A DNA stretch of 64,000 bases. Source: Fibrobacter sp. UWB13. GTDB taxonomy: Bacteria; Fibrobacterota; Fibrobacteria; Fibrobacterales; Fibrobacteraceae. The notes beneath the pieces were generated by a model. The model saw nothing but the letters and a program-made list of their open reading frames with translations. It had not been told where the DNA came from and did no database searches. Of this stretch, positions 1 to 64,000 are shown piece after piece; positions within the stretch are counted from its first letter, which is position 1; every line of letters starts with the position of its first letter. The DNA lies in contig NZ_FXAX01000001.1 in assembly GCF_900177805.1 (NCBI RefSeq), positions 1,302,001-1,366,000 of the forward strand. Direction: 5' to 3'. A program made the position numbers and the translations under genes.

Positions 1-1437
1 TTCGTGTTCGATCGGCTGGTGCGTCGGGCCGTCTTCACCCACGCGGAAGCTGTCGTGCGTGAACACGTACTTGACCGGGAGGCCCATGAGAGCGGCCATA
101 CGGATTGCCGGCTTCATGAAGTCACTGAAGACAAAGAACGTTGCGCAAATCGGATAGAGACCGCCGTGGAGAGCGATACCGTTTGCAATGGCACCCATCG
201 TGAGTTCAGCAACGCCGACCTGGACAAATGCACCCTTGAAGTCGTTAGCGCGGAAGATGCCCGTCTTGTCGAGGAATGCCTGCGTGTTGTCGGAGTTCGA
301 AAGGTCTGCAGAGCTGCAGATGATGTTGTGATAATTTTCGGCGAGGTAGCCAAGAACTGTACCGCTCGTGACGCGAGTGGCAACACCTTCCTTGATGTTG
401 AGCTTGGAGAGGTCGATTTTGAGACCCTTGCCCGAGAGCCATTCGTTGAGGGTAGCGGACTTTTCGGCGTTAGCCTTGTCCCAAGCAGCCTTAGCCTTCT
501 TCCATTCGGCGACCTGCTTGCGGAGTTCGTTTGCGCGAGCTTCGAAGCCAGCCTTCACATCGTCAAAGACCTGGAACGGATCATCCGGATTGCCACCGAG
601 ATTCTTGACCGTAGCAGAAGTAGAAGCACCTGCGGCATTGAGCGGCTGACCGTGCGTAGAGACAGCGCCTTCGTAGCTCTTGCCATCTTCGGCGATTGCT
701 CCCTTAGCCATCGTGGTGTGACCGTAGACGAGCACCGGCTTTTCGGTTTCAGCCCAAGCGGCCTTGAATGCCTTGCGAAGTTCTGCAATGTTGGAACCGT
801 CGCATTCGATAACGCGGAAGCCCCAGGATTCGTACTGCTTCACGAAGTCGTGGTCCATCACGTCTTCAGTCTTGCAGCTAAGCTGGACCTGGTTTGCGTC
901 GTAGAAGAAAATGAGGTTCGAAAGCTTGAGGTGACCTGCAATGCGGCCCACGCCGTATGCAATTTCTTCTTCGAGACCGCCGTCAGAAACGAGGCAGACG
1001 GTCTTGTGTTCGAGGATAGAGCCAAAGCGTTCGACCATGAAGCGTTCAGCGATAGCGCCACCGAGAGCAATGCCGTGGCCGATACCGAGCGGGCCCGAGG
1101 AGTTTTCAATACCGAGGGCGACATCGACTTCCGGATGGCCCGGAGTGCGGCTGCCAAGCTGGCGGAAGTTCTTCACGTCTTCGAGCGTGAGGCGGTTCGT
1201 GAGGACGAGTTCGGAGTAGAGGAGCGGACTCATGTGACCCGGGTCCATGAAGAAGCGGTCGCGAGCCATCCAGTTGGCATCGTCCGGATCGTAACGCAAG
1301 AATTCAGCAAACAAAAGCGTGATGGCGTCTGCGGCGCCCATGGCTCCACCCGGATGTCCGGACTTGGCCTTCTGCACCATTGCGGCAGAAAGGATACGGA
1401 CGTTGTCAGCTGCTTTTGTAACTAATGAATCTTGCAC
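1..1437 (-). CDS. tkt: Transketolase, N-terminal 479 codons (3' end beyond left edge)
   Basis: Thiamine-diphosphate enzyme of the non-oxidative pentose phosphate pathway that moves two-carbon ketol units between sugar phosphates. The GTG start at 1437 has AAAGGGG upstream. Visible motifs are KSGHPGGAMG near the N-terminus, SDGGLEEE followed by a DAN triplet about 28 residues on (the diphosphate-binding motif, with S for the usual first G), GVAELTMGA (the catalytic-glutamate region, AEL instead of the common REH) and EDGPTHQPIE near the cut end. About 480 of the usual 630-670 residues are present. The reading frame is open to base 1, so it is partial rather than broken. The long plus-strand ORF over it is a shadow. 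Confidence 0.96.
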   Translation of the reverse strand, partial: MQDSLVTKAADNVRILSAAMVQKAKSGHPGGAMGAADAITLLFAEFLRYDPDDANWMARDRFFMDPGHMSPLLYSELVLTNRLTLEDVKNFRQLGSRTPGHPEVDVALGIENSSGPLGIGHGIALGGAIAERFMVERFGSILEHKTVCLVSDGGLEEEIAYGVGRIAGHLKLSNLIFFYDANQVQLSCKTEDVMDHDFVKQYESWGFRVIECDGSNIAELRKAFKAAWAETEKPVLVYGHTTMAKGAIAEDGKSYEGAVSTHGQPLNAAGASTSATVKNLGGNPDDPFQVFDDVKAGFEARANELRKQVAEWKKAKAAWDKANAEKSATLNEWLSGKGLKIDLSKLNIKEGVATRVTSGTVLGYLAENYHNIICSSADLSNSDNTQAFLDKTGIFRANDFKGAFVQVGVAELTMGAIANGIALHGGLYPICATFFVFSDFMKPAIRMAALMGLPVKYVFTHDSFRVGEDGPTHQPIEHE

Positions 1438-1466
1438 GGTCTAACCCCTTTAGAGTTTTGTTTTTA

Positions 1467-1480
1467 CGCGGCAAATTTAG
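1467..1480 (-). promoter_or_regulatory. Candidate -10 region of transketolase gene
   Basis: Minus-strand CTAAATTTGCCGCG: a TAAATT hexamer followed by TGCCGC. It matches the CTAnnTTTGSCGC pattern before gmk, priA, cysE and gph in this window. Predicted start near 1467 gives a leader of about 30 nt containing the ribosome-binding site. No clear -35 is seen. Confidence 0.4.
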
Positions 1481-1631
1481 TTTTTTCTTGCGAAACTCTC
1501 AAGGTATATTGTCAAATGAAAAGCCCAAAGCAATAAAAAGTTATATTTTCGCAACAACTTAAAATAATCCCTAAACGCCCCAAAAGAAGCGATTCTTGGA
1601 GCGCTTTTACGTGTTATCGAGAAGGAACCAA

Positions 1632-4193
1632 ATGAATATTAAAGACGCTATCTTGAGACTATTCAAGAACTTAGCTCACCCCACAGGCATCTTAGGCACC
1701 CTCATTGCCATAGCCATTCCCTTTCTTATTTACCTCGCCCCCAACATCAAGCACAGGGAAACCATCCGCCAACTGGATATAAACCTCCCACTCCCACTTT
1801 TTGGGATCCAGTTCATTCTTGGAATCGTTATTTTCTGTTTTTTGAGTAAAGATTTTAGAGAATGGCTCAAGGGAATCCTCCCCGCAAAGTCCGTGAGCAT
1901 CATGACTCTCGTATTCGCCGTCGCGGTTTCGATTTTTGCAGGCACCCAAATTGAAGCCCGGCACCGCGTCCAAAGTGACGAAAGCGTATTCATGTCGGTC
2001 GCTCAGAACATGTACTACAACCACGAATCCTACACCTGCAACCAGGGCGAATTCGACAACGGCACACTAAAATGCAAATCTACGTCCAACAGCTTTAAGA
2101 CCAAAGGACTTTCGTTCCTTTATTACCTCGGCATGCCATTGTTCGGCAGCGATCTGCGCTGGATATTCACAGCCGAATTCGTGATGCTCCCGCTTTCGTT
2201 CCTACTCATGTTCCTTGCGATTGTCGCCTGGACAAGGCAACCCCTCCTTGCGTTTTTCGCCTCGCTCCTCATGGCTCTCCAACCGACAGTGCTGTTCCAG
2301 TTCCGCGCCATGTCCGTTGAACCGCTCTATATTTTCCTCTCCGCACTTGCATTGCTCGTCTTTAAATGGGCTTACGACAGGAACACCGTTTGGCACTGGA
2401 CTCTCCTCGCCCTCATCCTAGCCTTCTTCGCCCAGACCCGCCAAGAAACCATCTTCTGCATCTTTGCATTCGTCCTCTTTGCACTTCCGAAGCTTCTCGA
2501 CAAGAAAGACGAAAAAGCGCCTGTCTTCTTCGTGACCCTTTCGCTTTTCTCCGTACCCGCCCTCCTCACAATTAGCTACTTCCAGGGATTCGGTTTCCAG
2601 GGTGGTGAATTTGAAGCCCACGGTCACTTCTTCGAAGACCTCGCCAAGAACTGGGAAGTCATGACGAAACCGCTCAAGAGCAATGGAGAACTCGAAAATC
2701 CGTTCCTCAGCTACTTTAATTATTTGTTCGCCATCGGTAGCATTTACCTCCTCTTCCGCGCCATCAACGATGCCAGAAAGAACAATTTCACATACCTCAA
2801 GATTCTCGCCTTTTTACTCCTCTACCACCTGCAAACATATGTGATTCTCGAAAACGTCTCTGGCGATTTCAGCATCGAAATCAACCAGCGCTATAGCCTC
2901 GTGATGTTACCGTCCATGGCATTTGTCGCAGCGCTCCCAGTCACGCACATGGTTCAGTATTTTACCACCCCGACAGGCTGCAAAAATCGGAACGGCAAAA
3001 ATGCAATTATCGGGATGGTGATTGTGGCACTCGCCTTTACAGGTTGGACATTCCACTACAAGCAAGACTTTAAAAACAATATCATGTACAACCGCAACCA
3101 CTTGACCATCGAAGAACATGAAATTCTCGGATGGCTCAAAGACTTACCGAAGGCAGACCGATTCTTTATTTACGGCCGTCCTTGGCACTTTGTGGGTTAC
3201 GGCATGTCTTCCATCCACTACGACAACGCTCGCAAAATGTCGAACAGCGAAATGAAGGACTTGATTGACAAGTACAAGGGAGAAGTCTATTACATCCGCG
3301 GACTGGACTGCTGGGACAGCCACACTTACCACAAGAAAGCCGTGGAACACCGCATCGCCACGACCTGCGATGTGTTTGAACGCGAGATGGATTTGACGGG
3401 CGTCAAGAACATCTTGATTACGAACAACTACTGGGTCCAAATAGCAAAGTTCAACGGTCGCAAGAACTACAATCCAGGGAAAATTATCGCCACGAACGAA
3501 TTGGAAGTCACTCCTGCCGATTCCGCTGCAGCACAGTCTGCATCACTCAAAATTCATTACGAGCTTAAAGAACAAAGTAAAGCCGCCGCGAATTGGAATA
3601 TAACGCTATTGGTAAATGACAAAATTATCGAGCAAGCCATTTACAAATTCGGTTCGTACGATAAGGAAATCGATGTAGCCAAATTACAGCCGGGCTATAA
3701 CCAGGTGCGTTTTTTGGTACAGGACTTGGTTACCAAAAGCAAGCTCGCCGATGTTTCCAAATTCTACTTTGAAAAAGCTAACGGTGCAATCGCCCTCACG
3801 AACTACCCCATTGAAAGCCACAAACAGGAATGGGGCAAATTGCATAAGAACGAAAGCATAGAAGGAAACAAGCTCAACGTCAATGGACAAAGCTTTATTA
3901 ATGGTCTTGGCACACATGCCTCTTCAACAACCGTTTTTGATATCGGACAAAAGTTCGCGAAACTCAACTTCGCGACAGGTCTTGATGATGAATCGCTTTG
4001 CAGCGAGGGCGCTGCTGTAGAAGTTTTCGGAGACGGCAAGTCGATTGCAAAAACACCTTTCTTTAGAAACGGCGAATTGCACAAAGTCGAGGCGAATGTC
4101 GCTGGTGTCCAAAAGCTCACCATCATGACCTTCCCAAAAGAGGGCATCAACTGCAGCCACGTAGACATCATCAACCCCGTACTTATACCTTAG
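1632..4193 (+). CDS. Multi-pass membrane glycosyltransferase (GT39/ArnT-like) with C-terminal NPCBM/NEW2 domain
   Basis: 853 residues from the ATG at 1632, which follows AGAAGGA at good spacing; an ATG 36 nt upstream has no such site. Residues about 1-430 are a string of ten or so hydrophobic helices, with a DES pair after the first external loop (QSDESVFMSVAQNM), as in lipid-linked-sugar transferases of the PMT/ArnT type. Residues 440-730 are soluble. The last 120 residues (GLGTHASS, then FATGLDDE) match NPCBM/NEW2 carbohydrate-binding domains. Likely transfers a sugar from a polyprenyl phosphate carrier outside the membrane. The GT2 gene just downstream is the type that makes such donors. 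Specific substrate unknown. Confidence 0.75.
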   Translation: MNIKDAILRLFKNLAHPTGILGTLIAIAIPFLIYLAPNIKHRETIRQLDINLPLPLFGIQFILGIVIFCFLSKDFREWLKGILPAKSVSIMTLVFAVAVSIFAGTQIEARHRVQSDESVFMSVAQNMYYNHESYTCNQGEFDNGTLKCKSTSNSFKTKGLSFLYYLGMPLFGSDLRWIFTAEFVMLPLSFLLMFLAIVAWTRQPLLAFFASLLMALQPTVLFQFRAMSVEPLYIFLSALALLVFKWAYDRNTVWHWTLLALILAFFAQTRQETIFCIFAFVLFALPKLLDKKDEKAPVFFVTLSLFSVPALLTISYFQGFGFQGGEFEAHGHFFEDLAKNWEVMTKPLKSNGELENPFLSYFNYLFAIGSIYLLFRAINDARKNNFTYLKILAFLLLYHLQTYVILENVSGDFSIEINQRYSLVMLPSMAFVAALPVTHMVQYFTTPTGCKNRNGKNAIIGMVIVALAFTGWTFHYKQDFKNNIMYNRNHLTIEEHEILGWLKDLPKADRFFIYGRPWHFVGYGMSSIHYDNARKMSNSEMKDLIDKYKGEVYYIRGLDCWDSHTYHKKAVEHRIATTCDVFEREMDLTGVKNILITNNYWVQIAKFNGRKNYNPGKIIATNELEVTPADSAAAQSASLKIHYELKEQSKAAANWNITLLVNDKIIEQAIYKFGSYDKEIDVAKLQPGYNQVRFLVQDLVTKSKLADVSKFYFEKANGAIALTNYPIESHKQEWGKLHKNESIEGNKLNVNGQSFINGLGTHASSTTVFDIGQKFAKLNFATGLDDESLCSEGAAVEVFGDGKSIAKTPFFRNGELHKVEANVAGVQKLTIMTFPKEGINCSHVDIINPVLIP

Positions 4194-4333
4194 TCATTAG
4201 TCAATAGTCACAAGTCATTAGTTTTACGTATGGCGGCAAAGCCGCGATTATTTAGCTAATGACTAATGACCAACTTACTAGAAGAATTTATATAAAAAAT
4301 TCCTAGTAACTAATAACTACTAACTAGTAACTA
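4191..4333. repeat. Heptad-repeat element A (7-bp periodic arrays with central GCGGC hairpin)
   Basis: Starts at the stop codon of the preceding gene. Reads as 7-bp units AGTCATT/AGTCAAT/AGTCACA/AGTCATT, then GGCGGCAAAGCCGC, then inverted units (ACTAATG twice), then a second array AGTAACT/AATAACT/ACTAACT/AGTAACT. The last array covers the expected -35 region of the next gene. Confidence 0.75.
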
Positions 4334-4346
4334 TTTTTTAAATTGC

Positions 4347-4359
4347 TATAATTGCACTA
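4347..4359 (+). promoter_or_regulatory. -10 box TATAAT six bases before the GT2 start codon (leaderless candidate)
   Basis: TATAAT at 4347-4352, then TGCACT, then ATG at 4359. A start 7 nt after the hexamer places the first transcribed base on the start codon. No ribosome-binding site is present. Confidence 0.5.
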
Positions 4360-5270
4360 TGCTTTTATCCGTAATTATACCTGTTTTTAATGAAGAAGAG
4401 ATCGTTGCCGAAACCTACCGCGTCTTGGAGGAAGAGCTCAAGGATATCGAACACGAACTCATTTTCGTAAACGACGGTTCCAAGGACCGCACCCGAGAAA
4501 TCGTGGAAGGCCTCCTCCCCGGGAACCCGAACAACAAAATCATCAACTTTAGCCGTAACTTCGGTCACCAGGCAGCATTCAGCGCAGGTCTCGACCACGC
4601 CCAGGGCGCAGCCGTCGTCATTATCGACGGCGACTTGCAAGACCCGCCAAGCCTTATCCACGAAATGCTCGAAAAGTGGCGTGAAGGCTATCAGGTCGTT
4701 TATGCCCAGCGCAACAAGCGCAAAGGCGAAACACTCTTCAAGCGTTTCACGGCATTCTGCTTCTACCGTTTGATTGGCAAGCTCACGAGCATTGATATTC
4801 CGCCTGACACCGGCGACTTCAGACTCATGGACCGCTGCGTGGTAGACCAGCTCAAGAACCTTCCGGAACGCAGCCGCTTCTTGCGCGGGCTCGTATGCTG
4901 GGTCGGCTTCAAGAAGATTGGCGTCAAGTATGACCGCGCCGAACGCACCGCAGGCACTTCGAAGTATCCGCTCAAGAAGATGTTGCGCCTCGCGTTTGAC
5001 GGCATCACAGGCTTCAGCTCGGCTCCGCTCAAGATCAGCTTCTACATGGGCTTCATTGCAACAATCGTTGGCTTTGCGCTCCTCGTCTGGTCGATTCTCG
5101 AAAAGTTCCTCTCCCCTGCGACAACGGTTCCGGGCTGGGCATCGCTCATGACCGCCATCGTGTTCTTCGCAGGCGTGCAGCTTTTGACCATCGGCATTCT
5201 CGGCGAATACATCGGCCGAATCTACGACGAAGTCAAGCAGCGCCCGCTGTACATCGAAGACAAGAAATAG
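4359..5270 (+). CDS. Family 2 glycosyltransferase, DPM1/GtrB/ArnC-like
   Basis: 303 residues. An N-terminal GT-A domain begins LLSVIIPVFNEEE and carries FVNDGSKDRT and the metal-binding IDGDLQDPP motif; two transmembrane helices follow at about 225-250 and 260-285. This layout is that of polyprenyl-phosphate hexosyl- or pentosyltransferases, which load a sugar from an NDP donor onto undecaprenyl phosphate on the cytoplasmic face. Lies 165 nt after the large membrane transferase, which plausibly uses the product, although a heptad-repeat element and a promoter separate them. Sugar specificity cannot be read from sequence. Confidence 0.85.
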   Translation: MLLSVIIPVFNEEEIVAETYRVLEEELKDIEHELIFVNDGSKDRTREIVEGLLPGNPNNKIINFSRNFGHQAAFSAGLDHAQGAAVVIIDGDLQDPPSLIHEMLEKWREGYQVVYAQRNKRKGETLFKRFTAFCFYRLIGKLTSIDIPPDTGDFRLMDRCVVDQLKNLPERSRFLRGLVCWVGFKKIGVKYDRAERTAGTSKYPLKKMLRLAFDGITGFSSAPLKISFYMGFIATIVGFALLVWSILEKFLSPATTVPGWASLMTAIVFFAGVQLLTIGILGEYIGRIYDEVKQRPLYIEDKK

Positions 5271-5276
5271 ACGAGC

Positions 5277-5372
5277 GAGTTGTTAGTCTTTGGTTATTAG
5301 CTATATTTGGCGCATATAGAGCCTAGTTAAAGCTAATGGCTATTGACTAACAACTATTGACCATTGACTAAA
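5277..5372. repeat. Heptad-repeat element B
   Basis: Units TTAGTCT/TTGGTTA/TTAGCTA lead directly into a -10 box, and inverted units GCTAATG/GCTATTG/ACTAACA/ACTATTG/ACCATTG follow on the other side. Same 7-bp period as element A. Fills the GT2-gmk gap. Confidence 0.7.
5301..5313 (+). promoter_or_regulatory. Candidate gmk promoter -10 region
   Basis: CTATATTTGGCGC, nearly identical to the sequence before cysE. Predicted start about 5314 gives a leader of roughly 60 nt carrying the right arm of heptad element B. Confidence 0.4.
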
Positions 5373-5374
5373 AA

Positions 5375-5935
5375 ATGAAAAACAAGCTTTTCGTTATGAG
5401 TGCCGCTAGTGGCGCAGGCAAGACCACCCTCAAGGATCTTGTCATCAAGGATTTCCCGGACATCAAGTATTCCATTTCGGCTACAACGCGCAAGCCGCGT
5501 GAAGGCGAAATCGACGGAGTCCACTACTTCTTCAAGACCAAGGAAGAATTCGAGCAGATGATCAAGGACGACGCTTTGGTCGAATACAATCTGGTTCACG
5601 GGAACTACTACGGAACGCCCAAGAGCTTTGTCGAGAAGACTCTCGCCGAAGGAAACCGCGTGCTGTTTGACCTTGACGTTTTCGGTAAGGTCAACTTCGA
5701 CAAGGTTTACCCTGACGCAACAGGCATTTTCATTTTGCCGCCAAGCGACGAAGAACTCGAACGCCGCCTCCGTGGTCGTGGCACCGACAGCGAAGAAGTC
5801 ATCCAGCTCCGCCTTGCAAACGCGAAGAAAGAAATCGAATTTGCAAAGACTAAGGGCAAGTACGAATACACCATCGTGAACGATGATCTTCAGAAAGCCG
5901 CTGACGAACTCCGCGCTATTTTGAGCCAGAAGTAA
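5375..5935 (+). CDS. gmk: Guanylate kinase
   Basis: 186 residues, full length for the family. Converts GMP and ATP to GDP and ADP in the cytoplasm, essential for GTP and dGTP supply. The P-loop SAASGAGKTTL spans residues 9-19; the GMP-binding signature ATTRKPREGEIDGVHYFF and the lid-region RLRGRGTD follow in the standard order. No Shine-Dalgarno precedes the ATG; the leader contains the heptad-repeat arm. A strong terminator follows at once, so this looks monocistronic. Confidence 0.97.
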   Translation: MKNKLFVMSAASGAGKTTLKDLVIKDFPDIKYSISATTRKPREGEIDGVHYFFKTKEEFEQMIKDDALVEYNLVHGNYYGTPKSFVEKTLAEGNRVLFDLDVFGKVNFDKVYPDATGIFILPPSDEELERRLRGRGTDSEEVIQLRLANAKKEIEFAKTKGKYEYTIVNDDLQKAADELRAILSQK

Positions 5936-5978
5936 ACTGCCCCAAAAGCCGCGAGATTCGCACTCGCTACAACCTTTG

Positions 5979-6018
5979 AAATTCCCGCCCCATCGTTTAC
6001 CGAGAGGCGGGAATTTTT
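5979..6018 (+). terminator. Rho-independent terminator after gmk
   Basis: AAATTCCCGCC pairs with GGCGGGAATTT around a 15-nt loop, followed by a T-run. Confidence 0.8.
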
Positions 6019-6028
6019 GTGTGAGGTG

Positions 6029-7039
6029 TTATGTGTGAATTCTTACGACAATGGAATTTTCAAAGAAGCTCGGATCCGCCCCCAAGCGCCACAGCTTAGA
6101 GCCGTATGCAAACAAGCCTGGACGAGCCTTGCGCAAAATCGCCGCCCCCGTCGCACGCAGATACCCCGCCTTGCTCTTTGACGTCACCCCCTTGAGCCTA
6201 GCCACCAAATCATCAATACTCACGCTAATGGCATTATGATCATGCGGGTTATACGGTTCAGCCTGCACCTTGGTCGCAAGCGATGCGAAAAATTCCTGAC
6301 ATTTCAAGCCAACTGCAGCAGCATCTTCAAAAAATCGGAACGCCGTCGCTCTTTTAACAACCGATTCGAACTTTTCGATGCCAGCAATCCAGGGATGGTT
6401 CGTTGCACCCACAAGCCCAATCGTAAAGTCAAACGATTCCGTTTCGCGGAAATAGCGGATGAACATTTCCTCCGGCGTTTCCTTTTCAGGATTCGGCTTG
6501 AGAACTCCTTTTGCAGCCTCTAGGAGAATCGCCGCAACATTCGTTTCGCCCGTAGAAATCGGAGCATTAGCCTTGTAAATCTGCGCAAAGTCAGAATCGC
6601 CGCGGAAACCGCCATAGACATACGCAAATAGAGCCTCAGCCGCAACAGGTTTTATGAGATGCACCACCAGCGGCAAAAAGTTCGCAAACACAGCAGCACG
6701 GCGACGCAAAAGTTCCGCAACAAGCAGTCCATCATGTTCATCAACAGCCAGCAGCAGCGCGCCCACATGCAGCAAGAACGAATATTGCCCGACATCTAAA
6801 TTTTTGACATCGTTTGGCAAATAAACATTGATCGACGCTTGCAAAACCTTTGGCAAGTACATGTACCAAGAAGGCGTGAAATAAGCACTCCCGTCAACGC
6901 ACTGCATCTGCGAAAGTTCCTCATCTGTCGCAGACGCGCCATTGACAAGATCAAGAATCCCGGTTGCGCTCCGCGAGAAACCGTAAAACATTATATCCCG
7001 ATCTGTCTCTATCTTGATATAAAATATTTCATTTGCCAT
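6029..7039 (-). CDS. Conserved hypothetical protein, 336 aa
   Basis: Function not recognised. The ATG at 7039 follows GGAGG seven bases upstream, a strong site, so the start is firm. No signal peptide or confident membrane helix; composition is that of a soluble, largely helical protein with an acidic middle segment (PNPEKETPEEMFIRYFRETE) and a basic C-terminus. Ordinary codon use supports a real gene. It lies downstream of the TIGR02171 lipoprotein gene in the same direction, but a 121-nt gap with its own -10 box and a 23-bp dyad suggests separate, regulated transcription. Confidence 0.75.
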   Translation of the reverse strand: MANEIFYIKIETDRDIMFYGFSRSATGILDLVNGASATDEELSQMQCVDGSAYFTPSWYMYLPKVLQASINVYLPNDVKNLDVGQYSFLLHVGALLLAVDEHDGLLVAELLRRRAAVFANFLPLVVHLIKPVAAEALFAYVYGGFRGDSDFAQIYKANAPISTGETNVAAILLEAAKGVLKPNPEKETPEEMFIRYFRETESFDFTIGLVGATNHPWIAGIEKFESVVKRATAFRFFEDAAAVGLKCQEFFASLATKVQAEPYNPHDHNAISVSIDDLVARLKGVTSKSKAGYLRATGAAILRKARPGLFAYGSKLWRLGADPSFFENSIVVRIHT

Positions 7040-7070
7040 TGCAGGCCTCCTTTCTGAAGGTTACAAGACA

Positions 7071-7076
7071 AATATA
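7071..7076 (-). promoter_or_regulatory. Candidate -10 box for the 336-aa gene
   Basis: Minus-strand TATATT followed by TGTC, about 31 nt upstream of the start codon. The expected -35 position (7094-7099) falls in the centre of the dyad at 7084-7106. Confidence 0.4.
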
Positions 7077-7083
7077 CGTTTAA

Positions 7084-7106
7084 AGAATGTCATATAATGA
7101 CATTCT
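7084..7106. promoter_or_regulatory. Perfect 10-bp inverted repeat, candidate operator
   Basis: AGAATGTCAT and ATGACATTCT separated by ATA. AT-rich, no following T-run, and centred on the -35 region of the minus-strand promoter for the 336-aa gene. The position suits a dimeric repressor better than a terminator. Confidence 0.5.
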
Positions 7107-7160
7107 AAACTTTTACAAAAATTCTTCAATATTTTTAATAAGTAATCTTTGCGATTCTTT

Positions 7161-9947
7161 TTAAAACTTAATATCTAGCGTGTGAACCAAAGAATCTAAA
7201 CGATGAGTCAGCTGTTGGGTACCATAATCCGAAATATGACTATTGTCATACCCCATGATGTCCGTGTAATCATGGTTTCCCATTTTATTTTCATCAACTA
7301 ATATAAAATTCGAATAAACTTTACTCAAATCTGATATTTCCTGGATAAGAGCAGGCGCTTCACTTCGACGAAGTCCCGTATAACCATAAGCCCCCGTATC
7401 CTTGTATCTTGGATTCTGTGGAAACAAAACGCCTATAACAAAAATATCATTCTCTTTGCAAATTTGTAAAAGGCGTTCTAACAGTCCAAAATTCATTCTG
7501 TAAATATCTGATTTTTCATCCATCCAACAAGAATCTTCTCTAACCCAAACTGACGTTGTCGCCCAGGATGAACCAAATAAGGAATAGTAACCCAGATCCT
7601 CTCGCATCTTATGCTCCAATACAGAATCACCACCAGCGCTTTCATACGTAGCCTGATAAAGTCCTTCGGGGTACCCGTCTTTCCAGAAATTGTGGTTTTC
7701 GTCATAAACGTAACCAGGATAAGATTTATAAGTCTTGTAGAAGATATTTTCGGAGTCTTGCCCCGTAAGGTACCCACGATCAATGTCGATGGAGGTGATG
7801 ACGAGCTTAATATTTTTCATATGGGGCAATATGTAATTTTCAAAAAGGGACATATTCCCATAGATAGTGGCTGCGGGAACCGCCATATTGACGACCTTCA
7901 TTTTTTCATCAAAGAGTCTTGGATTAACACCGTGATAAGCTCGAGAAGATCCAAGAATGACGGTTTTGGCAGAATCCTTATAATGCCATAAAAGTTCCAT
8001 TTTGTAGCGGAAAATTGCAGCACGTGGGCAAGCACCAGAATTGTTATAATACACTCCAGCACTATCTAAATTGAGTACAAAAGTTTCTTCTGTTGAAGAA
8101 ACTTTGCGTTTTACCCATAAAGTCGGATGCCAAAGTTCTTCGCCTTCAGCCAATTCAACGATACTTTCGTTAGCAAGGTTCGCAAGGACAATTTTTGTAT
8201 GCGCGCCGTTTACATTGGCAAGTGTCGCTACAATGTTAGAAGTTTTACCATCACTCACCCATTCGCTGTGATCAAACGTGTAACCAGATGTCGCCTTAAT
8301 ACTCTTTATTAATTTACCCGTACTATCAGCGATAAGTAAACGTTGGTGTGTGGAATAATTTTCGTTAGCAAACGTTCTACCAGTATTTCCGCCAAAATCC
8401 AGAAACGCAACGCGTTTGCTGCCATCTTGCGCTAGAGAAACATTACATGCCTGCTCACCATTATACCAAACCGTATCACGAGCTTTATCTAAGACTGTAG
8501 AACCGGATTTAGCCATGCGTGCGCGCAACAGGCGAGCCCCACTCACAGCAAGCGAATAGTCTTCGCTAATACCACCGTGGTATGCACCATCAAAAAGTTT
8601 TTCAGGAACGCCGAATTTGCCGTTTGCAAACTTGACCTGCCAAGTAGAGGTTCTTTTAAAAGACGCATCGTCCTTGTTATCGCCCGCATCTGTAACATAA
8701 ACAATGACAGTATCTCCGTTTTCGAGGATTCGCCACCGAGGAATAGCGGCACTTGCGACATCCAGTTTTACAAGGTTCGTTCCTTTTTCATTCAAATCAC
8801 GCACGTAAAGACGAGAATCACCACCGAGCCCTTCAAACTTGGTACAAAACGCCACCTTTTTCCCATCAGGCGAAATATCAGGATGGTAAACTTCCATAGA
8901 ATCGCTAATTTCCGTTACGGTCAAAACAACGTCTTTATAGTTTATGTAAGCCAGATTTCCACTAATGTCATTGCGGAAAGCAAGTATCATATCATTGGTT
9001 CCAGTGAAACGTTTTAATGTCGATGCACTTACAATCGGGGAAACAATTCTTGATTGCACATTTCCACTAACGCTTAGCCACGTCGGCGCAGGAATCGAGC
9101 CCAAAGCAAGTCTGAAACCGATATGTTTAGCCCTAGAGGAAGAAACTACCGTATAGTCATCTCCACGCGAAACGACATTCATGTTTGATGCACGATCCGA
9201 ATAATAGCCACCTTTCAAGATGCGTTCACCGATATTGCCATCGCCAGCACTTCCCACAAAATTCACAATAGTAGTGTCACGTAATTTTCCAGCCCAGTCA
9301 TTGACCCATTCCTTTACATTGCCTGCTAAATCGCAGAAACCAAGCGTGTCTTTTTCTACAGTACAAACTTGGTGCACTTTAAAATCGGCGTTATCGGCAT
9401 TCCAACTGTTACGCGATGGGTTCCACCCACGAGAAGCGACATAGACCCATTCCGATTCTGTAGGCAAGCGGTAGGCATTTACTTCTGGATGGAAAGCAAA
9501 GCCATCTAAATTTGTACAATGACCATCGCTGTCAAAAATAGCCTTGCTATATGTATAAGCCGTATCGTAGTTTTCCAATTTGCTCTTTGCATTCGCAAAC
9601 AAAACGGCATCGTAATAAGTCACATTGGATAAAGGATATCTACCATCTTCGCATTTACCAAAATCATAGAGATTTCCATTTTTTGCTGCATTCTGGTAAT
9701 CATCGCAAGTTACCTCATGAACATCCATATAAAAATCATAATCCAACAACACGTTCATTGCAGGACGTTCATTCACTCTATAACTAGAATCATTGCTACC
9801 TAAAGTAAGCGATCCTCCATGAACAAGAATCATCCCATCCACTTTTTTTGAGGAATCACTAGAAGCAATATCTACAAAACTAGGGGAACTATCACTACAA
9901 GCCGCCAAATAACAAAAAAGCAAAAGAGCCAAACATACCTTTTTCAT
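7161..9947 (-). CDS. TIGR02171-type lipoprotein: FGE/sulfatase-modifying domain, TolB-like propeller, SGNH-like domain
   Basis: 928 residues, the size of the Fibrobacter TIGR02171 paralogous family. The lipobox YLAAC ends at Cys17. Residues about 38-285 form an FGE-type domain (GMILVHGGSLTLGS, EVTCDDYQ, YRLPTESEWVYVASRG, DLAGNVKEWVNDW, IGFRLA). Residues 335-610 look like WD40/TolB repeats (HPDISPDGKKVAF). The C-terminal third resembles SGNH hydrolases (ILGSSRAYHG early, DNSHISDYGTQQL late). It is probably outer-membrane anchored and periplasmic or surface exposed; no activity is assigned. A good AGAGGGG site precedes the ATG. FGE catalytic cysteines are not evident, so a binding role is as likely as catalysis. 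Confidence 0.85.
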   Translation of the reverse strand: MKKVCLALLLFCYLAACSDSSPSFVDIASSDSSKKVDGMILVHGGSLTLGSNDSSYRVNERPAMNVLLDYDFYMDVHEVTCDDYQNAAKNGNLYDFGKCEDGRYPLSNVTYYDAVLFANAKSKLENYDTAYTYSKAIFDSDGHCTNLDGFAFHPEVNAYRLPTESEWVYVASRGWNPSRNSWNADNADFKVHQVCTVEKDTLGFCDLAGNVKEWVNDWAGKLRDTTIVNFVGSAGDGNIGERILKGGYYSDRASNMNVVSRGDDYTVVSSSRAKHIGFRLALGSIPAPTWLSVSGNVQSRIVSPIVSASTLKRFTGTNDMILAFRNDISGNLAYINYKDVVLTVTEISDSMEVYHPDISPDGKKVAFCTKFEGLGGDSRLYVRDLNEKGTNLVKLDVASAAIPRWRILENGDTVIVYVTDAGDNKDDASFKRTSTWQVKFANGKFGVPEKLFDGAYHGGISEDYSLAVSGARLLRARMAKSGSTVLDKARDTVWYNGEQACNVSLAQDGSKRVAFLDFGGNTGRTFANENYSTHQRLLIADSTGKLIKSIKATSGYTFDHSEWVSDGKTSNIVATLANVNGAHTKIVLANLANESIVELAEGEELWHPTLWVKRKVSSTEETFVLNLDSAGVYYNNSGACPRAAIFRYKMELLWHYKDSAKTVILGSSRAYHGVNPRLFDEKMKVVNMAVPAATIYGNMSLFENYILPHMKNIKLVITSIDIDRGYLTGQDSENIFYKTYKSYPGYVYDENHNFWKDGYPEGLYQATYESAGGDSVLEHKMREDLGYYSLFGSSWATTSVWVREDSCWMDEKSDIYRMNFGLLERLLQICKENDIFVIGVLFPQNPRYKDTGAYGYTGLRRSEAPALIQEISDLSKVYSNFILVDENKMGNHDYTDIMGYDNSHISDYGTQQLTHRLDSLVHTLDIKF

Positions 9948-10037
9948 AAACCCCTCTTGATAACTCTAGACACTCTTAATATACCATATTTTAGCACAAC
10001 GGAAAGAAAACCGGATGTTGAAGTTAAAAAAAATCGC

Positions 10038-10043
10038 TATAAT
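10038..10043 (+). promoter_or_regulatory. Candidate -10 box for the acyltransferase-led cluster
   Basis: TATAAT preceded by GC, giving a predicted start near 10050 and a leader of about 20 nt without a Shine-Dalgarno sequence. Confidence 0.35.
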
Positions 10044-10069
10044 TTTTATGACATTCAAAAAATAGACAA

Positions 10070-11335
10070 ATGAAGAAATACGAGCTTGATACAGTAGGAC
10101 AAATCTATGGGGCTATCCACTCCAAAACGTGGAGTCCCATATTCAGATTGCAGGCAACGCTACACGACGTTGTCTCCCCTGACTTGCTACAGCAAGCGGC
10201 AGATGAACTCAGAATCCGATTTCCCTACATATTTGTCGCCCTAAAGAAAGGTACCTGTTCCTACTACTTAGAAGAGAACGACGAGCCCTTAAAAATTACG
10301 CCCGATAACGAAGGCGTCCTCACCTATTACGGAAAGGAAGAGGCTTCGCACCATTGTTTTCGCATTCTCTACGGTGAAAAACATATCGCCCTCGAGGTTC
10401 TACACTCGCTAACGGATGGTCATGGAGCAAGCGTTATCTTGCTCACGCTTTTGCACCGCTATTTGGAACTGAAACATGGTTTACCAGGCATCCCAGCAAA
10501 TTTTCAGCACAACCTAGTCTATTCATTTAACGGCAAGCCACTAAAAGAAGAAACGGAAAACGCCTTTGCAAAGAATGCAGGCAAGAATCCCGTCGATTTA
10601 AAAGAACCCAAATCATACGAATTGCATGGCACCCGCCTAGCTAGCGGTCAAAAATTATTCACGATTGGTATCATCGATACGGACGCGCTCATTGCCAAAG
10701 CACATAGCTATGGAACTACGGTCACAACGCTCCTTTCTGCAGTTATGGCTGAAGTGATCAACGGCATGCAAAACAAGGAGCAGAAAAAGCAACCCATTGC
10801 CATCGGCATTCCGGTCAATGTCAGAGAAATTCTTGCAAGCAAAACCATGCGCAATTATTCAGTGCAAAAGAGCATTACTCTTCTTCCCGAGCAATCGAAC
10901 CTCAGCCTACAGCAAAAGTGTAATCTGATGGGCAAACAGCTTAAAGATTTTTTGCAAGACAAGGATTTTGTGCGGAATATGACCGCCGCCTACGTAGCGC
11001 CATTGGAGAATCCGCTGGTAAAATATATGCCGTGCATTATTAAGGACAGGATTATCAGCTACCTCTACTCAAGAGAAGCAGACGCTGTTATAAGCATTGT
11101 TATTTCAAACCTTGGCGATACAAATCTTCCAGACGAAATGCGTCCCTTCATAGATCGTCTATACTTTATTTTAGGAACGGAAAAAACGATTCCCAACACC
11201 TGCAGTATCATCAGCGTGAACGGCAAAGCGTTCATTAATTTTTCACGAAACATCCAAGAAACTGCTATTGAAAACGAATTCTTCCGCCGGCTACAGGAAC
11301 TTGGGTTGAATGTCGAAGTAGAGCATTTGAAATAA
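10070..11335 (+). CDS. Condensation/alcohol-acetyltransferase-like acyltransferase
   Basis: 421 residues of the CoA-dependent acyltransferase superfamily. The diagnostic HxxxDG motif is intact as HSLTDG (His112, Asp116). The C-terminal half has the usual second lobe with IPVNVREI and a late VISNLGDT segment resembling the conserved strand near the substrate channel. Related enzymes transfer acyl groups to alcohols or amines, or act as stand-alone condensation domains. No carrier protein or adenylation domain is nearby, so nonribosomal synthesis is not supported. It heads a plus-strand run of five genes to 14293. Substrate unknown. Confidence 0.65.
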   Translation: MKKYELDTVGQIYGAIHSKTWSPIFRLQATLHDVVSPDLLQQAADELRIRFPYIFVALKKGTCSYYLEENDEPLKITPDNEGVLTYYGKEEASHHCFRILYGEKHIALEVLHSLTDGHGASVILLTLLHRYLELKHGLPGIPANFQHNLVYSFNGKPLKEETENAFAKNAGKNPVDLKEPKSYELHGTRLASGQKLFTIGIIDTDALIAKAHSYGTTVTTLLSAVMAEVINGMQNKEQKKQPIAIGIPVNVREILASKTMRNYSVQKSITLLPEQSNLSLQQKCNLMGKQLKDFLQDKDFVRNMTAAYVAPLENPLVKYMPCIIKDRIISYLYSREADAVISIVISNLGDTNLPDEMRPFIDRLYFILGTEKTIPNTCSIISVNGKAFINFSRNIQETAIENEFFRRLQELGLNVEVEHLK

Positions 11336-11354
11336 CAACACCCCACACCATAGC

Positions 11355-12278
11355 GTGAAAATGAAAATCTACTACCACCTCCCCGGGCTATTTGAATTTT
11401 ACGAGCTGTACAAAGCGTTCTTGCCACTTTGGCGTGAGCACCGGGAATATTTTTACGACTGGTGCGAAATCGGCTCCATTTACGGAGCACCGAACGATTG
11501 CATTTGGGGCGGTGGGCGCGTAGGCCTCGGGGAAGCAGAACCACGGAAAGTTGCTGAACTCATGAAAGAATATGAGATTTCGGCGAGGCTCACTTTCAGC
11601 AATTCATTGATTCGCGAAGAACACTTCGCCGATGCCCGATGCAACAAGTTGTGCAAAATGTTCGAAAACGGCGCAGTTTCCAGCGCTGGCGAGATGCGCG
11701 CAGTTCAAAATGGAATCATCGTTCATTCCGACCTGTTGCTAAATTACATCAAAGCAAAGTATCCCGACTTTTATTTCGTATCCTCGACCACAAAAGTCAT
11801 CACCGATTTTGAGCAATTCAAAGCAGAGCTAGACCGCGAAGAATTCCGCTATGTCGTTCCTGATTTCAGGCTCAACAAGCAATTCGAGAAACTGAATACG
11901 CTCACAGATGCGCAAAAGCAAAAGGTCGAATTTCTTTGCAATGAATGTTGTTGGTTCGGTTGCTATGACCGCAAAAAATGCTATGAGAACGTGAGCCAGA
12001 AAAGTCTCGGTGAAAACAGCGAAGACCACATCTGCGTCTCGCCCACAGCCCAAAGGGGCTACCGTTTCTCCGATGCAATGAAGAATCCCGGCTTTATTGG
12101 AATCGAGGACATTCAAAACATCTACGCCCCCGCAGGATTCCAACACTTTAAAATCGAGGGTCGCAGTCTCGGTAGCGCCCTCATTTTGGAATTTCTACTT
12201 TATTACATGACAAAGCCCGAGCACCAACTCAAAATCCGCGAAGAAATTTATCTGGATAGCACGTTGGATTTATTCTAA
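11355..12278 (+). CDS. Peptidase U32-like protein
   Basis: 307 residues from a GTG, or 305 from the ATG at 11361; neither has a clear ribosome-binding site. Two features suggest the U32 family: a cysteine cluster CNECCWFGCYDRKKC around residues 195-212 and FKIEGRSLGS near the C-terminus, matching the KIEGR signature. The N-terminal half would be the TIM-barrel-like domain (FSNSLIREEHF). U32 members include collagenase-like peptidases and tRNA or ubiquinone hydroxylation factors that bind Fe-S clusters through four cysteines, so protease activity should not be assumed. Starts 19 nt after the acyltransferase, implying co-transcription. Confidence 0.55.
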   Translation: MKMKIYYHLPGLFEFYELYKAFLPLWREHREYFYDWCEIGSIYGAPNDCIWGGGRVGLGEAEPRKVAELMKEYEISARLTFSNSLIREEHFADARCNKLCKMFENGAVSSAGEMRAVQNGIIVHSDLLLNYIKAKYPDFYFVSSTTKVITDFEQFKAELDREEFRYVVPDFRLNKQFEKLNTLTDAQKQKVEFLCNECCWFGCYDRKKCYENVSQKSLGENSEDHICVSPTAQRGYRFSDAMKNPGFIGIEDIQNIYAPAGFQHFKIEGRSLGSALILEFLLYYMTKPEHQLKIREEIYLDSTLDLF

Positions 12279-12289
12279 ACGGAAAAATT

Positions 12290-13183
12290 ATGGAACCGAC
12301 ATACGCATTATTCATGACTATTGCAAAACTTGTACTTATTGTCATTTTCGCAATAATTCCCTTTTTATTTGGTGTATTTTCCAACATTTCCACCAAGTTC
12401 CACAAAGTATTTTTTATTGCCGGAAGAATCATTTCTATTCTGCTAGCCATTTCTATTGCGGCAGGTCTTTCTGTCGGAATAGTTTTTGTCACTGAAAATG
12501 CATTCGAAGCGCGACCATCCTACATTTACGCATGCTACTTTTGCGGGCTGATTACAGCATTTATTCCTTTATCTACATTTTACTTTACTACATGCAAAAA
12601 GACAAAAAAGCAACGAGCATGTTATCTCGCCCTCTCGTTTATTGCATTTTTTGTAATCCTTTCAGGTTTTGAATTTCTATACAATCGTGCTTTTGGATTC
12701 GTTTTTCAAACGGAACGAGAAGAACAATCCATAAATGAATTTTATACAGACCACCCAGAAGCCGATAAAAACAGTGACATCAACGTATTCGCATCACTTA
12801 GTGCAGGCATTGAATGGCTTACCGTGAATATCTCCGTATATAAAGATTCCATCATACTAAAGACAATAGAAAGCAATTATATTGGCGACGGCAAATCGGA
12901 AATTGATTCATGTTATCGCAATGATTTGCCTCCAGACTTGACTCAAGACATCATTGAAGAAATCACTTATTATCAACAAGAGACCGATTATAGCCCTTTT
13001 GCAGATGCGTGCCTTCATCCACACGCATCTATTGAGCTTGCTAACAACAAAAACGCAACAACGATAAAATTAGACCTTCCAGACATTGATGAATATCATC
13101 CCAACGCACAACGTTTGGTAAAAAAAATCAAAAGCCTTGCAAAAGATTCAAAAATAAATCCGACAAAAGGTTGTTCCAATTAA
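12290..13183 (+). CDS. Hypothetical membrane protein, 297 aa
   Basis: Not recognised. Four hydrophobic segments occupy about residues 5-25, 42-65, 80-100 and 112-132; the remaining 160 residues are soluble, acidic and lysine/asparagine-rich. It starts 11 nt after the preceding gene, so it is probably in the same transcript. Codon use is AT-richer than most neighbours, as in the whole 12.3-14.3 kb stretch, which may mark a lineage-specific or acquired block. Confidence 0.65.
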   Translation: MEPTYALFMTIAKLVLIVIFAIIPFLFGVFSNISTKFHKVFFIAGRIISILLAISIAAGLSVGIVFVTENAFEARPSYIYACYFCGLITAFIPLSTFYFTTCKKTKKQRACYLALSFIAFFVILSGFEFLYNRAFGFVFQTEREEQSINEFYTDHPEADKNSDINVFASLSAGIEWLTVNISVYKDSIILKTIESNYIGDGKSEIDSCYRNDLPPDLTQDIIEEITYYQQETDYSPFADACLHPHASIELANNKNATTIKLDLPDIDEYHPNAQRLVKKIKSLAKDSKINPTKGCSN

Positions 13184-13202
13184 TTTCAAGCATTAAAAAA
13201 AC

Positions 13203-14111
13203 ATGCAAAAAATGAAACCCGCAAAGAGAATTTTCATGGCTATCTTAATTATCATCGCCACCATCATTTTGCTTTTGGCAATTTGGTTCAACATTCCCTA
13301 TTCGCCCGTCAAAACGCAGTTTCAGAACGATGTTGAAGCAAGGTTGCAAAGAGCCGTGACTCACACAAACGTAAACACCGACAGTTCCGTCGCACCCGCC
13401 GGAACGCTTAATTCCGCAGACATCGCAAACCTCCCACCTCTCATTCAAAAATATCTCGAAACGAACGGTTACATCGGCAGCGAAAGGCGCACGCACTTAA
13501 CTATGGAATACAATGATGTCGATTTCGGCATGGGCGTAAACAAGCCGCGAATCAAAATCGACTACACGCACGTAGACTTTGCCGATTCTCCAGACAGGCT
13601 CGCCTTTATCGACAGCAAAATGTTCGGCATTCCATTCCAAGGCTACGATTATTACATGAACGGCAAAGGAGGCATGAAAGGCGTTCTCGCAAAGCTCTTT
13701 ACACTATTCGACCAAACAGGCCCAGAAATGGACAAGGCCTGCCTCATCACCTATCTCGCCGAAGCATTCTTTTTGCCAGAAGCACTCCTAAAAGATTTCA
13801 TCACATTCAAGCAAATTGACGAGCACTCCGTAGAAGCTACAATTACAAACAAAGGCGTAACTGCAACCGGCATTTTCCACTTCAACGACGCTTACGAAAT
13901 GACCTCATTTACCACAAATGATCGTGGTCAAATTTCACCCGACGGAACCATAGAATACACCCCGTGGGAAGCACAATGCGAAAACTACAAAACCTATTCC
14001 GATGGTATCAAGCGCCCCACCGTTTTCCGAGCTGTATGGAAAAACAAAGACAGCGACTTCGTCTATTTCAACGGAAAAATCAGTAAAGTGAACGGAGCTA
14101 TTAGACACTAA
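13203..14111 (+). CDS. DUF6544/DUF6920-like membrane-anchored protein
   Basis: 302 residues, or 299 from the second ATG at 13212. One N-terminal transmembrane helix (about 10-30) precedes a large extracytoplasmic domain. The segments LPPLIQKYLETNGYIG, TGPEMDKACLITYLAEAFFLP, ATGIFHFND and TPWEAQCENYK occur in the order I recall for DUF6544-type proteins (conserved LPP..QRYL, GPEM...YL.E and GxFxFD). Their function is unknown; a lipid- or ligand-binding beta-rich fold has been suggested. Part of the 10070-14293 run, and its stop codon overlaps the next start. Confidence 0.6.
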   Translation: MQKMKPAKRIFMAILIIIATIILLLAIWFNIPYSPVKTQFQNDVEARLQRAVTHTNVNTDSSVAPAGTLNSADIANLPPLIQKYLETNGYIGSERRTHLTMEYNDVDFGMGVNKPRIKIDYTHVDFADSPDRLAFIDSKMFGIPFQGYDYYMNGKGGMKGVLAKLFTLFDQTGPEMDKACLITYLAEAFFLPEALLKDFITFKQIDEHSVEATITNKGVTATGIFHFNDAYEMTSFTTNDRGQISPDGTIEYTPWEAQCENYKTYSDGIKRPTVFRAVWKNKDSDFVYFNGKISKVNGAIRH

Positions 14112-14293
14112 TGACACTTCTCTTAGGCATCCTTTTCCTTGCTCTTTTCATAAGCGCCATTGTCCGAGGCAAGTTTACGTACGGTCAAGCCGATTACGAT
14201 TTTCATGAGCACCCGGTGCAATTTATCATCGTCGTTGTTTTTATTCTAGGGATGTCTGTGCTCTGTTTTTACAGATTCATTATTGATTTATAA
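14111..14293 (+). CDS. Small two-helix membrane protein, 60 aa
   Basis: ATG overlaps the upstream stop (TAATG), indicating translational coupling. The 60 residues contain two hydrophobic helices (2-20 and 36-57) joined by a short polar loop with KFTYGQADYDFHEHP. No family recognised. The gene ends one base before the convergent priA stop codon. Coupling and helix pattern support a real gene despite its size. Confidence 0.55.
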   Translation: MTLLLGILFLALFISAIVRGKFTYGQADYDFHEHPVQFIIVVVFILGMSVLCFYRFIIDL

Positions 14294-16348
14294 TCAATCC
14301 AATTCGACTTTAATATCTACGCCCGCTACCCACGCCTTAGGCGCATTCAAAATGGGAGCAAGCACCTTGCGCACTGCCGCAAGGTTTTGCGTTTTAATAT
14401 AGAGTTTCACCCAGAACACATTTTGCACCTTCGGAACAAACGCATCGACAGGTCCAAGTACCGTCATCGAAGATTCTTTGCGTAAAATGTTTTCAAGGCG
14501 GTTTACCGTATCGCGAAGCAAGTTTTCATCGCGTGAGCCGCAACTGATTTCAACAAGTTTGCAAAACGGCGGATAAAAAGCCATTTGGCGGTTCGAAGAT
14601 TCAGTTTCGGCAAAGCCATCAAAATCATGGCGAATGGCGTACTGCATTACAGGTTCTGTCGGATTGAGCGTCTGGATAAACACGCGCCCCCCGCCACCGG
14701 CGCGCCCCGCACGGCCCGCCGTCTGGCTCAACAGCTGATACAAGCGTTCCGTCGAGCGGAAATCAGGAATACCAAGCCCAGAATCAGCACCGACAATCCC
14801 CACAAGTTTCACACCCGGGAAATCGTGACCTTTTGCGACCATCTGCGTTCCAAGCAAAATATTGTATTCACGATTCCTGAACGATGTCAAGATTTTTTCG
14901 ACAGCGCCCACGTTCTGCGTTGTATCGCGATCCATGCGAATCACTTTCGCATCCGCCACCCATTCATGGATTTCTTCTTCGAGTTTTTCAATCGCACCAC
15001 CGACAAATTCATACGTTTCAGCACCGCATGTCGGGCACGGCGTATCGACCGGATAAAGCGCAGCACAGTAATGGCACATCAGCGCATTGTACTGTTTATG
15101 ATAAACTAGCGGAATATGACAATGTTTGCAGTAAAGCGTTTCACCACATTCAGAACAAACTCTAATCTTAGAGTAACCGCGACGATTCATGAGGATAATC
15201 GCCTGGTCGCCACCGGCAATGCAATCCGAAAGCGCTTCGCGCAATGCAGGAGACATAAGCACGCCTTTTTGCTGGCGCACCTTGCCCATATCAATCACTT
15301 TCACTTCGGGAAGCGGAGCCGCAGTCGCACGGTTCTTGAGCGTCAACAGTTTGAGGTTCCCTGCCTTTGCATTGCGGAACGTTTCAAGGCAAGGCGTTGC
15401 AGAGCCAAGCACTACAAGCGCCCCATACTTTTGCGCCAAGTGGAAAGCCAAGTCACGCGTATGGTAACGCGGAGCCGGATCCTGTTGCTTAAACGAAGAA
15501 TCATGTTCTTCGTCCAAAATAACAACATCAAAATCAAATGGCGAAAGAATGGCACTGCGCGTCCCAAGCACAACTTTTGCAGAGCCATCGAGTACAGCCA
15601 AATAACCCGCACGCTTTTGCGGAGCCGAAAGTGCCGAATGCAATACAACAACAGGCACCTTCAAATAATCTTCAAAACGCGATGCCGTCTGCGGAGTAAG
15701 CCCAATTTCTGGCACAAGAATAAGCACGCGCTTATTGCGCTTAAGCGCTTCGCGCACCAATTCCTGATAAACTCTCGTTTTGCCACTGCCGGTCACACCA
15801 TGCAGGAGCGTTCCACGAAAACCATCCTTATCCAAATCTTCAACAAGACTGGCAAGTGCAGTCTCTTGTTCGCCTGTCAAGGGGGGCAGGTCCGAACAGA
15901 CCTCCATTTCGGGTCCATTTGATAGAGCCTCGCCCCGAGGTTCAGATTTTTCGGCCAGTAAGGCATCGAGAAACTTGTCAAAATCGGCAGGCCAAAAGAC
16001 GTTCAAGGTGCGCATGGGCGAACTTATATAATACTTAGACACCCACTCCAGCGATTCCATATAACGTTCAGAAAACACATACCCCGACTCATGCGGACAC
16101 GCATACCGAACGTCAAATGACGGTTTATCGCTATGGACACGGCTCACCAAGGCAAGCGTAGGCTTACGGCGGGCAAGCTGCACCCAAACGACACTCCCCC
16201 GCTGAATATCCGCTCCTTCCGGCACCCCGTAAGTAAAAACCGATGGGGACAACGGGATGTAAACCTCGCAAAAACGCGACAGGAGCGCCGAATTACAGCG
16301 TTCCTTGACCATCTCCGGAGCAGACGTTTTGGGAATTCTTTTTGCCAC
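14294..16348 (-). CDS. priA: Primosomal protein N', replication-restart helicase PriA
   Basis: 684 residues. A 3'-to-5' superfamily-2 helicase that binds abandoned forks and reloads the replisome. Motifs in order: N-terminal 3'-DNA-binding domain, Walker A GVTGSGKTRV, DEEH box, LGSATP, then the PriA zinc module with four CxxC pairs (CSECG, CKHC, CHYC, CPTCG), and LGTQMVAKGHDFPGV with QTAGRAGR as late helicase motifs. The start is GTG at 16348, directly after a -10-like box, with no ribosome-binding site. Converges on the small membrane protein gene. Confidence 0.95.
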   Translation of the reverse strand: MAKRIPKTSAPEMVKERCNSALLSRFCEVYIPLSPSVFTYGVPEGADIQRGSVVWVQLARRKPTLALVSRVHSDKPSFDVRYACPHESGYVFSERYMESLEWVSKYYISSPMRTLNVFWPADFDKFLDALLAEKSEPRGEALSNGPEMEVCSDLPPLTGEQETALASLVEDLDKDGFRGTLLHGVTGSGKTRVYQELVREALKRNKRVLILVPEIGLTPQTASRFEDYLKVPVVVLHSALSAPQKRAGYLAVLDGSAKVVLGTRSAILSPFDFDVVILDEEHDSSFKQQDPAPRYHTRDLAFHLAQKYGALVVLGSATPCLETFRNAKAGNLKLLTLKNRATAAPLPEVKVIDMGKVRQQKGVLMSPALREALSDCIAGGDQAIILMNRRGYSKIRVCSECGETLYCKHCHIPLVYHKQYNALMCHYCAALYPVDTPCPTCGAETYEFVGGAIEKLEEEIHEWVADAKVIRMDRDTTQNVGAVEKILTSFRNREYNILLGTQMVAKGHDFPGVKLVGIVGADSGLGIPDFRSTERLYQLLSQTAGRAGRAGGGGRVFIQTLNPTEPVMQYAIRHDFDGFAETESSNRQMAFYPPFCKLVEISCGSRDENLLRDTVNRLENILRKESSMTVLGPVDAFVPKVQNVFWVKLYIKTQNLAAVRKVLAPILNAPKAWVAGVDIKVELD

Positions 16349-16361
16349 GCGGCAAAGATAG
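16348..16361 (-). promoter_or_regulatory. -10 box abutting the priA GTG (leaderless candidate)
   Basis: Minus-strand CTATCTTTGCCGC then GTG: TATCTT followed by six bases to the start codon. The TTTGCCGC part is shared with the transketolase promoter. Confidence 0.45.
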
Positions 16362-16409
16362 TATTGTTACAAGCTTAAATGGGCATAAATTCGCACTGTT
16401 TTTCCTGAC

Positions 16410-16415
16410 TATAAT
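16410..16415 (+). promoter_or_regulatory. Candidate -10 box for the DUF349 gene
   Basis: TATAAT about 64 nt upstream of the ATG. The leader carries TTGGAG as ribosome-binding site. The -35 is weak. Confidence 0.35.
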
Positions 16416-16478
16416 ATTTTTTTAGTTAGATTATGCTATACGGAGCTGAGGAAGCCCCGCCTACCTATTGGAGATATT

Positions 16479-19388
16479 ATGAGCATTTTTGACGCATTTA
16501 AACCGAAATGGCAAAATTCCAACCCCGCAAAGCGCATCGAAGCAATTGCAGACTTGGATGAACTCACTAGTCAAGATATTGTCGAACGAGTGGCCCTTTC
16601 TGATGATAATGTCGAAGTGCGAATGGCTGCAGTTAAGAAACTTGCAATTATTAAGACACTTCAGGATATTTCGACAAAAGACAGCGATGCCGGCGTACGC
16701 CGTTTGGCAGAATCGAGAGCTTTCGAAGAAATCGTCAAAAAGCTGAAAAACTTTAAAGAATCCGCTCTGAATAGCGAAGTCCTCGGTTACATCGAAGCCA
16801 TCAAGGACACGCGCTATACCGAAGATGTCCTCAAGGCAACAGACAACGTAACTTTGAAGAGAGAACTTGTCAAGCAGTGCAGCAAGCAGTCCTTGCTCGC
16901 CCAGATCGCTACCCGCGATTCCAGCGAAGAAATCGCACTGCAAGCCGCAGACCGCGTAACGTCTGAATCATTGCAGGCAGACCTCATCAAGAGCTCCAAG
17001 CACACCTCCGTCCGTAAGAAGATTTCGGATAAAGTTCGTGCCAAGAAGGAAGCCGAAGACAATGGCAGAAAGGCAGCCGAACTCTTGCAGAGCAAGCGCG
17101 AAGCCCTCATCAAGCAGGCTCACTTCCTCGCCGCCCAAAAGGACGCTTTTGCCACCAAGCCACAGTTCGACGATTTGATGAACGAAGCAAATGCTCTCGG
17201 CATGGGCGAATCTGCTGCAACGCTCAATGAAATTTACGAAAGCTTCAACAAGTTCTACGACGAAGCGAACGCAGCAAAGAAGGCTGCAGAAAACGCCGAA
17301 GCTGAAAAGCAGGCAAAGATTGCACGCCTCACGGAATCGCTCACTGAACTCGAAGGATTGCTCGAAGCAGGCACGACCGAAGAAAACGCAGACCGCGTGA
17401 ATACAATCATCCAGGAATGGAACGAAGGCAAGTCCGTCATGGATGCAGCCTTGATCAAGCGCTTCAACAACGCCTACTTCAAGTCTCAAGAAGCAAAGAA
17501 GATTGAAATTCCGACCGCAGAATCTGAAAACGCAAGCGAAGAAGAAATAGCCATCCGCAAGAGCCTTCTCGAACGTCTCCAGGCACTTTCTGAAACGGAA
17601 ATCGATGAAAACACGGGCAAGCACTTGCATGCCATCGTTCGCGAATGGGAAAAGCTCGCACTCCTCGAAGGCGACGATCCGATTCTCCAGGCATACAATG
17701 CTCTCCGCACCAAGCTGAGCGAACTCATCAGCGCATTCAACGAAAAGACCCAGAAGGTCATCGAAGAAAATTCCAAGAAGCTCCGCGGCCTCATCGAACG
17801 CATCCAGAACATCGATGAAAACCAGGAATTCCGCGAAATCCACAAAATTCTCCGCGACACTTATCAGGAATGGAAGGAAATCGTTGGCGAACAGAAGTTC
17901 AAGTACCACGATCTCTGGCAGGAATACAAGATTGCCACCTCCCGTTTCCAGGAAATGCAGCAGTGGGAAAACTGGCACAACGAAAAGGACCGTGACACCA
18001 TCATCGAAGAAATGGACGCGCTCTCCAAGGAAACTCCGAGCCAGGCTGTGCTTGCCAAGTTCCGCGAACTCTGCGGCAAATGGCGTGAAATCGGCCCGAT
18101 TTCTGCAGCCAAGTTCCAAGACTACCGCGACCGCTTCCAGGCTCTCGTAGACAAGGTCAAGGAAAACTGCGCACCGTTCATCGAAGAACAGAACGCCGAA
18201 CGCCAAAAGAACCTCGTCGACAAGGAAGCCCTCTGCCAGAAGGTCGAAGACCTCGTTGCTAACGCTGAAATTTTCTGGAAGGACAAATTCAAGGCAGTGC
18301 AGGAAATCCAGGAAAACTGGAAGAACATTGGCATGGTCCCGAAGGAAGCTTTTGCAGCCCTCAACAAGCGTTTCAAGGACGCCGTAAACGCCTTCTATGC
18401 CCAGCACAAAGAAAATGTGAAGCGCGAAGATGACAGCCGCGAAGCCAACTACGAAAAGAAGGTTGCTCTCTGCATGGAAGCCGAAGCCATCAAGGATTCG
18501 ACAGACTGGAACGCCACCTCCACCAAGCTCAAGCAGTTGCAGGACGCATGGAAGGCAACAGGCCCAGTGCCGAAGAGCAAGTCCGACGAAATTTGGACAC
18601 GCTTCCGCACCGCTTGCGATTCCTTCTTTGAAAAGAAGCGCAGCCACTTTGAAGAAATGGACGCCGCCAAGCAGAAGAACCTCGAACAGAAGCAGGCCCT
18701 CTGCGAAAAGCTCGAAGCTCTCGACATCGCCAACATCACTCCAGAAGTCATCGAAGCTTACAAGGCCATCGATGCTGAATGGAAGACGATTGGCATGGTC
18801 CCGAAGGACGCTGTAGAATCCATCAACGAACGCTTCAACGCAATCGTCAATAAGATTGTCGCCAAGATGGCTGAATCTGACCCGGAACTCCAGGCCAAGA
18901 TTGCAGACATCAAGAAGAAGAAGCAGGAAATGATCGAAAAGGTCCGCCAGTTTGCCGAAAGCGCAGGTTCCAACCAGCTCGCCGATGCCGTTCGCGACAT
19001 CCAGAAGGAATGGGTCACGCTCGGTTCTTGCGGTAACGACGACGATGAACTCCGCAAGGCATTCCGCGATGTCTGCGATGACTTCTTCACCCGCCGCCGC
19101 GACCAGCTCGACATTCAGGAACAGGCTCGCCAGAACAACCTCCAGAAGAAGATTCTTCTCTGCGAACAGGCCGAAGACTTGCTCACCGACTTGAACGATC
19201 AGACGGTCGTTGCCTCGATGAACAAGGTCAAGCATTTCCGCCGCTTGTGGAAGGAAGTCGGTGCCGTTCCTCGTGAGCACTCCGAAAAGATCTGGAAGCG
19301 CTTCAATTCCGCTTGTGACCAGGTATTTGCCTTCGGCCGCAAGGACGAAAAGAAGGAAGAAGCTCCGGCAGCAACAACTGAAGCTTAA
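16479..19388 (+). CDS. Large DUF349-repeat coiled-coil protein, 969 aa
   Basis: The N-terminal 120 residues look like HEAT-type repeats (ERVALSDDNVEVRMAAVKKL). From about residue 370 onward the protein is a series of helical DUF349 units recognisable by W-K-x-I/T/V-G-x-V-P cores: WREIGPIS, WKNIGMVPK, WKATGPVPK, WKTIGMVPK, WVTLGSC, WKEVGAVPR, each followed by a long charged helix. No signal peptide, so cytoplasmic. DUF349 proteins occur in several phyla without an assigned biochemical role; a scaffold or structural role is inference. Strong TTGGAG site before the start. High GAA/AAG use creates a 945-codon antisense ORF that I reject as a gene. Confidence 0.85.
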   Translation: MSIFDAFKPKWQNSNPAKRIEAIADLDELTSQDIVERVALSDDNVEVRMAAVKKLAIIKTLQDISTKDSDAGVRRLAESRAFEEIVKKLKNFKESALNSEVLGYIEAIKDTRYTEDVLKATDNVTLKRELVKQCSKQSLLAQIATRDSSEEIALQAADRVTSESLQADLIKSSKHTSVRKKISDKVRAKKEAEDNGRKAAELLQSKREALIKQAHFLAAQKDAFATKPQFDDLMNEANALGMGESAATLNEIYESFNKFYDEANAAKKAAENAEAEKQAKIARLTESLTELEGLLEAGTTEENADRVNTIIQEWNEGKSVMDAALIKRFNNAYFKSQEAKKIEIPTAESENASEEEIAIRKSLLERLQALSETEIDENTGKHLHAIVREWEKLALLEGDDPILQAYNALRTKLSELISAFNEKTQKVIEENSKKLRGLIERIQNIDENQEFREIHKILRDTYQEWKEIVGEQKFKYHDLWQEYKIATSRFQEMQQWENWHNEKDRDTIIEEMDALSKETPSQAVLAKFRELCGKWREIGPISAAKFQDYRDRFQALVDKVKENCAPFIEEQNAERQKNLVDKEALCQKVEDLVANAEIFWKDKFKAVQEIQENWKNIGMVPKEAFAALNKRFKDAVNAFYAQHKENVKREDDSREANYEKKVALCMEAEAIKDSTDWNATSTKLKQLQDAWKATGPVPKSKSDEIWTRFRTACDSFFEKKRSHFEEMDAAKQKNLEQKQALCEKLEALDIANITPEVIEAYKAIDAEWKTIGMVPKDAVESINERFNAIVNKIVAKMAESDPELQAKIADIKKKKQEMIEKVRQFAESAGSNQLADAVRDIQKEWVTLGSCGNDDDELRKAFRDVCDDFFTRRRDQLDIQEQARQNNLQKKILLCEQAEDLLTDLNDQTVVASMNKVKHFRRLWKEVGAVPREHSEKIWKRFNSACDQVFAFGRKDEKKEEAPAATTEA

Positions 19389-19412
19389 GCGAAAAACATA
19401 TAAGCAAAAAAG

Positions 19413-19439
19413 AGGATGGCAGAAAAGCCATCCTTTTTC
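19413..19439 (+). terminator. Terminator of the DUF349 gene
   Basis: AGGATGGC pairs with GCCATCCT around AGAAAA, followed by TTTTTC. An ATG at 19416 lies inside this stem and is therefore not the start of the next gene. Confidence 0.8.
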
Positions 19440-19452
19440 TATTTTTGGGTCA
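19439..19452 (+). promoter_or_regulatory. -10 box abutting the Sua5 start codon (leaderless candidate)
   Basis: CTATTTTTGGGTC then ATG: TATTTT with six bases to the start. It begins within the T-tract of the preceding terminator, so terminator and promoter overlap. Confidence 0.5.
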
Positions 19453-20414
19453 TGAAATTCCCGCCATGGACAAGTGTAAGCGAAGCAGCCCGCCTCCTCA
19501 AGGAAGGCGAAGTCGTCGCCATCCCGACAGAAACGGTTTACGGGCTCGCCGGTAACGCTTTCGAGCCCAAAGCTCTCGCCAAGATTTTCGCAGCTAAAGA
19601 ACGCCCGACGTTCGACCCGCTGATTGTCCATATCGCAGACATTGCACAGCTCACCGACATCGCGAAGGACATTCCCGATAGCGCCTACAGACTCGCCGAA
19701 GCCTATTGGCCGGGCCCGATGACGATTATCCTTCCCAAGAAGGATTGCATCCCCGACCTTTGCACAAGCGCCCTCCCCTCCGTGGCCGTGCGCTTCCCGA
19801 GCCATCCGATTGCACAGGCAATCATCAAGGAATCAGGGCTCCCGCTTGCCGCCCCGAGCGCAAATCTCTTTAAGCATGTAAGCCCGACAACGGCAGAACA
19901 CGTAGCAGCACAGCTCGCCGACCGCATCGCGGGCATTGTCGATGGCGGCCCCTGTTCAGTCGGTGTCGAAAGTTCCATCATCTCGCTCATCGGTGAACCG
20001 ACCGTCATGCGCCCAGGCGCCATCACGCCAGAGATGTTCAAGGCCATTCTCGGTGAAGTGAAAATCAAGGAATCTACGTCCAAGCCGGGCCAGCCGATGC
20101 TCGCCCCCGGCCAATGCGACACGCATTACCGCCCGCAAGTCCCGCTTTACTACGGTGAAGTCCCAGCCGGCTACAAACTGCCGGAGCATACCGTTCGCAT
20201 AGCATTCGGTACACAGCAAGGCCCTGTTCCTGCAACTGTAAATTTGTCAGCAACAGGCGACATGGTCGAAGCAACATCCAAGCTTTACGCATTCATGCAC
20301 GACCTCGACGACCCAAAATTCGATTTGATTCTCGTGGACCCCATCCCGAACACAGGCGTCGGCATGGCGCTCAACGACCGCTTGAAACGCGCAAGCATCA
20401 AGTCATTACCGTAA
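19452..20414 (+). CDS. L-threonylcarbamoyladenylate synthase, Sua5/YwlC type
   Basis: 320 residues from ATG 19452, chosen because the upstream ATG sits in a terminator stem. Makes threonylcarbamoyl-AMP from threonine, bicarbonate and ATP for t6A37 of ANN-decoding tRNAs. The N-terminal YrdC domain (about 10-200) shows IPTETVYGLAGNAF, KERPTFDPLIVHI, WPGPMTIIL, AVRFPSHP and the SAN motif in APSANLFKH. The C-terminal Sua5 domain (about 215-320) includes SPGQ-like APGQCDTHYRP. The two-domain form distinguishes it from short TsaC/YrdC. Confidence 0.93.
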   Translation: MKFPPWTSVSEAARLLKEGEVVAIPTETVYGLAGNAFEPKALAKIFAAKERPTFDPLIVHIADIAQLTDIAKDIPDSAYRLAEAYWPGPMTIILPKKDCIPDLCTSALPSVAVRFPSHPIAQAIIKESGLPLAAPSANLFKHVSPTTAEHVAAQLADRIAGIVDGGPCSVGVESSIISLIGEPTVMRPGAITPEMFKAILGEVKIKESTSKPGQPMLAPGQCDTHYRPQVPLYYGEVPAGYKLPEHTVRIAFGTQQGPVPATVNLSATGDMVEATSKLYAFMHDLDDPKFDLILVDPIPNTGVGMALNDRLKRASIKSLP

Positions 20415-20476
20415 ATACGAGATTATAGTTACCATGGGCGGCATCGCCGCAGTAACTAGTAACTCGGAACTCTTAA
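20414..20476. repeat. Heptad-repeat element C with GCGGC hairpin
   Basis: GGCGGCATCGCCGC flanked by AGTAACT/AGTAACT-type units, between convergent genes. A shorter member of the family at 4191 and 50391. Confidence 0.55.
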
Positions 20477-20477
20477 C

Positions 20478-21206
20478 TCAAATCGGGAACAGCGGGTAGT
20501 GTTCCTTGGTATAGGCACGCGTGAATGCGTTGAAATGCCACCATTCACTAGAGAGCATCACCCACCCCGCACGCTTCATGATATTGCGGAGCAAGTTGCG
20601 GTTATCGATTTGCTGTTGCGTGAGGCGCCCGGACTTTAAAGCATCAGCCTCGCCCACTGCACCCGCACAGCGTTCAAAAGAATCAAAGTCAGCACCCATA
20701 TCCAGCAAATTGCCTGTGGTATCGGCAATGCCTAAATCAAGCGCAAGCCCGTAATTGTGGAGCCCGCCAGTCTTGCCCGACGAAACGAAATGGCTGTAAG
20801 GCGTTCCCGCCACAGATTGTTTCAGAACGGATTGCGCATACATCGGGCGCGCCGCATCAAAAATCACAAGCGTATATCCCGGCAATTCCTTGGCGATAAT
20901 CGAAAGCGCTCGTTTCAGCTTTGGCAAGCCATCCTTATGGATAAACGCACGCTGGATACCGCAATACATATCGTGACCAGTCACGTTGTTAAACGTGGCA
21001 TAGCGCAGGTCCATGCGGAGCCCGCGCATATACGTAATTTCGACCAAATTAGAATCGTGGCTTGCGTAATCCACCCATTGCTTTGCCGAAGAGCAATAAC
21101 GCAAAGGTTTCGCGGGCTTCGGCGGCACAAACAAGCTATCCGTTACATGCGCAAACGAGGAAACCGCGAAAAACGCAATTGCTAAAACAATAGATTGCTT
21201 CGTCAC
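20478..21206 (-). CDS. VanX/DdpX-like D-Ala-D-Ala dipeptidase (peptidase M15D), secreted
   Basis: 242 residues with a signal peptide ending near FAVSSFA. Zinc dipeptidases of this family cleave D-Ala-D-Ala or related murein dipeptides. Motifs: IFDAARP, the zinc motif GGLHNYGLALDLG (His and Asp ligands) and EWWHFN (catalytic Glu and third ligand His). With no vanH or vanA nearby and a signal peptide, cell-wall turnover is likelier than vancomycin resistance. The GTG start and its GAGGA ribosome-binding site both lie inside a dispersed repeat at 21192-21226, which is unusual. Confidence 0.85.
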   Translation of the reverse strand: MTKQSIVLAIAFFAVSSFAHVTDSLFVPPKPAKPLRYCSSAKQWVDYASHDSNLVEITYMRGLRMDLRYATFNNVTGHDMYCGIQRAFIHKDGLPKLKRALSIIAKELPGYTLVIFDAARPMYAQSVLKQSVAGTPYSHFVSSGKTGGLHNYGLALDLGIADTTGNLLDMGADFDSFERCAGAVGEADALKSGRLTQQQIDNRNLLRNIMKRAGWVMLSSEWWHFNAFTRAYTKEHYPLFPI

Positions 21207-21226
21207 TTCGTTCCTCGCAATGACAA
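21192..21226 (-). repeat. REP-like sequence supplying SD and start codon of the VanX-like gene
   Basis: Minus-strand GTCATTGCGAGGAACGAAGTGACG followed by AAGCAATC, a widespread bacterial dispersed-repeat type with GTCA...TGAC ends. GAGGA (21212-21216) lies five bases from the GTG. Confidence 0.55.
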
Positions 21227-21253
21227 CTTGCGCGACATTCTACAATCTACGCA

Positions 21254-23605
21254 TTAAATTCCCAGCTGCACTTCTACGCCAAACTGGAAGTAGAGTCCCA
21301 TGCCCTTAGCAATAAACGGCACGAGGTCATAGCCATTAGCTGTATTCTTGTCGTTATCGCGAGCGACCCAAGAACGTTCACGAGCATTCTCGGAACCAAG
21401 GAACTTCAAGGCTGCGACATCGAGCTTCGAGAAAATATTATCCAGTTCGAGGTAGAATCTTGCGTTCCTGAAGAAACCCTTTGTCTTTGTCAAATCGAGA
21501 TTCACACGCAAATCCGTTCTGTACAAGTCAGCGAATTCGTGATAATCCTTAAGTTCACGCGAGCCATTCTTATCATTTGTTGCAGGCTTAATCGCATAAT
21601 AGTAAAGCGGTCTATGCCATGCTGCATGGTGCGTCAAAATCACAGACACAATCGAATCCTTGCGCGGATAATATCTGAGATGCGTCACCATATCCAAACG
21701 GGAGTTCGCTTCCCACGGCAAAGACTTTCCGCCCTTCAATTCGTATTCACCATACACAGAGCTTGCATTCATCGCGAGCGAGAAGTGATGAGAAGTCTTC
21801 CATTCCAAAGATCCCGAAGCGCCAGAAACCCAAGCGTAATCAACCGGAGTCACATCATTGTAATTAGCAAAAGCCTTCGGCAACGGGAGGAGAGGATCAA
21901 AGTAGAAACGTCCAAAGCCCGAGAACTGAGCCACCAAGTACTTGGAGCGGTAGCCAAAGCCAAGCTTGAGCGACGTTCCCGATTCCAAACGACCGGTCAA
22001 ATCGCCATTGTCAAAGTAATGCTTCCAGTCTGCACGGTAAGCAGCATTGCCAAAGAGTCTCCAGTAAGCAGAGTCTGTTTTAGACAAATTGCGTTCCATA
22101 TCGAAAGAAGCTGTCGGCAAAGCCTTGTGGTCCGCAGCATCCGCCACAGCTCCCACAGAAAGCATGTGTTCCGAATAATTATCCTTCCAGTCAAGAGTCA
22201 CTGCACCCGACAGAACGCCCGTCTGGTAATCGCTACTTTCTTCACCACCAGGAACCGGGAAACTGCGTTCAACCATGTGGTGTTCATAGAGAACAGCGCC
22301 ACGCAAGTCCGCACCAAAGATGTCTGCATTAAATCTCTTATCCGCACCAGCACTGAGCGTCGTATGCGTTTGGCTGTAACCGTCAATAAAAGTTCTTGCC
22401 GATTCATCGGAAAGCTTGCCCGAACGGAATCCCGTCGTATCACGCAACGTATCGCTCAAACTCTCGCGGACAAGCCCCGCATGGAAGCTCGCGCCAAACT
22501 TAGAAGCGTATTCAGCACCAAGCACCAAATACTTTTGACTACCCTCGATAATATCAATCGAATTGATGGCACCATAAGTAGACGATGTATCCTGACTGAT
22601 CTTGTATTCATCAGAGCTGTACAACGCTCTCAAAGCCCAAGTCTTATTTCCGAGAGAATCGGAACCGTTCAACTGAGCATAAACATCAAATGCCGTAAGA
22701 TCAAACGGATCCGAAGACTTCACCTTGCAGTCGCCAGAGCAATCGTCATCACGCTTGCGGAATTCCGTAAAGAACTTTTCGCCCAAATTTTTGAGCATCT
22801 CGCCATCCAGGCGGCGGAAAGCAAAGCGGAAGCTATCCCAGATAAAAAACGGTGCATCAAGCACAACTTCCTGGAGTGTAAGACCGGCAGAGCCTCTCAG
22901 CCCCCATTCGCCACTCGTCTGTTCCGGAATGTACTGGATTGAAGTTGCCAAGCCTTGCCCAAGAGGTCCTTGTCCGTAATGGTCATGAACTTCGATACCG
23001 CTTAACGTGTGCGGGTTCACGATAGACAAGTTGCCCGGAAAGCCCACATCCAAATGACGCATGTTCGGGATGCGGAGGCGGCCCAAATGGTAGGCAACGT
23101 CGCTTGCACGAGAACCTTCATAATAAAGAGCGCTGCTAAAATCTTTCTGACCCGAAATACCAGGCATCTGGCTCAAGTGCTCCGTCAAGTCAAAACGCAT
23201 TCCCGCCGCATCTTCAAGCTTTTCAAGTTTTACCGTTCGTTCAACTTCCCACTTGACCGGTTCACCATCGCCAATAATCGTGCTCGAACCAAGATTCGTG
23301 ACATTCGTACTGAGCGTAATGACCATGTCCATCAAGTCGGCATAGTCCTGCAAATCCACAAAGACGCTATCGAAGCCCTCTTTCTTGAACACAAGCGAGG
23401 CATTCTTGGAATCCACGGTCAGCTCAAAACGACCTCGGGAATCCGTCTCACCGATGCGCTTGCCGGACTGATACGTAATAGCCACATCCTTGACAGGCAA
23501 ATCAGATTCTGCTTCAAGGACGACACCGATAACCGTTGTAGGCGAAGCCGCAAAGACCCCAACCACAATAAACAGGACAAAACTGAAAAATAAGCGGAAA
23601 TTCAT
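21254..23605 (-). CDS. TonB-dependent receptor-like outer-membrane protein
   Basis: 783 residues: a signal peptide (about 1-19), a carboxypeptidase-regulatory-like beta domain (about 22-100, TTVIGVVLEAESDLPV and TDSRGRFEL), then a plug-like region (MPGISGQKDFSSALYYEGSR, NPHTLSGIEVHDHYGQGPLG) and a long C-terminal region of alternating beta-strands ending in a hydrophobic strand (GLYFQFGVEVQLGI). This matches the CarboxypepD_reg/plug/barrel layout used for siderophore, vitamin or glycan uptake. No ExbB, TonB or SusD neighbour, so no substrate can be proposed. Confidence 0.8.
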   Translation of the reverse strand: MNFRLFFSFVLFIVVGVFAASPTTVIGVVLEAESDLPVKDVAITYQSGKRIGETDSRGRFELTVDSKNASLVFKKEGFDSVFVDLQDYADLMDMVITLSTNVTNLGSSTIIGDGEPVKWEVERTVKLEKLEDAAGMRFDLTEHLSQMPGISGQKDFSSALYYEGSRASDVAYHLGRLRIPNMRHLDVGFPGNLSIVNPHTLSGIEVHDHYGQGPLGQGLATSIQYIPEQTSGEWGLRGSAGLTLQEVVLDAPFFIWDSFRFAFRRLDGEMLKNLGEKFFTEFRKRDDDCSGDCKVKSSDPFDLTAFDVYAQLNGSDSLGNKTWALRALYSSDEYKISQDTSSTYGAINSIDIIEGSQKYLVLGAEYASKFGASFHAGLVRESLSDTLRDTTGFRSGKLSDESARTFIDGYSQTHTTLSAGADKRFNADIFGADLRGAVLYEHHMVERSFPVPGGEESSDYQTGVLSGAVTLDWKDNYSEHMLSVGAVADAADHKALPTASFDMERNLSKTDSAYWRLFGNAAYRADWKHYFDNGDLTGRLESGTSLKLGFGYRSKYLVAQFSGFGRFYFDPLLPLPKAFANYNDVTPVDYAWVSGASGSLEWKTSHHFSLAMNASSVYGEYELKGGKSLPWEANSRLDMVTHLRYYPRKDSIVSVILTHHAAWHRPLYYYAIKPATNDKNGSRELKDYHEFADLYRTDLRVNLDLTKTKGFFRNARFYLELDNIFSKLDVAALKFLGSENARERSWVARDNDKNTANGYDLVPFIAKGMGLYFQFGVEVQLGI

Positions 23606-23618
23606 ACTTTCAAAATAG
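23605..23618 (-). promoter_or_regulatory. -10 box abutting the TonB-receptor start (leaderless candidate)
   Basis: Minus-strand CTATTTTGAAAGT then ATG: TATTTT and six bases to the start codon; no Shine-Dalgarno. Confidence 0.45.
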
Positions 23619-23659
23619 ATATTTTATGCAAGAAAAATTCAAGCAAGTCCTCAACATCT

Positions 23660-23672
23660 TATATTATACGCA
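23660..23672 (+). promoter_or_regulatory. -10 box abutting the nitrilase-family start (leaderless candidate)
   Basis: TATATT, ATACGC, then ATG 23672; spacing of six, no Shine-Dalgarno. Confidence 0.5.
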
Positions 23673-24469
23673 TGCTTAAAGTTTATTTAGTCCAATTCGA
23701 CAGCGTTAAGGGCAACAAAACCGAAAATCTCGCACGAGCAAAGAAGATGATTCTCGATGCAAAGCCCAATGAGGGGAGTCTCGTGCTCCTTCCCGAGATG
23801 TTCGCCACAGGGTATGTGCCCGCCAATCTCGACAATGCCGCCGAAGACTTCAGCTCGAATAGCGCCGGTGAAACCGCACGCACGCTCTCCGAAATCGCAG
23901 ACGCAACGAACTGCACCATCATGGGAGCAGGCATCACCCGCGCAAGCCACGGATTTTATAACCACGTAAGCATCTACAAACCCAACGAAGCCCAGGAATT
24001 CTGCGGGTACAACAAGATGAACTTGTTCTTTCCCGAGAAAGAACGCTTTAAAGCGGGCGAGAAAGTTAATTTATTTAAGTTCAATAATTGGACCATAGCT
24101 TCGTTTATCTGCTACGACTTGCGGTTCCCCGAAATCTTCCGCGAAGCGACCAAAAAAGGTGCAAATTTCATCACGATCCAGGCAGCGTGGCCCGCCAAGA
24201 GACGCGCCCACTGGGAAACGCTCCTCAGAGCACGTGCCATCGAAAATCAAGTCTATATCGCCGCCGTGAACGCCGTCAGCGAAAACCCCGACCAAAAGCT
24301 CCCGCTTGCAGGCACCTCCCTCATCATTTCGCCGAACGGAGACATTCTCGCCGAAGGCCCAACCCAAAACGAAATCATCATTTCAGCCGAACTGGACATC
24401 CAAGCGGAACGTGATTATCGTAAATCCTTCCCCGTTCTCGAAGGCATCGTCCCTCCAGAATTTTTATAG
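23672..24469 (+). CDS. Carbon-nitrogen hydrolase, omega-amidase (Nit2/YafV)-like
   Basis: 265 residues. The nitrilase-superfamily triad is complete: Glu42 (LLPEMF), Lys115 (YNKMNLFFP) and Cys147 (ICYDLRFPE). The NLFFP and CYDLRFPE sequences are closest to omega-amidases, which hydrolyse alpha-ketoglutaramate or alpha-ketosuccinamate, a metabolite-repair step after glutamine transamination. Cytoplasmic. Divergent from the TonB-receptor gene, the two start codons being 66 nt apart. Confidence 0.88.
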   Translation: MLKVYLVQFDSVKGNKTENLARAKKMILDAKPNEGSLVLLPEMFATGYVPANLDNAAEDFSSNSAGETARTLSEIADATNCTIMGAGITRASHGFYNHVSIYKPNEAQEFCGYNKMNLFFPEKERFKAGEKVNLFKFNNWTIASFICYDLRFPEIFREATKKGANFITIQAAWPAKRRAHWETLLRARAIENQVYIAAVNAVSENPDQKLPLAGTSLIISPNGDILAEGPTQNEIIISAELDIQAERDYRKSFPVLEGIVPPEFL

Positions 24470-24638
24470 AACTGGCGCAAATCATAGACGAATCCGTAAG
24501 AATCAAGTGAACTGAATCACACCATAAAGGGATGTGGCTCAAAGACTCTTGGACAATCAGTCAAGCCCAATCCATTGACTATCAATGTGTTACAGAACAC
24601 GTTTTTTATATATTTGCCGAAAAATTTTCTTTCCGGTA

Positions 24639-24667
24639 TTGACATTTTTACCACAGAAAGATTATTT
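24639..24667 (+). promoter_or_regulatory. Candidate sigma70-type promoter for the small-gene pair
   Basis: TTGACA at 24639-24644, 17-bp spacer, TTATTT at 24662-24667, followed by a TATATT. One of the few consensus -35 boxes in the window. The 231-nt gap before it (24470-24700) shows nothing else. Confidence 0.4.
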
Positions 24668-24700
24668 TTATATTACGTCTTTTAAGAAAAGAGGCTTAAT

Positions 24701-24838
24701 ATGGCAACAACAAGAAAAATTGACGAAGCAAAAGAGCTCATCAAAGCAGGGCTCAAACGCGAGCTGATTTTAAAAATCACCTCTATTTCGGAACACGAGT
24801 ACAGCCTTCTCCAGCGTGAACTCCTCGCAACGGCATAG
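24701..24838 (+). CDS. Small helical protein, 45 aa
   Basis: ATG preceded by AAGAGG; the product is charged and helical, with a turn pattern (ELIKAGLKRELILKITSIS then EHEYSLL) resembling the recognition part of a small helix-turn-helix, but too short to classify. The next ORF starts two bases after its stop in another frame, indicating coupling. Function unknown; an antitoxin-like or leader role is conceivable but unsupported. Confidence 0.5.
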   Translation: MATTRKIDEAKELIKAGLKRELILKITSISEHEYSLLQRELLATA

Positions 24839-24840
24839 GC

Positions 24841-25203
24841 TTGCAGCTCATTCTGAACATACCCGCCCAACAAGCAACCGACGGAGCTTCTCGTAAGGCC
24901 GCCGTTATTGCTTGTTATAAAGACGGGAGCCTCTTGCTCGATGCGAGGGACAACCTCAAGCCCGCAAGATTTACCATGCATCCGTCCGACAATTTTCCAT
25001 GGACGGAATTCATCGAAAAACTGCTTGCCGCATGGCAGCTCTGCGATTACAGCGATGTTCCAGAAGCGTTCAAGCCCATCAAGCAGATTCCACCCTTCGT
25101 AATCGAAGGTCTACCGCGCGAACCCGTGCCACAGCAACTCAAGGTACTAGCCTCGTTACGCTCACAAGGCTATTTCGCAACGCTTCAGAATCCAGGGAAA
25201 TAA
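24841..25203 (+). CDS. Hypothetical protein, about 120 aa, TTG start
   Basis: No recognised family. The frame is closed upstream at 24817 and the first possible start is TTG 24841, two bases after the stop of the 45-aa gene, so translation probably depends on coupling; the first in-frame ATG is at 24976. The protein begins with a beta-like stretch (LQLILNIPAQQ, AAVIACYKDGSLLLD), then a segment with FPWTEFIEKLLAAWQLCDYSDVP, and is proline-rich near the end. No membrane segment. Confidence 0.5.
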   Translation: MQLILNIPAQQATDGASRKAAVIACYKDGSLLLDARDNLKPARFTMHPSDNFPWTEFIEKLLAAWQLCDYSDVPEAFKPIKQIPPFVIEGLPREPVPQQLKVLASLRSQGYFATLQNPGK

Positions 25204-25218
25204 TTTAGGGCAAATAAA

Positions 25219-25290
25219 AAAGAAAGTGCCCTCTCCTAATCCGTATCGACCAAACATCGACCATAATCGAAGACACTTTCTTTGTTTTTC
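25219..25290. other. Long hairpin with 10-bp stem, terminator or structured RNA candidate
   Basis: AAAGAAAGTG (25219-25228) and CACTTTCTTT (25274-25283) pair perfectly around a 45-nt interior that contains the direct repeat ATCGACCA. T-rich tracts follow the stem on both strands. It may terminate the 24701-25203 pair or form a small RNA. Confidence 0.4.
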
Positions 25291-25410
25291 CAAGGAGAAT
25301 CCACCCTTCCATCTCCTACGTTTTATATTATACATTATTTTGGTCAAATAGATTATTATTAAAAAAATATTTTCTAATCAAAAATTATATATTCAAAAAA
25401 AACGTGTAGG

Positions 25411-25436
25411 GAGATTCCCGCCTTCGCGGGAATGAC
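25411..25436. repeat. REP-like palindrome ahead of the maltokinase gene
   Basis: GAGATTCCCGCCTTCGCGGGAATGAC: ATTCCCGC and GCGGGAAT around CTTC. A common dispersed palindrome type in bacterial genomes; here it ends 11 nt before the start codon. Confidence 0.55.
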
Positions 25437-25447
25437 AAGTTTATATT

Positions 25448-26632
25448 ATGAACCTTATCAAGTATTTTAGCAAGCAACGTTGGTTCATGGGAAAAAACAG
25501 AACCATCTTACGCGCAGACACGCTCGACTCCACAGAAGCCGGCAACACGCGCATCAGGCTTATCAAGGTTTCGTTCGACGACGGCGAAAGTGACATTTAT
25601 ACGGTCATCGATGACGAAAATGCAGTTGGTAAAATTCTCGAAGACGCATTCCTCGATGGTTCTCAGCAGTCCGTTTTCGCAGGCGACTCCGGATTTTTCT
25701 CGTTTAGAATTACATCGCCATTTTCGAGAGCGGCGCTCACGAGTATCAAGCCCGTTTCAAAGGAACAGAGCAATTCCGCATTTTGCGCTCCCGGCAAGTT
25801 TTTCTTCAAGCTATACCGCAGGCTAGAACCGGGTTTACACCCCGAAGCCGAAATTCTAGAAGCAATGAACAAGGCAGACAGCAGCCGCGTTCCAAGACTT
25901 TACGCCGTCTGCAATTACAAGGCCAAAGGCGGTGAAATTTACACGTGGGGAATCCTCGAAGAGCATTTCCCGAACGCACTTGACGCCTGGAGCGAATTCT
26001 GCAATAACATGAATAGCACGGACGCTTTCCAGCTCGGGATGTCCACTGCGCAAATGCACGAAAGCCTCAAGCGTTTAAGCGGTCCCAAGTACAGCGGCAT
26101 CGAACCGCCATTTGACCGATTGGCACAACTTTTGAAGAACTCCACGGATACCGAGTACGTTCCAAAATTGCGCGATAAGCTCCCGGAACTGCGCATCCGC
26201 TACAGTGACTTGCTCCGCGAAACATTCAGCGACAAGACTATCAAAAAACAGCGCATCCACGGAGATTACCACCTCGGGCAAGTGCTAATTACGCAAAGTG
26301 CAAACGGCACCAAGCATTTCGAGATTATAGACTTTGAAGGGGAACCCACGCGTAGCCTCGACTACAGGCGCACCATCCGCTCCCCCGCTGTCGATATCGC
26401 CGGGATGCTGCGCAGCTTTGCTTACGCAGGCGCCATAGCCAAGACCGACCCGACCGAAGCACAAAAATCTTTTATCACAGGATATTCCAAAGTCTCCGGG
26501 ATTTCCACCGAAGAAATCGAAAAGGAATCCAAGCCCTACATTCTCGCAAAAGCCATCTACGAAGCATGCTACGAGTTAGAATTCCGCCCCGACTGGTTCT
26601 GGATCCCCGCCAAAGCGCTACTAGAGTTATAA
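25448..26632 (+). CDS. Maltokinase-like kinase
   Basis: 394 residues, a little shorter than typical maltokinases (about 450). These enzymes make maltose 1-phosphate from maltose and ATP for the GlgE alpha-glucan pathway. The N-terminal cap begins with SKQRWFMGKNR, equivalent to the RWFxGK signature. The kinase core has RIHGDYHLGQVL (catalytic loop) and IIDFEGEPTRSLDYRR (metal-binding Asp and the family-specific FEGEP), then SPAVDIAGMLRSFAYA. The start is placed by the cap motif; no ribosome-binding site is visible and a TATATT directly abuts the ATG. No glgE or treS nearby. Confidence 0.82.
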   Translation: MNLIKYFSKQRWFMGKNRTILRADTLDSTEAGNTRIRLIKVSFDDGESDIYTVIDDENAVGKILEDAFLDGSQQSVFAGDSGFFSFRITSPFSRAALTSIKPVSKEQSNSAFCAPGKFFFKLYRRLEPGLHPEAEILEAMNKADSSRVPRLYAVCNYKAKGGEIYTWGILEEHFPNALDAWSEFCNNMNSTDAFQLGMSTAQMHESLKRLSGPKYSGIEPPFDRLAQLLKNSTDTEYVPKLRDKLPELRIRYSDLLRETFSDKTIKKQRIHGDYHLGQVLITQSANGTKHFEIIDFEGEPTRSLDYRRTIRSPAVDIAGMLRSFAYAGAIAKTDPTEAQKSFITGYSKVSGISTEEIEKESKPYILAKAIYEACYELEFRPDWFWIPAKALLEL

Positions 26633-26669
26633 GAAAAGCAAATAGGAACGCGCCGCGACTGCATATTTT

Positions 26670-26687
26670 CTATATTTGGCGTCATCA
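26670..26687 (+). promoter_or_regulatory. Candidate cysE -10 region
   Basis: CTATATTTGGCGTCATC then ATG: TATATT with ten bases to the start, predicting a leader of about four bases. Same sequence class as the gmk promoter. Confidence 0.4.
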
Positions 26688-27475
26688 TGACACCAGAAGA
26701 AATGGAACAGTTACTCCGCAAGGACGCAGCAGAGCTCGTCAAAACCGAGTCGTTTTCGAAGTTGATGCTCGAAGAGCAAATCCTTAACCGCAAGAACTTT
26801 GCGGATATGCTTGGAGTAACCCTCGCCTGTCAGCTCGCCGGTGAAGTCATCGACCGCGCAGAACTCGAGAAGATGTTCCGCGTCATGTACGAAAAATATC
26901 CCCAATTGCTTATTTGCGCGACAAAGGACTTGCACGCAACGGTCCTCCGCGACCCCGCTTGCACGGGCCCCCTCGAACCGCTACTGTTCTTCAAGGGTTT
27001 CCAAGGACTGCAAGCCTACCGCGTAGCCCATGTTCTTTATGAAGAAGGCCGCCACTTCCCCGCCAAGATGCTCCAGAGCATCATCAGCCGCAAGTTCGGT
27101 ATGGACATCCACCCGGCAGCAAAGATTGGCCACGGACTTTTGGTGGACCACGCCACAAATATCGTCATCGGTGAAACCGCAACCGTCGGGAACAACGTGA
27201 GCTTTTTGCATGGCGTGACCTTGGGCGGTACCGGTAACGAAATCGGCGACCGTCACCCGAAAATCGGGAATGGCGTGATGCTCGGCGCCCATGCCCAATT
27301 GCTCGGAAATATCCACATCGGCGATGGCGCAAAAATTGGCGCTGGCGCCGTGGTGCTTTGCGATGTTCCTGCTCACACGACGTATGCAGGCGTCCCAGCC
27401 GTTCAGGTGGGCCACCCGCACGATGACATGCCGAGCTTCAACATGCAGCAAGACTTCACGCGCGACAAGAATTAG
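26687..27475 (+). CDS. cysE: Serine O-acetyltransferase
   Basis: 262 residues. Acetylates L-serine with acetyl-CoA to O-acetylserine, the first step of cysteine synthesis. A helical N-terminal region is followed by a left-handed beta-helix of hexapeptide repeats from about residue 140 (IHPAAKIGHGLLVDHATNIVIGE), with the DRHPKIG and GAHAQLLGNIHIGDGAKIGAGAVVL segments carrying the CoA site and catalytic His. The N-terminus resembles the SatA/EpsC-like long form. No cysK in the window. The nth gene starts 32 nt downstream. Confidence 0.94.
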   Translation: MTPEEMEQLLRKDAAELVKTESFSKLMLEEQILNRKNFADMLGVTLACQLAGEVIDRAELEKMFRVMYEKYPQLLICATKDLHATVLRDPACTGPLEPLLFFKGFQGLQAYRVAHVLYEEGRHFPAKMLQSIISRKFGMDIHPAAKIGHGLLVDHATNIVIGETATVGNNVSFLHGVTLGGTGNEIGDRHPKIGNGVMLGAHAQLLGNIHIGDGAKIGAGAVVLCDVPAHTTYAGVPAVQVGHPHDDMPSFNMQQDFTRDKN

Positions 27476-27507
27476 ACGAAAGAACGCCCAAAGCGAGAAT
27501 CGCGTAA

Positions 27508-28134
27508 ATGAACAAGGCTGCGAAAATCAAATTCATTGGCGATAAGCTGGACGAACTATACCCGAATCCGCCCATTCCGCTGGATTTTACAAGCCCATTC
27601 ACACTCCTCGTTGCCGTTGTTTTAAGCGCTCAGTGCACCGACATCCGTGTAAACCAGGTGACCGCGGTTCTCTTTAAAGAAGCAAACACTCCCGCCAAGA
27701 TGATCAAGCTCGGAGTAGACCGCATTGCCGAAATCATCAAGCCCTGCGGTTTCTTTAACACCAAAAGCGTGAACATTTTCAAGCTCTCGCAAGCGCTCGT
27801 CGAAAAGTTCAAAGGCGAAGTCCCACACACGTTCGAGGAACTCGAAAGCCTCCCCGGAGTCGGACATAAGACGGCAAGCGTCATCATGAGCCACATCTTT
27901 AAGCTCCCGGCATTCCCGGTCGATACGCACATCCATCGCCTTGCCGAACGCTGGGGCTTGAGCGACGGTTCAAGCGTTGAAAAGACCGAAGCGGATTTAA
28001 AAAAAGCTTTTCCCGAAAGCGAATGGGAAAAGCGTCATTTGCAAATCATTTATTTTGGGCGCAACTACTGCAAAGCGCGCGGGCACAAAGACGAAGAATG
28101 CCCAATTTGCTCTGTAGTGAAAAAACACAAGTAA
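27508..28134 (+). CDS. nth: Endonuclease III with atypical Fe-S cysteine pattern
   Basis: 208 residues. Bifunctional DNA glycosylase/AP lyase for oxidised pyrimidines. The helix-hairpin-helix LPGVGHKTA holds catalytic Lys121 and VDTHI holds Asp139, equivalent to Lys120 and Asp138 of the E. coli enzyme. The C-terminus usually reads C-x6-C-x2-C-x5-C for a [4Fe-4S] cluster; here only three cysteines occur, C188-x9-C198-x2-C201, so two canonical ligand positions are Asp and Val. The cluster may be absent or differently ligated. Likely co-transcribed with cysE. Confidence 0.93.
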   Translation: MNKAAKIKFIGDKLDELYPNPPIPLDFTSPFTLLVAVVLSAQCTDIRVNQVTAVLFKEANTPAKMIKLGVDRIAEIIKPCGFFNTKSVNIFKLSQALVEKFKGEVPHTFEELESLPGVGHKTASVIMSHIFKLPAFPVDTHIHRLAERWGLSDGSSVEKTEADLKKAFPESEWEKRHLQIIYFGRNYCKARGHKDEECPICSVVKKHK

Positions 28135-28167
28135 AACTCACGAGGGCGATTCCACCCCAAGATAGCC

Positions 28168-29202
28168 TTACCTTCTACGCGATGGTGGCGGAGGTGGCGC
28201 ATTATGCGAGCCATGATGACGTTCTGAACGGCGCGATTGCCAACGATCCTCATCGTCATTTGAGCTAGAAGCCTGCGGCGGAAGTGGTGCCGGACGCTTA
28301 TAATTCGACGGAGGCGGAGGCGCCGGTCGAGTATTGTTCGAAGGAGCCTGAGCTGAAGTCGCCGATTTTCTCAAGACATTTGACGAAGGCGCTGGAGGAG
28401 GTGCCGACGGTCGCCTATCCCACGATGAATGCGAACGCGGAGGAGGCGGATTGTCAAAACGCCTGGGCGCAGGCCTATCATAACGCGGACCCGGAGCAGG
28501 TCTAGGCTTTACACGGTGACGCGGAGGCGGTGCATAACGATGCGGATGGCGATAATGCGGACGGCGATGCACCCAGTCATAATAGAACGGATCCCAGCCC
28601 CAATAAACGAGACCCGCACCAGTCCAAACGCCGTTCACATAACGGAGGCGAATGTTGCCGTCTGAAACAACGTAATAAACAACACGCGGATCGTATTCCG
28701 GGACGTACACATATTCTTCGCGAACCGGCTGAATCGAAACGTTATCATCAACGGTCACTGCAATTTTGTCATCACTGCTCAAATAGCCATTTCTGTGAGC
28801 AACCCGACGCATTCTCTGCACGGCATCCATCACATCGGCTTTTTGCATATCCACGGCTTCGCCAAGCTGTTTTGTCCAAGTGGCATACTTCGACATTTTA
28901 CGGAGCACATCCGGAAACGGGATAAGCGCGATTACCGATTCGTCGAATTCCAAATCAGCTCGTTCAATGGCACTCGCCAAACCGTCGCCCGACAAATGAC
29001 GATGGGCAGTAGCAAAAGCAGACGCACGCGGAATATCATCAACATACACCGAAGCATCCAGAACATGCACCAAGAGCGGGTCTGGATAAAGCGCAATCGT
29101 CGCGACTAGCGTATCGAGTTCCGAAGGCGTATAGCGAGTCTGGGCATTAGCCATCAGCGGGAGCGCAATCATCGCCACAAGCAGAGTCATTAAACGTTTC
29201 AT
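28168..29202 (-). CDS. DUF3300 secreted protein with His/Pro/Arg-rich tail
   Basis: 344 residues with a signal peptide (ending LPLMANA). The DUF3300 domain (about 24-200) is recognisable from ATIALYPDPLLVHVLDAS, IPFPDVLRKMSKYATWTKQLG and ADVMDAVQRMR, followed by EYVYVPEYDPRVVYYV. The last 120 residues are low-complexity, rich in His, Pro and Arg (repeated RPAPPPP-type runs). Family function unknown; envelope location likely. The start has an AAGGAGGT site. The proline/histidine tail might bind metal or cell-wall polymers, but that is inference. Confidence 0.85.
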   Translation of the reverse strand: MKRLMTLLVAMIALPLMANAQTRYTPSELDTLVATIALYPDPLLVHVLDASVYVDDIPRASAFATAHRHLSGDGLASAIERADLEFDESVIALIPFPDVLRKMSKYATWTKQLGEAVDMQKADVMDAVQRMRRVAHRNGYLSSDDKIAVTVDDNVSIQPVREEYVYVPEYDPRVVYYVVSDGNIRLRYVNGVWTGAGLVYWGWDPFYYDWVHRRPHYRHPHRYAPPPRHRVKPRPAPGPRYDRPAPRRFDNPPPPRSHSSWDRRPSAPPPAPSSNVLRKSATSAQAPSNNTRPAPPPPSNYKRPAPLPPQASSSNDDEDRWQSRRSERHHGSHNAPPPPPSRRR

Positions 29203-29252
29203 AAGACCTCCTTCTTTAAAGGACCTCTTTTTAATCTACAATTTTTTTACCG

Positions 29253-29285
29253 TAAAAACAAAATACCCCGGCTGTTGGGCCGAGG
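29253..29285 (-). terminator. Terminator downstream of glnS
   Basis: On the minus strand CCTCGGC pairs with GCCGGGG around CCAACA, followed by TATTTTGTTTTT. Lies about 90 nt past the glnS stop, after heptad element D. Confidence 0.6.
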
Positions 29286-29299
29286 TAACTAAAAGGAAT

Positions 29300-29364
29300 A
29301 GTCATTAGAAGTTAGCCGTTAGTCATTAGTTCAAAACCAATGACCACTGACTAATGACTACAAA
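29300..29364. repeat. Heptad-repeat element D
   Basis: AGTCATT/AGAAGTT/AGCCGTT/AGTCATT/AGTTCAA then the inverted units ACCAATG/ACCACTG/ACTAATG/ACTACAA. Located between glnS and its terminator. No GCGGC core in this copy. Confidence 0.65.
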
Positions 29365-29375
29365 CCAAGTTCAAT

Positions 29376-31043
<1,668 letters not shown>

Positions 31044-31066
31044 ATTTCAATCCTTTGATTTTTACA

Positions 31067-31079
31067 GCGGATAATTTAG
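31067..31079 (-). promoter_or_regulatory. Candidate glnS -10 region
   Basis: Minus-strand CTAAATTATCCGC, TAAATT hexamer; predicted start near 31066, leader about 23 nt. Confidence 0.45.
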
Positions 31080-31085
31080 AAAATA

Positions 31086-31113
31086 GACGAGAGACGAGAG
31101 ACGAGAGACGAGA
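31086..31113. repeat. Perfect tandem repeat GACGAGA x4 in the glnS promoter
   Basis: Four identical 7-bp units, starting seven bases upstream of the glnS -10 box and covering its -35 position. A simple-sequence tract of this kind can change copy number by slippage. Confidence 0.85.
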
Positions 31114-31179
31114 GGAAATAGTGGCAATATAAGGTTATTGAACTTAGGGCTTAGACTGAACAATCTTTGACAAGCATTT

Positions 31180-31196
31180 CTATTTTTACACTAGAA
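31180..31196 (+). promoter_or_regulatory. Candidate -10 for the EamA transporter
   Basis: CTATTTTTACACTAGA then ATG; TATTTT with nine bases to the start codon and no Shine-Dalgarno. A TTGACA lies at 31167-31172 but is too close to serve as its -35. Confidence 0.3.
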
Positions 31197-32110
31197 TGGC
31201 AAATATTGGATATAGTTTTTTAATGGTACTGGCGGCATTTCTGTGGGGTTCCACATTTGTCGCCCAAATTGAAGGGAACGACGTTGGTCCGTTCGCTTTC
31301 GTGTGCATGCGAAATTTCATCGCCACAGGAGTCCTTTTCGGACTGGCGAAGGTATTGGACAAATTCAACAAAAGCCCTAGAAAGCCGAAAACAAAAGAAG
31401 AAAACAAGGCTCTCTGGAAAGCAGGCTTATTCTGCGGGCTTACGCTTTTCTTTGCAATGAACTTGCAACAAACGGGACTTTTCCTCGGATGTTCCGCCGG
31501 GAAGGCAGGGTTCCTGACCGCGTGCTACATCATTTTCGTACCGATTCTAAGCACATTTTTTGGCAAGAAGATTTCCCCTAAGATTTGGCTCTGCGTAGCC
31601 ATCACGCTTGAAGGGCTTTACCTGCTCTGCATCAAGGAAGATTTTACCATCCAACCATCCGATATCGTTCTATTGCTTTGCGCTCTTGCCTTTGCAGCAC
31701 ACATTCTCGTCGTCGGAAAGTACGGCCCTTACATGGACAATGTGAGACTTTCGGCAATACAGTTTCTAGTGGTGGCATCGCTTTCCATTTTCCCGATGTT
31801 TTTCGTGGACTTGAAAGGAAATTTTGCGGGGTTTGGCACGGTGATAGACGTCTATTCGCATTTCAAGCCGTGGATTCCGCTTTTGTACGCCGCCATCCTT
31901 TCGAGCGGTGTCGCATTCACGTTGCAAATTGTCGCGCAAAACAAATTAAGGCCCACCATAGCATCGCTATTGATGAGCCTTGAATCTGTATTTTCCGTGA
32001 TTTCTGGATGGGTGATGCTCGGTGAGCGATTTACCCTTCAAGAAGGAATCGGTTGCGTGCTAATGTTTACCGCCGTCATCCTCGCGCAAGTCAAAATCAG
32101 ACGCCAATAG
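31196..32110 (+). CDS. EamA-family (drug/metabolite) transporter
   Basis: 304 residues with ten predicted hydrophobic helices in two five-helix EamA repeats. Starts YSFLMVLAAFLWGSTFV, the typical first helix with the W-G-S/T pattern; the second repeat ends with LLMSLESVFSVISGWVMLGE, the standard E...G..LGE signature. Inner-membrane exporter of amino acids or metabolites; substrate unknown. Divergent from glnS and convergent with the antiporter gene, eight bases separating the two stops. Confidence 0.88.
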   Translation: MANIGYSFLMVLAAFLWGSTFVAQIEGNDVGPFAFVCMRNFIATGVLFGLAKVLDKFNKSPRKPKTKEENKALWKAGLFCGLTLFFAMNLQQTGLFLGCSAGKAGFLTACYIIFVPILSTFFGKKISPKIWLCVAITLEGLYLLCIKEDFTIQPSDIVLLLCALAFAAHILVVGKYGPYMDNVRLSAIQFLVVASLSIFPMFFVDLKGNFAGFGTVIDVYSHFKPWIPLLYAAILSSGVAFTLQIVAQNKLRPTIASLLMSLESVFSVISGWVMLGERFTLQEGIGCVLMFTAVILAQVKIRRQ

Positions 32111-32117
32111 TGCGGAG

Positions 32118-33638
32118 TTATTCGCCTTTTTTCTTGGCACGCTTTTTAAGCAAGACAAGCGTACCGAAGGTCACTAAAAAGCCGAACAAGAGCGAAAGTA
32201 TTGCGCTACGGGTAAAGCCAGCAACAATGTAGGTGACAAATGAAATTGCCGCCACTATAAATACATACGGGATCTGCGTATTGACGTGATTCACGTGGTT
32301 GCATTCCGCACCAGCACTAGCCATAATCGTCGTATCCGAAATCGGAGAGCTATGGTCACCGCAAACGGCACCCGCCATGCAAGCCGAAATCGAGATGACC
32401 ATAAGGCTGTAATCCACGCCGCCAAACGCCGCGACGACAATCGGGATGAGGATGCCGAATGTTCCCCAGGAAGTTCCCGTTGCAAAAGCGAGGAACGCCG
32501 CAATCACAAAGATAATCGCCGGCATAAAGTTCATGAATCCAGCGGCACCGCCCTTCACAAGACCTGCTACAAATTCCTTCGCACCAAGCGCATCCGTTGT
32601 TCCCTTAAGCGTCCAAGCCAAAGCCAAAATCAAAATTGCAGGAACCATCGCCTTGAAGCCATCCGGCAAGCAAGCCATGCAGTGACCGAAACGCAAAACG
32701 CGACGAACCATGTAAAAACAAACCGTAAAAACAAATGCGCCAAACGAACCAATCGCAAGACCAACAGACGCATCGCTAGAAGCAAACGCATCGACAAAGC
32801 CCTTTGCCGCATCGCCTGATGCAAAATAACCACCCGTATAAATCATGCCGAGAACACAGAAAACAATCAAAGAAGCAATCGGCATCACAAGGTCCAAGAC
32901 TCTGCCTTTTGTCGATGTAAAATTCAAGTCTTCCAGATTTCCGCCGACAGCGTTTGTATGCATTTCATGCTTTTTCATCGGACCGATATTCACATTCCAA
33001 ACGACAACCAAGAACAACGTAAGAATCGTCAACAACGCATAAAAGTTAAACGGGATTGCCTTGATGAAAAGCGTGAGTCCATCCTCACCTTCCACGAATC
33101 CAGAAACCGCGGCAGCCCACGAGCTAATCGGTGCAATAATGCAAATCGGAGCCGCGGTAGAGTCAATCAGGTATGCGAGTTTTTCATGGCTCACCTTGAA
33201 GCGGTCTGTTACCGGGCGCATCACGCTACCCACCGTAAGGCAGTTGAAATAGTCGTCGATAAAAATCAAGATGCCAAAGCAAATCGTTGCAATCTGCGCA
33301 CCAATTTTTGACTTGATATGCGTCTTAGCCCAGTTGCCAAAAGCGGCAGAGCCTCCTGCCCTGTTCATGAGCGCAACCATAGCACCCAACATAACCAAGA
33401 ACACGAGAATGCCCACGTTATAAGGGTCAGCAACCTTTGCAATCAAGCCGTTCTTGAAAACAGCATCAAAGAATCCCGAGCCAGTCCCCTGGCAAAGAAG
33501 AAGTCCTCCGACAATGACGCCTAAAAAAAGTGACGAGTAAACTTCTTTACTCACAAGGGCTAAAATAATTGCGACAAGAGCCGGCACGAGAGCCAAGAAA
33601 GTACCATAAGCCATTATTGAATTTGTGGCCTGTTCCAT
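32118..33638 (-). CDS. NhaC-family Na+/H+ antiporter
   Basis: 506 residues with twelve or so transmembrane helices. Conserved NhaC-type segments include FIDDYFNCLTVGSVMRPV (ion-binding acidic pair), STAAPICIIAPISSWAAAVSG, ATGTSWGTFGILIPI and GDHSSPISDTTIMASAGA. Exchanges sodium for protons, or an organic substrate for ions, across the inner membrane. Its ATG is three bases after the stop of the 57-aa gene at 33642-33815, so the two are coupled. A sodium-based energy economy in rumen bacteria would fit, by inference. Confidence 0.88.
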   Translation of the reverse strand: MEQATNSIMAYGTFLALVPALVAIILALVSKEVYSSLFLGVIVGGLLLCQGTGSGFFDAVFKNGLIAKVADPYNVGILVFLVMLGAMVALMNRAGGSAAFGNWAKTHIKSKIGAQIATICFGILIFIDDYFNCLTVGSVMRPVTDRFKVSHEKLAYLIDSTAAPICIIAPISSWAAAVSGFVEGEDGLTLFIKAIPFNFYALLTILTLFLVVVWNVNIGPMKKHEMHTNAVGGNLEDLNFTSTKGRVLDLVMPIASLIVFCVLGMIYTGGYFASGDAAKGFVDAFASSDASVGLAIGSFGAFVFTVCFYMVRRVLRFGHCMACLPDGFKAMVPAILILALAWTLKGTTDALGAKEFVAGLVKGGAAGFMNFMPAIIFVIAAFLAFATGTSWGTFGILIPIVVAAFGGVDYSLMVISISACMAGAVCGDHSSPISDTTIMASAGAECNHVNHVNTQIPYVFIVAAISFVTYIVAGFTRSAILSLLFGFLVTFGTLVLLKKRAKKKGE

Positions 33639-33641
33639 AAA

Positions 33642-33815
33642 TTACTGTTCCTCTGGATTTAAGGATTTGAGCGGATTTTTAATCCCTGCATTTTCCAATT
33701 TTTGCAAGACTTCAATAGCGTAATCAATCGCATCCAAGGAATGCGAGCTCGCATACATTCTCAGGTCAGAAAGCGCATAGATAGCCCTCTGGTTGTTCAT
33801 CTCTTTTTCCGACAT
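33642..33815 (-). CDS. Small soluble protein, 57 aa, upstream of the antiporter
   Basis: ATG at 33815 with AAAGGA at good spacing. Product begins MSEKEMNNQRAIYALSDLRMYA... and ends KSLNPEEQ. Amphipathic and helical, no signal peptide or membrane helix. The three-base gap to the antiporter ATG, the ribosome-binding site and the clean codon pattern support a real gene missed by length cut-offs. Role unknown; possibly a regulator or subunit of the transporter. Confidence 0.6.
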   Translation of the reverse strand: MSEKEMNNQRAIYALSDLRMYASSHSLDAIDYAIEVLQKLENAGIKNPLKSLNPEEQ

Positions 33816-33954
33816 GATTTTTATCCTTTGATTGTTTATAAAACTACTCTAGGTAATCTAAATATTATTTAGCGAATTCAAACAACAATACCAACATGAT
33901 ACTCCATTTTTAGAAATCATTACTATATTTCAAGCATCTAATAAGGAGAAAATA

Positions 33955-35253
33955 ATGAAATCCATTAAAATTTTAGCTACAGTAGCAGCGTTTTGCCTCG
34001 TAAGTCAATCGTTCGCAACAGATTGGTACGTAAGTCCAAGCGGCAAGAACAAAAACGAAGGAAAATCTCCATCCGCCCCGCTCAAAAACATCTGGAAAGC
34101 CATTGAACTCGCTTCTAACGGAGATGTCATCCGCGTGGCAGCTGGCAATTACAACGGACAAATGAAGCAAGGGTGGATCAAGCTCGACAAGCCTGTGTCC
34201 ATCATCGGTGGCTACTCGGACGATTTTTCCAGTCGCGATGTTGTTAAAAACAAGACTTTATTCCAGCCGACGAACGAAATGAACGGCACCAAAGGCCAAG
34301 GAATTCTGCACCTCAATTACAAGGGAGCTAATTCGAAGGTCGTCATCGATGGATTCATTTTTGACCAAGGCGAAGCCAACAGTTACCACCCGGTTGAAGG
34401 CAAGCCAGAAGGCGTCGAAACCGGCATGTGGCTTGAACCTCCGTCCAAGGGAAATACCACCTTCCCCTCCCTTAACAACTACAGCCTCTACGGTGAAAAC
34501 TCTGAAGGCGACCTTACCATCCAGAACTGCGTCTTTGTAAATGCCGGTAATATTGCATTGAACTTAAACCATGTCGCAGGCAAGGTCAAAGTTTTGAACA
34601 ACATTTTTATCGCTAATAGAATCGTTGGCGCAAACGTACAAGCCAAGCAAAATAAAGTCGATGCCGTCGATTATGAATTTGCCTACAATACTGTGATGTT
34701 CACCTGGACTCGCACCAAACTGTTCGAAGACATGGGCTACGGCGTACGAGCCAACACAAACTGCATTACCCGAATCCATAACAACATTTTAGCCCTCAAT
34801 ATGATGGCTGGATTTGACAACACCAAGGGTGACCCAAAATCAAAGAAGGTCTATCTCGACAAGAACGCATTCATCCTGAACAAGAAGGGTGACGTCACTG
34901 TTACCGTGAGCCCGAACATCCTTTGGCTTAACGTCGCCGATGGTGCATTCGAAGACTTAGAAGACGCACCGAGCATTCAGAGCCTCAATGGAAACATTTC
35001 CATTAGCGATCCTAGCATTTTCAAGGGAAAAATCAACCAGGCTTACTTGGAAGGTTTCTTAAACGCAACTTACACAGAACAAGCTTCGTACAATGAAAAT
35101 TCCCCGGCAAACCTTTTCAGAGCCGCTATGGGTCTCAACAAACAGGGTTCCATCAAGTCTAAGGTATCTATGTTCATGAACAAGTACCCGATGGAAGAAG
35201 CTCTAGCCCTCTTTGGACTAATGGAAGGTTACGGCGCTCAAAAGCAAAAGTAA
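33955..35253 (+). CDS. Secreted right-handed beta-helix protein
   Basis: 432 residues with a signal peptide cleaved near SQSFA. The mature start TDWYVSPSGKNKNEGKSPSAPLKNIWKAIELASNGDVIRVAAGNY is the DUF1565-type opening of pectate-lyase-like beta-helices. Repeated coils follow (TIQNCVFVNAGNIALNL, VKVLNNIFIANRI, RIHNNILALN). Polysaccharide lyase or binding roles are common for this fold; no catalytic Asp/Arg set is certain. Strong AAGGAG site. A terminator follows, so it is monocistronic. Confidence 0.8.
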   Translation: MKSIKILATVAAFCLVSQSFATDWYVSPSGKNKNEGKSPSAPLKNIWKAIELASNGDVIRVAAGNYNGQMKQGWIKLDKPVSIIGGYSDDFSSRDVVKNKTLFQPTNEMNGTKGQGILHLNYKGANSKVVIDGFIFDQGEANSYHPVEGKPEGVETGMWLEPPSKGNTTFPSLNNYSLYGENSEGDLTIQNCVFVNAGNIALNLNHVAGKVKVLNNIFIANRIVGANVQAKQNKVDAVDYEFAYNTVMFTWTRTKLFEDMGYGVRANTNCITRIHNNILALNMMAGFDNTKGDPKSKKVYLDKNAFILNKKGDVTVTVSPNILWLNVADGAFEDLEDAPSIQSLNGNISISDPSIFKGKINQAYLEGFLNATYTEQASYNENSPANLFRAAMGLNKQGSIKSKVSMFMNKYPMEEALALFGLMEGYGAQKQK

Positions 35254-35274
35254 TCCAGAAAACTTGCAAAATAG

Positions 35275-35299
35275 GCACCTCAATCGAGGTGCTTTTTTT
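35275..35299 (+). terminator. Terminator after the beta-helix gene
   Basis: GCACCTC pairs with GAGGTGC around AATC, followed by seven T. Confidence 0.9.
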
Positions 35300-35316
35300 A
35301 TACCGGCTACAATGTT

Positions 35317-35326
35317 CTATATTATA

Positions 35327-35330
<4 letters not shown>
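35317..35330 (+). promoter_or_regulatory. thiC promoter -10 region
   Basis: CTATATT at 35317-35323; transcription from seven bases on would start at the 5' edge of the TPP riboswitch. The riboswitch boundary independently supports this -10 type in the genome. Confidence 0.55.
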
Positions 35331-37022
<1,692 letters not shown>

Positions 37023-37063
37023 ACTGAAACTCACCAAACCACTCGAGAGAATTGGAGGTGTCC

Positions 37064-38836
37064 ATGGAAAACGGAAAGAAAATTCTTAACGACTTCGTAA
37101 AGAGCAAATTCGCCGACCAGAATGAACTGAAGAAGGCTTTGTTCCAAGCAGGCGTTGCCGCGCTTGACGAAGGCTGGACGTTCATGGACGCCACATTCCA
37201 GCTCGGCGGCAAAGCTCGCGACGAGGGGCTCTCGGCAGACGATGTCGAGAAGATTTTGCGCAACGCCTTCTCTGAAGAAAAACGCCGTACCGAACGCGAA
37301 GCCGAACAAAAAGCGGCCGCACAAGCCGCAGCGCAACCCGCACAAGCTCCACAGGCCCAAGCAGCCCAAGCCCAGCCGGGCATGGCTCCAGGCTACGCCG
37401 CCATGGGCCCAACCGTCATCTCGCCCATTTCAGCAACGATGATGCAGCAGATGATTGCGCTCGGTCTCGACAACCAGTCTCTTGAGCTGTTGCAGAACTT
37501 CAAAATTGACCCCGAAGCGCTCTCGATTCCATGGCCCGCCCCTGACTGGCGCAAAGACTTTGCAAAGCTCTTAGCAGCAACGTTCAAACCCGACGAAACT
37601 GTTGAATTCAAAATTTCGAACACGCCTTCGGGTTCTCGCGAAATCGTCTCAAAGATTATCGCACAAGACGAAGCGCTCAAGAAAATCATGAAGCAGCTCG
37701 ACGGTCCGGACGGAGCGCTCCTCACGATTAACGCTGTGAAAGGCGGCGCCGATGCCACCGACGAAAGCTGGCATTACCGTTACGTTGTCGTAGACAACCC
37801 GAAGATGACGCTCGCCAAACAGCTCGCTTACTACAAGGCCTTGAACCTCCCCTGCGCCGCCCTTGTGAACACGGGCGCAAACTCCGTGCAGGCGTGGATC
37901 AAGATTGAAGCGCACGACCAGGAAGAATACAAGGAACGCGTAGACTTCCTTTTCCAGACGCTTGAATCGCAAGGCTTTAAAGTCGATGACGGAAACCGCA
38001 ACCCAAACCAGATGGTCCGCATGCCAGGCGTGCTCCGCAACGGCAAGCAGCAGTACCTCATCGCTTTGGAACAAGGTGCCAAGAACTTCACGGATTGGCG
38101 CGAATGGGCGGAATACTCTCTCGACGGAAAACCGCTCGTAGAACTTGCAAGCGATAGCGAAGAAGCTCCGAAAAAAGATCCTTGCATTATTGAAAACGTG
38201 CTCCGCGCTGGCGAATTTTTCTTGTTCACAGCCCCGCCGAAAAGCGGAAAATCGCTTGCGCTCATGGACATGGCGCTTTCCATATGCCACGGCGAAGACT
38301 GGCTTGGCAACACGACAAACGAAAACGATGTTCTGTACATCAACTTGGAACTCACCAAGTCCGTGTTCCTGAACCGTCTCTTTTTGCTTGGCGAAAAGCG
38401 CAATCTCCAGCCTAACACGCCCAAATTCGGTTTCTTAAACCTCCGCGGCACAGCGCTAACACCGCTCGAAATCGCACAGCTTATCGCGAAGCGCATTCAA
38501 GGCGCCAAGAAGCTCGAAAATCACGATTACAAGGTCGTCGTAATCGACCCGATTTCTGCCGTTTTGCACAACCCGAAGTCTTCAAGACTCAGTGGCTCCC
38601 CGCACCAGATTTTGATGCAGATGGTCGATTCGATTATCGCCCTCACGGGTTGCGCCGTCGTAACTTCCACGAATTTCAACGAATACCCCTACCTTGAATC
38701 CCGCGCCGATAGCGTCATTTCGCTCACGCCGGTTGAAGGTAGTCTGAACACGTACCAGATTAAAGGTTCGTTCCGCGAATTCCCGAAGACACTCGCCCGC
38801 GAATGCTCCTGGATTTATCCTAGATTTGTAGTTTAA
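37064..38836 (+). CDS. Primase-like plus RecA/RepA-like ATPase fusion
   Basis: 590 residues from ATG 37064, which follows GGAGGTG. An N-terminal helical domain (1-80) and an Ala/Gln/Pro linker (85-120) lead to a region (about 195-335) resembling the small archaeo-eukaryotic primase/RepB-primase domain: YVVVDNPK, CAALVNTGANSVQAWIKI, NPNQMVRMPG. Then a RecA-like ATPase with Walker A APPKSGKS (Lys396), INLEL (catalytic Glu position) and Walker B VVVIDPIS, as in hexameric RepA helicases. Such fusions are common in plasmids and phages, but no mobile-element genes are nearby. Role unknown. Followed 21 nt later by the TrmA-like gene. Confidence 0.6.
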   Translation: MENGKKILNDFVKSKFADQNELKKALFQAGVAALDEGWTFMDATFQLGGKARDEGLSADDVEKILRNAFSEEKRRTEREAEQKAAAQAAAQPAQAPQAQAAQAQPGMAPGYAAMGPTVISPISATMMQQMIALGLDNQSLELLQNFKIDPEALSIPWPAPDWRKDFAKLLAATFKPDETVEFKISNTPSGSREIVSKIIAQDEALKKIMKQLDGPDGALLTINAVKGGADATDESWHYRYVVVDNPKMTLAKQLAYYKALNLPCAALVNTGANSVQAWIKIEAHDQEEYKERVDFLFQTLESQGFKVDDGNRNPNQMVRMPGVLRNGKQQYLIALEQGAKNFTDWREWAEYSLDGKPLVELASDSEEAPKKDPCIIENVLRAGEFFLFTAPPKSGKSLALMDMALSICHGEDWLGNTTNENDVLYINLELTKSVFLNRLFLLGEKRNLQPNTPKFGFLNLRGTALTPLEIAQLIAKRIQGAKKLENHDYKVVVIDPISAVLHNPKSSRLSGSPHQILMQMVDSIIALTGCAVVTSTNFNEYPYLESRADSVISLTPVEGSLNTYQIKGSFREFPKTLARECSWIYPRFVV

Positions 38837-38857
38837 ACATTCAACACGATTATAAAG

Positions 38858-40252
38858 ATGTACAAACAGAACAATCGTTTTTCACGCCGCTCCGAAGGGA
38901 GCATTGCCCGTAACACCATGGGCAACAGAATCGGCAAACCCCTCGCCGGAGGCAAGTTCCACGCTTCCAGAAAATCCGATGTCCGCAAGGACGATGAACT
39001 CGACGAAAAGAAGCCTAAGGCAGAAAAGCCTGTTGTCCGCAAGATTCTTTCGTTCGACGACATCAAGACCCAAGTTGCCGCTTGGATGGAAAACGATCGT
39101 ATTCCGGGAAAGTTGCAGGCATGGTTTACCGCCGATGCAACACCGGAAAACTCCGACTGGAGAATCATCAAGGAATACCACGGCGCCCAGGAAAACCTGG
39201 TCATTGACGCACCGTCCCGCGACATGAAGCCGCTCGAGCTCGTGAAGCGCGTCCTGGAGCAGCTCCACAAAGAACATTTGCGCATCTTCAAAAAGGCTTT
39301 GCGCCAAATCTGGTTCCGCGCCACAGGCGACGGCCGCTTTGCGCTCCTCGTACAAGTGAATGTCAAAGGCAAGATTTCGGCCCATGGCTACAAGACGTTC
39401 GTCGACTTTATCGAACGCAGCTGTCCCGAAGTCATCAGCTGCCACCAGATCCAGTGCTTGCCGGATCGCCTCTTTGACCCCGCCGATGCTCAGGGCATGA
39501 AGGTCGAATCCAAGTGCTCTTTCGGCAGTAGCTTTATGCCGATTGCCTCGACTGGCTTTAGCATGCACGTCCTCGACTGGACGCCGCGCATCAAGGATGC
39601 ATGGCTCAACCTCCCCGTGCGCATCAAGGACGCCATCCACCCGAACCGCGAAGACCGTTTCTTCGAATTCTGCTCGGGCCCGTCTTACGTTTCTGCTTCG
39701 CTCGCCCCGTTCTTCAAACAGGTCGAAGCACTTGACTGCCGCGAATCCGCCATGCAGTCTTCTAAGCTGAATATTCGCAACCTCGCCACGCAGAACATGC
39801 GTTTCCACCGCAGCCATTTGGACGCCAATTTCGTCTCGAAATTCTTCTCGAAGAGCGATAACGCCGAAGGCCGCTGGACGTTCTACCTCAATCTGAGCGC
39901 AAACGACACGTTGACATCGGAAATGATCCTCACACTCGCCGGTTCCCGCCCCGAACGCATCCTTTTGCAGACCGGGAATCTCGAAACCGCCTCCAAGGCC
40001 ATCAAGGCTTTCCGTAACGAGGGCTACATGCTCCGCAAGAACATCCCGCTTTACATGGAACCGGGTCGCGGAACTTTCGAAATTCTCTTCTTGTTCGTGC
40101 CGGATAGAGTAGGCATTTTGGGCCAAAACCCCGCCCTTGCACACCGTTCACGCAATATCCAACGCCCGAAAGAACGCCCCATGCGTTCAAATTCGTCGGA
40201 TATTCCTCATTTTGTGCAAAAAACGCCCACTTTTAAGCAAAGAAAAGATTAA
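38858..40252 (+). CDS. TrmA/RlmD-like RNA methyltransferase homologue without catalytic cysteine
   Basis: 464 residues. A basic N-terminal tail (1-55) precedes a region like the central domain of m5U methyltransferases ([20 protein letters not shown]). A SAM-fold follows: [19 protein letters not shown] corresponds to motif I, with [16 protein letters not shown] after it. Where active enzymes have DPPRxG and then YVSCNP, this protein has [11 protein letters not shown] and LLQTGN (369-374), so the nucleophilic Cys is missing. The final [21 protein letters not shown] retains the C-terminal pattern including the Glu. Ends in a basic, disordered tail. Probably RNA-binding without methylation. Confidence 0.6.
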
Positions 40253-40292
40253 ATTATTTAACATAACACCAAAATTTTGCTTAGGGAATAGT

Positions 40293-41447
40293 ATGCGATT
40301 TTTAAAATGTGCTTCGATCTGTCTTGGTCTTTCAGCTCTGATTGCATCTGCCTATGTGGTCAAAAAAGGCGATACCCTCTGGGACTTGAGTGCCGAATTT
40401 TTAAACGATCCGTTCGCATGGCCGGACCTCTGGGAAAATAACAGGCACATTGAAGACCCGCACTGGATTTATCCGGGCGACTCCATTTATTTAGGCGATG
40501 GCATCGATGAAGGTTACCGCCTCCCGAAAACAAGACCGTGCGAAGCCGCAGTCGCCGATTCCAACTTGCCGAAGGGGATCAAATCCGTAGGCTGTGACGA
40601 AAAAGACGCCCGCAGTGGTGAATTCGAAAACATGCTCGGGAATCTCCGCGACAAGGACAAGAAGCACAAGAAGAAAAAACTTGCCGACACTTACCTTTAT
40701 AAAAAGCGTCCGGCACCGAAGATTTTCAACGGCTACTACCAGATTCTCGCCCCCGAAATCTATACGCTCGATTCCATCAAAAAGGACAAGAGATTCTTCT
40801 CTATCCGCTCTGGAGAAAAAAAGGAACCGATTATCCACATTCCGGAATCAGAAGTTGTCGTAGGCATCGGACGTAAAACGAACGCCGACCTCAAGAAAGG
40901 TGACCTCGTCGAAATTCTTGACGCACGCGCTATCGAAGTGCCCGCAAACAAGGGCAAGAGCTATGATAACTTTGCATTGGTAAGGCTCACGGGATACGCA
41001 AAGATTACCGCTATTGGCGATACTCTTTCGAGAGCAAAGATTGTCCAAAGCTTTAGGGAAATCAAGCTCGACCATGCCAAGGCACGTTTAAAACAGCCGC
41101 TTAACATTTTGAACGTAACCGGCTACACCGCAGTCCCCGAAGCCAAGATCGAAGAAATGGCAATGCTTCGCTATACCATGGATCCGATGCTCATCATTGG
41201 CGCTTATGCCTATGTCATGGTAGACAAAGGTACCAAACAGGGATACAATACCGGCGATGCCATTGCCATCTGGGAAGAAGACAAGTCCGATGCAGGTCTC
41301 CCACCGAGACTCCTTGGACGCGGAATCATCGCAAGAGCTACCGACAACGAATCTACAGTTCTTGTTCGTGAAGTCTATTCGAACAGCCGCCGCATTGAAG
41401 TTGGCCACAAGGTTTCTATAACCCATCAAGCAAACTTGGCCCAGTGA
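40293..41447 (+). CDS. Secreted LysM-domain protein
   Basis: 384 residues from ATG 40293 (AGGGA site); longer starts would overlap the previous gene and lack a signal peptide. Signal peptide [20 protein letters not shown], then a LysM domain [31 protein letters not shown]...[15 protein letters not shown] that binds GlcNAc polymers such as murein. A lysine-rich linker (about 125-140) and a 240-residue C-terminal domain follow. Similar LysM proteins carry large beta-rich domains of unknown role. First gene of a five-gene operon with overlapping ends that includes a two-component system. Confidence 0.85.
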
Positions 41448-41560
41448 CAAAGAACTTATTGATTATAATCGGCATAGCAATTTCACTTCTAGCCATCCTC
41501 ATGGCTGGGAGTGTTCTTATTATCCATTATCCTGAATTGTCGGCACATATTCCATTTTAA
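41444..41560 (+). CDS. Tiny single-helix membrane protein, 38 aa
   Basis: Starts at GTG overlapping the LysM stop (GTGA). Residues 4-27 form one hydrophobic helix ([18 protein letters not shown]); the short tail ends ELSAHIPF. The GTGA overlap and the position between an envelope protein and a sensor kinase suggest a real coupled gene, possibly a kinase modulator. No family recognised. Confidence 0.5.
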
Positions 41561-41574
41561 GGAAATGGACGCCA

Positions 41575-43623
41575 ATGCGGATATCTCGTAGCAACCTTCT
41601 TTTTCTTTCCTTTTTTGCAGGAGGAATTGTCTTACCGACGGCAATCCTCTCGTTCTTGAGTGTAAGGAACATCCAGAACGAAGCTTTTCTTGCACAAAAG
41701 AACTTTAGCGAAAGTGTAGCGACATTCCGCGAAGAATGTGAATCGACCATCAGCAAAGAACAAAGCAAGATATTCCAGGAAGTCAAGTCCGCTTCGCTGT
41801 ACCTTTACGAACAGCCGCATAGCCTACTCGACTTTGGAAATGCAACGCAGTTCAAGACAGTAAACGGCATCGAGGCGATGTTCCTGTACAACAACGGAAC
41901 GCTCATCTACCCCGATATTTCGTCCAAGCATTTTTCGAAGACTTCAGACTACTCGAACAGCATCGCCAGTCCATTTGAAAAAATGCTTTTCCGCGAAGAG
42001 GTCAATACCGCCATGCCGCAGCCGGCAAACCTCACGCGCTCCGCTCGTCAGCTGCGATTTTCATTCGATTCAATCGACGACCAGATCCAGAACATCCTGG
42101 GACTGGTTCGCATTGCTTACAAGACCAAAGACTACGACGAAGCGCTCCGTCTTTTGAATATCCTCGAGGAGCACCCACACCAGCAGGGCTACCTCCATTC
42201 AGACTTGACCCGCTCCGTCAACTTGCTGCACTTTGAAATTCTCGTCGCACAAAAGAAGCACAAAGAAGCCGAAGACTACACGATTGCAGTCTTAAACCAG
42301 TTTTTGCAGAGCGAGAACATCGAGAACCTCCCTTCGGCAAAGTTCTTCTTCGAAACCGCATTTACCCAGATTCTTTCTTTTGAAAACTTAAGCCAGGAAA
42401 AACGCGAAGCGTTCTGGAATTTGCGCGAGAACTTCAACCGCCAGCTCGGCTACATGGACATTTTCTTTAGCAACAAGGATATCGTCCAAGCACTCTTGAA
42501 CAAGGAAACGACTTCCAAGAGCGGCATCGACATCATGAGCGACAACAAGTCGACGTTCATCAAGATGAGCTACCCGATCCTCTCAGGCGACCAGGTGGTG
42601 CTAGCCAAGGTAAACATCGATGAATACCGCGAGCGCATGCGTTCCAAGCTCAAGACTTCGGCTCAAGGGTGGAAAAACATCCCTTACTCCATTACCGAAG
42701 GTTCTGACAAGACACTTATCCTCGGCCATGTTTCGGACAGTTCCGCCGTGATGGCTCAGATCATTTTAGACAAAGTCATTTCTTGGAATTTGACCTTATA
42801 CGAAAAAGGTCTCAGCGAAATCAAGAAAGAAACGCGCAAGCGCATGTTCCTCATGTATGGGCTTTTGTCGTTCTCGCTGATTACAGTGTTGCTCGGTTCC
42901 ATCGTGATGTTCCGATTCCTCACGCAAGAACACAAGCTCCTTGCCATGAAGGCGAACTTTCTTTCGAGCATTTCGCATGAACTCAAGACCCCGCTTACCT
43001 CCATCAAGATGTTTGCCGAAATGATGGCTCGCGGACGAGTCCAAAAAGTCGAGAAGGTGCAGGAATATTCGGGTCTTATCGGCAAGGAAGCGACACGTCT
43101 GGAAAACTTGATAGGCGCCATTTTGAACTACACACGCATGGAACACGGCAAAGGCGGTTTCCATTGGGAAAAGCTCGACTTTTCCGCCTGCGTGCAGAAA
43201 GTTTTCGATAACGTTGAAGACATTGGCGTCGAAAAAGGACTTTTATTCCATACAAAACTTGAGCCGAACCTATTTGTCATTGGCGATTATACAGCCCTTT
43301 ACAGCTTGGTTCAAAACTTGATTGAAAATGCGATCAAATACACTAACGCTCCGGGCGATATTACCATAACGGTCGCCCCCGACGAAGACAGAGTCGTTTT
43401 CTCCGTGGCGGATACCGGTATAGGCATCCCGTCTTCGGAACAAAAAAATATATTTAATGATTTTTATAGAGTCGGTGACGAAATGACCCGCAGCACAAAA
43501 GGCTCCGGACTTGGGCTAGCCATCGTGAAACGCGTGGCAGAAACACACAAGGCAACCATTTCTCTCACCAGTAAACCCGGCAAAGGTTCCACCTTCACCG
43601 TACGATTCAAAAAGGCAGAATGA
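41575..43623 (+). CDS. Membrane sensor histidine kinase with large periplasmic helical sensor
   Basis: 682 residues. TM1 about 9-28, periplasmic region about 30-415, TM2 about 422-445. The sensor contains a TPR-like helical part (about 165-290, YDEALRLLNILEEHP, KHKEAEDYTIAVLNQFL). The cytoplasmic HisKA box is FLSSISHELKTPLTSIKMF with phospho-acceptor His468; the HATPase has NLIENAIKYTN (N box), DTGIGIP (G1) and GSGLGLAIVKR (G2). No HAMP is obvious between TM2 and HisKA. Partner regulator overlaps its stop codon. The LysM and propeller genes imply sensing of envelope or murein status. Confidence 0.9.
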   Translation: MRISRSNLLFLSFFAGGIVLPTAILSFLSVRNIQNEAFLAQKNFSESVATFREECESTISKEQSKIFQEVKSASLYLYEQPHSLLDFGNATQFKTVNGIEAMFLYNNGTLIYPDISSKHFSKTSDYSNSIASPFEKMLFREEVNTAMPQPANLTRSARQLRFSFDSIDDQIQNILGLVRIAYKTKDYDEALRLLNILEEHPHQQGYLHSDLTRSVNLLHFEILVAQKKHKEAEDYTIAVLNQFLQSENIENLPSAKFFFETAFTQILSFENLSQEKREAFWNLRENFNRQLGYMDIFFSNKDIVQALLNKETTSKSGIDIMSDNKSTFIKMSYPILSGDQVVLAKVNIDEYRERMRSKLKTSAQGWKNIPYSITEGSDKTLILGHVSDSSAVMAQIILDKVISWNLTLYEKGLSEIKKETRKRMFLMYGLLSFSLITVLLGSIVMFRFLTQEHKLLAMKANFLSSISHELKTPLTSIKMFAEMMARGRVQKVEKVQEYSGLIGKEATRLENLIGAILNYTRMEHGKGGFHWEKLDFSACVQKVFDNVEDIGVEKGLLFHTKLEPNLFVIGDYTALYSLVQNLIENAIKYTNAPGDITITVAPDEDRVVFSVADTGIGIPSSEQKNIFNDFYRVGDEMTRSTKGSGLGLAIVKRVAETHKATISLTSKPGKGSTFTVRFKKAE

Positions 43624-44342
43624 TTATGCAACAACACAGAATTCTCATTGTTGAAGACGAAGAAATCATCCGGCTTGGGCTCCAGGACAACTTCGAGCTC
43701 GAAAACTACGAAGTCGAAACGGCATGCGACGGCGAAGAAGCTATCGCAAAAACGGACTCGTTCCAGCCACACTTGATTTTGCTGGATGTGATGCTCCCGA
43801 AGAAAAGCGGTTTTGAAGTCTGCCGCATCATCCGCAAGAAGCATCCGGAATGCATCATCATCATGCTCACGGCAAAGACCGAAGAAACGAGCAAAGTCGC
43901 AGGGCTCGACATGGGTGCCGACGACTACGTGACAAAACCGTTCTCGATTTTGGAACTTTTGGCACGCGTGAAGGCGTTCCTCCGCCGAATCGACTTGCAG
44001 ACGCAAGCAAGTCCGGCAAAGCAGCTTGCCTCCGTCGATGCCATTGACTTTGCAGACATCCATCTGGATTTCAAAAAATTCGTTGCCACAAAGGGCGGTG
44101 TTCCGCTGGAACTTTCCACAAGGGAATTCCAAATCCTCAAGTATTTCTGGCAGCGCCGTGGCGAAGTTGTATTACGCGAAGACTTGTTGCAAGATCTTTG
44201 GGGCTACACGCCGGATAACATGCCCTCCACACGCACGATTGACAACCATATCGTGAACTTGAGGCGCAAACTCGAAGACGACCAGGCAAATCCAAAAATT
44301 ATCCTTTCTATCCGTGGAGCAGGCTACAAGTTCGATGCGTAA
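43620..44342 (+). CDS. OmpR/PhoB-family response regulator
   Basis: 240 residues. ATG 43620 overlaps the kinase stop (ATGA); ATG 43626 is an alternative. Receiver domain: acidic pair EDEE at 12-15, phospho-acceptor Asp56 in LILLDVMLP, Thr in MLTAKTEE, Lys in VTKPFS. C-terminal winged helix includes STREFQILKYFWQRRGEVVLREDLLQDLWG and TRTIDNHIVNLRRKLEDD. Cognate partner of the upstream kinase; targets unknown. Confidence 0.95.
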   Translation: MIMQQHRILIVEDEEIIRLGLQDNFELENYEVETACDGEEAIAKTDSFQPHLILLDVMLPKKSGFEVCRIIRKKHPECIIIMLTAKTEETSKVAGLDMGADDYVTKPFSILELLARVKAFLRRIDLQTQASPAKQLASVDAIDFADIHLDFKKFVATKGGVPLELSTREFQILKYFWQRRGEVVLREDLLQDLWGYTPDNMPSTRTIDNHIVNLRRKLEDDQANPKIILSIRGAGYKFDA

Positions 44343-46863
44343 TCTTGGGCTAAAAGAAAACATATTCAAGGCGTGGATTCTTACAATCCTCGCCCTCTGT
44401 TCGCTGTTTTCTAGCCAAGCGCTCGCAAGCAAGATGGCTTCGCAACTCCAGGAAGCCATCTACCTCTTCGAGATGAAAGGGGATGTCGATGACGCCATAA
44501 GGCTGCTCGAAAAGATATCCCGACAGGGCGATGCCGATGACAAGGAATTTGCCTTTTTCTATCTCGGCAAAATTTACGATTTAGGGAGCAACAAGGCTCA
44601 GGCAAACCATTTTTATAGCCGAAGCCAGGCGTTTACCCAGAATACAAGCAAATCTTATTGGCTCGCCCAACGCGACGCAGCCACGAGTTTTGCCCCGGAA
44701 AGGCTCCTGCAAAAGACCATTCCGCTCCGCAGCCCCATCCGTAAATTCTTCGATGGAAAAAATGCCAACATCCTTTTCGAGAACGGTCATATCGCCAAAA
44801 TCGAAAGCGGTATGATTATCGAAATCGCCTCAAAGCTCAACGAAAACGAGCACCTGCTGCAAATCAATGCCGACGGGATGTGGTTCCAGAATCCGACTCG
44901 TGATTCGCTCTTTTACAAGCCACACAACGCTCCTAATCAAGAAGTTTCTTTCGAAGTCAAGAATATTTCCCAATTTACAGCCACAAGCAATAACGCCATC
45001 GCCATCACAGACAAGGGCTTTTCCATAATCGACCGCAAAGGTTCTATCGTCAAGGGAAACACCGATTACGCCTCTTGCCAGCTCATAAACGATCAATTTA
45101 TCAACGACAACTTTATTTTCAACTGCCCCGATAACGCACTCCACTTTGTTTCTGCAAGTACCGCCACAGAAACGTTTACGATTGCCCTATACGACATCAT
45201 CCAAAAAGTATTCGTCTTCAAAAACCTCATATACCTAGTTTCCGGGAACGAACTGTTCTGCTATTCGCTGCAAAACACAAAGAACCCGCTCTGGAAAGTT
45301 GCCATCGGAAATATCGAAAGCCTCCAGAATTTTGAAAACAACATAGTCACGCTAGAAGCTTCTGGAAAAATTACCCTGTACAACAGAACGACAGGCGCCA
45401 TTCTTTCAAGCGTCCGGGCTAACGCTTCAAACATATACACACTCGCACAAGGCACCCTCGGACTGTTTTCAAACGAAGGTTCCGTCATTACCGTCGATAC
45501 TTTGCTCCGCCCGCTATGGGGGTTCAATTTTGCCAAAGCCCCCATGACTCAGCCCGTCGCCAAAAGACGTTTTATATACGTTCCTTTCGACAACAAAAAA
45601 ATCTACGCCATCGACGCCCATTATTACGGTCAACGCCCACTATTCTCAAGCAAGCTTGCTTCACAGGCTGTACACTTAGCCAAGAGAAATCGTTGGGATA
45701 ACATTTCCCCCATTCTCGATTCCATCATCAAGAACGAGCCAGGCAATGCCGAAGCACATTTCCTCAAGGCGTTTAACCTCGAGCGGAAAAAGTCGTCCGA
45801 AAAAGACCGACAGAAAGCATGGGCAGAAGCCGTAAGGCTATCTACAGGCAGCCCACAAATTGCTCGAATCGTCTTAAAGTATTACCGAAAAGTCATCGGA
45901 GCCACATTTGCAAGCCAACTCAGCGTTTCCCCGAAAACGCTATACCCTCAATTACTGGGTTCTAAAAAGAACATCTACACGGTAGACCCCGCCACCGAGC
46001 AGCTAATCTGCATCAATGCCGAAACAGGCGAACAGCGCTGGAGCAAGTACATCGGTAAAATCGGTAACGCCCCCGTCATCCAATCCGACGAGAATTCCAT
46101 CGTGATATCAACGGGCTACCAGATGAACATTTACGACATGAACAAGGATTCGTTCAACAAGCCATTACAGCTGCCCGGCAAGGCTTTTAACTTTACCATA
46201 AGCGGGGACTACATTTACGCAGCCACTTGGAACGGATTCTTGCTCAAAATTTCCCGTAACACCAACAGCATTGTCTGGTCGCGCAAAGTTTATTCCATGC
46301 CATTCCATGTTGTCAAGCTCAACCGTACGTTACAACTTTGCAACCTTGATGGGGAACTGACTCGCCTCAATGACGATAATGGGCTTACCATAGATAATAC
46401 TACAAACAAAATCCAGGTCAATATCACCGCCATGGAAGGTATCGATTCGACATTGGTTCTCGTTTCCAGCACAAACAAGCTATTCCTGCAGAATACAAAG
46501 CGCAAGGAATTCAGCCCCATACAAGTGCTCATGGAATATCCGATTATCTCGATGCAGGTGCTACGCGACCAAAACGAGGACAAAATCATCATCTCGCTTG
46601 CAGACCAGTCGATTCTCCTTTATTCGAACATCGGGACTCCTCTTTGGAAATTCCAAGGGAAAAAATCCATTTTCTCCAAGCCTTTTATCTACGATGGAAA
46701 AGCGTGGATTGACCAGGGTAGCGAACTTATCGCCATATCTATCAAAACTGGCAAGATCGTAAAGACATTCAACACGCCAGGCGGCGCGGGTACCCCCTTC
46801 ATTTTGAACCACGCCTTGTTTACAGCCTCCCCCAAGCACGTTCTTTACGCGTTCCCCCTCTAA
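44335..46863 (+). CDS. BamB-like PQQ/beta-propeller protein with TPR start, secreted
   Basis: 842 residues from ATG 44335, which overlaps the regulator's last codons; this start gives a good signal peptide ending SSQALA. Residues 30-100 form TPR/SEL1-like helices (YLFEMKGDVDDAIRLLEKISRQGDADDKEFAFFYLGKIYDLG). The remainder is repeated beta-propeller blades with PQQ-type motifs (LWKVAIGNIESLQ, INAETGEQRWSKYIG, YIYAATWNGFLLKI) interrupted by another TPR segment at about 435-515. A periplasmic scaffold akin to BamB is likely. Last gene of the LysM/two-component operon. Confidence 0.75.
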   Translation: MRNLGLKENIFKAWILTILALCSLFSSQALASKMASQLQEAIYLFEMKGDVDDAIRLLEKISRQGDADDKEFAFFYLGKIYDLGSNKAQANHFYSRSQAFTQNTSKSYWLAQRDAATSFAPERLLQKTIPLRSPIRKFFDGKNANILFENGHIAKIESGMIIEIASKLNENEHLLQINADGMWFQNPTRDSLFYKPHNAPNQEVSFEVKNISQFTATSNNAIAITDKGFSIIDRKGSIVKGNTDYASCQLINDQFINDNFIFNCPDNALHFVSASTATETFTIALYDIIQKVFVFKNLIYLVSGNELFCYSLQNTKNPLWKVAIGNIESLQNFENNIVTLEASGKITLYNRTTGAILSSVRANASNIYTLAQGTLGLFSNEGSVITVDTLLRPLWGFNFAKAPMTQPVAKRRFIYVPFDNKKIYAIDAHYYGQRPLFSSKLASQAVHLAKRNRWDNISPILDSIIKNEPGNAEAHFLKAFNLERKKSSEKDRQKAWAEAVRLSTGSPQIARIVLKYYRKVIGATFASQLSVSPKTLYPQLLGSKKNIYTVDPATEQLICINAETGEQRWSKYIGKIGNAPVIQSDENSIVISTGYQMNIYDMNKDSFNKPLQLPGKAFNFTISGDYIYAATWNGFLLKISRNTNSIVWSRKVYSMPFHVVKLNRTLQLCNLDGELTRLNDDNGLTIDNTTNKIQVNITAMEGIDSTLVLVSSTNKLFLQNTKRKEFSPIQVLMEYPIISMQVLRDQNEDKIIISLADQSILLYSNIGTPLWKFQGKKSIFSKPFIYDGKAWIDQGSELIAISIKTGKIVKTFNTPGGAGTPFILNHALFTASPKHVLYAFPL

Positions 46864-46946
46864 CTTGGAGTATGGTAAACTAAATTTTAGTGGTCATTTT
46901 TGCAAAATCTCACTACATTTAGCAAGTTCGTTTTTGCAGGATAACC

Positions 46947-48728
46947 ATGACCGCTAATTTCAAAAAAATAGTGTCTCTAGGCAGCCTTTCCATAATGGCC
47001 GCCTTTTGGGCTACAGGTTGCAAAGACGACGTTTCAAAGACAGTCAAGACAAAGTTATCCGATTACCCCAGAAACGAAACTCTCTACGTAGGTGGTTTTG
47101 ACTGGGCACCCCCAACGACGTTCAACCCGCTCGATCCAGACCCGAATTTCCCAGCGGATGGCAACATCAGACTCATGTACGAGTCGCTCCTCGCCTATAA
47201 CCAGCTCACAGGGAATCTGGATCCGATGCTTGCCGATTCGTACAGCCAGACGGACTCGACCATTACCGTGCATCTGGACACAAGGGCAAAGTGGAATAAC
47301 GGAGAAAAGGTCACCGTCGAGGATGTCGTTTACTCCTTCAAAATCGACTCCATTCTCCCGACTGCTCACCATAATAACTGGAAGCATATCAAGACCGTTT
47401 CTGCCGACAGCGAAAACCACATCACGTTCCAACTCGCCGCAAACAGAAACCCGCTCATGGTCCTGAATGCGATTGCCGAGACATCGATCCTCCCCAAGTC
47501 TGTCTTTGAACCTCTGCTCAATTCTGCAAAAAGCGGAAAGAGCTACAACATGGACAAGATTCTCGAATTCAAGAACGACTACCAACCGGTCGCTTCGGGA
47601 CCTTATACCTTAGCAAACTACTCGCCCGACCAGATTGTGCTCACGCGCGTCGAAAATTACTGGAAAACGAGCAAATATGGTGGAAGAAAGCCCGCTCCCA
47701 AGTACATCATCCACCCGATTTACGACGGGAACGACAATTTCAATAACGCGATGGTCCGCGGGAATCTGGACGTATCCTCCATTTATCTCCCGAGAATTTG
47801 GGAAAAGACAAAGGACAGCATCCGCGCCTGGAGCCGCGTCGAACCCTACCACCTTCCGTCAACGATCACAGCCCTTGTCATCGCCACCACGAAAGAACCG
47901 TTTAACAATGTAAGTTTCAGACGCGCCCTCGCCCATGCCATCGACTTTGAAAAAATCAAGGCACGAGCGGTTTCAAACTACACCCCAGCTATGCAGCCCG
48001 GGTTCATCCTCCCATTTGGTATCGAAAAAAAGTACTTCAACAAGGAAGATGCCGACGAACTTGGCTATAGCTATAACACAGAAAAGGCTCGTGAGATTCT
48101 TTCCGAAGCAGGTTATTCCTGGAACGAAGAAGGCAAGCTCCTCGACAAGAAGAAAAAACTTGTCCGCAATATTTCTATAGAATGTCCGCAAGGGTGGACC
48201 GACTGGATTGACGCCATCAACGTCATCGCAGAATCTTTTGCAGAAATCGGCATTACGGCAACACCGAGCATCGTCGACTACGGCATTTGGGACATGAACC
48301 TCCGCAAGGGAACGTTCGACCTCGCCATGAAGACGCCACCCTCGGAGCATTCCATCGCCAATCCGTGGAACAGATTCTACCAGATGCTTAACAATGCCAC
48401 CATCAAGCCCGTCGGCGAAGAATCCTACGCAAACCAGGGGCGCTTCCAGAACGATGAAATCAACCAGCTTTTAAACGATATCCCGACAATTTCGAATGAA
48501 GATTCTCTTACGCATGCCTACCAAGAGCTCAACAGGCTGTTTATGCAAACAGTCCCTGTGCTCCCAGTCATGTACAGACCGGCGACATTCTACCAGTTTT
48601 CGACCAAGCATTGGACGAACTTTCCGACAGAAGAAAACCCCTATGCACCGCCCAATAACCTCATTGTAGCGGCTGGCGTTAGCGCACTTTGGGAAATTGT
48701 GCCTGTCGAACCGCAGGATAATCAATAA
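46947..48728 (+). CDS. Oligopeptide/dipeptide ABC-transporter substrate-binding lipoprotein (SBP family 5)
   Basis: 593 residues. The N-terminus has a lipobox-like WATGC (Cys25). Family 5 landmarks: LYVGGFDWAPPTTFNPLDPD, RLMYESLLAYNQLTGNLDPMLADSYSQTD, VHLDTRAKWNNGEKVTVEDVVYSF, and the conserved NVSFRRALAHAIDFEKI. Binds peptides, nickel or oligosaccharides in the periplasm for import. No permease or ATPase genes adjoin, so it is an orphan. AGGAT site precedes the ATG. Confidence 0.9.
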   Translation: MTANFKKIVSLGSLSIMAAFWATGCKDDVSKTVKTKLSDYPRNETLYVGGFDWAPPTTFNPLDPDPNFPADGNIRLMYESLLAYNQLTGNLDPMLADSYSQTDSTITVHLDTRAKWNNGEKVTVEDVVYSFKIDSILPTAHHNNWKHIKTVSADSENHITFQLAANRNPLMVLNAIAETSILPKSVFEPLLNSAKSGKSYNMDKILEFKNDYQPVASGPYTLANYSPDQIVLTRVENYWKTSKYGGRKPAPKYIIHPIYDGNDNFNNAMVRGNLDVSSIYLPRIWEKTKDSIRAWSRVEPYHLPSTITALVIATTKEPFNNVSFRRALAHAIDFEKIKARAVSNYTPAMQPGFILPFGIEKKYFNKEDADELGYSYNTEKAREILSEAGYSWNEEGKLLDKKKKLVRNISIECPQGWTDWIDAINVIAESFAEIGITATPSIVDYGIWDMNLRKGTFDLAMKTPPSEHSIANPWNRFYQMLNNATIKPVGEESYANQGRFQNDEINQLLNDIPTISNEDSLTHAYQELNRLFMQTVPVLPVMYRPATFYQFSTKHWTNFPTEENPYAPPNNLIVAAGVSALWEIVPVEPQDNQ

Positions 48729-48788
48729 AAAAGTTCCTCTTTTCCGGTAAAAAAATTATCTTTAGCACACCATTCTAAGGAGTATATC

Positions 48789-49586
48789 GTGGGAAAATTA
48801 CGTTTTGTTTTGCCTAATACTTTCACAAGCCTGAACTTTTTGCTCGGTGTATTTTCCATTTGCTGGACAACCGGAGCGTTCGGTTCGTTTAGTACGGCAG
48901 ACCAGATCCGCATGGGTGCCTACTTCGTCATGTTGTGTGCCCTTTTTGATAAGCTCGATGGCTTTGCCGCCCGCCTCGTGAACGCCAGTTCTGAATTCGG
49001 CGCCCAGTTCGATAGCCTTGCCGACTTGGTCGCTTTCGGTCTCGCCCCGGCATTCTGCGTTTTCTTCACCTACAAAATTTACGCACCGGAATGGTTCCAG
49101 AACCATGGGCTCCTGATGACGGTTGCACTTGCCGTTTACGTGCTCTGTGCCGCCATGCGCCTCGCCAAGTACAATGCTTGCGATTCTGACACGTACCACC
49201 ACCATTTCTCCGGCCTCCCCTCCACCTTTGCAGGCATGGTCAATGCAACTCTCATCGTGTTCCTCATGACCAAGGGCGTTTTCGCAGACTCCAACACGTT
49301 CCTCTTCTGGCTCCCGATTATCGTGTTTGTCGTTACAGGATTCTTGATGGTAAGCCCGTTGTTCCTCCCGAAACTCCAGCCGCGCAAGAACAAGGCATTC
49401 AACATTTTCCAGATTGTGCTGATTTTGCTCACCTATGTTGCCGGAATCCTCTTCTACAACCCGAAGGTGCCGTACATTCTCGAATACCTGCTCATTCTCG
49501 GTTCGAGCTACATGGTGATCGGTTTTGCAGTAGGCCTCATCTACCGCAAGCAGATTATCGAAGAAGCTAAAGCTGCTAAGAAGTAG
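48789..49586 (+). CDS. pssA: CDP-diacylglycerol-serine O-phosphatidyltransferase
   Basis: 265 residues with eight or so hydrophobic helices. The CDP-alcohol phosphatidyltransferase motif D-G-x2-A-R-x8-G-x3-D-x3-D is intact as DGFAARLVNASSEFGAQFDSLAD. Opening PNTFTSLNFLLGVFSI and the ability to align through YVLCAAMRLAKYN fit the PssA subtype that makes phosphatidylserine. GTG start with AAGGAG seven bases upstream. Monocistronic, ended by a strong terminator. No psd in the window. Confidence 0.88.
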   Translation: MGKLRFVLPNTFTSLNFLLGVFSICWTTGAFGSFSTADQIRMGAYFVMLCALFDKLDGFAARLVNASSEFGAQFDSLADLVAFGLAPAFCVFFTYKIYAPEWFQNHGLLMTVALAVYVLCAAMRLAKYNACDSDTYHHHFSGLPSTFAGMVNATLIVFLMTKGVFADSNTFLFWLPIIVFVVTGFLMVSPLFLPKLQPRKNKAFNIFQIVLILLTYVAGILFYNPKVPYILEYLLILGSSYMVIGFAVGLIYRKQIIEEAKAAKK

Positions 49587-49622
49587 TGGTTAGTCGCTAG
49601 TCACTGGTCTCTAGCCTTTAGT
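49587..49622. repeat. Heptad-repeat element E (single arm)
   Basis: GGTTAGT/CGCTAGT/CACTGGT/CTCTAGC/CTTTAGT, directly after the pssA stop. The degenerate 7-bp period is clear but no inverted arm follows. Confidence 0.5.
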
Positions 49623-49630
49623 TTGAATTT

Positions 49631-49660
49631 ATGCCCGCCGCGAGCGGGCATTTCTTTTTA
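49631..49660 (+). terminator. Terminator after pssA
   Basis: ATGCCCGC pairs with GCGGGCAT around CGCGA, followed by TTCTTTTT. Confidence 0.88.
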
Positions 49661-49679
49661 TGGAGATTATAGAAGCTTT

Positions 49680-50378
49680 CTAGCGCGACACAAAGCGTTC
49701 CAGGAATTCAGCTAACGTGCGACCATAGCGGTCAAACAATTGTTCTAGCGACATGCGCGGAAGTTCAAGCGTCACGCATTCCAAATGGTGTTCACCGCAC
49801 CACGTCCCGAAGCTCCCCGGCGTTTTGTATCCAATGTCCGGTAGCCAAGGCAAGTTGAACGCATCCATCACGCGCTCAACAAGCGTAGTCTTTTGCGGGG
49901 CATCGACGCAGCCCATCGGGGCATGCATCGCAAGTACGCTCGCAGGATTCAGCGTTTCAATTAACGCAACAAGCGCTTGCGTTTCCGGTTCGCTTTCTGC
50001 AAATGCACCCGGCGATAAAAGCGTATCGCGAGACGCTTCGAGAATCGAGCGCGAACCGACCTTTTCCGTCGAGAAGTTCTGCGTCTTGAAATTGCGGTTC
50101 AAGTCCACGCCGCCTGCGTTCCCGCGCGTTCCAAGAGCAACACCGTCTGGATTGGCACACAGAATAAACGCAATAGATTCAAAAGACTCATCAAAAGCAC
50201 GGAGCACGCGGCTCAGGAGGAACGTCGTCTCCGGCTCTTCGCCGTGAATCCCCGCCATTACAAGCAACTTGCATTCGCTCTTGCACGGGTAGTACAGCAG
50301 CGGCGCGCCCAATACAGAACGCCCATATTCAAGAGAAGGCAACCGGATAATACCGCGAGAATCTGGAGAAAATTTCAT
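49680..50378 (-). CDS. Murein-tripeptide amidase MpaA-like (peptidase M14)
   Basis: 232 residues from ATG 50378 (a TTG six bases upstream is possible). Zinc carboxypeptidase fold: GIHGEEPE (first His and Glu ligands), NPDG, DLNRNF, MHAP (third ligand His) and LELPRMS (catalytic Glu region). MpaA cleaves gamma-D-Glu-meso-DAP in imported murein peptides; no signal peptide here fits a cytoplasmic recycling role. Same strand as the M15 peptidase and ruvC, separated from them by heptad element F. Confidence 0.82.
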   Translation of the reverse strand: MKFSPDSRGIIRLPSLEYGRSVLGAPLLYYPCKSECKLLVMAGIHGEEPETTFLLSRVLRAFDESFESIAFILCANPDGVALGTRGNAGGVDLNRNFKTQNFSTEKVGSRSILEASRDTLLSPGAFAESEPETQALVALIETLNPASVLAMHAPMGCVDAPQKTTLVERVMDAFNLPWLPDIGYKTPGSFGTWCGEHHLECVTLELPRMSLEQLFDRYGRTLAEFLERFVSR

Positions 50379-50389
50379 AATCAACTTAG

Positions 50390-50482
50390 CCTATAGTCTT
50401 TAGTCATTGGTCATTAGCATTTTTAATGCGGCGAAGCCGCCAAACTTGAAACTAATGACTATTGACAAACAACTAATAACGA
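50390..50482. repeat. Heptad-repeat element F with GCGGC hairpin
   Basis: AGTCTTT/AGTCATT/GGTCATT/AGCATTT, GCGGCGAAGCCGC, then ACTAATG/ACTATTG/ACAAACA/ACTAATA. The left end overlaps the presumed -10 (minus TATAGG, 50390-50395) of the mpaA-like gene. Confidence 0.7.
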
Positions 50483-50486
50483 AATT

Positions 50487-51170
50487 TTAGATAAAGTAAG
50501 GATAAATGTATTCCTCCGCGAGCTTGGGCAAGCGGGCAAGCACAACACGTTTGCATTCCATGTCCGAGCGTTCATAGATGCTCCGCAGCGTATCCAGCGA
50601 GAAATGCTCCAAGCGCTTACGCGATGTCGGCAAGTGCGCAATGTGCCAACCTTCAGGCTTAATTTTTCCGCGCCCAGGAATGAACACACGGCTAAAGCCA
50701 AACGATGTTCCAGCTTCCATCCGAGACGTCAAAAACGCATGGAACTTCGCAAACATGCCACTGCACTCCGCAGGCGTGAGCTCAACCTCATAGCCCTCCG
50801 GGCACGCAGCTCCATCGACCACGTCGATGTCCGTCCCCAGATGGTGACGGCTCGCCCCCGGCAATGCCGACCATGTGAGAATCGCATACATCAGCTCTTC
50901 TTCGTCTTTCGGACGTTCCATCGGCTCGCCCTTTTCATTCAAGAGCTTGAGTTCGCCTCGAGCCTTGCGGTTCCAAATCGAAAGTTGCTTTTCGAACGAG
51001 CGGTACGCCGATTCAATGCGCAGTTCAAAACCGTTCGCCTTGGCTTCGTTTGACAAAGCACGCAAGTCATCCACAATTTCGCGGTCTACAAAGTATCCCG
51101 GCTGGAATTCCACCAAGTCAGGCGTTCCAAGACCGTAGGGCAACAAATCCAGAGACAACAAGTCCGTCAT
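50487..51170 (-). CDS. M15-family D,D/L,D-carboxypeptidase (VanY-like), cytoplasmic form
   Basis: 227 residues, no signal peptide. M15 zinc-peptidase signatures: ESAYRSFEKQL, SRHHLGTDIDVVD (His and Asp ligands) and EGWHIAHLP (catalytic Glu-equivalent region and third His). Family members trim terminal D-Ala from murein stem peptides; with an MpaA-like enzyme next door a peptidoglycan-recycling role is plausible. The start overlaps the ruvC stop (ATGA), so it is translationally coupled to ruvC, an odd pairing of function. Confidence 0.8.
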   Translation of the reverse strand: MTDLLSLDLLPYGLGTPDLVEFQPGYFVDREIVDDLRALSNEAKANGFELRIESAYRSFEKQLSIWNRKARGELKLLNEKGEPMERPKDEEELMYAILTWSALPGASRHHLGTDIDVVDGAACPEGYEVELTPAECSGMFAKFHAFLTSRMEAGTSFGFSRVFIPGRGKIKPEGWHIAHLPTSRKRLEHFSLDTLRSIYERSDMECKRVVLARLPKLAEEYIYPYFI

Positions 51171-51736
51171 TGAATCGTCCCTCCCATTTTTTCAATCAAG
51201 TCTTTCCACTGCTGTACCGTCGTTTTCTTTTTAGGTTTCGACTTTTTATCCAAAAGCGACTGCGCCAACGGAGCCGGGTTCGCATGAGTCCATGCAATCG
51301 CAAGCGCATCCGAAGCATCCAGCGGGAGGTCCCCGCCTGCGATTCCCAAATGCGCAAAAATCATATTCGCCACATGTTCCTTCGAGGCAGCACCATTGCC
51401 TGTAACCGCCTGTTTCACGACCTTCGGCGGGTATTCCTCGTACGTCATTCCGCGACGGTGGCACGCCACAAGTATCGCCCCGCGGATATGCCCAAGCACA
51501 AGCGCACTCTTCACGTTCTTCGCAAAGAACACGCCTTCCATCGCAAGCGCATCCGGGTGGTAATAGTCCAGGCGCTTTTCCAGCTCCGTCACGATATGCA
51601 CAAGCCTGTCTTCGAGATTTTTAGTGGCATTCGCGTGGAATGTGCCATATTCCAGCACCTGAATCTGGATGCCGGTCTTTTTCAAGAACGCATATCCGGT
51701 CGTAATCGAGCCCGGGTCAATACCAAGAATAACCAT
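51167..51736 (-). CDS. ruvC: Crossover junction endodeoxyribonuclease RuvC
   Basis: 189 residues. Holliday-junction resolvase. Catalytic acidic residues are all present: Asp7 (GIDPGS), Glu67 (AMEGVFF), Asp140 and Asp143 (LDASDALA). QAVTGNGAASKEHVANM is the usual DNA-contact loop. The C-terminus has an extra basic stretch (KKSKPKKKTTVQQW). No ruvA or ruvB adjacent. The ATG has no ribosome-binding site and sits seven bases after a -10-like box. Confidence 0.95.
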   Translation of the reverse strand: MVILGIDPGSITTGYAFLKKTGIQIQVLEYGTFHANATKNLEDRLVHIVTELEKRLDYYHPDALAMEGVFFAKNVKSALVLGHIRGAILVACHRRGMTYEEYPPKVVKQAVTGNGAASKEHVANMIFAHLGIAGGDLPLDASDALAIAWTHANPAPLAQSLLDKKSKPKKKTTVQQWKDLIEKMGGTIQ

Positions 51737-51750
51737 AATCCAAAAAATAG
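51736..51750 (-). promoter_or_regulatory. -10 box abutting the ruvC start (leaderless candidate)
   Basis: Minus-strand CTATTTTTTGGATT then ATG: TATTTT with seven bases to the start codon. Confidence 0.45.
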
Positions 51751-51826
51751 ATAAAATTGCTTTTTTTTCAAAAAAAACGCATTTATGGGGGCGTACTTTA
51801 TTAGATTTCTCTTATAGGAGGCCGCA

Positions 51827-53710
51827 ATGCTGATTGATCAAGAACATGCAGAGTATATGAGAACCAAAGCTCACCCGAGGCAGCTGGGAATTCCCCTGAG
51901 CCGTTGGGGGCGCAACCTTATCGCCTGCTGTCCGTTCCACTCACCGGAAGAAACATCGCTGTTTTTCTACGATGCGCTAGGTTATTGGCGCTATCGCTGT
52001 CTCCAATGCGGTGCCGAAGGCGACTTGGTCGATTTTTTGATGAAGAGCCGCTTTAACGGCGTAGACGAACAGACCGCCCGTTCCGAAGCTTTTGAATTCC
52101 TCGGCGCACTCGACAAGGACATTGCGAACAGCCAGGATAGCGAACACCCGTGGGTCAAGGAAGTCGGTGGCGAAAAGTCCAAAGTGCTCGAATGCTTTGT
52201 GCGTTACTGCCACTGGGCAGCCTGCAAGAGTCCCTCCTCGGCAAAGTTCCTCGAAGCCCGCGGCTGGAGCATTGGCCAAGCCCAACTTTACGGTCTCGGT
52301 TACTACAGCGGCGACCCGGAACCATTCATCAGCTACTGCATGCTCTCCGGCATCGAACGCCACCAGATCAGTTTTTACCTCGACAACCTCGAAGCGTACC
52401 ACGAACCGCGAATTACCATTCCGGCCCGCAATTCCAAGGGATTTATCCATTCCGTTTATGGTAGACTCATCGACGATAACGAAAAGAGCCATACCTACAT
52501 TACGTATGCTTCCGGCCCGACCGTTATTCCGTTCAACATCCAGGCAGATAGCGAAAACCCCATTATCGTACAGGGATTCTTTGACGCGCTCACCGCTGAC
52601 CTCGCCGGCATCCCGGGCGTTGTCTCCACGATGTTCCAAGAACTGAACATCAACCACCTGTACAAACTCAAGGCTTGCGGTGCCGAAGCGTTTACCGTCA
52701 TCTTGCGCCGTGAAGAAGACCGTCGCAATCAGGAACTCAAAATTCAGAAGTACTTGAAGCTCGCCGAACAGATGCACATGAGCCTCAAGTCCATCGTGCT
52801 CCCGAAAGACGAATCTGTCGATACATTTGTCCGCAAGAACGGCGCCGATCAGCTCATCGACCTTATTGCCAATACCGAAGTCGATACCATTCATTCGCAC
52901 CGCCGCTCCATGCTATTGCAGGACATCAAGGAGAACTTCGATACCGCAATGGCATGCCCGCCAGACCAGAGCGTAGGCTACAAGCTCAGCACATTCCCGA
53001 AGCTCACCAAGGAAATCGACGGCGTTCAGTCGGGATGTTTCTTTGTATCGTCTCAGCCATTCGGCCTCAAGACATTCTTGCTTTCGAGCCTTACGCTCGA
53101 CCTTATCGAGAGCAACCCGAACCTCAAGGTCATTTACGTCGCTTACGAAACGCCACGTCGTCAAATCTTTGACCGTTTCGTTTCCATGCTCATCGGCGAA
53201 TCAATTTTGAACGTCCGCAAACAGAATACGAATAACGAAATCAATAAAAAGATTTTGGATGCAACGCGCGAGCTCATGGGTTACGTGCGCAACAACCGTC
53301 TCGAAATCTGGGACGATATGCCGTCGCTTGACTTTAACGACTTGCTCAAGACGTTTAGCCAGGAACTCAAGGACCACCCGGACTTGATTCTCGTGATTGA
53401 CGGTATCGACCACATGAAAATTACCGACCGTCCGGAACTCCCGGACATCCACGAGAAGCGTTCGTCCATCATGCTCGACTTGTACAAGGCGCTCGATATC
53501 CCGATATTCCTCGGTGGCGAGCTCATCGATTCTAACATGGGACTCCTCGGCCCGCGTGCGTACCTCCGCGATTCCGACGCCATTTACTGGCTTACCGAAA
53601 AAGATGGCATCCTAAATCTCTCGGTGGATTCCAAGCGCATGGGCACAAGCCGCGTGTACGAAGACAAGATTTTGATTGACCCACAATCTAGCCGCATGAA
53701 AGAAGCTTAA
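51827..53710 (+). CDS. DnaG-DnaB-like primase-helicase fusion with degenerate active sites
   Basis: 627 residues; AGGAGG precedes the ATG. CHC2 zinc finger: Cys35, His38, Cys58, Cys61 (CCPFH then YRCLQCGAEGDLVDFLM). Residues 95-245 follow the DnaG N-terminal catalytic domain. The Toprim region has VQGFFDAL (Gln249 where DnaG has Glu) and RREEDRR instead of the DxD motif; LPKDESVDTFVRKNG matches the end of Toprim. Residues 375-610 are DnaB/RecA-like: Walker A reads SQPFGLKT (Leu414 before Lys415), VAYETP keeps the Glu, Walker B is LILVIDGID. The layout is that of T7 gp4 or Twinkle. Overlaps the next gene. Confidence 0.7.
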   Translation: MLIDQEHAEYMRTKAHPRQLGIPLSRWGRNLIACCPFHSPEETSLFFYDALGYWRYRCLQCGAEGDLVDFLMKSRFNGVDEQTARSEAFEFLGALDKDIANSQDSEHPWVKEVGGEKSKVLECFVRYCHWAACKSPSSAKFLEARGWSIGQAQLYGLGYYSGDPEPFISYCMLSGIERHQISFYLDNLEAYHEPRITIPARNSKGFIHSVYGRLIDDNEKSHTYITYASGPTVIPFNIQADSENPIIVQGFFDALTADLAGIPGVVSTMFQELNINHLYKLKACGAEAFTVILRREEDRRNQELKIQKYLKLAEQMHMSLKSIVLPKDESVDTFVRKNGADQLIDLIANTEVDTIHSHRRSMLLQDIKENFDTAMACPPDQSVGYKLSTFPKLTKEIDGVQSGCFFVSSQPFGLKTFLLSSLTLDLIESNPNLKVIYVAYETPRRQIFDRFVSMLIGESILNVRKQNTNNEINKKILDATRELMGYVRNNRLEIWDDMPSLDFNDLLKTFSQELKDHPDLILVIDGIDHMKITDRPELPDIHEKRSSIMLDLYKALDIPIFLGGELIDSNMGLLGPRAYLRDSDAIYWLTEKDGILNLSVDSKRMGTSRVYEDKILIDPQSSRMKEA

Positions 53711-54891
53711 TGTTTACCATTGTCGATTTTAACAACTTCTGGAGTCCGTCAGGAGGCGGAGTCCGCCGTTACCATTTGCAGAAAATGGCGTTTTACAAAC
53801 GCCAAAACGAAGTCCGTTCCGTCTTCGTGATGCCCTCGGCAAGCACTTATACAGAAACGCGAAGCGATGGTTTAATTATCGAACATGTAGAAGCATTCCG
53901 ATTCCCCGGCAACTGGGAATACCGCTTTATGTGGAAGTCCAAACAAATTCGACCGATTCTTGAGAAGTACAAGCCGGACGTGATTGAAGTGGGTTCGCCC
54001 TACATTTTGCCATCCGCCGTGCGCAGCATTGCAAAAAAAGTTGTTCCCAATGCGGCACTGTTCAGCTTTTGGCACGCCGACTTCCCCGTGACTTACGTGG
54101 GGCGCCCCATCGCCAAAAAATTCGGCACAGGCGTAGGCGTTCTCTCCCGCAGAATAGCATTCTGGTACGCCAAGCAAGAATTTAAAGGCTACGATTGCGT
54201 ACAAGCGTCTTCGAAAGAAGCGATGGCTCGCCTCAAGAAGAACGGACTCCCCGACCCGCGTTGGATTCCGCTCGGTTGCGACATCGATACATTCTCGCCA
54301 AGCCGCCGCGACGAAGCACTCGTAAACGAACTCAAGGATGGCGATCCGAACCGCCTCACGATATTCTTCCCGCACAGGCATTGCAACGAAAAAGGCATTG
54401 ACCTCGTTCTCGGCGCTTATGACATCTTGACGCAAAAGCTCGGACACGAGCCCGCCATTGTCTTTGCAGGCACGGGCCCAAGCCTCCCGCTCGTACAAGA
54501 AGCGGCCGCAAAATACAAGCACGTCAGCTATATCGGCTTTGTGAATTCCATCGACGAGATGGCTCGCTATTACGCTAGCGTCGACATGGGACTTGCACTC
54601 TCTGGCTGGGAAACTTTTGGTCTTTCTATTTTGGAAAGCATGGCAAGCGGAAACGCACTCGTCGGAGCTGCCGCCGGAGCCGCATTCGAACACGTCACGG
54701 AATCGGGCGCAGGCACAATCCTCAAGGAACGCACGCCTGAAGCCTTGGCAGATGCGATTGTCGAGCTCTACCATTCCGATCTCACCGACAAGAAGATTAA
54801 AGCTCGAAAATACGCTGAAAAATTCAGCTGGAACGATTGCTTCAAGCGCCAGCTCGCTTTGTACAAAGAAATTTCCGGACTCAAGAAATGA
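53710..54891 (+). CDS. Family 4 (GT-B) glycosyltransferase
   Basis: 393 residues; ATG overlaps the preceding stop (TAATG). The N-terminal lobe begins with a glycine-rich acceptor loop (SPSGGGVRRY). The C-terminal lobe has FPHRHCNEKGIDLVL, VFAGTGPS, YIGFVNSIDEMARYY and the E-x7-E motif ETFGLSILE. Resembles transferases acting on phosphatidylinositol or diacylglycerol, or in capsule and lipid glycosylation. The four-base overlap with the LtaS-like gene suggests a shared glycolipid or envelope polymer pathway. Confidence 0.88.
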   Translation: MFTIVDFNNFWSPSGGGVRRYHLQKMAFYKRQNEVRSVFVMPSASTYTETRSDGLIIEHVEAFRFPGNWEYRFMWKSKQIRPILEKYKPDVIEVGSPYILPSAVRSIAKKVVPNAALFSFWHADFPVTYVGRPIAKKFGTGVGVLSRRIAFWYAKQEFKGYDCVQASSKEAMARLKKNGLPDPRWIPLGCDIDTFSPSRRDEALVNELKDGDPNRLTIFFPHRHCNEKGIDLVLGAYDILTQKLGHEPAIVFAGTGPSLPLVQEAAAKYKHVSYIGFVNSIDEMARYYASVDMGLALSGWETFGLSILESMASGNALVGAAAGAAFEHVTESGAGTILKERTPEALADAIVELYHSDLTDKKIKARKYAEKFSWNDCFKRQLALYKEISGLKK

Positions 54892-56885
54892 AAAACTTTA
54901 TACAGAAAATCGCCAAGTTCTTCGAGCCATCCAAGAACTTGGTTTTAATCTCGCTCGCATTCTGGGTCACGCACATTCTGCTACGCGTGATGCTCTTGTT
55001 CCGCAGTAACCCTTACGGATTCCCGTTTGTATCTAAGCCGGACTGGTTCATTTTCCACGCGGTTTGCATCGACTTCATGTGGATTTGCAATGCGCTCGTG
55101 GTGTTTATGGTGCTCGGCGGGATTGCCGCAAAGTTTAATAAAACAAAAATCACGACAATCGCCTACACGGTTTTTCATAGCGTCATTCTGCTCTTTACGC
55201 TCCTCGATAACGAAGTGATGCGATTCCTCGGCGGGCATTTAAGCTTTGGGCTTATGGACACGTACAAAGACACTTCGTCCATTGCCATGTTCTACGACTA
55301 CGTGGCAAACGACTTGTCCGTTCCGTACTTGCAGTTCGTCGTACTCGTGCTGATGCTCCCGCTGACCTATGGTCTTTACAAGCTGTTGTACAAGCATTAC
55401 CGCACGCCTGACGGATTCCGCATAAAAAAGTCCGTCATCGCAATGGTCATTTTCTACATCGCCTCGTACTTGTTCGTTTATTTTATCTGGACCGGAAACG
55501 CCCGCATGGCAAAACTCCGTCCTGTCGTATCGCTCGTCTACAACGATTTATTTGTCACTAAAAAAGTTGCAGGTCTTACAGAAAAAGAGCTTGCCACCTA
55601 CCGAACCTCCTACCAGAATTTGTGGCAGCGCGTTGAAGGCGATAGCCTTTGGAAATTCTCGGACGCCAAGGAAGGCCACGGTCTCCCGCTTTACCGAGTC
55701 CCAACCGCAGAACTCCAGAACAGCGAAAAGCTCGCCGCCCAGCGCGAAATGAAGCCAAACTTTATCCTCGTGCTCATGGAATCGCATCGCGGGCTCAATA
55801 CAGGCTATATGAATCCGCAGATTCAGCCCTCGCCCACGCCGTTCCTTGATTCGCTCGCCGCCAATTCGCACGTGTGGATGCGCATGCACACGAGTGGCGT
55901 CCCGACCACCGGAGGCGTCCTTTCGACGCACCTCGGAATCCCGCACCACTCCAGACTCGCGCAAGCCACCGACCTTGCACATGTGACGCTCCCGAGTTTT
56001 GTCTCGGTGCTAACCGAGAATGGCTACAGCACGCATTACATGTCTGCCGCAGACCCCGCCTGGGATAACCTTGGCGTTTGGATGGCAAAATGGTACACCG
56101 CCGAACATTACAGCCGCGAACGCGAAGACGATTCGACATTCATGGACCATGCCGCAGAATTCGTACGCGACACGCTTTCCAAAGTTGGTAAGCCGTTCCT
56201 CGCCACGCTTATGACGCGCTCCAACCATTACCCGTTCAACTTTGCAGCCGGCATGACCGAAGAAGAAAAAGCACGCCCGTTGCAAGAACGCATCAACGTC
56301 ACGATGAATTACGCCGACAGGCAGCTCGCCCGATTCATCCGCGCCATCCAAAACGAAGAATGGTACAAGAACACCTACGTCATCATCATGGCAGACCATG
56401 GATTCCCCTTGGGTGAAAACGGCGTTTCGACCATGAACGGCGGCGGATTCTCGAACATCAGCTGGATTCCGTTCTTTATCCACGGCAAGGGACTCGACGC
56501 AACACGCGACACGACGACAGCCGCACAAATCGACATCGCCCCCACCGTGCTTGAACTCGCAGGCTACGCGGTTCCGAACATTTTCATGGGACACAACTTG
56601 CTGCGCGACACAGAAACCATTCTCAATGCAGATAGCACAAGCGTTAAAAAGGAACGCGCAGGACTCTCGCTAGGCGCTTACTCGGGCTACTCCGCGCTCG
56701 GTCTTGACAACTACCGCGTTGTTTCCAAGACCGCAAGCAACGACGAAGTCTACCTCTTTAACGATGGCGACATGCGCCAGGAACACGACCTCGCTAAAAC
56801 AGAAGCCGAACGCACTGCCAAAATGCACGCTACGCTCGACACGCTCATCAAAATTTCGGATTACTCGCTCGAACACGGGCTATAA
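54888..56885 (+). CDS. LtaS-like membrane sulfatase/phosphoglycerol transferase
   Basis: 665 residues from ATG 54888, overlapping the GT4 stop (ATGA). Five transmembrane helices lie in the first 210 residues; an extracytoplasmic sulfatase-fold domain follows: LVLMESHRG (metal site), GVPTTGGVL (candidate Thr nucleophile), MTRSNHYPF, and IIMADHGFPLG (metal-binding Asp-His). LtaS, OpgB and related enzymes transfer phosphoglycerol or phosphoethanolamine from phospholipids to glycans. Paired with a GT4 enzyme, it may decorate a glycolipid or periplasmic glucan. Substrate uncertain. Confidence 0.85.
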   Translation: MKNFIQKIAKFFEPSKNLVLISLAFWVTHILLRVMLLFRSNPYGFPFVSKPDWFIFHAVCIDFMWICNALVVFMVLGGIAAKFNKTKITTIAYTVFHSVILLFTLLDNEVMRFLGGHLSFGLMDTYKDTSSIAMFYDYVANDLSVPYLQFVVLVLMLPLTYGLYKLLYKHYRTPDGFRIKKSVIAMVIFYIASYLFVYFIWTGNARMAKLRPVVSLVYNDLFVTKKVAGLTEKELATYRTSYQNLWQRVEGDSLWKFSDAKEGHGLPLYRVPTAELQNSEKLAAQREMKPNFILVLMESHRGLNTGYMNPQIQPSPTPFLDSLAANSHVWMRMHTSGVPTTGGVLSTHLGIPHHSRLAQATDLAHVTLPSFVSVLTENGYSTHYMSAADPAWDNLGVWMAKWYTAEHYSREREDDSTFMDHAAEFVRDTLSKVGKPFLATLMTRSNHYPFNFAAGMTEEEKARPLQERINVTMNYADRQLARFIRAIQNEEWYKNTYVIIMADHGFPLGENGVSTMNGGGFSNISWIPFFIHGKGLDATRDTTTAAQIDIAPTVLELAGYAVPNIFMGHNLLRDTETILNADSTSVKKERAGLSLGAYSGYSALGLDNYRVVSKTASNDEVYLFNDGDMRQEHDLAKTEAERTAKMHATLDTLIKISDYSLEHGL

Positions 56886-56894
56886 TTCGCGAAA

Positions 56895-56913
56895 CGCGCG
56901 TACAAGACGCGCG
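56895..56913. other. GC-rich hairpin after the LtaS-like gene
   Basis: CGCGCGT and ACGCGCG around ACAAG, with no T-run. The 305-nt gap 56886-57190 otherwise holds the terminator and the tRNA. Confidence 0.4.
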
Positions 56914-56972
56914 CAATCCAAACGGCACACATCAAGATGCGCGCTCAAAGCTCGCAAGCTATAACGCAAAAA

Positions 56973-57000
56973 AGACTCGTCAATGACGAGTCTTTTTAGT
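56973..57000. terminator. Bidirectional terminator between the LtaS-like operon and tRNA-Pro
   Basis: AGACTCGTC pairs with GACGAGTCT around AAT, with A-rich left and T-rich right flanks, suitable for both strands. The 3' end of the tRNA is adjacent. Confidence 0.85.
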
Positions 57001-57073
57001 CGGGATGACTGAATTCGAATCAGCGACCTCTTGAACCCCATTCAAGCGCTCTACCAGGCTGAGCTACATCCCG
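57000..57073 (-). tRNA. tRNA-Pro, anticodon GGG
   Basis: Minus-strand cloverleaf of 74 nt: acceptor CGGGATG/CATCCCG, D-arm GCTC...GAGC with AGCCTGGTAGA, anticodon stem CTTGA/TCAAG with loop ATGGGGT (anticodon GGG, G37), T-arm with GATTCGAAT. Discriminator A; CCA is not encoded (CTA follows). C1-G72 start is typical for proline tRNAs. Confidence 0.95.
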
Positions 57074-57190
57074 AGGTCTCTTACAAGAGTATGCCAAAGT
57101 TAGTTAAACCACGGTATTTTTTCAAGGCAAACTCCCGAAAAAAGCATTAATTAGCCCATTCCGGCACTTCCAGTCCTTTCTAGAATATCG

Positions 57191-57925
57191 CTAGTCCTTC
57201 CAATAGCCGATAATCAGCACTTCGGGCGTTGCCTTCGGGAATTTTTTGCTCTTGAAGCCCACAATCTTGCGGATGCTCTTCTGCTTGAGTTCCCAGCCCG
57301 TGCGTGTAAGTCCAGCGGTCGAAAGCGTGACCTTGATGCCAGGCACCTTGCCGCCTTCCTTGATTTTGCCCATGTCATCGACATTGAGCATCACGTTCTT
57401 GGTCTTGAGCTTGAATTCCTTCTGGGCATTTTCATCAAGCGCCAAGTCCGGGCGCGTCTTCTTGTCCGTTCCCCAAACGTAGAACGTCCATTCACGCTTT
57501 TCATTGGCGGCATAATAGCCCGTATCAAAAAGCTTTTCGCCAAAGAAAATCGGATTTTTCACATAGCCGTCGAGCTGTGCTGCATACGACTTGCCCTGAT
57601 TATCGACCATCACCACGACCGGGTTGATTTGGCCGTCCATGCCTGCAAAATCCATATCGAATTCAATCGTCACCGCAGCATTCGGCGCAATTTTCGTCGG
57701 ATACTTGAAGTTCGACATGCCAATGCCCTGGCCCATCACAGTTTCAAGAACAATTTCTTTATTTGTAATATTAGCACCCTTGATGACGATATGGCGCACA
57801 TCGCCCTGATCCGCATAACCAATCGGGTAAGGATCCGGCACAAAACGGATAATATCTTCAGCCATGACCGTCGCCGAAAAAGCGAGTGCCGTCGCAAAAA
57901 CAGATTTAAAAATTTTAGACATCAT
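57191..57925 (-). CDS. Hypothetical secreted protein, 244 aa
   Basis: Start at ATG 57925 (a second ATG follows at once); the longer frame to 58039 would run through the divergent gph gene and bury the signal peptide. Signal peptide ends FSATVMA. The mature protein looks like two beta-sandwich domains (HIVIKGANITNKEIVLETVM, NAAVTIEFDMDFAGMDG; later KVTLSTAGLTRTGWEL), reminiscent of Ig-like ASH/DUF1573 folds but without confident identity. No cysteines. Envelope or surface location inferred. Confidence 0.7.
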   Translation of the reverse strand: MMSKIFKSVFATALAFSATVMAEDIIRFVPDPYPIGYADQGDVRHIVIKGANITNKEIVLETVMGQGIGMSNFKYPTKIAPNAAVTIEFDMDFAGMDGQINPVVVMVDNQGKSYAAQLDGYVKNPIFFGEKLFDTGYYAANEKREWTFYVWGTDKKTRPDLALDENAQKEFKLKTKNVMLNVDDMGKIKEGGKVPGIKVTLSTAGLTRTGWELKQKSIRKIVGFKSKKFPKATPEVLIIGYWKD

Positions 57926-57937
57926 GGTGTGAATATA
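57925..57937 (-). promoter_or_regulatory. -10 box abutting the 244-aa gene start (leaderless candidate)
   Basis: Minus-strand TATATT, CACACC, ATG: spacing of six, no Shine-Dalgarno. Only nine bases separate this hexamer from the oppositely directed gph -10. Confidence 0.5.
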
Positions 57938-57945
57938 CAAAATTT

Positions 57946-57960
57946 CTAGCTTTGGCGCCA
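57946..57960 (+). promoter_or_regulatory. -10 box abutting the gph start (leaderless candidate)
   Basis: CTAGCTTTGGCGCC then ATG: TAGCTT with seven bases to the start codon; same TTTGGCGC as gmk. Confidence 0.45.
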
Positions 57961-58748
57961 TGACTTCACTCGACGAAATCAAAGCTCTCATCGCGCAAAA
58001 AGAACTGTTCATTTTCGACCTAGACGGCACGCTATTCAATACGCTTGGCGATTTAGCGCCAGCCGTAAACTACGCGATGACACAATTCGGCCTGCACACG
58101 CATTCAAACGACGACGTGCGCACATTCATCGGGAACGGTTCCATGAACTTGATCCGTCGAGCAGTCGCTGCAAATTTCATTCCCGTCGCAAGCACCCGCG
58201 ACATGGCAAAAATCGCAGAAACGCTAGCCCGCGAAAACTACAGCGAAGAGAAAATCAAGGAAATCCATAAAGTTTATTCAGATTTCTACTGGGAGCATTG
58301 CATAGAAAATACGGAACCGTACAAAGGCGTCGTGGAACTACTGCAACGAATCGCCGATGAAAACCGTGATGGGGATTGCGCGACAAGTAATGGGAACTGC
58401 GCCGGGGCTAAATGCGCGGCGATGCTTACGAACAAGCCGGTCGCCCCCGCACAAAAGATTCTCAAAAAATTCGGTCTTGAAAATTCTTTCGCCACATACC
58501 TCTGCGGCGACACCACCCCCGAACGCAAGCCAAGTCCTGCCGGCATTTACGAGATTCTCCGCCAAACCGGAATTGCTCCCGATAAAGCAATTATGATTGG
58601 TGACGACACTCCCGACGTTCTAGCAGCAAAAAACGCAGGCATTGACTGTATCACGCTTTTCGAAGGCTTCGGCAAAGCAGAAAACTTGCTCCCGCTGGAG
58701 CCCCGCTACACCGCAGGCCATATCAAGGACTTCGCCGAGTTCATTTAA
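57960..58748 (+). CDS. HAD hydrolase, phosphoglycolate phosphatase-like
   Basis: 262 residues. HAD motif I FDLDGTLFNT (nucleophile and acid Asp), motif II MLTNKP, motif III region KPSPAG, motif IV MIGDDTPDVLAA. The helical cap follows motif I. Dephosphorylates 2-phosphoglycolate or related phosphates formed in DNA repair and metabolism. A cysteine-containing insert before motif II (DGDCATSNGNCAGAKCAA) is not usual for Gph and may be species-specific. Confidence 0.85.
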   Translation: MTSLDEIKALIAQKELFIFDLDGTLFNTLGDLAPAVNYAMTQFGLHTHSNDDVRTFIGNGSMNLIRRAVAANFIPVASTRDMAKIAETLARENYSEEKIKEIHKVYSDFYWEHCIENTEPYKGVVELLQRIADENRDGDCATSNGNCAGAKCAAMLTNKPVAPAQKILKKFGLENSFATYLCGDTTPERKPSPAGIYEILRQTGIAPDKAIMIGDDTPDVLAAKNAGIDCITLFEGFGKAENLLPLEPRYTAGHIKDFAEFI

Positions 58749-58772
58749 CCGCAGAAGGCACCTCCCAATTTT

Positions 58773-58790
58773 CTATCTTTTTGATAGTTA
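58773..58790 (+). promoter_or_regulatory. Candidate -10 for the cysteine desulfurase gene
   Basis: CTATCTTTTTGATAGTT then ATG: TATCTT with ten bases to the start, no Shine-Dalgarno. Confidence 0.35.
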
Positions 58791-59911
58791 TGTCCTATTT
58801 CGACTACACGGCAAACACCCCGGCATGCGAAGAAGCCTTGCAACGATTCTGCGAAGTTGAACGCAGGTTTATCGGCAACGCCAATTCAAATCACGAAGCA
58901 GGACATGCAGCAAAAGCTTTCCTCGCCCAAGTGACCGATTCCATCGCGAAACTTTTGGGCGTAAACCCCGACGAAATCATTTACACCTCGGGCGCCAGCG
59001 AAAGCAACAATACCGCCATCCGCGGCATCGTCCAGGCCAAGCGCCATGTGGGCAAGCACATCGTCACGAACCCGCTGGAACATTCTTCGGTAAGCGCCAC
59101 GCTCACGGCTCTGCAAGAAGCAGGCTACGAAATCGAGATGGTAAAAATCGGTACCGACGGGAAAATCGACCTGGAAGACTTACGCAGCCTGCTCCGCAAA
59201 GATACGGTGCTCGTAACAGTGAATGCAGTCGATAGCGAACTCGGGACCGTGCAGCCGCTGGAATCCATCAGTAAGATTGTCCGCGAGTTCCCGAACTGCA
59301 GCCTTCACGTGGATGCGACGCAGGCCATCGGGAAAACGCCCATAAACCTGAATTTGGTAGACACGGCAAGCATCGGCGCGCACAAGTTCTACGGGCTTTC
59401 GGGCAGCGGGCTTTTGTACAAAAAAAGCGGAATCGCCATGGAGCCGCTCATTTACGGCGGTGCCAGTACCACCATTTACCGCAGCGGAACCCCGACGCTC
59501 GCGCTGGACACATCCCTTGAAACAGCGCTGTCGCTTGCCATGGAACTTTTCGAAGAGCGATTTGCCCGCGTCAAGGAACTGCGAACGATTTTGCAAGAAA
59601 AACTCTGCGGCTATCCGAAAGTCCGCATCAATTCGCCCGCAGACGCAGTCCCGCACATCTTGAACCTGAGTGTCGCAGGGGTTCGCGGAAGCGTTTTCCA
59701 AAAGGCACTTTCGGACAAAGGAATCTGCGTGTCAGTCAAGTCCGCCTGCAGCGTGGATGCACTCCCCTCCCGCGCCGTTTTTGCCGTCAGCCGCGACCGC
59801 AAAAACGCATTGAACTCCTGGCGCATAAGCCTTTCGCACCTCACCACCGAAAAAGAAATCGACGAATTCATGGACGCATTCGACAGCTGCTACAAGGAAC
59901 TTTGCAAGTAA
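58790..59911 (+). CDS. Cysteine desulfurase, IscS/NifS-like
   Basis: 373 residues from ATG 58790. PLP enzyme that removes sulfur from cysteine as a persulfide. DYTANTPACEEAL is the conserved N-terminus; NSNHEAGHAAK, YTSGASESNN, PLEHSSV (cofactor-stacking His), HVDATQAIGK, GAHKFYGLSG (Schiff-base Lys) and SVKSACS (catalytic Cys loop) are all present. Followed 20 nt later by a TtcA-like tRNA thiolase gene, so the likely sulfur acceptor is tRNA thiolation rather than Fe-S assembly; no iscU is adjacent. Confidence 0.92.
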   Translation: MSYFDYTANTPACEEALQRFCEVERRFIGNANSNHEAGHAAKAFLAQVTDSIAKLLGVNPDEIIYTSGASESNNTAIRGIVQAKRHVGKHIVTNPLEHSSVSATLTALQEAGYEIEMVKIGTDGKIDLEDLRSLLRKDTVLVTVNAVDSELGTVQPLESISKIVREFPNCSLHVDATQAIGKTPINLNLVDTASIGAHKFYGLSGSGLLYKKSGIAMEPLIYGGASTTIYRSGTPTLALDTSLETALSLAMELFEERFARVKELRTILQEKLCGYPKVRINSPADAVPHILNLSVAGVRGSVFQKALSDKGICVSVKSACSVDALPSRAVFAVSRDRKNALNSWRISLSHLTTEKEIDEFMDAFDSCYKELCK

Positions 59912-59931
59912 ACGCAAAAAAGGTAATGAAA

Positions 59932-60792
59932 ATGGCAAGAGAACTTTCATTTGTCCAAAGCGTAGAACGGAGCATTTCGAAAACATACCGCGAAAGGCTT
60001 TGGACGCCGTTCATTACCGCCATCAAAAACTACAAGCTCATCGAAGAAGGCGACAAAATCGCTGTCTGCATTTCCGGCGGCAAGGATTCCATGCTCATGG
60101 CGAAGCTCATCCAGATGCTCCACCGCCATAGCGACGTGAAATTCGACGTGGAATACCTGGTGATGGACCCCGGCTACAACGAAATCAACCGCCAGAAAAT
60201 CGAAAGCAACGCAAAGCTCCTGGAAATCCCCATCACCGTTTTCGAGACGAACATTTTCGACGTGGCGAACAACACCGAACGTTCCCCCTGCTACGTTTGC
60301 GCCAAGATGCGCCGCGGCCACCTCTACCACAAGGCAAAGGACCTGGGCTGCAATAAAATTGCGCTAGGTCACCACCTCTCCGACGTCATCGAGACCACCG
60401 TCATGGCGATGTTCTACGGTTCGCAACTGCAAGGCATGATGCCCAAGCTCCACAGCCTGAATTTCGGCGGCATGGAACTCATCCGCCCCATGTATTGCAT
60501 CAACGAGCAAGACATTATCAACTGGAAAAATTACAACGGGCTGCAGTTTATCCAGTGCGCCTGCCGCTTTACCGAAAGTTGCACCGTCTGCGACAACGGC
60601 GGTGGTGGAAGCAAGCGTCAAGAAATCAAGGCGCTCATCAAACGCCTCAAACGCGAAAATCCGAACATCGAAAAGAGCATTTTCAACAGCCTGCACTCCG
60701 TCTGCATCGAGACATTCCCCGGATTCAAGGCCGGCGGCGAACTGCATTCATTCCTCGAAGACTACGAAAATCGCGAACCGCAGAAAGGCTAG
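59932..60792 (+). CDS. TtcA-like tRNA 2-thiolation ATPase
   Basis: 286 residues from ATG 59932, which has AAAAAAGG eight bases upstream; the frame extends further 5' through a TTG but without support. N-type ATP pyrophosphatase with PP-loop CISGGKDSM, CYVCAKMRRG (first CxxC) and GHHLSDVIETTVM. A later Cys group (QCACRFTESCTVC) could help bind a [4Fe-4S] cluster. TtcA makes 2-thiocytidine at tRNA position 32; relatives thiolate other positions. Paired with a cysteine desulfurase as sulfur donor. Confidence 0.85.
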   Translation: MARELSFVQSVERSISKTYRERLWTPFITAIKNYKLIEEGDKIAVCISGGKDSMLMAKLIQMLHRHSDVKFDVEYLVMDPGYNEINRQKIESNAKLLEIPITVFETNIFDVANNTERSPCYVCAKMRRGHLYHKAKDLGCNKIALGHHLSDVIETTVMAMFYGSQLQGMMPKLHSLNFGGMELIRPMYCINEQDIINWKNYNGLQFIQCACRFTESCTVCDNGGGGSKRQEIKALIKRLKRENPNIEKSIFNSLHSVCIETFPGFKAGGELHSFLEDYENREPQKG

Positions 60793-60806
60793 AACATAGC
60801 GACAAG

Positions 60807-61508
60807 CTACTTGTTCTTTATTGAGGACGAATCATCAAACATCGATGGTTGCGGAAGCATCATGTAAAAGGAAATCGGGAACGAGAAAGTCGCCCCGTTT
60901 TTCGTTTTCGGGAATTTCCAATGGCTGACAGATTCCTTGACATCTTCATTAATAGCGCTAAAGGGGCTATTTTCGGCAATTGTAGTCGATTTAATTTGAA
61001 CATTTTCAACTTCGCCGCTTGAAGCAATTTTCAAAGTCAAGACTATTCTTCCTTCAAATTCACTTGCTAAATCTGATCGACGCCTTACATTCTTATCGAA
61101 GATAAAACGTAAACCAGGAACTCGTTGGCGATAAACCTTTAAAAAAGTCTGAACATCAATATCACGACCTTCAACGACAACGTTTTTTGCAGACAAAGGA
61201 TTAATACGGCATCTAGGGACCACCTTGCCATCACCCCCTTTGTGAACAACATCCGGAAGGACACCATAAAGAGCCACAGTTTGATTTTGCATAAATCCAC
61301 CCAAGTCGGGTTTTAGCGTTTTTACAGGAATACTATCACGATAAATTTTAGAGAGTTCACCCTTTTTCAACTTTATCGGATTAACAATCGACTTTGTATC
61401 TGATTTAGGATCCTCCGCCTTTTTATCAGAATCGTTACAAGCCGACCACAACGTTGCAGCGGTCATCAAAGCGATTTTGCCAAGAAATTTGCTAAAGTTT
61501 TTTGCCAT
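60807..61508 (-). CDS. Lipoprotein with AgmX/PglI-type (TonB-like) C-terminal domain
   Basis: 233 residues; lipobox LWSAC (Cys24). After a charged linker the last 90 residues read GRIVLTLKIASSGEVENVQIKSTT...INEDVKESVSHWKFPK...FSFPISF, the pattern of AgmX/PglI and TonB C-terminal domains (G.V...F.I..dG.V....v..S...n......v...l..w.Fp). Such domains occur in gliding or energy-transducing envelope complexes. A conserved-looking middle part has cysteine in VVPRCRINPLSAKNVVV. Partner proteins are not nearby. Confidence 0.72.
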   Translation of the reverse strand: MAKNFSKFLGKIALMTAATLWSACNDSDKKAEDPKSDTKSIVNPIKLKKGELSKIYRDSIPVKTLKPDLGGFMQNQTVALYGVLPDVVHKGGDGKVVPRCRINPLSAKNVVVEGRDIDVQTFLKVYRQRVPGLRFIFDKNVRRRSDLASEFEGRIVLTLKIASSGEVENVQIKSTTIAENSPFSAINEDVKESVSHWKFPKTKNGATFSFPISFYMMLPQPSMFDDSSSIKNK

Positions 61509-61520
61509 ACATCATAAATA
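61508..61520 (-). promoter_or_regulatory. -10-like box abutting the AgmX-type gene (leaderless candidate)
   Basis: Minus-strand TATTTA, TGATGT, ATG: spacing of six, no Shine-Dalgarno. Weaker hexamer than the others. Confidence 0.3.
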
Positions 61521-61530
61521 ACAAAATTAT

Positions 61531-62811
61531 CTACTTCAGTCGCGATTTCAGCGCTTCGATTTCTGATTGTTCCATGCCGAGCGCCAGCAAATACTTTTCT
61601 GTAGCGGACGCTAAATCTGCATTTTCGAAATCAGAGATATCAACACCAGCCGTTTTGAACGAATTCTGCATAAGTCTTACAATAATCGCCTGAAGCAGCT
61701 CAACCTGCTTTGTTGTTAAATCAACATGTTTACCATCGACCACGTTGTAAAAATTCTTGTGAGTCGTGGCGTAATCCGCCTTGATTTCACCAGCGGTTGC
61801 CCCCATCAGCGCTTCGAGCACAGCAATCGTAAACCCAGTTCGATCCATGCCATACGTGCAATGCACAAGATACGGGCCGTCATGCTCTATCATATAGCGC
61901 AAGCCTTTGACAAGCCCTTCCTTGAACGGCGAATTCGCAAAAGCAGGTTCCACATTAAGATAGACCACATTCTGCGTTGCATAATAAGATTCAGCATAGC
62001 CTTTGTATTCTTCGGCATATTGCAATTCATCTGCAAGGTTCACAAAAGCCTTAACGCCAGCCACCGCCGCCAACGAATCCGCAATGGCATTGCGATAAAT
62101 AGAAGGATTAATCGGACTTGAAGAACGATAAAGCACGCCCTCGCCCATTCCGGTTGTACGCACCATTCTAAAATTCGCAAACTCCTCAATTGATAAGTCT
62201 GGATACGATTCTGAATAATAAGCAAACGAAAGCGACTTCAAATTTTCAAGATGGTCCACATAGCCACCCTTTTCCTTCATCTGCACAACAACATCTATCG
62301 GGAATGTTAAACCTCGCTCAAGACCAACAACCTCAGCCATTTGGCCGTAACGAGCCTCAAGCTTGATATAATTCAACCCCTCGGAGACATACAAAAAGAA
62401 TTCACCGGGGAAAACATATCCGTAACCCGCAACTACAGGAACGTCCACTGTATCGTAGCCCGCAATCATCACCGTCACGACATCGCCATAATCAAACTTT
62501 GTCAGGAACGAATCCGCAACAACGTTAAGATTCACACCCCCGAATGCAAAAATTTCAAGCGTATCCTCCATAACAGTCGTTGTAATCGCAACAAGCTCAT
62601 CCGCAGAAAAACTCGATATCACAACAGACGAGGACAACGCGTAATCCGAAGAACTTGATACTTCAATGGCAGCGCAACTTTCGCCACCTACAGGATTCAC
62701 CAAAACAGTACCATTATCATCGTTGCTACAAGCAGCAAAAAGCAGCGCAAAGGCCAGCGCGCAAAACGCCGCCATCTTTTTATCTAAAGCAATCACCCAA
62801 AATCCAACCAT
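61531..62811 (-). CDS. Lipoprotein tyrosine/dual-specificity phosphatase
   Basis: 426 residues. The ATG at 62811 is preferred because a TATATT box lies six bases upstream; the internal Met (residue 13) is an alternative. Either gives a lipoprotein signal with LFAAC. The N-terminal part (about 55-190) is beta-rich. The C-terminal half is a PTP of the Y_phosphatase3 type: YRSSSPINPS and VKAFVNLADELQYAEEY, then the P-loop HCTYGMDRTG with Cys318 and Arg324 of CX5R. Outside the cytoplasm it could act on phospho-proteins, phosphoinositides or phytate-like substrates. Confidence 0.82.
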   Translation of the reverse strand: MVGFWVIALDKKMAAFCALAFALLFAACSNDDNGTVLVNPVGGESCAAIEVSSSSDYALSSSVVISSFSADELVAITTTVMEDTLEIFAFGGVNLNVVADSFLTKFDYGDVVTVMIAGYDTVDVPVVAGYGYVFPGEFFLYVSEGLNYIKLEARYGQMAEVVGLERGLTFPIDVVVQMKEKGGYVDHLENLKSLSFAYYSESYPDLSIEEFANFRMVRTTGMGEGVLYRSSSPINPSIYRNAIADSLAAVAGVKAFVNLADELQYAEEYKGYAESYYATQNVVYLNVEPAFANSPFKEGLVKGLRYMIEHDGPYLVHCTYGMDRTGFTIAVLEALMGATAGEIKADYATTHKNFYNVVDGKHVDLTTKQVELLQAIIVRLMQNSFKTAGVDISDFENADLASATEKYLLALGMEQSEIEALKSRLK

Positions 62812-62823
62812 GACTTAAATATA
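62811..62823 (-). promoter_or_regulatory. -10 box abutting the phosphatase lipoprotein start (leaderless candidate)
   Basis: Minus-strand TATATT, TAAGTC, ATG 62811: spacing of six, no Shine-Dalgarno. Confidence 0.5.
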
Positions 62824-62827
62824 TTTC

Positions 62828-63439
62828 TTAAGTTTCTAATTTGCGGAACTTTTTAACATTCAAATAAATTAAAACAGAAATGGTCGCCCCGATAAGGCAC
62901 ATGAACATATCCGTCTGTGTATCCCAAATGTAGCCCTGCGTTCCCAGGAATGCTTCCGTATCCGTCGGATTGCTGAGCGATGCCAACCACTCAATAATTT
63001 CATAAAGCGCAGAAATAGCCTCCGCCACACACACCGACAAGAATCCCGTCCAGCCAGCCGTCTTGATTGGAGTCGTTCGGCGCAAAAGTTCAATCATCAC
63101 AAGTGCAGGAGTAACGCCCTGCATCAAATGCCCAATTTTATCGTAGTTGTTTCGCGTCCAGCCGAACCAATCTTCCATCCAGAATCCAAGAGGAACCTTC
63201 GCATACGAATAATGCGCCCCCACCAAAAGCACCGCCATATGGAAAGCCATTACCACGTAAAGATACGTGGGCATCCTGAACTTTTTGTATGTAAATACAA
63301 GGACCAACAGCCCGACAATCGCGGGAGCCGCTTCAAGAATCCACGTGAGGTAAGTATCTTCAACTCCGACAACAGACCAAAGCATTGTCAGGAGAACTAA
63401 GCCAAGCAAGAACAAATGAGATTTTGCGATATTATTCAT
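62828..63439 (-). CDS. DUF2238/YjdF-like inner-membrane protein
   Basis: 203 residues from ATG 63439, chosen because a TATTAT box lies seven bases upstream; a longer frame starts at 63469. Six hydrophobic helices. DUF2238 signatures: NNYDKIGHLMQGVTPALVMIELL, EAISALYEIIEWL, and AFLGTQGYIWDTQTDM. Function of the family is unknown; conserved acidic and His residues within helices suggest an enzyme or metal site in the membrane. Confidence 0.85.
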   Translation of the reverse strand: MNNIAKSHLFLLGLVLLTMLWSVVGVEDTYLTWILEAAPAIVGLLVLVFTYKKFRMPTYLYVVMAFHMAVLLVGAHYSYAKVPLGFWMEDWFGWTRNNYDKIGHLMQGVTPALVMIELLRRTTPIKTAGWTGFLSVCVAEAISALYEIIEWLASLSNPTDTEAFLGTQGYIWDTQTDMFMCLIGATISVLIYLNVKKFRKLET

Positions 63440-63452
63440 AGTAGGAATAATA
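63439..63452 (-). promoter_or_regulatory. -10 box abutting the DUF2238 gene (leaderless candidate)
   Basis: Minus-strand TATTAT, TCCTACT, ATG 63439: spacing of seven, no Shine-Dalgarno. Confidence 0.45.
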
Positions 63453-63483
63453 CAAATTTTCATCGACATACAGTATTTCAGAG

Positions 63484-64000
63484 TTACTTTCCATTCCCCC
63501 TAAATACACCTTGAATAATTAATCTTACTTCTGTTTGGCTCAACGGTTTTTCAGAACTTTCCATTGAAATTATGAGATTTTTCCCAGGGACATAGCCGCA
63601 TTGGAGGTAAGACGATAATTTTTTGACCGACAAAGAAGCATACTCAGGATTATCCATCATTCCCAAATGTTCCCATAACAGTTCTTTACGTGTACGCAAA
63701 TCAAGACAAGTAAAATCTGGATAAACGCTCCGACCACCATCCGCGAGTTTCAACGGACATTCGTATTTATAAGGGATTCCCAAACGCCCAAGCGTATCCG
63801 CAATAATCACCTCTGACTTTGAACGTACTCGTTCGCCCTTTGCAGTCCGCAAATCTGGAACTCCCGCTTCAAAATGTTTTCCCTTATACGGCACAGCAAG
63901 CCATCGCCTCGCATATTCTTCATCCGAAAGCAGGATTGGTTCAACCAAAGACTTGCGGACTTCATTCATCCGATTGTAAATGTTTGTCAATTCTTCGGGA
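63484..64000 (-). CDS. Nuclease-like conserved protein, 5' end beyond right edge
   Basis: The frame is open to the window edge; the only nearby starts in this frame (TTG 63990, ATG 63969) have no support, so the gene is probably longer. The visible 170 residues contain a PD-(D/E)XK-like arrangement: RSKSEVIIADTLGRLGIPYKYE, then YPDFTCLDLRTRKELLWEHLGMM and DNPEYASLSVKKL. The acidic and charged residues in SEV, PDF and ELLWEH could form the nuclease centre. Assignment rests on motif resemblance only. Confidence 0.55.
   Translation of the reverse strand, partial: PEELTNIYNRMNEVRKSLVEPILLSDEEYARRWLAVPYKGKHFEAGVPDLRTAKGERVRSKSEVIIADTLGRLGIPYKYECPLKLADGGRSVYPDFTCLDLRTRKELLWEHLGMMDNPEYASLSVKKLSSYLQCGYVPGKNLIISMESSEKPLSQTEVRLIIQGVFRGNGK

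Follow-up and report, generated by a model that had tools for sequence, protein, structure and literature searches.

The window analysed here, i.e., the whole stretch of 64,000 nucleotides from a Fibrobacter genome, contains two adjacent genes on its forward strand, hereafter PRIM and MT. PRIM (37064..38836, + strand) codes for a 590-aa putative domesticated phage primase-helicase with an AEP-like domain and a RepA/RecA-type ATPase, as indicated by matches to PHROG 2597, AAA_25 and RSF1010 RepA. MT (38858..40252, + strand) starts 21 nt further and codes for a 464-aa protein which, based on its model, its match to RlmCD and its position in a tree, is a putative pseudo-methyltransferase of the TrmA/RlmD fold. 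An earlier reading of the same DNA, hereafter the original prediction, had given the coordinates, the length of the first protein, the gap and the motifs APPKSGKS and LLQTGN exactly as we found them. MT is followed by a gene coding for a LysM protein (40293..41447, + strand), which also adjoins MT in the order-level relative G026. A terminator-like hairpin with a 13-bp stem (41484..41513, + strand) lies 3' of the LysM gene and is consistent with an unproven single PRIM-MT-LysM transcription unit; terminator-like sites in the region do not outnumber the chance expectation. No Rfam element was found at 33500-46000. Fibrobacter is a rumen bacterium, and loci near-identical to the window were found in F. 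succinogenes MAGs.

PRIM and MT were each detected in 80/80 genomes of the genus. All loci inspected in eight Fibrobacteraceae genera (g1, g9, g11-g15, g17) have the two genes adjacent and co-directional, usually separated by 17-32 nt, and followed by LysM, histidine kinase and response regulator genes in conserved order wherever the available sequence extends that far; several loci entered the set twice, and locus counts are not species counts. The location behind thiC given in the original prediction holds for the window and close species and is not found in more distant ones. Both genes belong to a ~16 kb collinear block of ordinary genes, among them those for LysM, VanY, solute-binding and CDP-alcohol transferase proteins, the histidine kinase and response regulator genes, and ruvC. 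Collinearity is complete in G158 (g12), a genome assembled as a single contig, for the 13 genes from PRIM through the glycosyltransferase gene 3' of PH2, a second degenerate primase-helicase gene described below. Because the whole block is collinear, the adjacency of PRIM and MT alone provides little evidence of a partnership. Within the same region, an 849-aa TPR/PQQ-type beta-propeller protein encoded 3' of the response regulator gene (44314-46863, + strand) was observed to diverge fast (33% identity in G158) despite its conserved neighbours.

Conservation of the pair as neighbours in other genomes, raised in the original prediction, thus extends to every locus inspected in the eight genera but not to g8, g10 and G026. 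PRIM was found in 0/12 g10 genomes and in 0/1 g8 genome, and MT is present there in other contexts in all genomes but G092, which gave no clear match to it. In G026, a genome of the family f2, MT lies beside the LysM, histidine kinase and response regulator genes, and PRIM is located on a separate contig. G025 (92% complete) encodes PRIM and gave a negative result in the search for MT.

Residues 192-533 of PRIM match PHROG 2597 ('DNA primase') with an E-value of 6.6e-75, and the primase-helicases of Streptococcus Javan phages, Bacillus phage BCJA1c and Faecalibacterium phage Lugh align with residues ~160-540 at 30-36% identity. AAA_25 (7e-20) is the sole family reported by Pfam and NCBIfam. 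The primase homology announced as a 'RepB-primase-like' domain is consequently real, while the primase site itself is degenerate. The model of PRIM is of moderate quality (pLDDT 75); its predicted ATPase half resembles RSF1010 RepA (Z 20.9 over 217 residues), and the structure searches bear on this half, no claim on the fold of the N-terminal AEP half resting on them. The PRIM profile found no match at E 0.1 among PDB sequences; a scan of viral contigs for PRIM relatives returned one distant match (L188), and a scan of plasmids three partial ones. One Fibrobacter genome also carries, on a small contig and next to a helicase gene, a primase-helicase of the phage type whose AEP and helicase motifs are intact (L137; G106 contig 64, 5046 bp; 1476-3713). 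This copy matches PHROG 2597 over nearly its full length (1032 bits) and is either a mobile-element copy or a contaminant.

AEP proteins are defined by motif I hhhDhD/E, which provides two acids, motif II sxH and motif III hD/E (PMC5862659). To these we compared 69 distinct PRIM sequences (67 from Fibrobacteraceae and 2 from f2) alongside five phage or mobile-element copies. In motif I (37793..37801, + strand), the E-x-D of phages is D244-N-P in the window, the second metal-binding acid being lost; this acid is absent from 69/69 PRIM copies, which carry Pro, Asn, Lys or Arg instead, and is kept in 5/5 phage or mobile-element copies. In motif II, the SGxKSxH of phages reads TGANSVQ and the His is replaced by Gln276 (37889..37891, + strand), a Gln found in 69/69 copies. 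An acid occupies the probable motif III position, an assignment of our own, in 62/69 copies, and one Arg of the motif that follows is kept by PRIM in the family. In the ATPase half, the P-loop is intact as originally predicted: Walker A (APPKSGKS; 38231..38254, + strand) retains GKS in 69/69 copies, and Walker B (VVID495; 38537..38548, + strand) retains its Asp in 69/69. Downstream of Walker B, the helicase sensor His (HHHSKG-like) is replaced and the RASGSGVFARDP loop deleted in all 69 copies. Since replacing the motif II His by Gln does not by itself abolish activity in some AEP families, e.g., the PolpTN2-like (PMC5862659), the losses of the motif I acid and of the helicase segment are the stronger evidence. 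Judged by these residues, primer synthesis and unwinding appear unlikely for PRIM, while the intact Walker motifs make ATP binding plausible.

PRIM thus exhibits the domain order of the PHROG 2597 phage primase-helicases but clearly diverges from them: it lacks the second acid of motif I, the motif II His, the HHHSKG sensor, the RASGSGVFARDP loop and the C-terminal region, and its gene is located on the chromosome without phage genes in its surroundings. With the hexameric helicase RepA of RSF1010, its ATPase half shares the RecA-type fold and Walker A/B, whereas in PRIM this half is joined to an AEP-like domain and the segment containing the sensor His and the loop is lost.

No Pfam or NCBIfam family scored above cut-off with MT, the NCBIfam RumA family being matched below threshold (E 0.025). 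Its model (pLDDT 81, core >90) agrees with the TrmA/RlmD type originally predicted: it aligns with RlmCD over 341 residues (Z 30.7, rmsd 3.0) and matches RumA (Z 27.6), TrmA (Z 26.4) and archaeal m5U enzymes, while other methyltransferases score far lower (Z 16.7). MT motifs, for which HMMER and hhalign concur on the register, were counted in 82 distinct sequences (71 B-type, 10 from g8/g10 and one from f2). The position of the catalytic Cys is occupied by Gly373 in the window (LLQTGN; 39974..39976, + strand); Cys occurs in 0/82 orthologues, which mostly carry Ser or Gly, and also Ala or other residues. FxQxN aligns with W241-T-P-R-I (39578..39592, + strand), its Gln being absent from 82/82 orthologues and replaced by Pro in 81, i.e., all family copies. 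The Asp of DPPR is Asn345 (FYLNLS; 39890..39892, + strand); it is kept in 6/82 orthologues and the Arg in 0/82, leaving none with an intact DPPR. SAM motif I, DLYCGxGxF, reads EFCSGPSYV (39665..39691, + strand), having lost the second Gly that persists in 13/71 B copies and in the f2 copy. The acid at the SAM-ribose position is kept in every orthologue. In RlmCD, D381 and E443 are critical for activity and E443 is the proposed general base (PMC5614603); in the MT of the window the counterpart of the Asp is lost and that of the Glu is kept (Glu408; 40079..40081, + strand), as it usually is among MT orthologues.

MT consequently shares its whole-chain fold (Z 26-31) and, usually, the C-terminal Glu with the RlmCD, RlmD (RumA) and TrmA m5U methyltransferases, but lacks their catalytic Cys, intact DPPR and FxQxN Gln, has an eroded SAM motif and bears basic tails. 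The N-terminal tail (38858..39040, + strand), disordered in the model, contains 17 K/R and 8 D/E in 61 aa, and the C-terminal one (40130..40249, + strand) 10 K/R and 3 D/E in 40 aa. The pseudo-methyltransferase proposed on the loss of the Cys and the PPR motif therefore holds across the orthologues. Because the Cys is gone, m5U formation by the family mechanism is not possible for MT, and other chemistry is unlikely. The ribose-position acid, the usual Glu and the second Gly of some copies suggest that residual SAM binding is possible.

Other RumA-type genes are present in 41/41 genomes searched with PF05958. The genome of the window encodes a canonical RlmD (C1:1539315) and a TrmA/RlmD-like paralogue A (G000:C5:132481-133080) with an intact DPPRKGT and FCGTDE replacing SCNP; paralogue A occurs in several Fibrobacteraceae genera. 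MT is thus an extra copy beside RlmD and paralogue A. In a maximum likelihood tree of 55 sequences, the MT proteins (B) group in a single clade, which is joined by the f2 protein (support 95/90), whose long branch makes its placement less sure. The sister set of this clade comprises paralogue A, class-level f3 proteins and f10 (94/97), and the two sets together stand apart from RlmD (100/100). The Cys and the FxQxN Gln are kept by A, f3, f10 and RlmD. Direct orthology of the Cys-bearing class-level homologues with MT was considered and ruled out, since the tree groups them with paralogue A rather than B. Consequently, the catalytic Cys, whose retention in homologues of the second gene would have spoken against the original prediction, is found in no MT orthologue and only in the sister paralogues A, f3 and f10.

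The placement of f3 with A does not account for the C-terminal PDxxGLL segment and the tails common to f3 and B. The f3 tails are long and basic, with mean net charges of +11 and +13. Several f3 proteins (L044-L050, L056, L057) are RlmD-like, keep intact catalytic motifs and bear a very long basic tail at each end, their open frames reaching ~730 aa. Next to their genes, some genomes have gcvT/ftsK-like and phosphoglycerate mutase-like genes. As f3 proteins with intact motifs carry longer tails than MT, basic tails are not the mark of a pseudo-enzyme, unlike originally proposed.

Strong purifying selection acts on PRIM and MT, whose median omega among eight or nine F. succinogenes-like copies amounts to 0.066 and 0.088, respectively. 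The corresponding values are 0.062 for LysM, 0.025 for thiC and, for the two-component genes, 0.041 and 0.021. Given these low values both genes are presumably functional, and the loss of catalysis in both proteins is well supported by the residue losses. A new, non-catalytic job is probable since the catalytic residues are lost yet selection persists. We therefore favour, with a probability of about 60%, that PRIM and MT are domesticated, catalytically retired nucleic-acid enzymes of the Fibrobacterales chromosome, reused as nucleic-acid-binding or ATP-switch factors. Homology, residue loss, predicted fold, selection and synteny are read from sequences; from them we infer the ATP-switch role, RNA binding and any interaction. 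PRIM is a relative of a phage AEP primase-RepA-type helicase stripped of its primase and helicase residues; because the ATP-binding core is kept while the catalytic segments are lost, it most likely would act as a switch or scaffold that binds nucleic acids in a nucleotide-dependent manner. MT derives from the TrmA/RlmD-like m5U methyltransferase family and, having kept the fold and basic tails without the catalytic residues, most likely would bind structured RNA without modifying it, as a chaperone or adaptor; its modelled fold and charge make such binding plausible. TrmA exhibits a tRNA chaperone activity independent of catalysis, and TruB likewise (PMC11301382). These enzymes provide a precedent for the mechanism, an RNA-modifying fold working without modification, and not for membership; they are still active, whereas the active site of MT is lost. 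PRIM and MT are inherited side by side within a stable gene block, and their direct physical partnership is a possible hypothesis.

Alternatively, the true partner of PRIM could be PH2 (51827..53710, + strand), located 13 kb downstream, the two forming a non-catalytic or ATP-switched DNA-maintenance factor to which MT is an unrelated neighbour. PH2 has a DnaG-type CHC2 zinc finger, a broken TOPRIM-like region from which the DxD acids are missing and a broken DnaB-like region whose P-loop lacks GK[ST]. It was found in 25/25 genus genomes of a first sample and in 13/13 PRIM-bearing genomes tested from other genera, while six g8/g10 genomes gave DnaG-level matches only. Both proteins are thus primase-helicase-like, are encoded at opposite ends of one ~16 kb block, occur together in g1, g9, g11-g15 and g17 and are both missing from g8/g10, although these keep LysM, g44314, g49680 and MT. 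Within the family PRIM therefore follows PH2 better than MT, and the co-absence is suggestive. However, it may stem from a single co-loss event, order-level relatives carry PRIM without PH2, and the P-loop of PH2 is lost, so that we consider this alternative rather improbable.

The dedicated two-protein nucleic-acid surveillance or replication-initiation module that the original prediction envisaged now looks doubtful. The adjacency of the co-directional genes in all loci inspected from eight genera, usually with a short gap, and the purifying selection on both would fit such a complex, but the adjacency is part of the collinear block, MT occurs without PRIM in g8/g10, the genes are unlinked in G026, and the primase and helicase residues are gone. 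Just as doubtful is a broader scheme in which PRIM, PH2 and MT, a set of enzymes retired from phage-type replication and RNA modification, would jointly make up a new ATP-switched nucleic-acid handling apparatus.

MT could still be active with changed chemistry, e.g., as an N-methyltransferase in which an N-L/P-P motif would substitute for DPPR. This is suggested by the position of motif IV, where Asp has changed to Asn and Pro often follows (NLP, NPP), and by the ribose-binding acid and C-terminal Glu. Yet the residues after the Asn do not fit the NPPY/F-type motif that N-methyltransferases carry, erosion is evident in SAM motif I (SGSSF, CGAA) and the motif differs from genus to genus, making such an activity very unlikely. 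Decay of both genes, as leftovers of a phage gene and of a duplicated methyltransferase gene, would agree with the catalytic residues lost in both, but neutral decay is refuted by omega values of 0.03-0.13, as low as for the neighbouring LysM gene, and by their presence throughout the genus, and hardly deserves consideration.

As kinds of protein, both pseudo-methyltransferases and domesticated phage replication proteins are already known. A limited search of the open-access literature found nothing on the PRIM-MT pair and no description of the PRIM or MT family, or of a clade keeping a degenerate primase-helicase together with a degenerate m5U methyltransferase. Should PRIM and MT bind nucleic acid without catalysis, they would represent a clean case for enzyme-to-scaffold conversion, for which paralogue A and the phage-type copy provide motif-keeping relatives for comparison.
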